DNA of 24,339 bases from a virus, in IMG/VR virus record IMGVR_UViG_3300044691_000633, positions 1 through 24,339 of that record; one strand, given 5' to 3'. The notes under the pieces were generated by a model that saw only the letters and a program-made list of their open reading frames with translations, had not been told where the DNA came from and did no database searches. Below, in pieces: positions 1 through 24,339 of the stretch (its first letter is position 1; each line of letters starts with the position of its first letter). The position numbers and the translations under genes were made by a program.

Positions 1-6854: not shown

Positions 6855-7192
6855 GAGACATCGACCGCCGCCGCCAAGCCGACCGCGCCCGGAACCGCAC
6901 CCGGTTCGACACCGAGCACGCCGGCCACCGCATCGCCCCGCAGTCCCGCCTCGGTGCGGATGGCCAGCCGTGGCGGCACTGCCTCACATGCCGCACGGAA
7001 GCCGACCCCATGGCGATCGTCCGCGCGGTGGCGGGCGACCTGCCTGGCCGCCTCAAGCCGGCCGAGCGCCGCGCCGCCGTCGCCCAGCTGCACCCAGAGC
7101 TTTCCGCCGCCCGCGTCGCCGACCAGCTGCGCGTCAACCCCCGCACGGTCTGGCGCGACCTGGCCGCGATCCGCACGGGAGCCACCGCGTGA
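6851..7192 (+). CDS. Helix-turn-helix protein with CxxC motif
   Basis: A 113-aa protein from a GTG that overlaps the preceding stop (GTGA). The N-terminal third is Arg-rich, the middle has HCLTCRTE (a CxxC possibly metal-binding), and the C-terminal 45 residues contain a helix-turn-helix: LKPAERRAAVAQLHPELSAA leads to a recognition helix in VADQLRVNPRTVWRDLAAI. This resembles the DNA-binding part of ParB-like or terminase-like sigma-type HTHs in shape only. It is likely a DNA-binding regulator or accessory replication factor. No ligand domain is visible. Confidence 0.65.
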   Translation: MRDIDRRRQADRARNRTRFDTEHAGHRIAPQSRLGADGQPWRHCLTCRTEADPMAIVRAVAGDLPGRLKPAERRAAVAQLHPELSAARVADQLRVNPRTVWRDLAAIRTGATA

Positions 7193-7551
7193 TGACCATC
7201 TGGGCCGTCCTCGCCGCGTGGCTGTTCGTGTCCCTGCCCGTCGGCATCGCCGTCGGCCGCCACCTCCAGCACAACCAGAGGCCCGAAGTGACCGACCAGC
7301 CCCAGCCCGAGCCCGCCGACCCCTTCGAATACGAGCCGCCGCACGCCCGCACGATCCTCGCCGACCACGGCCTGCCCGAGGACGTCATCGACGGCGTACT
7401 CGCGGTCCATGCCCATGAGCTGGCCGAGCGCCTGCGCAACGTCCACACCACCAGTGATGGCGACGAGTGGAACTGGTGGGACGCCGCCACCATCCCGGCA
7501 AGCTGCGCCGACCTCATCGACCCCAGCACCCTCACCCGGAGCCCGAAGTGA
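7192..7551 (+). CDS. Membrane-anchored hypothetical protein
   Basis: A 119-aa protein with an N-terminal hydrophobic segment (residues 2-22, IWAVLAAWLFVSLPVGIAVG) that looks like a single transmembrane anchor, without a clear signal-peptidase site. The rest is acidic and soluble, with DPFEYEPPHARTILADHGL and a Trp-rich EWNWWDAATIP segment. The ATG shares a base with the preceding stop. Residues around 33-37 (VTDQP) repeat the start of the next protein because of a 22-bp DNA repeat, so an internal GTG at 7288 is a possible alternative start that would remove the anchor. Not recognised. Confidence 0.6.
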   Translation: MTIWAVLAAWLFVSLPVGIAVGRHLQHNQRPEVTDQPQPEPADPFEYEPPHARTILADHGLPEDVIDGVLAVHAHELAERLRNVHTTSDGDEWNWWDAATIPASCADLIDPSTLTRSPK

Positions 7552-7562
7552 CCGACCAGCCC
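7281..7562 (+). repeat. 22-bp direct repeat spanning a gene start
   Basis: An exact 22-bp sequence beginning GCCCGAAGTGACCGACCAGC occurs at 7281-7302 and again at 7541-7562, 260 bp apart. In both places it contains GAAGTGACC, so it carries a GTG codon followed by the codons for TDQP. The second copy is the actual start of the 395-aa gene at 7548; the first lies in frame inside the previous gene. It looks like a segmental duplication or recombination scar. Confidence 0.8.
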
Positions 7563-8735
7563 GACCACATTCGGTACGCCGCCCAGCAGTTCGCCCAGCC
7601 CGGCGCCCTCACCGACGAGCAACTGCTCCCCTGGCTCGTCGCCGAGGAGCACCGCGGACGCCAGCAGCAGCGCGGCCACACGACCCTGCACCAGCCCTGG
7701 CCAGGCTGCCCCACCTGCCAGACGGCCGTGACCGAGGTCATCGGCAGGGATAGGACCCCCGTCACCGACCCCAACGGCCACGTCACCCTCGCCTTCGGCC
7801 CCTGCGGCCACCACTTCTACGTGTCCTACGCTGCGATTCTGCGCCTCCAGGACCAGGCGCACGCCCTCGTGGACCGGCAGGAGAACCGGGCCGCAGACGA
7901 GCCGCCGGACGTCGCCCCGCTCCGCGACCAGATAGCCACCGCGCTCGTCGGCCGCCTCAAGACGGCGCCGCCAGCACCGACCTACCCCGGGACCATCGGC
8001 CACTACGGTGCTCCGACCGCGTTCGACCTCGCCGACAGCGTGCTGGACGCGATCCGCCCGTACCTGTCCACGCCGATCGAGCGGGACGCCACCGCCCCCG
8101 CCCCGTGGACACCCGGGCAGGTGGCCGGGCTCGAACGCCTCGCGAACGCGGAGGGCTTCGAGGCGTACAACCCGCCCCAGTACGAGCTCGGCGGCGCCCC
8201 CGTCGATCTCAGCCGCATGGCCGAAGGCGCCCCCGCGCCGGTCCTCGCCCAGCCCGTGGACACCGACCCGGCGGCCGCGGCCCTGGAGGACATCGCCTGC
8301 CACCTGTACCTCGTCTTCTGCGAGCAGCTGCCCTCCTGCGGCTGCGGCGACCCCGAAGCCGGATACCAACTCATCCACCAGCTGCTCGCCCTCGACCAGT
8401 TGCACCAGGACGACAACTGGCGCAAGGCCGAAGAACTCTGCGGCAGCCCCGGCGCCCACCAGCTCGTCCTCAGCGCCCTCAACGACGCGGACCTCCTCGA
8501 ACACGGCACCAGCATCAGCAACTCGTGGCGCACGGGCCGCGGCGACTGGGTGATGTGGGCCGTCGAGCAGCTCGGCGGCATCGACGCCCTCGACGCCCGC
8601 CTCAGCGACGCCGGCTACCCGCACGAGTACGACCCGAAGACGAAGCGGCTGCGGGAGTGCACGGACGCCTGCTGGACCATCCCCGCCACGCCGGACGCCA
8701 CCCCGGCCGCGCCCATCGAGGAGCCCACACGGTGA
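7548..8735 (+). CDS. Large mosaic hypothetical protein
   Basis: A 395-aa soluble protein starting at a GTG that overlaps the previous stop (GTGA). It appears to be several modules joined: residues 1-60 with CPTC in PWPGCPTCQTA; residues 70-110 with GPCGHHFYVSYAAILRLQDQA; residues 120-165 with LRDQIATALV and AFDLADSVLDAIRPYL, a segment common in Streptomyces phage proteins; and residues 240-380 with CEQLPSCGCGD, a helical middle and RGDWVMWAVEQLGGIDALDARL. The Cys-rich parts may bind metal. No catalytic motif is recognised. The mosaic look and the duplicated start (22-bp repeat) suggest it was assembled by recombination. Confidence 0.7.
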   Translation: MTDQPDHIRYAAQQFAQPGALTDEQLLPWLVAEEHRGRQQQRGHTTLHQPWPGCPTCQTAVTEVIGRDRTPVTDPNGHVTLAFGPCGHHFYVSYAAILRLQDQAHALVDRQENRAADEPPDVAPLRDQIATALVGRLKTAPPAPTYPGTIGHYGAPTAFDLADSVLDAIRPYLSTPIERDATAPAPWTPGQVAGLERLANAEGFEAYNPPQYELGGAPVDLSRMAEGAPAPVLAQPVDTDPAAAALEDIACHLYLVFCEQLPSCGCGDPEAGYQLIHQLLALDQLHQDDNWRKAEELCGSPGAHQLVLSALNDADLLEHGTSISNSWRTGRGDWVMWAVEQLGGIDALDARLSDAGYPHEYDPKTKRLRECTDACWTIPATPDATPAAPIEEPTR

Positions 8736-8941
8736 ACACCCCCTGCCCCGGCTCCCTCCCCGGCCGCACCCACACCCGCGCCCCAGCCAAGTACCTCTGC
8801 CGCACCTGCTGGCACCAGCTCCCACAAGCCGCCCGTGACGCGCTCAACCGCCGAGGCCCCGGCGCCGTCCAGCGACTCCGGGCGCTGCTCGACCAGCTGC
8901 GCGCCGGCACACCCCTCGCCGACATCAAGATCCCCGAATGA
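8732..8941 (+). CDS. Small CxxC protein, 69 aa
   Basis: A 69-aa protein from a GTG overlapping the previous stop (GTGA). CPG near residue 5 and CRTCWHQLP near residue 25 could together with a His form one zinc site. The C-terminal half is a helix-loop-helix (AARDALNRRG, VQRLRALLDQLRAG). I recognise this general arrangement (two short Cys pairs, then WxxLP and a basic helical tail) from small actinophage proteins, but no function is known. It closes the coupled series that begins at 6178. Confidence 0.65.
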   Translation: MNTPCPGSLPGRTHTRAPAKYLCRTCWHQLPQAARDALNRRGPGAVQRLRALLDQLRAGTPLADIKIPE

Positions 8942-8960
8942 ACCCGACAGGAGGCAAGTG

Positions 8961-9155
8961 ATGGGGTTCGGCCTCGACCTCAAGGACCAGCCCGCGCCGG
9001 TCGTCAGCATGGCGCCGACGCTGACCTACAAGGCCACCGACGGCACCGAGCTGGCCGTCGACGAGCAGTCGCCCGCCACCGGCCGCGAACGCGCGATCGC
9101 CCGCGGCCTCCTACTCCACGCCCTCAGCCTGCTCGACACCGCCGACCGCACCTGA
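8961..9155 (+). CDS. Small hypothetical protein, 64 aa
   Basis: A 64-aa protein with a near-ideal AGGAGG (8949-8954) six bases upstream of its ATG; a GTG directly before it is possible. The upstream continuation of the frame lies inside the previous gene and is not coding-like. The product has a beta-type front (MAPTLTYKATDGTELAVDE) and a helical C-terminus (GRERAIARGLLLHALSLLDTA). Not recognised. The strong ribosome binding site suggests it is made in quantity compared with the coupled genes before it. Confidence 0.6.
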   Translation: MGFGLDLKDQPAPVVSMAPTLTYKATDGTELAVDEQSPATGRERAIARGLLLHALSLLDTADRT

Positions 9156-9216
9156 CCACCACCGAAGGACTGATCGCCCATGATCCCCGCCGAAGCCGCC
9201 GCGAAGGGGGCCGACC

Positions 9217-9456
9217 GTGGCTGAGTCGCCCACCGGCCCCACCCAATGGACCCCCGACCACTACCGGGGCACCGGCATGCAGCCCTTCGACGTGATCAAT
9301 GCCTTCGGCCTCGACTTCTACGAGGGCAACGTCCTGAAGTACCTGCTCCGGTGGCGGAAGAAGAACGGCGTCGAGGACCTGTGCAAGGCCCGCACGTACC
9401 TGCAAGTACTCATCGACCAGCAGACGCCGGCCACCGACACCACGAAGGAGAACTGA
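9217..9456 (+). CDS. DUF3310 family protein (putative nucleotide kinase-like)
   Basis: A 79-aa protein with GTG start behind a purine run (9202-9210). It has the DUF3310 signature nearly from end to end: DHYRGTGMQPFDVINAF, then GLDFYEGNVLKYLLRWRKK, then EDLCKARTYLQVLID. DUF3310 domains occur in many phages; the T7 gp1.7 protein, which contains one, acts on deoxynucleoside monophosphates, so a role in phage nucleotide metabolism is possible. This version is the bare domain with no extra catalytic part visible. Placement at the end of the replication operon fits nucleotide supply. Confidence 0.8.
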   Translation: MAESPTGPTQWTPDHYRGTGMQPFDVINAFGLDFYEGNVLKYLLRWRKKNGVEDLCKARTYLQVLIDQQTPATDTTKEN

Positions 9457-9458
9457 CC

Positions 9459-9863
9459 ATGGGCTGGAACAGCGCAGGCGAGATCTTCGACCCCGTCGCC
9501 CAGAGCCTCATCGACCTCGGCTCCCCCGACGAGGTCAAGCGCAAAATCCTCGGCGACCTCATCGGCGCGCTGCAAGACGGCGACTGGGACACCGAAGACG
9601 AGTCGCTGGATCAGTTCAAGAACGACCCCGCGATCGTCGCCGCGTTCGCCGACCACGACATCCACCTGGAGGACGACGACGAACCCGGGGACTCGGACAG
9701 CGACGTCCTCGCGCTGATCGGCGGGATCGCTAGCCGCCTACAAGACGGCACCGACGAAGGCGAGTACCACGCGGCCTGCCTGATCGGCGATCTCGCCAAC
9801 GGCCGGAAGACCATCGCCGAAGCCACGAGCGAACTGGCCGACATCACCTTCCGCCACGTCTGA
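9459..9863 (+). CDS. Hypothetical acidic phage protein
   Basis: A 134-aa acidic protein whose ATG lies two bases after the previous stop, with GAAGGAG (9444-9450) as ribosome binding site. Opening residues MGWNSAGEIFDPVAQSLIDLG and the alternation of short helices with a very acidic middle (LEDDDEPGDSDSD) are what I would expect of small phage proteins that modulate host or phage factors, but I recognise no family with confidence. It is the last gene of the left operon, followed directly by a 10-bp-stem terminator. Function unknown. Confidence 0.65.
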   Translation: MGWNSAGEIFDPVAQSLIDLGSPDEVKRKILGDLIGALQDGDWDTEDESLDQFKNDPAIVAAFADHDIHLEDDDEPGDSDSDVLALIGGIASRLQDGTDEGEYHAACLIGDLANGRKTIAEATSELADITFRHV

Positions 9864-9875
9864 CCCGACCCCGCT

Positions 9876-9901
9876 CCGGCCCGGCCGATCAGCCGGGCCG
9901 G
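9876..9901 (+). terminator. Terminator of the replication operon
   Basis: CCGGCCCGGC (9876-9885) and GCCGGGCCGG (9892-9901) form a perfect 10-bp stem with a 6-nt loop, 12 bases after the last stop of the left operon. No T-run follows. Position at the meeting point of a rightward operon and a leftward gene supports a terminator. Confidence 0.65.
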
Positions 9902-9946
9902 CAACCGTGGGGCGCTCATCTGCAAACCGATCTAACGGCAGACCGG

Positions 9947-9972
9947 CCCGCCCGAGGTCAGTCCTCGGCGGG
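9947..9972 (-). terminator. Hairpin at end of the leftward regulator gene
   Basis: A stem of 6 bp (9952-9957 with 9963-9968) plus 4 more (9947-9950 with 9969-9972) around one bulged C, with a 5-nt loop. It overlaps the stop codon of the leftward HTH gene and would stop its transcript; with the 9876-9901 hairpin it forms a two-sided barrier between convergent transcripts. Confidence 0.45.
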
Positions 9973-10191
9973 CGGCTGTTCGGTCGTCTTGGGGCGGCCG
10001 CCCTTGTTGTCGCGGTCCCAGGTGGTCTCCCACTTGGCGACTTCGGTGAGGTTCCAGGTGCGGCCGGCGCGGCTGGTGGCCACGGGCGGGGGGAAGTCGG
10101 CGCGTTTGGCCAGGGCGTATGCCCGTTGTCGGCTGACGTTGAGTAGTTCGCCGATTTCGGTGAGTCCGCCGGTTCTGGGTGGTGTGGCCAT
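9958..10191 (-). CDS. AlpA/MerR-like helix-turn-helix regulator
   Basis: A 77-aa DNA-binding protein and the only convincing leftward gene in the window. Residues 8-30 form a helix-turn-helix (GLTEIGELLNVSRQRAYALAKR), followed by a wing (FPPPVATSRAGRTWNLTEVAKWETTW) and a basic tail (NKGGRPKT). This is the layout of AlpA/excisionase-type and small MerR-like proteins. The ATG at 10189-10191 is chosen because the frame upstream lacks coding character. It faces a divergent promoter and repeats, so it probably represses or switches the rightward block 10367-15074 and itself. An excisionase role is an alternative, but no integrase is in the window. Only weak Shine-Dalgarno. Confidence 0.75.
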   Translation of the reverse strand: MATPPRTGGLTEIGELLNVSRQRAYALAKRADFPPPVATSRAGRTWNLTEVAKWETTWDRDNKGGRPKTTEQPPAED

Positions 10192-10210
10192 GGCTTCATC
10201 ATCGCTGGTC

Positions 10211-10240
10211 GGTGTTGCGTGGGTCAACGTGTTGCACGTG
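10211..10240. promoter_or_regulatory. Candidate operator repeats in divergent region
   Basis: GTGTTGC occurs at 10212-10218 and 10229-10235, 17 bp apart, and the second overlaps the dyad CAAC-GT-GTTG (10225-10234) and the palindrome CACGTG (10235-10240). They lie just before the rightward -35 box and over a possible leftward -35 (TTGACC, reverse of 10222-10227). The neighbouring HTH protein is the natural candidate ligand. Confidence 0.4.
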
Positions 10241-10248
10241 AAAACCTG

Positions 10249-10277
10249 TTGACAGAGTAATTGAGTTAGGCGACGAT
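10249..10277 (+). promoter_or_regulatory. Candidate promoter of the second operon
   Basis: A perfect -35 box TTGACA (10249-10254) followed after 17 bp by GACGAT (10272-10277), a weak -10. It lies in locally AT-richer DNA beside operator-like repeats and reads toward the gene at 10367. The -35 is strong evidence in such GC-rich DNA; the weak -10 suggests activation or regulation. Confidence 0.5.
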
Positions 10278-10299
10278 GGACCCAGCACCAAACGCAAGC

Positions 10300-10333
10300 G
10301 GCCCCGCCCGGTGAGCCAACACCGAACAGGGCC
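10300..10333 (+). promoter_or_regulatory. Symmetric leader hairpin in 5' UTR
   Basis: GGCCC (10300-10304) pairs with GGGCC (10329-10333) and CGGTG (10309-10313) pairs with CACCG (10320-10324), separated by a symmetric 4x4 internal loop and capped by a 6-nt loop. It lies between the TTGACA promoter and the ribosome binding site of the gene at 10367. It could bind a protein or act in attenuation; no known riboswitch is recognised. Confidence 0.35.
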
Positions 10334-10366
10334 TGACGGAACACCTGAGTCAACCAGGAGCCCGCT

Positions 10367-10855
10367 GTGCTGAACCTTCTCATCTCCCGTCGCACCCGCA
10401 GCACCGCCGCCCCGCGGCGCTTCCTCGCCGCCCTGACCGGCGCGGTGCGCAGTGTGGTCGCCCCGGCCGGCCTGGTCCGCGAGCAGACCCCCGCCCCGCT
10501 GGTCGCCACCCCGACCCCGGTCGCTGCGCCGGACCCCACCGACACGTACACCCCCGACGAGCTGCCGGCCGTCGCCGTCATCGAGGCCGCCGCCGCCGAG
10601 TTCGAGCGCGCCGCCGACGAGGCCCGCCGCGGCGACCGCGGCAAGCGCGCCGCCAAGAAGGTGCTCGACCGCCTGCCCGCCGGCCTCTACGGCACGTGGC
10701 TCGTCTCCCGCACCCCGTCCTCGAGGCAGACCGCGGACCTCGACCAGATCCGCGCCACCTACGCCGCGCTCGGCCTCGGCCCCGTCCCCATGAAGGACTC
10801 CGCGCCGTCGCTGAAGGTCGCCCGCGTCGAGGCCCCCGTGAGCGTGGCCGCATGA
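10367..10855 (+). CDS. Hypothetical protein, first gene of second operon
   Basis: A 162-aa protein with GTG start and AGGAG at 10356-10360. The first 35 residues are basic and amphipathic (MLNLLISRRTRSTAAPRRFLAALTGAVRSVV) and could associate with membrane or nucleic acid. A Pro/Thr/Ala-rich linker follows (residues 40-65), then a helical domain (AVIEAAAAEFERAADEARRGDRGKRAAKKVLDRLP) with the Trp-containing YGTWLVSRTPS. No family is recognised. As the first gene after the divergent control region it may be the main target of the HTH regulator. The stop overlaps the next ATG (ATGA). Confidence 0.65.
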   Translation: MLNLLISRRTRSTAAPRRFLAALTGAVRSVVAPAGLVREQTPAPLVATPTPVAAPDPTDTYTPDELPAVAVIEAAAAEFERAADEARRGDRGKRAAKKVLDRLPAGLYGTWLVSRTPSSRQTADLDQIRATYAALGLGPVPMKDSAPSLKVARVEAPVSVAA

Positions 10856-11274
10856 CCGAGCCCCTGACGCCCCTGCAGCGCCTCACCGCGCTGTACACGG
10901 CCGGCGGCTACGGCCGCCTGTCCGCCCAGTTCGCCGCCGACCTCCTCGCCGAGCACACCGCCGGGAAGGACACCCCCACCCCCGGGGGCGCGTCCACCTT
11001 GGGCAGCGACGTCCTCGACCTGCTCGCCGCGATCCGCGACGCCGTCGACGTGCCGCTGCCCAGCCTCGACCCGGCCGACGAACGGGCGTACCACCAGCTG
11101 ATGTACCAGCGCCTCACCGACCTGCACGTGTCGCTGTCCGTCGCCCTGGCCGCGAAGTCGACCGACACCCTCGACGCCGCCGACGAGGCCGCCTACGTCC
11201 GCGCCCGCACCGCCTGCTCCCCGGTCACCTACGCCCTGTGGGAGTGCCCGGCCGCCGGGGGTGAGCAGGCATGA
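10852..11274 (+). CDS. Hypothetical helical protein
   Basis: A 140-aa, mostly helical protein coupled to the previous gene by an ATGA overlap and to the next by another. Segments such as LTPLQRLTALYTAGGYGRLSAQFAADLL and AYHQLMYQRLTDLHVSLSVALAA look like packed helices; a Gly/Thr/Pro-rich linker separates the first two. No metal-binding or catalytic motif is evident. Its place in a unit that ends with a TraB-like translocase suggests an accessory role there, but this is only context. Confidence 0.6.
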   Translation: MTEPLTPLQRLTALYTAGGYGRLSAQFAADLLAEHTAGKDTPTPGGASTLGSDVLDLLAAIRDAVDVPLPSLDPADERAYHQLMYQRLTDLHVSLSVALAAKSTDTLDAADEAAYVRARTACSPVTYALWECPAAGGEQA

Positions 11275-11657
11275 CCGTGCGCCTGATCACCATCCACACC
11301 AGCGACCACGGCCCCGTCACCCTGCCCTGCCCCCTGTGGTGCACCCAGACCACCCACCAGGACGGGGCCAGGCGGGACGAGATCAGCCACACCGGCCCCT
11401 CGATCCCGGTCACCATCGGTGGTGTTCCCGGCCCCGGCCCCCGCCAGATCCTGGAACTCCGGTTCTGGCAGGACCCCCACCCCGAGGCGGGCAGCCGGCA
11501 CGGCACCGCCATGTACGTCCTGGCGCACCTCGACGGGCAGCCCCACGAGTACGACGCGGCCGGCCTGGACGAGCTCGTCACCGACCTCCTGGAAGCCGCG
11601 GGCAAGGTCCGGTACATGGCGCGGCGTCTCGGCGTCGAGAACCGGAGCGGCTCGTGA
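11271..11657 (+). CDS. CPxWC-type protein, DUF6907-like
   Basis: A 128-aa protein whose ATG overlaps the preceding stop. It shows LPCPLWCTQTTHQDG near residues 18-32, a CPxWC...H pattern with a following ISHTGPSI, that I associate with the DUF6907 group of Streptomyces proteins found on mobile elements. A beta-rich middle (QILELRFWQDP, AMYVLAHLDGQPHEYDAAGLDELV) ends in a helix with LLEAAGKVRYMARRL. The two Cys plus His may bind zinc. Family naming is from memory of the motif and should be treated as tentative. Function unknown. Confidence 0.65.
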   Translation: MTVRLITIHTSDHGPVTLPCPLWCTQTTHQDGARRDEISHTGPSIPVTIGGVPGPGPRQILELRFWQDPHPEAGSRHGTAMYVLAHLDGQPHEYDAAGLDELVTDLLEAAGKVRYMARRLGVENRSGS

Positions 11658-12070
11658 CCACCACCACGACGCAGGCGGCGCGCACCCGGCAGCGCGCCAA
11701 GGTGCGCCGCCTCGCCGAGCAGGGCGCATCCAACCGGACGATCGCGGTGAAGGCCGGCGTGAGCGAGTCCACGGTCCGCCGGTGGCGCAAGGATGACGCA
11801 CCGGCGGCGCAGGAGGCCGCGTCGCCCGGTGCGTCACCGGGTGCGCCGGACGACGTGCTGACCGTGGCCCTGGACAACGACCTGCGCGACCACCTCGCCG
11901 TGCTCGCCGAGACCGGCCACGACGCACAAAGCGCCGTCACCCTGGCGCTCGAAACCATCGCCGACGCCTACCGCTACGCCTGGGACTACGCCCTCACCGA
12001 ACGCGGCACCCCACCCGAGATCCGAGTCCGCATCAAAGGCGATCAGTTGCCCCGCGGGATGACCTGGTGA
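11654..12070 (+). CDS. Helix-turn-helix DNA-binding protein
   Basis: A 138-aa protein from a GTG overlapping the previous stop (GTGA). Residues 12-46 carry a classical HTH (ARTRQRAKVRRLAEQG, turn, SNRTIAVKAGVSESTVRRWRKD), similar to resolvase-type or transposase-type HTHs. A low-complexity Ala/Ser/Pro-rich hinge (residues 47-70) is written by GACGCACC/GGTGCGTC motifs also seen near the translocase gene. The C-domain (DVLTVALDNDLRDHLAVLAETG) looks like a strand-helix-helix, possibly a dimerisation or ribbon-helix-helix-like unit. Could be a KorA/Kor-like regulator of the transfer-like operon; not proven. Confidence 0.65.
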   Translation: MTTTTTQAARTRQRAKVRRLAEQGASNRTIAVKAGVSESTVRRWRKDDAPAAQEAASPGASPGAPDDVLTVALDNDLRDHLAVLAETGHDAQSAVTLALETIADAYRYAWDYALTERGTPPEIRVRIKGDQLPRGMTW

Positions 12071-12378
12071 CCGACCTCAACAAGGCGTCCGCCGAGGCGG
12101 TCGAGGCCGCCCGGCAGGGCGAGCAGTACGCCGTCATGCTCGCCGCCATCCAAGCCGCCCAGATCGCCCAGCAGCTCCAGCAGCCGGCCACCCCGGCGCC
12201 CGTACCGCCGCACCGCGCGGCCGACGGCGCCGGCAAGTGGCTGGCCATCGGCATCAGCGGCTCAATGCTCATGGTCACCGTCGCTTTCGCCGCGGTCGCC
12301 CTGGCCATCGCGTCACTGTGCATCGCCCTGGTGGCGCTCGTCGTCTACGGCATCTACCGCGACATCAGGAAGCGCTGA
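12067..12378 (+). CDS. Spd-like small membrane protein
   Basis: A 103-aa protein from a GTG overlapping the preceding stop. Residues 1-40 are a soluble amphipathic helix rich in Ala/Gln (AVEAARQGEQYAVMLAAIQAAQIAQQLQ), followed by a Pro-rich hinge. Residues 58-97 are strongly hydrophobic (WLAIGISGSMLMVTVAF, then AAVALAIASLCIALVALVVYG), enough for two short membrane helices, ending in a basic tail RDIRKR. The size, layout and position before a TraB-like gene are those of plasmid-spread (Spd) proteins of Streptomyces conjugative elements. Sequence-level family membership cannot be shown by eye. Confidence 0.65.
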   Translation: MTDLNKASAEAVEAARQGEQYAVMLAAIQAAQIAQQLQQPATPAPVPPHRAADGAGKWLAIGISGSMLMVTVAFAAVALAIASLCIALVALVVYGIYRDIRKR

Positions 12379-12392
12379 CGGCCACCACCGTG

Positions 12393-12428
12393 CGGCCGGG
12401 CGCCCTCACCACGCAGGGCACCCGGCCG
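12393..12428 (+). terminator. Hairpin terminator or attenuator
   Basis: Arms 12393-12406 and 12415-12428 pair over 14 positions with a single C-A mismatch and an 8-nt loop. It lies in the 99-bp gap after the Spd-like gene. Stability is very high; no T-run follows. Confidence 0.6.
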
Positions 12429-12477
12429 ACGCCGTGGGGCCGGACAGACCGGCACCCCGACCCGAGAGGACAGCATC

Positions 12478-12642
12478 GTGACCGCCGCTGAACTGCGCGC
12501 CCGCGCCATCAAGCTGCTCGCGCCGCAATGGGACAACCCCACCGAGGTGGACATCGCCCGCGCCGACGTGTGGGCCCGCCTCGCCATCTCCGCCGCCATC
12601 GAGGAGACGGGCCAGGCGGCCCGGCGCGTGGACACCCAGTGA
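12478..12642 (+). CDS. Small hypothetical protein, 54 aa
   Basis: A 54-aa protein with GTG start behind GAGAGGA (12464-12470), coupled to the next gene by GTGA. It is predicted helical (AELRARAIKLLAPQWDN and DIARADVWARLAISAAIEE). The strong ribosome binding site after a terminator hairpin and G/C-rich third positions support a real gene. Similar tiny genes often precede the tra gene in Streptomyces mobile elements; no function is known. Confidence 0.55.
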   Translation: MTAAELRARAIKLLAPQWDNPTEVDIARADVWARLAISAAIEETGQAARRVDTQ

Positions 12643-12812
12643 TCCAGCCCCACCCCGACGACCCGCCGCTGACCGTGCGTGAGGCCGCCGAGATAGGCCG
12701 CATCACCGCGGTGGCCGTCATGCGCAGCGGAGTCCTGACCACCCGCCAGGAGAAGCGCGTCGACCGCATCCTGACCACCGCCAAAGAGCGCGCCGCCAAG
12801 GCCGCCAAGTAG
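12639..12812 (+). CDS. Small hypothetical protein, 57 aa
   Basis: A 57-aa protein starting at the GTG that overlaps the previous stop. After a short Pro-rich start it is helical and basic (VREAAEIGRITAVAVMRSG, then RQEKRVDRILTTAKERAAKAAK). The Lys/Arg/Ala tail could bind nucleic acid. Immediately followed by the strongest hairpin of the window and then the translocase gene. Not recognised. Confidence 0.55.
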   Translation: MIQPHPDDPPLTVREAAEIGRITAVAVMRSGVLTTRQEKRVDRILTTAKERAAKAAK

Positions 12813-12818
12813 CCCCGC

Positions 12819-12863
12819 CCCGCGGCGGCCGTCAACCGGCCAAGGAAACCCGGCCGCCGCGGG
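12819..12863 (+). terminator. 13-bp perfect stem before the translocase gene
   Basis: CCCGCGGCGGCCG (12819-12831) pairs perfectly with CGGCCGCCGCGGG (12851-12863), 19-nt loop. It lies 36 bp upstream of the translocase ATG and only 7 bp after the previous stop. It probably terminates or attenuates, limiting translocase expression; tra genes in conjugative elements are usually tightly controlled because excess is toxic. Confidence 0.6.
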
Positions 12864-12899
12864 CCCCGCACCTCCCGAGAGAGAGCAGGAACCACCAGC

Positions 12900-15074
12900 A
12901 TGACCGAGACCGTTGTCCGCCTCTTCAAGGACCCCGACGACGCACCCGGCGACGCACCCGCTGGCGCACCCTCGGTCGTCGAGGCCGCCGTCATCGAAGC
13001 CGTCACCGAGACCTTCGCCGAACCCGCCGACGCCATACCCGTCGACGCACCCGAGGTCGCCGCGGACACCGGCACATGGGTCGGGCAGAAGCGCGCCTAC
13101 CTCGCCGACGCCCCGCCCGTCATCCCGACCTGGGTCCGCAGCAGTACCGAACTCGCCGAGCACGCCCGCTGGGGCGCCAACTACGCCCTGCACATCGCCG
13201 CGTTCCACACGGTGCGCGGCCCCGTCTACCTGCTGCGCCTCATGGTTCGCTCCCCGCGCGGTGCCGGCCGCCTCATCGTCCGCTGGGCTCGCTGGGTCTC
13301 CGACTCCGAGGCCCGGCCCGTTGAGACGGTCGCGGCGATCGAGGGCGACGTCATGGCGTGGCTGTCGCTGAGCCGGGAGCACTCCCGGCGGGTCAAGCCC
13401 CGCCGCATCACCTCCGCGGCCGTCGCCGGTCCGGTCGCCATCGGCGGCACCGTCGCCGGATTCCTCGCGCCGCTCTGGGAGGTCGGCGGCGCAGCTGCTG
13501 GCGTGCTCGCGCTGCTCGGTCTCGCCGGACGCCGCGCCGACAAGCCCGTCATCACCCGGTACGTCTCCATCCACCTGCAACGGCCGCTCAACTCCGGGGA
13601 GATCGCCGAAGCCCTCGACGCCATCGGCATCAAGGGCGAGACCCGGTTCGTCAACCCCGTCCAGGTCGACGGGCCCGGCTGGCTCGCCGAACTCGACCTC
13701 CCCCGCGGCGTCCTCGCCGAGCGCCTGCTCGACAAGCGCAAGGAACTGGCCGGCGCCATGCGGCGCCCCCTCCAGTGCGTGTGGCCCTCGGTCGGCACCG
13801 AGCACCCGTCCCGCGCCAACCTGTGGGTCGCCAAGACCGACCCGCGCACCATCAAGCGCGCCTGGCCTCTCGCCCACGACGGCCAGGCCGACATGTACGC
13901 CGAGTTCCCCTTCGGCGTCACCCCGCGCGGCGAAGTCGTCCCCCTGGCCCTGATCGGCACGAACGTCCTGATGGGCGGCGTCATGGGCTCCGGGAAGACC
14001 AGCGCGGTCCTGGTCATCGCGCTGGCCGGCGCCCTCGATCCCACCTGCGAGATCTGGGGCTACGAACTGAAGGGCTCCGGCGACCTCGACTCCGTCGAAC
14101 CCGTCTGCCACCAGTACGTCTCCGGTGACGACGACGAGCACTGCCTCGCCGCTCTCAACGGGATGAAGGCGCTGGAGAAGGAGATGAAGCGCCGCAAGAA
14201 GGCGGTGGCCGCGCTGCCCGTCGAGGACGTCCCCAACGGGCGGAAGGTCACCAGGAAGCTCGCCGAGAAGTACCCCGAGCTGCGGCTTCACCCGCTGCTC
14301 GCCATCTTCGACGAGGTGCACACGCTGTTCGAGCACCCCAAGTACGGCAAGGAGGCCGCCGAGGTCGCCGGGCGCCTCATCCGCAAGGCCCGCGCCTACG
14401 GCATGATCCTGGTCCTGACCACGCAGAAGCCGGACGCGGACAGCATCCCCAAGATGGTGTCCGACAACGCGATCGTCAGGTTCTGCCTGGCCATCACCGG
14501 CCATATCCCGAACGATCTGATCCTCGGCACGGGCATGTACAAGCGCGGGATCAGGGCGAACATCTTCGAGCCGGCCGAGGGCGACGACCCGAAGGACTCC
14601 GGCACGGGGTGGCTGGCCCGGTCCGCGGTCAACGCCCGGATCGTGCGGGCCTACTACATCGCGCAGGAACTGGCCCGCGCGATCGGCAAGCGCGGCCTGG
14701 CCCTGCGCATCGCGGCCGGCACCCTCACCGGGCAGGCCGCCGGGGAGGACGTCGACCTCGGCGACACCAGCACGATCGTGGACCACCTGCGCGTGATCTG
14801 GCCCGAGGGCGCCGACACCGTTCACAGTCACCGGCTCGTCGAGGCGCTGGCCGCGTACCTGCCCGACGTGTACGGCGCGTGGCTCACCATCGACCCGGCG
14901 CTCAGCGACAAGGACGTCCAGGCGGCCCGCTCCACGGCCCTGTCCGCCGCGCTCAAGCCGTACCGGGTGCCGACCCGGCAGATCACCCTCCGGGAGTGCT
15001 GCGGCGGCGCCAAGGGCCTCCGGTACATCGACCTCCCCCAGCCCGAAGACGACCCGGAGGACGACGACGAGTAG
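12900..15074 (+). CDS. FtsK/SpoIIIE-type DNA translocase, TraB-like
   Basis: A 724-aa DNA-pumping ATPase. Residues 1-70 are a Pro/Ala-rich tail; residues about 171-190 and 193-210 are two membrane helices; then the motor with Walker A VMGSGKTS (Gly363 to Thr367), the YELKGSGDLDS segment, Walker B LLAIFDE (Asp471, Glu472), LVLTTQKPDADSIP, and NDLILGTGMYKRGIRA. These last motifs match what I know of TraB/TraSA proteins of Streptomyces conjugative plasmids and AICEs, which move double-stranded DNA between mycelial cells. The C-terminal 110 residues could form the DNA-binding winged helix. ATG follows AGCAGGA. In a phage it could spread the genome in mycelium. Transfer itself is inference. Confidence 0.88.
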   Translation: MTETVVRLFKDPDDAPGDAPAGAPSVVEAAVIEAVTETFAEPADAIPVDAPEVAADTGTWVGQKRAYLADAPPVIPTWVRSSTELAEHARWGANYALHIAAFHTVRGPVYLLRLMVRSPRGAGRLIVRWARWVSDSEARPVETVAAIEGDVMAWLSLSREHSRRVKPRRITSAAVAGPVAIGGTVAGFLAPLWEVGGAAAGVLALLGLAGRRADKPVITRYVSIHLQRPLNSGEIAEALDAIGIKGETRFVNPVQVDGPGWLAELDLPRGVLAERLLDKRKELAGAMRRPLQCVWPSVGTEHPSRANLWVAKTDPRTIKRAWPLAHDGQADMYAEFPFGVTPRGEVVPLALIGTNVLMGGVMGSGKTSAVLVIALAGALDPTCEIWGYELKGSGDLDSVEPVCHQYVSGDDDEHCLAALNGMKALEKEMKRRKKAVAALPVEDVPNGRKVTRKLAEKYPELRLHPLLAIFDEVHTLFEHPKYGKEAAEVAGRLIRKARAYGMILVLTTQKPDADSIPKMVSDNAIVRFCLAITGHIPNDLILGTGMYKRGIRANIFEPAEGDDPKDSGTGWLARSAVNARIVRAYYIAQELARAIGKRGLALRIAAGTLTGQAAGEDVDLGDTSTIVDHLRVIWPEGADTVHSHRLVEALAAYLPDVYGAWLTIDPALSDKDVQAARSTALSAALKPYRVPTRQITLRECCGGAKGLRYIDLPQPEDDPEDDDE

Positions 15075-15081
15075 CCCCGGC

Positions 15082-15165
15082 CCGGTTTCACCCCACCCGA
15101 AACCGGTTTCGCCCCCGATATCGGCCCTGTAGCTCGCTGAGCAGGGCTGATATCGGGTTTCGGGT
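15082..15165. other. Dense inverted-repeat region downstream of translocase
   Basis: Several overlapping dyads: CCGGTTTC/GAAACCGG (15082-15089 with 15099-15106); the 14-bp palindrome CGAAACCGGTTTCG (15098-15111); a 16-bp arm pair 15114-15129 with 15142-15157 (one G-T, 12-nt loop) containing two GATATC; and an outer ACCCGAAACC/GGTTTCGGGT (15095-15104 with 15156-15165). The 16-bp hairpin alone would serve as terminator for the translocase gene. The extra nested dyads suggest a protein-binding locus, such as a transfer site, but that is speculative. Confidence 0.6.
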
Positions 15166-15233
15166 TCTCGCGGAAGACCGTGAAAACCGCCGGATCAGTG
15201 CCCGTTGGAGCCCCGAGAGAGGACACTGAACCC

Positions 15234-15398
15234 ATGACCGAGATCACCGAGAGCGACCACTACCCGGAGTGCGCGGCCGTCCAGAAACGGCCCGTCGACC
15301 GTGGCCCGTGCACCTGCGAAGCCATCAACGCTGAGGCTGAGGCGTACTACGCCGAGCCGCCGGACATGGCCAACCGAGAGAACGGCTTCATCAACTGA
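15234..15398 (+). CDS. Small hypothetical protein, 54 aa
   Basis: A 54-aa acidic protein; ATG behind GAGAGAGGA (15215-15223). It contains HYPECAAV near residue 9 and GPCTCEAIN near 24, so three Cys and a His could form one small zinc site. The rest is acidic with no predicted fold (NAEAEAYYAEPPDMANRENG). Good ribosome binding site and start after a terminator-like region suggest it opens a new transcription unit. Not recognised. Confidence 0.6.
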   Translation: MTEITESDHYPECAAVQKRPVDRGPCTCEAINAEAEAYYAEPPDMANRENGFIN

Positions 15399-15422
15399 CC
15401 GAGCGGAGAGGAGAATACGGCC

Positions 15423-15635
15423 ATGGCGCTGACGAAGATCGAGCACAAGGCCGCGAAGAAGCAGTTCCTGACGCTGGACGAGGTCGCCGCGTTCGTTCAG
15501 GCCGCCCGCCGATCCGGCGCGAGCGGCAGCGAAGTGGTGATCGCGGGGGTGTCCATCGGCGGGCGTCTCCAGCGCCTCACCATCGAGGTCGAGGTACAGC
15601 CGATCGTGGACGCCGTACAGCTGGACAAGCCGTGA
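15423..15635 (+). CDS. Small hypothetical protein, 70 aa
   Basis: A 70-aa protein with ATG behind GAGAGGAG (15404-15411). An N-terminal Lys-rich helix (TKIEHKAAKKQFLTLDEVAAFVQAARR) is followed by two beta strands (SEVVIAGVSIGGRLQRLTIEVEV). Overall this is a small alpha-beta fold that I have the impression of seeing in other actinophages, without a known function. The stop overlaps the next GTG. Confidence 0.65.
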   Translation: MALTKIEHKAAKKQFLTLDEVAAFVQAARRSGASGSEVVIAGVSIGGRLQRLTIEVEVQPIVDAVQLDKP

Positions 15636-15826
15636 CCGACGACCAGGAGCCCAACCCGCTGGTGATCGAGCTGACCGCCTACACCCGAGGCCGACTGGAC
15701 GCGCAGGCCGCACCGACGGCCCCGCCCCGTTCGCGACAGGCGGGCGTCACCCCCGAGGAGGTCGCGCGCATCCAGGCCGGCATCCTGCGGCTGGCCGACT
15801 TCGAGGATGGGGAGCCGCAGCCGTGA
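15632..15826 (+). CDS. Small hypothetical protein, 64 aa
   Basis: A 64-aa acidic protein from a GTG overlapping the preceding stop and overlapped by the next GTG (GTGA at both ends). Helix in PLVIELTAYTRGRLDAQ, a disordered middle, then TPEEVARIQAGILRLADFEDGE. Not recognised; supported by coupling on both sides and coding-like third positions. Confidence 0.55.
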   Translation: MTDDQEPNPLVIELTAYTRGRLDAQAAPTAPPRSRQAGVTPEEVARIQAGILRLADFEDGEPQP

Positions 15827-16446
15827 CCGAGCAGCGATACGGCGGCGAGAGCTTCGTCCGGCTCAAGGCGGCCATCGAGTCGCCGGAGTTCCGCGCGGCT
15901 GTGCACGGCGCCGGCATCACCACCGCCGAGGCCACCAAGCGGCTCCGGGTCAGGCTCCAGGCGGTCGGCACCGCCGGCGTTGCGCTGATCCCCGCAGCCC
16001 GGCCGGGCATCGCTGCCGCACTGCGGCTGGAGCGGTACTACCTGGCCGCCGAGGCACTCCGGGTGCCCCGAGAGCGCGCCGCGCAGATCCTCCGTACCGC
16101 CCAAGGCGACTCGGCCGGCAGCACGCCCACCGAGCAGCAGCTGGAGCGCGCACACCAGGACCTCGTAGAGGAGGACTGGGCGACCACGATGCCCGAGGAA
16201 CTGCGGGCGGTCGTCCGGCGACTGGCGGCCGAGACGCCGTACTCCCTGGCCGATCTCACAGCGGCCGTCGACGTGCTTCGGGCGCCTGCATCCTGGTACG
16301 CGGGCGACCCGTGGCCGACCGAGCAGATCGTGCGTACGCTGACGCAGTTGGCCGCCGCCGCGGTGATCGGCGGCCCCGGCCTGCTCTGGTTCGTCGCCGC
16401 GACCCGCGCCGCAATGTCCGCTGGTGGGAGCACACTTACGTCATGA
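15823..16446 (+). CDS. Hypothetical helical protein, 207 aa
   Basis: A 207-aa, mainly helical protein starting at a GTG that overlaps the previous stop. The N-terminal half (FVRLKAAIESPEFRAAVHGAG, ATKRLRVRLQAVG) is basic; the middle has ERAAQILRTAQG; the C-terminal half (SLADLTAAVDVLRAPASWY, then QLAAAAVIGGPGLLWFVAATRA) contains a moderately hydrophobic helix but probably no membrane span. No family is recognised. Coupled to the HAD-family gene by ATGA, so the two may act together. Confidence 0.6.
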   Translation: MTEQRYGGESFVRLKAAIESPEFRAAVHGAGITTAEATKRLRVRLQAVGTAGVALIPAARPGIAAALRLERYYLAAEALRVPRERAAQILRTAQGDSAGSTPTEQQLERAHQDLVEEDWATTMPEELRAVVRRLAAETPYSLADLTAAVDVLRAPASWYAGDPWPTEQIVRTLTQLAAAAVIGGPGLLWFVAATRAAMSAGGSTLTS

Positions 16447-16823
16447 CCAAGACGATCGCGGTCGACTTCGACGGCGTCATCCACGCCTACACCCGCGGCT
16501 GGGCCGACGGCACGATCTACGACGAGCCCCTGCCCGGAGCGTTCACCGCCCTGCACTACCTCATGCGGCAGTACGCCGTGTTCATCCACACCAGCCGCGA
16601 CCCGCGCCAAGTCGCCGACTGGATCACGATCAAGTCCGTCATCCCGACCTGCACCGAGCCGCCTATCGGGCCCGGTTTCCGGCCGCCGATGGCGTTCTGG
16701 AACGACCAGACGCGGCTGCTCGTCACCAACCGGAAGCTGCCCGCCGTCGCGTACCTCGATGACCGCGCCGTGCACTTCACCAACTGGGACCAGGCGCTCA
16801 CCGACCTCGCCCGCGCCACCTGA
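16443..16823 (+). CDS. HAD-superfamily hydrolase-like protein
   Basis: A 126-aa protein with the HAD core motifs: motif I VDFDGVI with Asp8 and Asp10, motif II FIHTS with Thr50/Ser51, and motif IV YLDDRAVHF with Asp106 and Asp107. It lacks a cap domain and is shorter than typical phosphatases, so it is a minimal HAD of the kind common in actinophages. Substrate unknown; a nucleotide or polynucleotide 5'/3' phosphatase role is a possibility only. ATG overlaps the preceding stop. A terminator hairpin follows 9 bases after its stop. Confidence 0.8.
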   Translation: MTKTIAVDFDGVIHAYTRGWADGTIYDEPLPGAFTALHYLMRQYAVFIHTSRDPRQVADWITIKSVIPTCTEPPIGPGFRPPMAFWNDQTRLLVTNRKLPAVAYLDDRAVHFTNWDQALTDLARAT

Positions 16824-16831
16824 CACGACGA

Positions 16832-16868
16832 AGGGCGCCCCTAGCTCGCCAGCTGATCGGGACGCCCT
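16832..16868 (+). terminator. Terminator after HAD gene
   Basis: AGGGCGCCC (16832-16840) pairs with GGG-A-CGCCCT (16859-16868) with one bulged A; inside the loop AGCT/AGCT (16843-16846, 16851-16854) gives a second small stem. It lies directly after the HAD stop and before the next independent gene. A separate short palindrome GTGATCAC follows at 16875-16882. Confidence 0.55.
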
Positions 16869-16915
16869 CGCGGTGTGATCACCATACCTCTCTCACCAGC
16901 ACAAAGAGGGCCGAG

Positions 16916-17707
16916 ATGACCACCGCCACCACCCGTCACCACCTTCACCTCCTCCGCGATCACCTCGGCGACCTCCACGCCGCCCGGCACACCGACCCGT
17001 CCCCGGTCTGGCCCCCGCAGCGCCTCACCACCGAGATGTGGGCCATCCGTGACGCGGAGGCCGCAGCCGAACGGGCCGAGCGCAACGCTGACGCACTGGG
17101 CGACGCACCCGCACCCGTGGTCAACCTGGCGGCCCTGGAGGCGTACCAGGACATCGAAGACGCCCTCGGGCAGCTCGCCGATGTCGTCGCCGCGGCCTGC
17201 CAGCGGCCCGCCTACACCCTGCCCGTCCCCACCTCCGACCCCAGGCGGTCTGCCCCCTGGATCCCCAACCCCGTCGACGCGCAGGACCCCCGCCGCTGGC
17301 ACATCAACCGGGCCACCACCAACGCCCACTGGGCGGCCGTCTACGTCGACGGCCGCCTCGCCGGGGACGACCTCGGCGGCGTCGATGACCTGTTCACCAC
17401 GCTCCCCGTGCGCCTGGAGGACGAGATCGCCTCCGTGGTCCGCGAGCTTTGGCGGCGCATGGCCACGGTGCTGGGCATCGGCGACCGCACCGATACGCTG
17501 CCCCGCCCCTGCCCCTGGTGCAAGGGCAAGTTGCGGCTGCGGCAGCCGCCCGGTGAGGCGCCGTACGTCACCTGTCGCACCGGGTGGGACTGCTCTGCGC
17601 CGCACCGTCGGGACGCGCGGGGCCGGCCGCTGTGGATCGGCGGGGAGATGGTGCATCTGCATACGGCGCTGGAGAAGCGCGAGCTGGGGGCCGTTATCGG
17701 TTCGTGA
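16916..17707 (+). CDS. Hypothetical protein with C-terminal zinc ribbon
   Basis: A 263-aa protein, ATG behind AAAGAGGG (16903-16910). The N-terminal 110 residues are helical (MWAIRDAEAAAERAERNADALG, LEAYQDIEDALGQLADVVAAAC); the middle has VDAQDPRRWHINRATTNAHWAAVYVDGRL; and the C-terminal 65 residues hold a zinc ribbon, CPWCKGKL then CRTGWDC. I recognise the general layout (helical N-part, CPxCG-like ribbon, VDGRL strand) from Streptomyces phage and prophage proteins of unknown function. Its stop codon lies inside the -35 box of the next promoter. Confidence 0.7.
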   Translation: MTTATTRHHLHLLRDHLGDLHAARHTDPSPVWPPQRLTTEMWAIRDAEAAAERAERNADALGDAPAPVVNLAALEAYQDIEDALGQLADVVAAACQRPAYTLPVPTSDPRRSAPWIPNPVDAQDPRRWHINRATTNAHWAAVYVDGRLAGDDLGGVDDLFTTLPVRLEDEIASVVRELWRRMATVLGIGDRTDTLPRPCPWCKGKLRLRQPPGEAPYVTCRTGWDCSAPHRRDARGRPLWIGGEMVHLHTALEKRELGAVIGS

Positions 17708-17732
17708 CAATCGGGTGATCGTCCCGTACAGT
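17704..17732 (+). promoter_or_regulatory. Strong-consensus promoter upstream of tRNA region
   Basis: GTGACA (17704-17709), an exact 17-bp spacer and TACAGT (17727-17732) match the actinobacterial vegetative sigma factor pattern (TTGACA, TAnnnT) at nine or more of the informative positions. Start of transcription is expected near 17738. The -35 overlaps the stop codon of the previous gene. This 17708-18037 stretch has no protein gene; it holds this promoter, a hairpin, a tRNA and tandem repeats. Confidence 0.65.
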
Positions 17733-17737
17733 CGCCT

Positions 17738-17803
17738 CTCGAAGCGGCATGCCCGGAGACAGGCAAGCCACGCGAAGCCCCGCCACCGTGCGGGGCTTTC
17801 GTC
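17738..17803 (+). ncRNA. Candidate short terminated RNA
   Basis: From the predicted start point the transcript would run about 37 nt into a perfect 9-bp stem, AAGCCCCGC (17775-17783) with GCGGGGCTT (17790-17798), 6-nt loop, followed by TTCGTCATTT. This is the best intrinsic terminator in the window, so a short RNA of about 65 nt is predicted. Alternatively the hairpin is a partial terminator or processing signal ahead of the tRNA. No known RNA family is recognised. Confidence 0.4.
17775..17803 (+). terminator. Intrinsic terminator upstream of tRNA
   Basis: Perfect 9-bp GC-rich stem with a 6-nt loop and a U-rich tail (TTTCGTCATTT). Its place between a promoter and a tRNA gene is unusual and is discussed with the short RNA candidate. 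Confidence 0.7.
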
Positions 17804-17811
17804 ATTTCCGC

Positions 17812-17884
17812 CGCGGGGTGGAGCAGCCGGTAGCTCGCCGGACTCATTATCCGGAGGCCGCAGGTTCGAGTCCTGCCCCCGCCA
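17812..17884 (+). tRNA. tRNA-Met(CAT), initiator-like
   Basis: A full cloverleaf of 73 nt. Acceptor pairs G2-C71 to G7-C66, with an unpaired C1/C72; D stem GAGC/GCTC; anticodon stem CCGGA/TCCGG with loop CTCATTA, anticodon CAT at 17845-17847; T arm GCAGG-TTCGAGT-CCTGC. The open 1-72 pair and the A11-U24 pair in the D stem are initiator tRNA hallmarks, and the 5' half reads almost like bacterial fMet tRNA. Departures: the third G-C pair of the anticodon stem is A31-U39, and position 37 is T instead of a purine. CCA is not encoded (CTG follows). Elongator Met or lysidine-type Ile identity is less likely. Confidence 0.85.
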
Positions 17885-17886
17885 CT

Positions 17887-17974
17887 GACGCAGCCGCGAC
17901 GCACCCAGTGACGCACCCGCGACGCAGGACACTGCGCCGCCCAGTGCGCCGCGCGATGCGCCGACCGTCGCGCC
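17887..17974. repeat. Helically phased GACGCA/TGCGCC tandem repeats
   Basis: GACGCA at 17887, 17898, 17910 and 17921, then TGCGCC at 17933, 17945 and 17957, and a diverged TCGCGCC at 17968: eight units spaced 11-12 bp, close to one helical turn, starting 3 bp after the tRNA. Two units read GACGCACCC, a motif also repeated at 12939, 12951 and 13044 at the 5' end of the translocase gene. Could be protein-binding sites, arm-type sites of an attachment site, or decayed coding sequence. Confidence 0.6.
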
Positions 17975-18037
17975 GCCCAACCCGCACCAATCACCCCCGG
18001 AGGCGTCCTCATGCCCTTATTCCGACCGGAGTCGTTC

Positions 18038-18250
18038 ATGAAGAACCGTCTGCGCGGTGGCGCCGTGCTGGCCGCCGCCGGGCTCGTCTCCGTCCTCACC
18101 GCCTGCGGTGGTCACACCACCCACGTGGTGCACCACATGGACACCTCGCACCACGTCGTCGTGCACCACACCGTGGTCCACCACGTGATCGTTCACCGCA
18201 CCGTGGTGGTGCACCGCGCGGCCACCGGCCGCGTGCGCCTGCGCAAGTAG
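18038..18250 (+). CDS. Histidine-rich lipoprotein
   Basis: A 70-aa secreted lipoprotein. MKNRLRGGAVLAAAGLVSVL is a compact signal peptide and LTAC is a lipobox, so cleavage and lipid attachment are expected at Cys23. The mature part is a run of His/Val/Thr (HTTHVVHHM, then HHVVVHHTVVHHVIVHR) ending in a basic tail, giving over a dozen His on the outer face of the membrane; metal binding is likely. I prefer the ATG at 18038 (GGAG at 18028-18031). The ATG at 18011 (GGAGG at 17998-18002) adds nine residues and a rare TTA codon. Possible roles are metal capture or blocking of superinfection; neither is shown. Confidence 0.75.
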   Translation: MKNRLRGGAVLAAAGLVSVLTACGGHTTHVVHHMDTSHHVVVHHTVVHHVIVHRTVVVHRAATGRVRLRK

Positions 18251-18291
18251 CCCACCACGGCCACCTCGCCCATCACCCCGGAGGCACCCTC

Positions 18292-18882
18292 ATGCCCACC
18301 GTCACCCGCGAACTGCTCGCCGAGTACCTGCGCGAGCCCCGCAAGGTCCGCCGCGCCGTCAGCCGCGACGTCGCCCGCCGCTACCCGGTCCCGCCGCGCA
18401 GCGCGCTCTACCAGCCGGACCCCCGCAAGCCCGTGCCCCGCCGCATGCGGCGCGACCGCGGCCAGGTCGCCGCGCTGCCCCGCGCCTTCTACGAGACGCC
18501 CGTCCGGCCGCCGTCCACCCGCTCCGGGCAGGCCCGCATCAACGCCAAGCGCAACGAGCGCGCCGCGTTCTGGGCCGACTGGGCGGAGGCGCGGCGCACC
18601 GTCCGCGTGCGCGTCTCGGCCGAGTTCGAGCCGCACTTCCGGGAGCACCTCGGGCTCTTCGGCGAGGGCGCGCGGATCCACGGCAGCACGCCGGACCTGT
18701 ACTCGTTCAGCCTCGACCTGGACGTCCATATCCCCAGCGCCCCGGCCGACGCCGCCGAAGCGCGACCCGTCTACGAAGCGGTCTACACCCAGGACCGCCA
18801 CGTTCCCCGCCTGCTCTTCATCGAGTGGCTGCGCGCCGACGGCAGTCGCATCGAGATCATCGACCTGCCCGTCCTCGTCTGA
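18292..18882 (+). CDS. Hypothetical protein, 196 aa
   Basis: A 196-aa protein, ATG behind GGAGG (18280-18284). The first 85 residues are strongly basic and Pro/Arg-rich (REPRKVRRAVSRDVARRYP, RKPVPRRMRRDRGQ), probably disordered and nucleic-acid-binding. The remainder is an alpha-beta domain (RTVRVRVSAEFEPHFREHLGLFG, LYSFSLDLDVHIP, PRLLFIEWLRADGSRIEIIDLPV). A longer upstream frame runs through the tRNA and the lipoprotein region and is rejected. No family is recognised. Coupled to the next gene by TGATG. Confidence 0.65.
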   Translation: MPTVTRELLAEYLREPRKVRRAVSRDVARRYPVPPRSALYQPDPRKPVPRRMRRDRGQVAALPRAFYETPVRPPSTRSGQARINAKRNERAAFWADWAEARRTVRVRVSAEFEPHFREHLGLFGEGARIHGSTPDLYSFSLDLDVHIPSAPADAAEARPVYEAVYTQDRHVPRLLFIEWLRADGSRIEIIDLPVLV

Positions 18883-19187
18883 TGGCCCGCACCGAGAACG
18901 AGTACGCCGGGCGCGTCGTCATCACCTGGCCGCAGACCCGGGGCGGCATGATCCTCGGGCACACCGTCGCCCTGATCGACGCCGACAGCGGCGAACTGCT
19001 CGTCGGCGTCCAGGACCTCACGGTGATCGCGGATCTCAACGGGCCCATCGTTGCCGAGATGACCATGTACACCGACGCCGACGGCCAGCCACTCCGCATC
19101 GGCATGACGCTGGTCCGCGACGGCGACACCTGGCGCACGGGCCGCTTCCGCTGGCTCGTCGCGGAGATGCACACCGCACTCGACTGA
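18882..19187 (+). CDS. Hypothetical beta-rich protein, 101 aa
   Basis: A 101-aa protein whose ATG shares a base with the previous stop. Predicted mostly beta (GRVVITWPQ, GHTVALIDADSGELLVGVQDLTVIADL, VAEMTMYTDADGQPL, RFRWLVAEM). This pattern of a small beta protein with a VADxxGPIxAE(M)TM-like strand is familiar from actinophage genomes, where it sits before head genes, but no function is established as far as I know. Confidence 0.65.
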   Translation: MARTENEYAGRVVITWPQTRGGMILGHTVALIDADSGELLVGVQDLTVIADLNGPIVAEMTMYTDADGQPLRIGMTLVRDGDTWRTGRFRWLVAEMHTALD

Positions 19188-19216
19188 CCAGCCCACCACC
19201 CACTAAGGAGTCCACC

Positions 19217-19462
19217 GTGGCGAACACCGTCCGCGCCAAGTTCCGCTGCACCAGCGAGGTCAACACCCGCTGGAGCGCGACCGCCGCCGCCAATCGCAGC
19301 TACGAGTTCCAGGCCGTGTACGACCCGGCCCAGCCGGACGACCAGCGCTACGCCAAGACCACCCCGACCGGGAAGCTGACGATCGCCGTGGACAACCCGG
19401 CCGTCACCTTCGAGCCGGGCAAGGCGTACTACCTCGACTTCACCCCCGTGGAGGGAAGCTGA
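19217..19462 (+). CDS. Hypothetical beta-rich phage protein, 81 aa
   Basis: An 81-aa protein with GTG start and AAGGAG at 19205-19210. All-beta in appearance: TVRAKFRCTSEVNTRW, YEFQAVYDPAQPDDQRYAK, GKLTIAVDNPAVTFEPGKAYYLDF. The pattern of a first strand with RAKFxC, then YxFxAVY, TPxGxLxI(A)VDNP and a final FxPGKxYYxDF is one I recognise from many actinobacterial phages; possibly a structural or decoration protein, though it lies well before the portal. Function not known. Confidence 0.7.
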   Translation: MANTVRAKFRCTSEVNTRWSATAAANRSYEFQAVYDPAQPDDQRYAKTTPTGKLTIAVDNPAVTFEPGKAYYLDFTPVEGS

Positions 19463-19758
19463 TGCAGCAGCCCAGCGTTGGCCGCATCGTGCACTACGTC
19501 AGCCATGGCAGCCCGATCCGTGAGGACGGCACGCAGGCGTACGAGAGCGTGTGCCGCGCCGCGATCATCACCGAGGTGCCTCGCAGTCTCACGGCAGAGC
19601 CCTTCGACGGCTGCCCCAACGGCACCGATGGCCGCTGGATCGCCGGTCTCGCCGTGCTCAACCCCACCGGCGCCCACTTCCGTTGTGACGTGCCCTACAG
19701 CGACGGCTCGGACGACTCCGAGGCGAGCGGCACCTGGCACTGGCCCGAGCGGGCCTGA
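19462..19758 (+). CDS. Hypothetical phage protein, 98 aa
   Basis: A 98-aa protein with ATG overlapping the previous stop (TGATG). Opening VGRIVHYVSHGSPIREDG, then CRAAIITEV, a middle WIAGLAVLNPTGAHFRCDVPY and a GTWHWPE end form a pattern that I recognise from many actinobacterial phage and prophage proteins. It looks like a small beta barrel of the SH3 or KOW-like size. Cys residues at about 32, 50 and 72 are not arranged as a clear metal site. No function known. Overlaps the next ATG. Confidence 0.7.
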   Translation: MQQPSVGRIVHYVSHGSPIREDGTQAYESVCRAAIITEVPRSLTAEPFDGCPNGTDGRWIAGLAVLNPTGAHFRCDVPYSDGSDDSEASGTWHWPERA

Positions 19759-19904
19759 TGGACGCCCCCGGCCGCCAGCCCGGCACGGTGACCATCGAGC
19801 TCGTCGTCGAGGCCGACGGGCCGACGATGGCGCAGCTGATCGTCCCCGCGCACCTGCTCGGTCTCGGCGCTGGCCGCATCGTCATCACCGCGCAGGCCGG
19901 ATAG
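19758..19904 (+). CDS. Small hypothetical protein, 48 aa
   Basis: A 48-codon frame starting at ATG overlapping the previous stop (TGATG). It reads MDAPGRQPGTVTIELVVEADG and continues as a strand-helix-strand (TMAQLIVPAHLLGLGAGRIVITA). Third positions are G/C-rich and coupling is tight. Its stop codon TAG lies inside the loop of a terminator hairpin. Not recognised. Confidence 0.55.
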   Translation: MDAPGRQPGTVTIELVVEADGPTMAQLIVPAHLLGLGAGRIVITAQAG

Positions 19905-19919
19905 CCCCCGGCCTGCGCG
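19889..19919 (+). terminator. 12-bp perfect stem with stop codon in loop
   Basis: CGCGCAGGCCGG (19889-19900) pairs perfectly with CCGGCCTGCGCG (19908-19919). The 7-nt loop ATAGCCC contains the TAG stop of the 48-aa gene, so a terminating ribosome would block the hairpin. Likely the end of the unit that starts near the lipoprotein. Confidence 0.65.
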
Positions 19920-19956
19920 CCTGACCCACCCCCGATCCCTCACGCCCGGAGCCCTC

Positions 19957-20565
19957 ATGCCCACGTACGAGCTCACCATCGACCGCCCCCACCTGCGCGA
20001 CGTCGTGGAGCACACGGTGACCGCCGAGTACATCAGCGACGAAGGCGACCTGGCCGTCTTCCGCGACGTCGACAACGGCCTGGTCTTCGCGGTCCGCCGC
20101 CACCTGCTCCTCACCGTCGAACGCCTCGACGAGCCGGAGCCGGACGCGATGGCCACCGACGGCGCGGCCTGCGAGGCGCCGGCCGAACCCGACGCCGCCG
20201 ACGCGCCGTGGCAGCCCCCGAGCCGGGGCACCTTCACCGTCGACGGCATCCTCGGCTTCGGCGACCACGACAGCGCGCTGAACGACCTCTGCCGATGGAT
20301 GGAGGACTTGCGCAGGCACAGCTATGAGGCGCTGTGGGCCGCAGCACGCAAGACCCAGCCCCCGGTAACCCCCGATGTGGACGGCGCGGGACTCCCCGAG
20401 CCGGTGACCTTCGAGGACCTGCTGCACGGCGTAGCGAGCCGCAACCAGTACCACCAGTCCTTGCGCGCTCACGAGCTCTGGCTCAGCAAGCGGATCTTCG
20501 GCGGGCGGGACGGCCACGGACACGTGACCATCCAGGTCCACCCCATCGCACCCGCTGACGAGTAG
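19957..20565 (+). CDS. Hypothetical protein, 202 aa
   Basis: A 202-aa protein, ATG with GGAG upstream. Residues 1-57 look like a small beta domain (TYELTIDRPHLRDVVEHTVTAEYI, LAVFRDVDNGLVFAVRRHLLLTVERL); an acidic Pro/Ala linker follows; residues 95-150 are helical (SALNDLCRWMEDLRRHSYEALWAAARK); the end has a helix plus strand (RAHELWLSKRIFGG, HVTIQVHPI). Not recognised. It lies 15 bp before the terminase small subunit, so it may belong to the late unit. Confidence 0.65.
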   Translation: MPTYELTIDRPHLRDVVEHTVTAEYISDEGDLAVFRDVDNGLVFAVRRHLLLTVERLDEPEPDAMATDGAACEAPAEPDAADAPWQPPSRGTFTVDGILGFGDHDSALNDLCRWMEDLRRHSYEALWAAARKTQPPVTPDVDGAGLPEPVTFEDLLHGVASRNQYHQSLRAHELWLSKRIFGGRDGHGHVTIQVHPIAPADE

Positions 20566-20580
20566 CCCCGGGAGGCCGCC

Positions 20581-21075
20581 GTGGGCGTCAGCAACGCGCA
20601 GCGCGCCAAGACCGCCAAGCGCCGCCGCGAAGCCTGCGACATGCGCCTCGACGGCCACTCCTGGCAAGCCATCGCCACCAAGCTCCGCTACGCCTCCAAA
20701 GGCGCCGCCCACACCGACGTCAAGCGGGCCCTCGAGGAAGCCGTCGCGGAGCTCTCCATCCCGAGAGAGGCGCTGCGCGAGCTGGAAGTGCAGCGCCTCG
20801 ACGCCGAGCTCGTCCGCCTCGCCCAGATGCAGGCCGCCCTGTGGAAGGACGCTCTCGCCGGTGACCTCAAGGCCATCGACGCCGGCGTGCGCATCGAGGA
20901 GGCCCGCCGCAAGAACGGCAAGCGCCGGGCCGAGTTGCTCGACCTGGACGCCCCGCAGCGGCACGAGCTGAGCATGGGGGACATCGATGCCGCCCTCGAC
21001 ACCGTCAGAGACAAGCTCGCCGCTGCTCATCGCGAAGCTGCGGAAGCTGACGGAGCTGAAGGCGGCGGAGGCTGA
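20581..21075 (+). CDS. Terminase small subunit
   Basis: A 164-aa protein, GTG with GGGAGG at 20570-20575. Residues 6-55 form a basic helix-turn-helix (AKTAKRRREACDMRLDGHSWQAIATKLRYAS), as in small terminase subunits that bind pac or cos DNA. Residues 58-115 are long helices (LRELEVQRLDAELVRLAQMQAALWKDALAG) suited to a ring-forming oligomer, then an RRKNGKRRAELL tail. Directly upstream of the large subunit and overlapping it by 89 nt, the expected order. Recognition site not identified. Confidence comes from both fold features and neighbourhood. Confidence 0.82.
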   Translation: MGVSNAQRAKTAKRRREACDMRLDGHSWQAIATKLRYASKGAAHTDVKRALEEAVAELSIPREALRELEVQRLDAELVRLAQMQAALWKDALAGDLKAIDAGVRIEEARRKNGKRRAELLDLDAPQRHELSMGDIDAALDTVRDKLAAAHREAAEADGAEGGGG

Positions 21076-22615
21076 ACTCGACGCGCTTCTCGCCGCGCGG
21101 GCCCGGAAGGGCAACATCCTCGGCAAGCTCGGCTTCGAACCGGTCTGCAAGCCGCGGGCGATCGCCCGCCTGGCCGGCGTGCCGGAGGCGGACCTGCCGC
21201 CGATGTGCGGCACCTGCCCGCAGGAACGCTTCCTCGGGCTGCCCGACGACGACCTCGATGTCCTGTACGGCGGGGCCGGCGGCGGGGGCAAGTCCGCGGC
21301 CCTCCTGGCGATGTGCATCCGCACCTGCATCCGCTACCCGGGCATCCAGATCTTCTGGTTCCGCAAGACGTTCCCGCAGCTCAACCAGAGCGTGGTCAGG
21401 AACCTGGCCCGGTACAACTATGCCAAGGCCGTCGGCGGCCGGTGGAACGGATCGAAGTACGAGCTGCACTTCCCCGGGAACTCGATCCTGACCTTCGCCC
21501 ACGCGAAGAACATCGAGGAAGCGTCCGCACTCAGCAGCGCCGAGATCAACATGCTGATCATCGACGAGCGGACGACGATGCCGCCCGACGTCGTGGATTT
21601 CCTCTACACCCGCGTCCGCTCCGGCGTTGAGGGCGTGCCGTGCCTCGGCATCCGCTCGGCGAGCAACCCGGGCCACGTCGGGCACGGCGTCGTCAAGGCG
21701 GACTTCGTGGACGCCACCGACTACGGCACCAAGGAGATCCGGGACAGCGCCGGCAGGAGGCGCCTGTTCATCCCCGCCAAAGCGTCCGACAACCCGTACG
21801 TCGGCGACTACGAGAAGACCCTCGAAGGCATCGCCGACCCCGAGCTCCGCGCGAGGATCAAGGACGGGGACTGGTCCGCGATGCCCGATGCGGCGTTCCC
21901 CGACTGGAAGCACGACCGGATCGTCGTGCCGACGTTCGAGATCCCGGCGGACTGGCAGCGCCGCGGCGGCATGGACTACGGCTGGGCAGCCCCGTCGGTG
22001 TACCTCGCGGCGGCCCGCGACAACGACGGCCGGCTGTGGTTCTACCGCGAGCTGACCATGGTCCAGACGCCGGAGAGCGAGCAGGCCCGGCAGATCCTCG
22101 AAGCCAACGCCGGGCTCAGCGTGCTGGTCATCGCGGCCGACCCGGCGATGTGGGGCAAGACCGGCTCGGCGCTGCCCCCCGCGAGCCAGATGGCCCTTGA
22201 CGGGCTGCACCTGACCAAGGCCGACAACGACCGGTTGGGCGGGAAGTCCCGCTTCCACTCCTACCTCGCCGAGGGCCCGTCGTGCGCGCACCACCGCGCG
22301 CTGGGCTGGGCGACGTGCCCGATGCTGCACGTCCTCGACGGCGCGTGCCCGAAGTTCGTCAAGACGATGGGCTCGCTGACCCGCGACCCGCGCCGGCCCG
22401 AGGACGTCGACACCGACGGCCCGGATCACTGGTACGACGCCGGCCGGTATCTGCTGATGGGCATCGGCGGCGGTGCGTCGCTGCTGCTGCACCCGGACGA
22501 GCCCGACGGTGGCGGCCTGCACCGGGAGCTGGTGCCCGGCGTCGCGATCCACCCGGACCTGTACCCGGACCGCCCTGAGGGCTGGGGCGCCACGCAGAAG
22601 TCTCCGTTCGTATGA
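20987..22615 (+). CDS. Terminase large subunit
   Basis: A 542-aa packaging motor. ATPase domain: Walker A YGGAGGGGKSAA (Lys102), the Q/R-rich FWFRKTFPQLNQS coupling region, Walker B MLIIDERTTM (Asp193, Glu194) and RSASNPGH. RNase-H-like nuclease: MDYGWAAP (Asp330), VIAADPAMWG (Asp385) and GPDHWYDAGRYLLMG (Asp480, Asp484), the metal-binding acids. It cuts phage DNA concatemers and pumps DNA through the portal into the prohead. ATG at 20987 lies inside the small subunit with GGGGGA before it; a start further downstream cannot be excluded because the first 30 residues are poorly conserved in such proteins. Confidence 0.95.
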   Translation: MPPSTPSETSSPLLIAKLRKLTELKAAEAELDALLAARARKGNILGKLGFEPVCKPRAIARLAGVPEADLPPMCGTCPQERFLGLPDDDLDVLYGGAGGGGKSAALLAMCIRTCIRYPGIQIFWFRKTFPQLNQSVVRNLARYNYAKAVGGRWNGSKYELHFPGNSILTFAHAKNIEEASALSSAEINMLIIDERTTMPPDVVDFLYTRVRSGVEGVPCLGIRSASNPGHVGHGVVKADFVDATDYGTKEIRDSAGRRRLFIPAKASDNPYVGDYEKTLEGIADPELRARIKDGDWSAMPDAAFPDWKHDRIVVPTFEIPADWQRRGGMDYGWAAPSVYLAAARDNDGRLWFYRELTMVQTPESEQARQILEANAGLSVLVIAADPAMWGKTGSALPPASQMALDGLHLTKADNDRLGGKSRFHSYLAEGPSCAHHRALGWATCPMLHVLDGACPKFVKTMGSLTRDPRRPEDVDTDGPDHWYDAGRYLLMGIGGGASLLLHPDEPDGGGLHRELVPGVAIHPDLYPDRPEGWGATQKSPFV

Positions 22616-22761
22616 GCGCCCCGCCGCCCGACCCGCTCGCCTGCGCCGGGTGCGGCACGACTTACCCCGACCCGGCACAGGCCCGGGACTGCGAACAGAC
22701 CCACGACGGGCCGCTGACGGCCGCCCGCGCCTGCGCACTCATCGCCAAACGCATCTACTGA
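22612..22761 (+). CDS. Mini zinc-finger protein between terminase and portal
   Basis: A 49-aa protein with ATG overlapping the terminase stop (ATGA). CAGCGTTYPD (Cys11, Cys14), Cys27 and His31 make a complete C2CH zinc-finger-like set; the C-terminal helix ends KRIY. Small genes of this type lie between terminase and portal in several actinophages, but no function is known to me; DNA- or terminase-binding would fit the position. Third positions are G/C-rich apart from a few codons. Confidence 0.6.
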   Translation: MSAPPPDPLACAGCGTTYPDPAQARDCEQTHDGPLTAARACALIAKRIY

Positions 22762-22772
22762 GGGGGCTGGCT

Positions 22773-24302
22773 GTGGCCTGGTACACCCGCCTGCTGCACC
22801 CCTTCGGCGAATCCGCCCCGGCCGCGCCCGCGCCGCAGCCCGCCGGCACCACGGCCGCCCGCCTGGGCTTCGAATACGGTGTCGGCCGCGGCGGCCTGAC
22901 GGAGTGGAACCAGGCCACCGACGGTTCCGGCAGCGCACAGAACCGGGCCGCGCAGCTCGTCGAGCTGTACGACGCGTACCTCGCCTGCCCGTGGGCGTCC
23001 GCCTGTGTCGACACCATCGCCCGCACCATCACCGCGGGCGGCGTGCAGCTCAACTGGGACGGCGACACCGGCGAGGGCGAGCAGATCCCCGCCCAGCCGC
23101 CGAACGTCCTGGAGTTGCAGCGGCTCCTCGACTACGTGAATCCGCGGGAGGATATCCGCCAGCTCCTGCGCGGGTGCCTCAGCGACATGCTCGTCTTCGG
23201 GGACGCGTTCATCGAGGTCGTGTGGTTCCTCGGCCGGCCGATCGCCCTGTACTCCGTCGACGTTCCGTCGATGCGGATCATCGCGGATGAGCACGGCACC
23301 GTCGAGAAGTACGTGCAGATCACGGAGCAGGGCCAGCGCGCCGAGTTCACGCCCGAGCAGATCATCCATATCCCGCTCGACTCGCCCCGCGGCGGCGTGA
23401 CCGGTGTCGGCCCGACGCAGAAGGCGCTGCTATCGATCACGACGTGGCTGTTCTACAAGGCCACGCAGAAGGAGATCGGCCGCAAGGGCGTCCCGCCGAA
23501 CATTCACGTGGATCAGCCTCCGGGCATGACCGACGCGGACATGCGCCGCTGGGACGGCCAGTACCGGCAGCGCAACCTCGGCTCGCGGAACATCGGGGCG
23601 CCGGTCATCACCCGGGCCGGCGCAGCCGTCGGCGAGCTCCAGTCCGCGAAACTCGTGGACATCCAGACGACGCTGACGCAGTGCCGCGACGAGGGCCTCA
23701 TGGTCTACGGCGTGCCCCCGGCGCAGGTCACGGTGATCGAATCCGGCAGTCTCGGCGGCGGAACGGGCGAGTCGCAGTTCAAATCGTTCCAGGTCAACAC
23801 CTGTGCCCCGTACGCGGAAGCGCTGTTGGAGAAGGTCAACTTCGCTCTCCTGCGCGCCTTCGGCATCACGGACTGGAAGATCGCGTTCGGAGACATCGAC
23901 TGGCGAGACTCCAAGGTCATCGAGGACATCTACGACCTGCGGCTGCGCAACGGCAGCTGGACCCTCAACAAGTACCGCGACGCGATCAATGAGCCCCCCG
24001 TCGAGGGTGGCGACGAGCCCGTTCTCGTCGACCGGCAGAACCTCGTGCAGTGGTCGCAGATCGCTCGCCTGTCCGAGGCGATCATCGCCAAGAACCAGGC
24101 GCCCGCCATCGCGGCCGGCGCGCAGGTCGACGGGGTCGAGATGCGCCCCGAACCGGAGCCGCAGCCTGTCCCGGCCGCCCTCGCGCCGTTCGCCGGACAG
24201 GCCCCGGCACCGCCCGACGACGCCCCGCTCACGCCGGGCCAGGAGGAGGTGTGGGACCTGGTGTATCAGCGGGTCCTCGCCGAGGCCCTGGCCCGTGTCT
24301 GA
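22773..24302 (+). CDS. Phage portal protein (HK97-like)
   Basis: A 509-aa portal, GTG start behind GAGGGGG (22760-22766). N-terminal WYTRLLHPFG and a Pro/Ala-rich stretch are followed by the core: LVELYDAYLACPWASACVDTIA, DMLVFGDAFIEVVW, YSVDVPSMRI, FTPEQIIHIPLDSPRGGVTGVGP and VYGVPPAQVTVIESGSLGGG. These are the strand-helix blocks typical of HK97/siphovirus portals, where the dodecamer forms the DNA entry ring and docks the terminase. The C-terminal 110 residues are Pro/Ala-rich and probably flexible. Position after terminase is canonical. Overlaps the next start by 8 nt. Confidence 0.9.
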   Translation: MAWYTRLLHPFGESAPAAPAPQPAGTTAARLGFEYGVGRGGLTEWNQATDGSGSAQNRAAQLVELYDAYLACPWASACVDTIARTITAGGVQLNWDGDTGEGEQIPAQPPNVLELQRLLDYVNPREDIRQLLRGCLSDMLVFGDAFIEVVWFLGRPIALYSVDVPSMRIIADEHGTVEKYVQITEQGQRAEFTPEQIIHIPLDSPRGGVTGVGPTQKALLSITTWLFYKATQKEIGRKGVPPNIHVDQPPGMTDADMRRWDGQYRQRNLGSRNIGAPVITRAGAAVGELQSAKLVDIQTTLTQCRDEGLMVYGVPPAQVTVIESGSLGGGTGESQFKSFQVNTCAPYAEALLEKVNFALLRAFGITDWKIAFGDIDWRDSKVIEDIYDLRLRNGSWTLNKYRDAINEPPVEGGDEPVLVDRQNLVQWSQIARLSEAIIAKNQAPAIAAGAQVDGVEMRPEPEPQPVPAALAPFAGQAPAPPDDAPLTPGQEEVWDLVYQRVLAEALARV

Positions 24303-24339
24303 CCCGCCGGCCACCGTCCAGACCGGCGACCTGACCGGG
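24295..24339 (+). CDS. Partial gene downstream of portal
   Basis: An open frame from a GTG 8 nt before the portal end (MSDPPATVQTGDLTG with GTG as Met) running off the window edge after 15 codons. A head-assembly gene (MuF-like protein, protease or scaffold) is usual here, but 15 residues are not enough to identify it. Confidence 0.35.
   Translation, partial: MSDPPATVQTGDLTG

Follow-up and report, generated by a model that had tools for sequence, protein, structure and literature searches.

A TraB-type motor gene with an adjoining clt-like array in a probable fragment of a temperate actinophage

We consider it probable that the window, the whole stretch of 24,339 nucleotides of the IMG/VR virus record IMGVR_UViG_3300044691_000633, is a fragment of a temperate actinophage with a TraB-clt module for the transfer of double-stranded DNA. 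The motor has an FtsK-like fold and is a relative of the TraB proteins of AICEs and plasmids, its gene is directly followed by an octamer array that is tightly linked to the motor in related loci, and the motor is linked to phage genes. The array has the position and the form of a plasmid clt, the loading site of TraB, and is regarded here as a putative clt. The array is a new observation on the window. The idea of a phage combined with conjugation has a precedent in pZL12.

Phage genes linked to the motor

The relevant features of the window are the following:

3032-3937, plus strand: O-like replication initiator, phage replication gene
4156-5481, plus strand: DnaB-type helicase, phage replication gene
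11271..11657, plus strand: DUF6907 protein
11654..12070, plus strand: HTH protein, 138 aa (HTH_23, 4e-7)
12067..12378, plus strand: Spd-like small membrane protein, 103 aa; family in 63 loci, nearly all just upstream of the motor
12478..12642, plus strand: 54-aa cassette gene, found in 3 loci
12639..12812, plus strand: DUF6257-like gene, 57 aa; family in 77 loci, immediately ahead of the motor
12900..15074, plus strand: TraB/FtsK-type DNA translocase, 724 aa, with N-terminal membrane helices, motor domain and predicted C-terminal winged-helix-like domain
15075..15165, no strand: putative clt-like array made up of four octamers resembling CGGTTTCG, immediately 3' of the motor gene
15083, 15098 (minus), 15104 and 15155: copies of SRGTTTCR
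15101-15122: conserved 22-nt core of the array
20581..21075, plus strand: small gene preceding the terminase, with the PHROG label Rnase E, in the place of a terminase small subunit
20987..22615, plus strand: terminase large subunit (TerL)
22773..24302, plus strand: portal protein

The original prediction had described a 724-aa motor and a small membrane protein encoded ahead of it, with terminase and portal farther on. Both open reading frames, 12067-12378 and 12900-15074, lie where predicted and have the codon-position bias typical of real genes, and TerL and portal start 5.9 kb and 7.7 kb past the motor. The window carries terminase and portal on one DNA, as a tailed temperate phage should; such a phage would also be expected to have an integrase or plasmid maintenance and genes for capsid, tail and lysis. 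An AICE, taken as an element with an integrase, a replication protein and Tra in the absence of phage head genes, does not describe it, since terminase and portal are present. No PF00589 integrase was detected in the window record, a fragment that ends at the portal. One relative carrying the cassette also possesses protease, capsid and tape measure genes.

Of the 78 IMG/VR loci, 50 were examined for members of the portal and terminase families. In 26 of these 50 records the portal gene lay 3.4-6 kb downstream of the motor and in the same orientation; the phrog_2 terminase model matched just 18 of the 50. Because the motor-portal arrangement recurs in so many records, a few of them near-copies, an assembly chimera was rejected. 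Within the stretches examined, TerL or portal was found in 31 of 53 clade-A loci (window counted in), so that the clade of the window motor is mostly prophage-linked, whereas only 2 of 66 loci with AICE-like motors have either gene nearby. The clade sets used for these counts, as for those of octamers and membrane proteins, were defined by identity and alignment length and not by the tree, and the genes of the relatives' loci were called by a simple in-house gene caller.

The nearest relative of the window terminase and portal is pAmyja1, whose annotation contains no FtsK-like gene. In the S. cellulosae phage, one gene (L202:4338-5630) looks integrase-like by eye only; at E 0.01 it had no match to any Pfam family.

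The motor protein and its relatives

The motifs TTQKPDADSIP and LGTGMYKRGIRA, on which the original prediction was based, are both present in the protein, together with a Walker A (GSGKT) and a Walker B motif (IFDE). Two membrane helices had also been proposed; the AlphaFold model contains two long helices (residues 151-189 and 192-209), although residues 188-206 are the single segment over the hydropathy threshold. The window therefore encodes an FtsK-type motor with N-terminal membrane helices, as in TraB-clt systems. The fold is FtsK-like: the search matched FtsK and TcpA folds with 6t8o as top PDB match (E 8e-15), and in a viral structure library the full model matched FtsK/HerA-type proteins only. 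In the modelled C-terminal domain the elements follow a winged-helix-like order, and the fold search of this domain yielded weak matches and no firm one.

The closest named relatives of the window motor are plasmid and AICE motors with 36-39% identity over 82-91%. In the tree it clusters with AICE/plasmid TraB, the AICE motors forming the sister group of its clade, and apart from the FtsK-like proteins of isolated phages. The tree consists of 101 rows drawn from 145 motor clusters and three outside motors; rows below 600 aa, alternate AICE-like rows and part of the phage rows at 50-54% were left out. Branch support was taken as SH-aLRT values of a quick search; long branches come together, and the position of the root is uncertain. 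The genome scan covered the best 80 of 437 relatives, which biases the sampling to close kin. The proposed kinship with TraB/TraSA hence holds insofar as the motor is closer to the TraB of Streptomyces and AICEs than to the FtsK of isolated phages, but it does not extend to the narrow curated NCBIfam family NF041214 (plasmid_TraB), which gave no hit at E 0.1 and whose cut-off of 800 bits the motor does not reach.

The PHROG matches of the motor are to FtsK/SpoIIIE-like families, as would be expected if it were an ordinary FtsK-like protein of the kind found in isolated actinophages. This reading, already disfavoured, is most improbable and was dropped, since the isolated-phage proteins align just locally (21-26%) and fall outside the clade, and it leaves the array unexplained. 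The phylogeny suggested as a check of the original prediction consequently cuts both ways: the motor groups with AICE/plasmid TraB, but the predominance of prophage-linked members in its own clade goes some way toward the placement with phage-only homologs that had been named as a refutation of a dual-mode element.

The clt-like array and the genes upstream of the motor

Four copies of SRGTTTCR are clustered in 90 bp, while no more than two were seen in any of 1000 dinucleotide-shuffled versions of the window; the octamer was derived from the clade-A loci before counting, and the shuffle test used the same motif. The array was present in 51 of 52 clade-A motor loci (window included), where it is the densest place of the stretch examined. 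The 22-nt core matched 36 IMG/VR contigs, all of which carry the motor, and occurred in 10 of 392 Streptomyces genomes with one copy each (reversed control, 0). As a positive control, the known octamer GACCCGGA of pSVH1 was recovered 3' of its traB. The AICE-like motors have a repeat of their own 3' of the gene (CGCTAG), as does a second phage motor clade, clade B (CCTCCC), and the C-terminal region of the motor changes in step with these clade-specific repeats. As far as sequence can indicate, the window thus contains the cluster of short repeats beside a tra gene that is typical of TraB-clt systems. The original prediction had overlooked this array.

Could motor and array merely handle phage DNA within one cell, by segregating replicated or plasmid-form DNA or by feeding packaging, with no transfer between compartments? 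DNA segregation is a known role of FtsK-type motors, and in 26 of the 50 records the motor gene precedes terminase and portal by 3.4-6 kb. The pairing of motor and array is, however, also found in AICE-like loci, 64 of 66 of which have neither terminase nor portal, and in the conjugative plasmid pSVH1, and small membrane proteins accompany it. We therefore regard intracellular handling as unlikely. Part of the usual cassette is missing from the window, which would fit a passive remnant, left by recombination with some AICE or plasmid and now without function in the phage. This is very unlikely, as the motor is intact and evolves under purifying selection (dN 0.156 and dS 0.414 against the motor of the relative L007), and array and motor have been kept together over 52 clade loci.

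The upstream genes agree with the original prediction in part. The 103-aa protein was said to be Spd-like; it has one strong hydrophobic segment but matched no NCBIfam family, and the label is given by analogy of size, topology and place. Its family was absent from the plasmids searched (query, the L119 protein), and hence a role as Spd protein is proposed by analogy. The predicted HTH gene was confirmed by the HTH_23 match, but it is not a Tra regulator of the usual GntR type, unlike those annotated on pSVH1 and pIJ101. In many relatives its place is occupied by a multi-span membrane protein. TraB-clt systems have Spd proteins including a multi-span member of the SpdB2 type, whereas no such protein (SpdB2/DUF2637-type) was found in the window. 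One was present in 29 of 41 clade-A relatives with sufficient upstream DNA (window excluded), so that the claimed full conjugation-like set holds for the group and not for the window fragment.

When the pSVH1 genes preceding traB were used as seeds, SpdB2 matched 7 loci. The other two, which we take to be Spd79 and Spd108, matched only themselves, and these seeds therefore give no evidence of homology with the small proteins of the phages. The conserved Spd-like and DUF6257-like neighbours and the recurrent phage linkage nevertheless lend support to a TraB-clt module.

Comparison with known elements and possible use of the module

The TraB proteins of pSVH1, pIJ101 and pWTY27 are likewise membrane-anchored FtsK-type motors with a C-terminal DNA-recognition domain, which is predicted in the window. 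In pSVH1 and pWTY27, as in the window, the motor gene is immediately followed by short repeats; clt is proven in pWTY27, and the position of the window array matches it. Small membrane protein genes also precede the motor gene of pSVH1, whose TraB shares only 33% over 353 aa with the window motor. The window differs from these Streptomyces plasmids by its own octamer and the adjoining terminase and portal, and by the lack of a GntR regulator and a multi-span Spd protein. AICEs resemble it in their sister motors and repeats 3' of the motor, and share DUF2637 neighbours with other phage members of the group (the window has none), but they differ in having CGCTAG-type repeats and an integrase close to the motor.

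Binding, transfer, place of action and use of the module by the phage we infer as follows. The N-terminal helices would hold TraB in the membrane, and its C-terminal winged-helix-like domain would recognize the octamers that follow its own gene. TraB may then assemble at the array and drive phage DNA, either circular or replicating, across a cross-wall or hyphal contact, possibly assisted at the septum by the small Spd-like membrane proteins. Most probably the module would serve to spread the DNA of the phage or prophage from compartment to compartment within a mycelium; a second possible use is transfer between mycelia. The dual-mode element of the original prediction is thus partly supported by sequence comparison, and because of the clt-like array better so than before. 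More tentatively, and with considerable doubt, we suggest that a widespread set of as yet uncultured temperate phages of actinomycetes, with at least two motor clades, have their own TraB-clt with clade-specific loading sites for a virion-free passage of double-stranded DNA between mycelia, which would make them true dual-mode elements, and that motor and loading site form a cartridge exchangeable among AICEs, plasmids and phages. If this holds, one group of actinomycete phages would have a second, virion-free route of spread, which would account for a phage crossing a mycelium divided by septa and might also mobilize host DNA. The idea is directly testable with a short loading-site array and a defined candidate recognition region; each motor clade is a natural specificity comparison, and from the comparison of clades a candidate clt also emerges for AICE-like elements.

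Within the literature searched, which covered few subscription papers, the parts consulted (including PMC5431353, PMC10023795, PMC5133688, PMC3583192, PMC9513070, PMC3218068 and PMC11652158) contained nothing on TraB or clt in Streptomyces phages. The combination of phage and conjugation within a single Streptomyces element has a precedent, though with another motor, in pZL12 / phage ZL12. This element contains phage genes and an FtsK-like gene and has been cited as capable of replication and transfer and as having a phage cycle. The FtsK-like protein of pZL12 shows hardly any relationship to the window motor (26% over 170 aa, E 0.003). The FtsK-like translocases of the isolated actinophages StarPlatinum and WXIN belong to the same motor superfamily but share 21-26% over part of the protein and lie outside the clade. 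The plasmid record pPaSha2 from Pseudonocardia alni contains terminase, portal, protease, capsid and holin, a DUF2637 protein and a related motor (39% over 82%), which falls, unlike that of the window, in the AICE-like group; a repeat of the window type was not found 3' of it. For the N. gerenzanensis locus L005, we considered whether it belongs to the published plasmid-phage phiNon1. The neighbours there are a DUF2637 protein and a gene that resembles a primase-polymerase by eye, and for this reason the locus reads as AICE-like and not as phage.

Gene content of the window

The window covers an entire IMG/VR virus record, linear, 24,339 bases long and without a host entry. The following genes were assigned:

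47-1516, plus strand, UvrD-type helicase
3032-3937, plus strand, O-like initiator
4156-5481, plus strand, DnaB-type helicase
6178-6666, plus strand, SSB
11271-11657, plus strand, DUF6907 gene upstream of the 103-aa gene
11654-12070, plus strand, HTH gene upstream of the 103-aa gene
12067-12378, plus strand, 103-aa Spd-like small membrane protein
between 12067-12378 and 12900-15074, a 54-aa gene and a 57-aa DUF6257-like gene
12900-15074, plus strand, 724-aa TraB/FtsK-type DNA translocase (the motor)
20987-22615, plus strand, terminase large subunit
22773-24302, plus strand, portal

Numerous small genes are also located on the plus strand. The sole confident minus-strand gene (9958-10191) encodes an AlpA/excisionase-like HTH protein, hinting at a lysogeny switch. 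The initiator gene contains tandem repeats of 33-36 bp at 3311-3561; phages exist, with lambda as the comparison, whose replication origin sits inside the initiator gene. At 17812-17979 a tRNA-Met (cat) gene precedes short tandem repeats in non-coding DNA and may be a phage-borne tRNA or an attachment site. For the three packaging genes (20581-24302) the nearest relative is the phage-like plasmid pAmyja1 from Amycolatopsis japonica (41-53% identity).

Relationships of the motor

Using tblastn, the motor matched 64 plasmid records, the top three covering 82-91% of its length at 36-39% identity, and just 11 phage records, all locally and with 21-26% identity. In an AlphaFold model (71 sequences, pLDDT 83), long helices at the N-terminus precede an FtsK-like motor; the C-terminal domain has a winged-helix-like order of elements and gave weak structural matches. 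The best PDB matches of the model were FtsK motors (E 8e-15), followed by the conjugation coupling protein TcpA. Identity with TraB of pSVH1 is 33% over 353 aa and the curated plasmid TraB model did not match the window motor, which makes it a distant relative of pSVH1 TraB outside that narrow family.

The best 80 of 437 relatives from a genome scan were combined with 78 loci from an IMG/VR scan and a few named records; the resulting 163 motors formed 145 clusters at 97%. In a tree of 101 rows with an uncertain root, the window motor pairs with that of Actinacidiphila cocklensis (SH-aLRT 99) within a clade of 43 rows (clade A, 100). Clade A adjoins a group of 35 AICE and plasmid rows (99), and a second phage clade of 20 rows (clade B, 100) stands apart. 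TerL or portal was present in the examined stretch at 31/53 (clade A), 20/23 (clade B) and 2/66 (AICE-like) loci, and a relative of the integrase of plasmid record L003 at 4/53, 2/23 and 52/66, respectively. The portal was detected in 34 of 50 IMG/VR records tested; in 26 of the 50 it follows the motor match on the same strand at a distance of 3.4-6 kb. A search of 50,697 phage records revealed no close match to the motors of clades A and B.

The Actinacidiphila motor is 78% identical to that of the window (dN 0.156, dS 0.414). In this locus, with genes named by eye and by protein family, the motor is preceded by a 64-aa membrane protein, a DUF2637-like protein, the 103-aa protein and two small genes, in this order, and followed by HNH, terminase, portal and protease-like genes. 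Despite the similarity of the motors, its packaging genes are unlike those of the window. A Streptomyces cellulosae record combines the cassette with terminase, portal, prohead protease, capsid and tape measure genes (Pfam).

Repeat arrays downstream of the motor gene

The strongest evidence is a conserved, clade-specific repeat array attached to the motor gene, which the original prediction had not seen. Directly after the stop codon, four copies of the octamer SRGTTTCR (15083, 15098, 15104 and 15155) lie within 80 bp (array, 15075-15165). Across 1000 dinucleotide shuffles of the window, any 90-bp stretch held two copies at most. At least three GTTTCG within 200 bp were present in 51 of 52 clade A loci, including the window, and this was the densest spot of the examined stretch; only L021 departs from this, its cluster sitting 538 bp farther downstream. 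The core of L028 aligned poorly in a 14-row alignment, yet three copies are present. The exact 22-nt core (window 15101-15122) occurred in 36 IMG/VR contigs, in 35 of them 47-82 bp past where the motor match ends; for the remaining one the stretch examined was truncated, and the motor is present on its contig (L122). Among whole genomes, a single copy was present in 6 of the 7 that bear the motor, and 10 of 392 Streptomyces genomes had one copy each; with the reversed core as control, there were zero occurrences in whole genomes.

At the same place, clade B contains at least three CCTCCC (22/23 loci), and AICE-like loci contain CGCTAG (46/66) and at least three CTAG (54/66, against a background of about 0.1 per 200 bp). 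Cross-matches between the three groups were almost absent. Among loci L029-L086, a dense CTAG-type array (CGCTAG/CCGCTAG) lies 0-250 bp downstream of AICE-like motor genes. The CTAG-type arrays of AICE-like motors are a candidate for the clt, the TraB loading site, of AICEs. The positive control pSVH1 yielded GACCCGG, part of the known TraB target GACCCGGA given in PMC5133688.

The C-terminal region of the motors varies along with the repeat type: much of clade A has STRQLTIRECCGGAKGLR, much of clade B EYKT.GGRQHVSLDRI and many AICE-like motors TGQVWG..GKGANRRGI. According to PMC3583192, the C-terminal domain recognises the octamers in pSVH1 through its helix alpha 3, and the clt of pWTY27 reaches from the final 16 bp of the tra gene to 159 bp past it, its deletion reducing transfer 10- to 1000-fold. 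Actinomadura members of clade A have the octamer of the clade and a somewhat different C-terminal region, so the pairing of repeat and motor holds by clade and not residue by residue.

Upstream cassette and possible role in DNA transfer

The 103-aa protein has homologues in 63 loci and the DUF6257-like protein in 77, nearly all of them no more than 1.3 kb ahead of the start of the motor. When only loci with 3.5 kb or more of upstream sequence are counted, 31 of 41 (clade A), 7 of 12 (clade B) and 1 of 58 (AICE-like) contain the 103-aa family. The 103-aa protein of the window is 68% identical to that of L139, a locus with a clade B motor, which indicates that neighbours and motor have recombined. 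In L132 and L133 the 103-aa and DUF6257-like phage-type genes stand beside a motor of the AICE group with CTAG-type repeats, which suggests that motor and repeats were swapped together. A crude hydropathy count identified a multi-span membrane protein upstream in 29 of the 41 clade A loci and none in the window. The original prediction is upheld as to its two genes, for the 103-aa protein and the motor, which are real; the full conjugation-like set it proposed is not in this fragment. Each protein of the window has at most one strong membrane segment.

In the most likely mode of action, the motor would use the array as its loading site and pump phage DNA across a septum or hyphal contact with the help of the small membrane proteins. 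Of the two inferred uses, spread within a mycelium ranks ahead of transfer between mycelia.

None of the papers in our literature searches reports TraB or clt from this phage group. In pPaSha2, phage genes are combined with a motor from the AICE-like group. pZL12, cited as a plasmid-phage of Streptomyces that replicates, transfers and has a plasmid/lytic cycle, encodes an FtsK-like protein only distantly related to the window motor.
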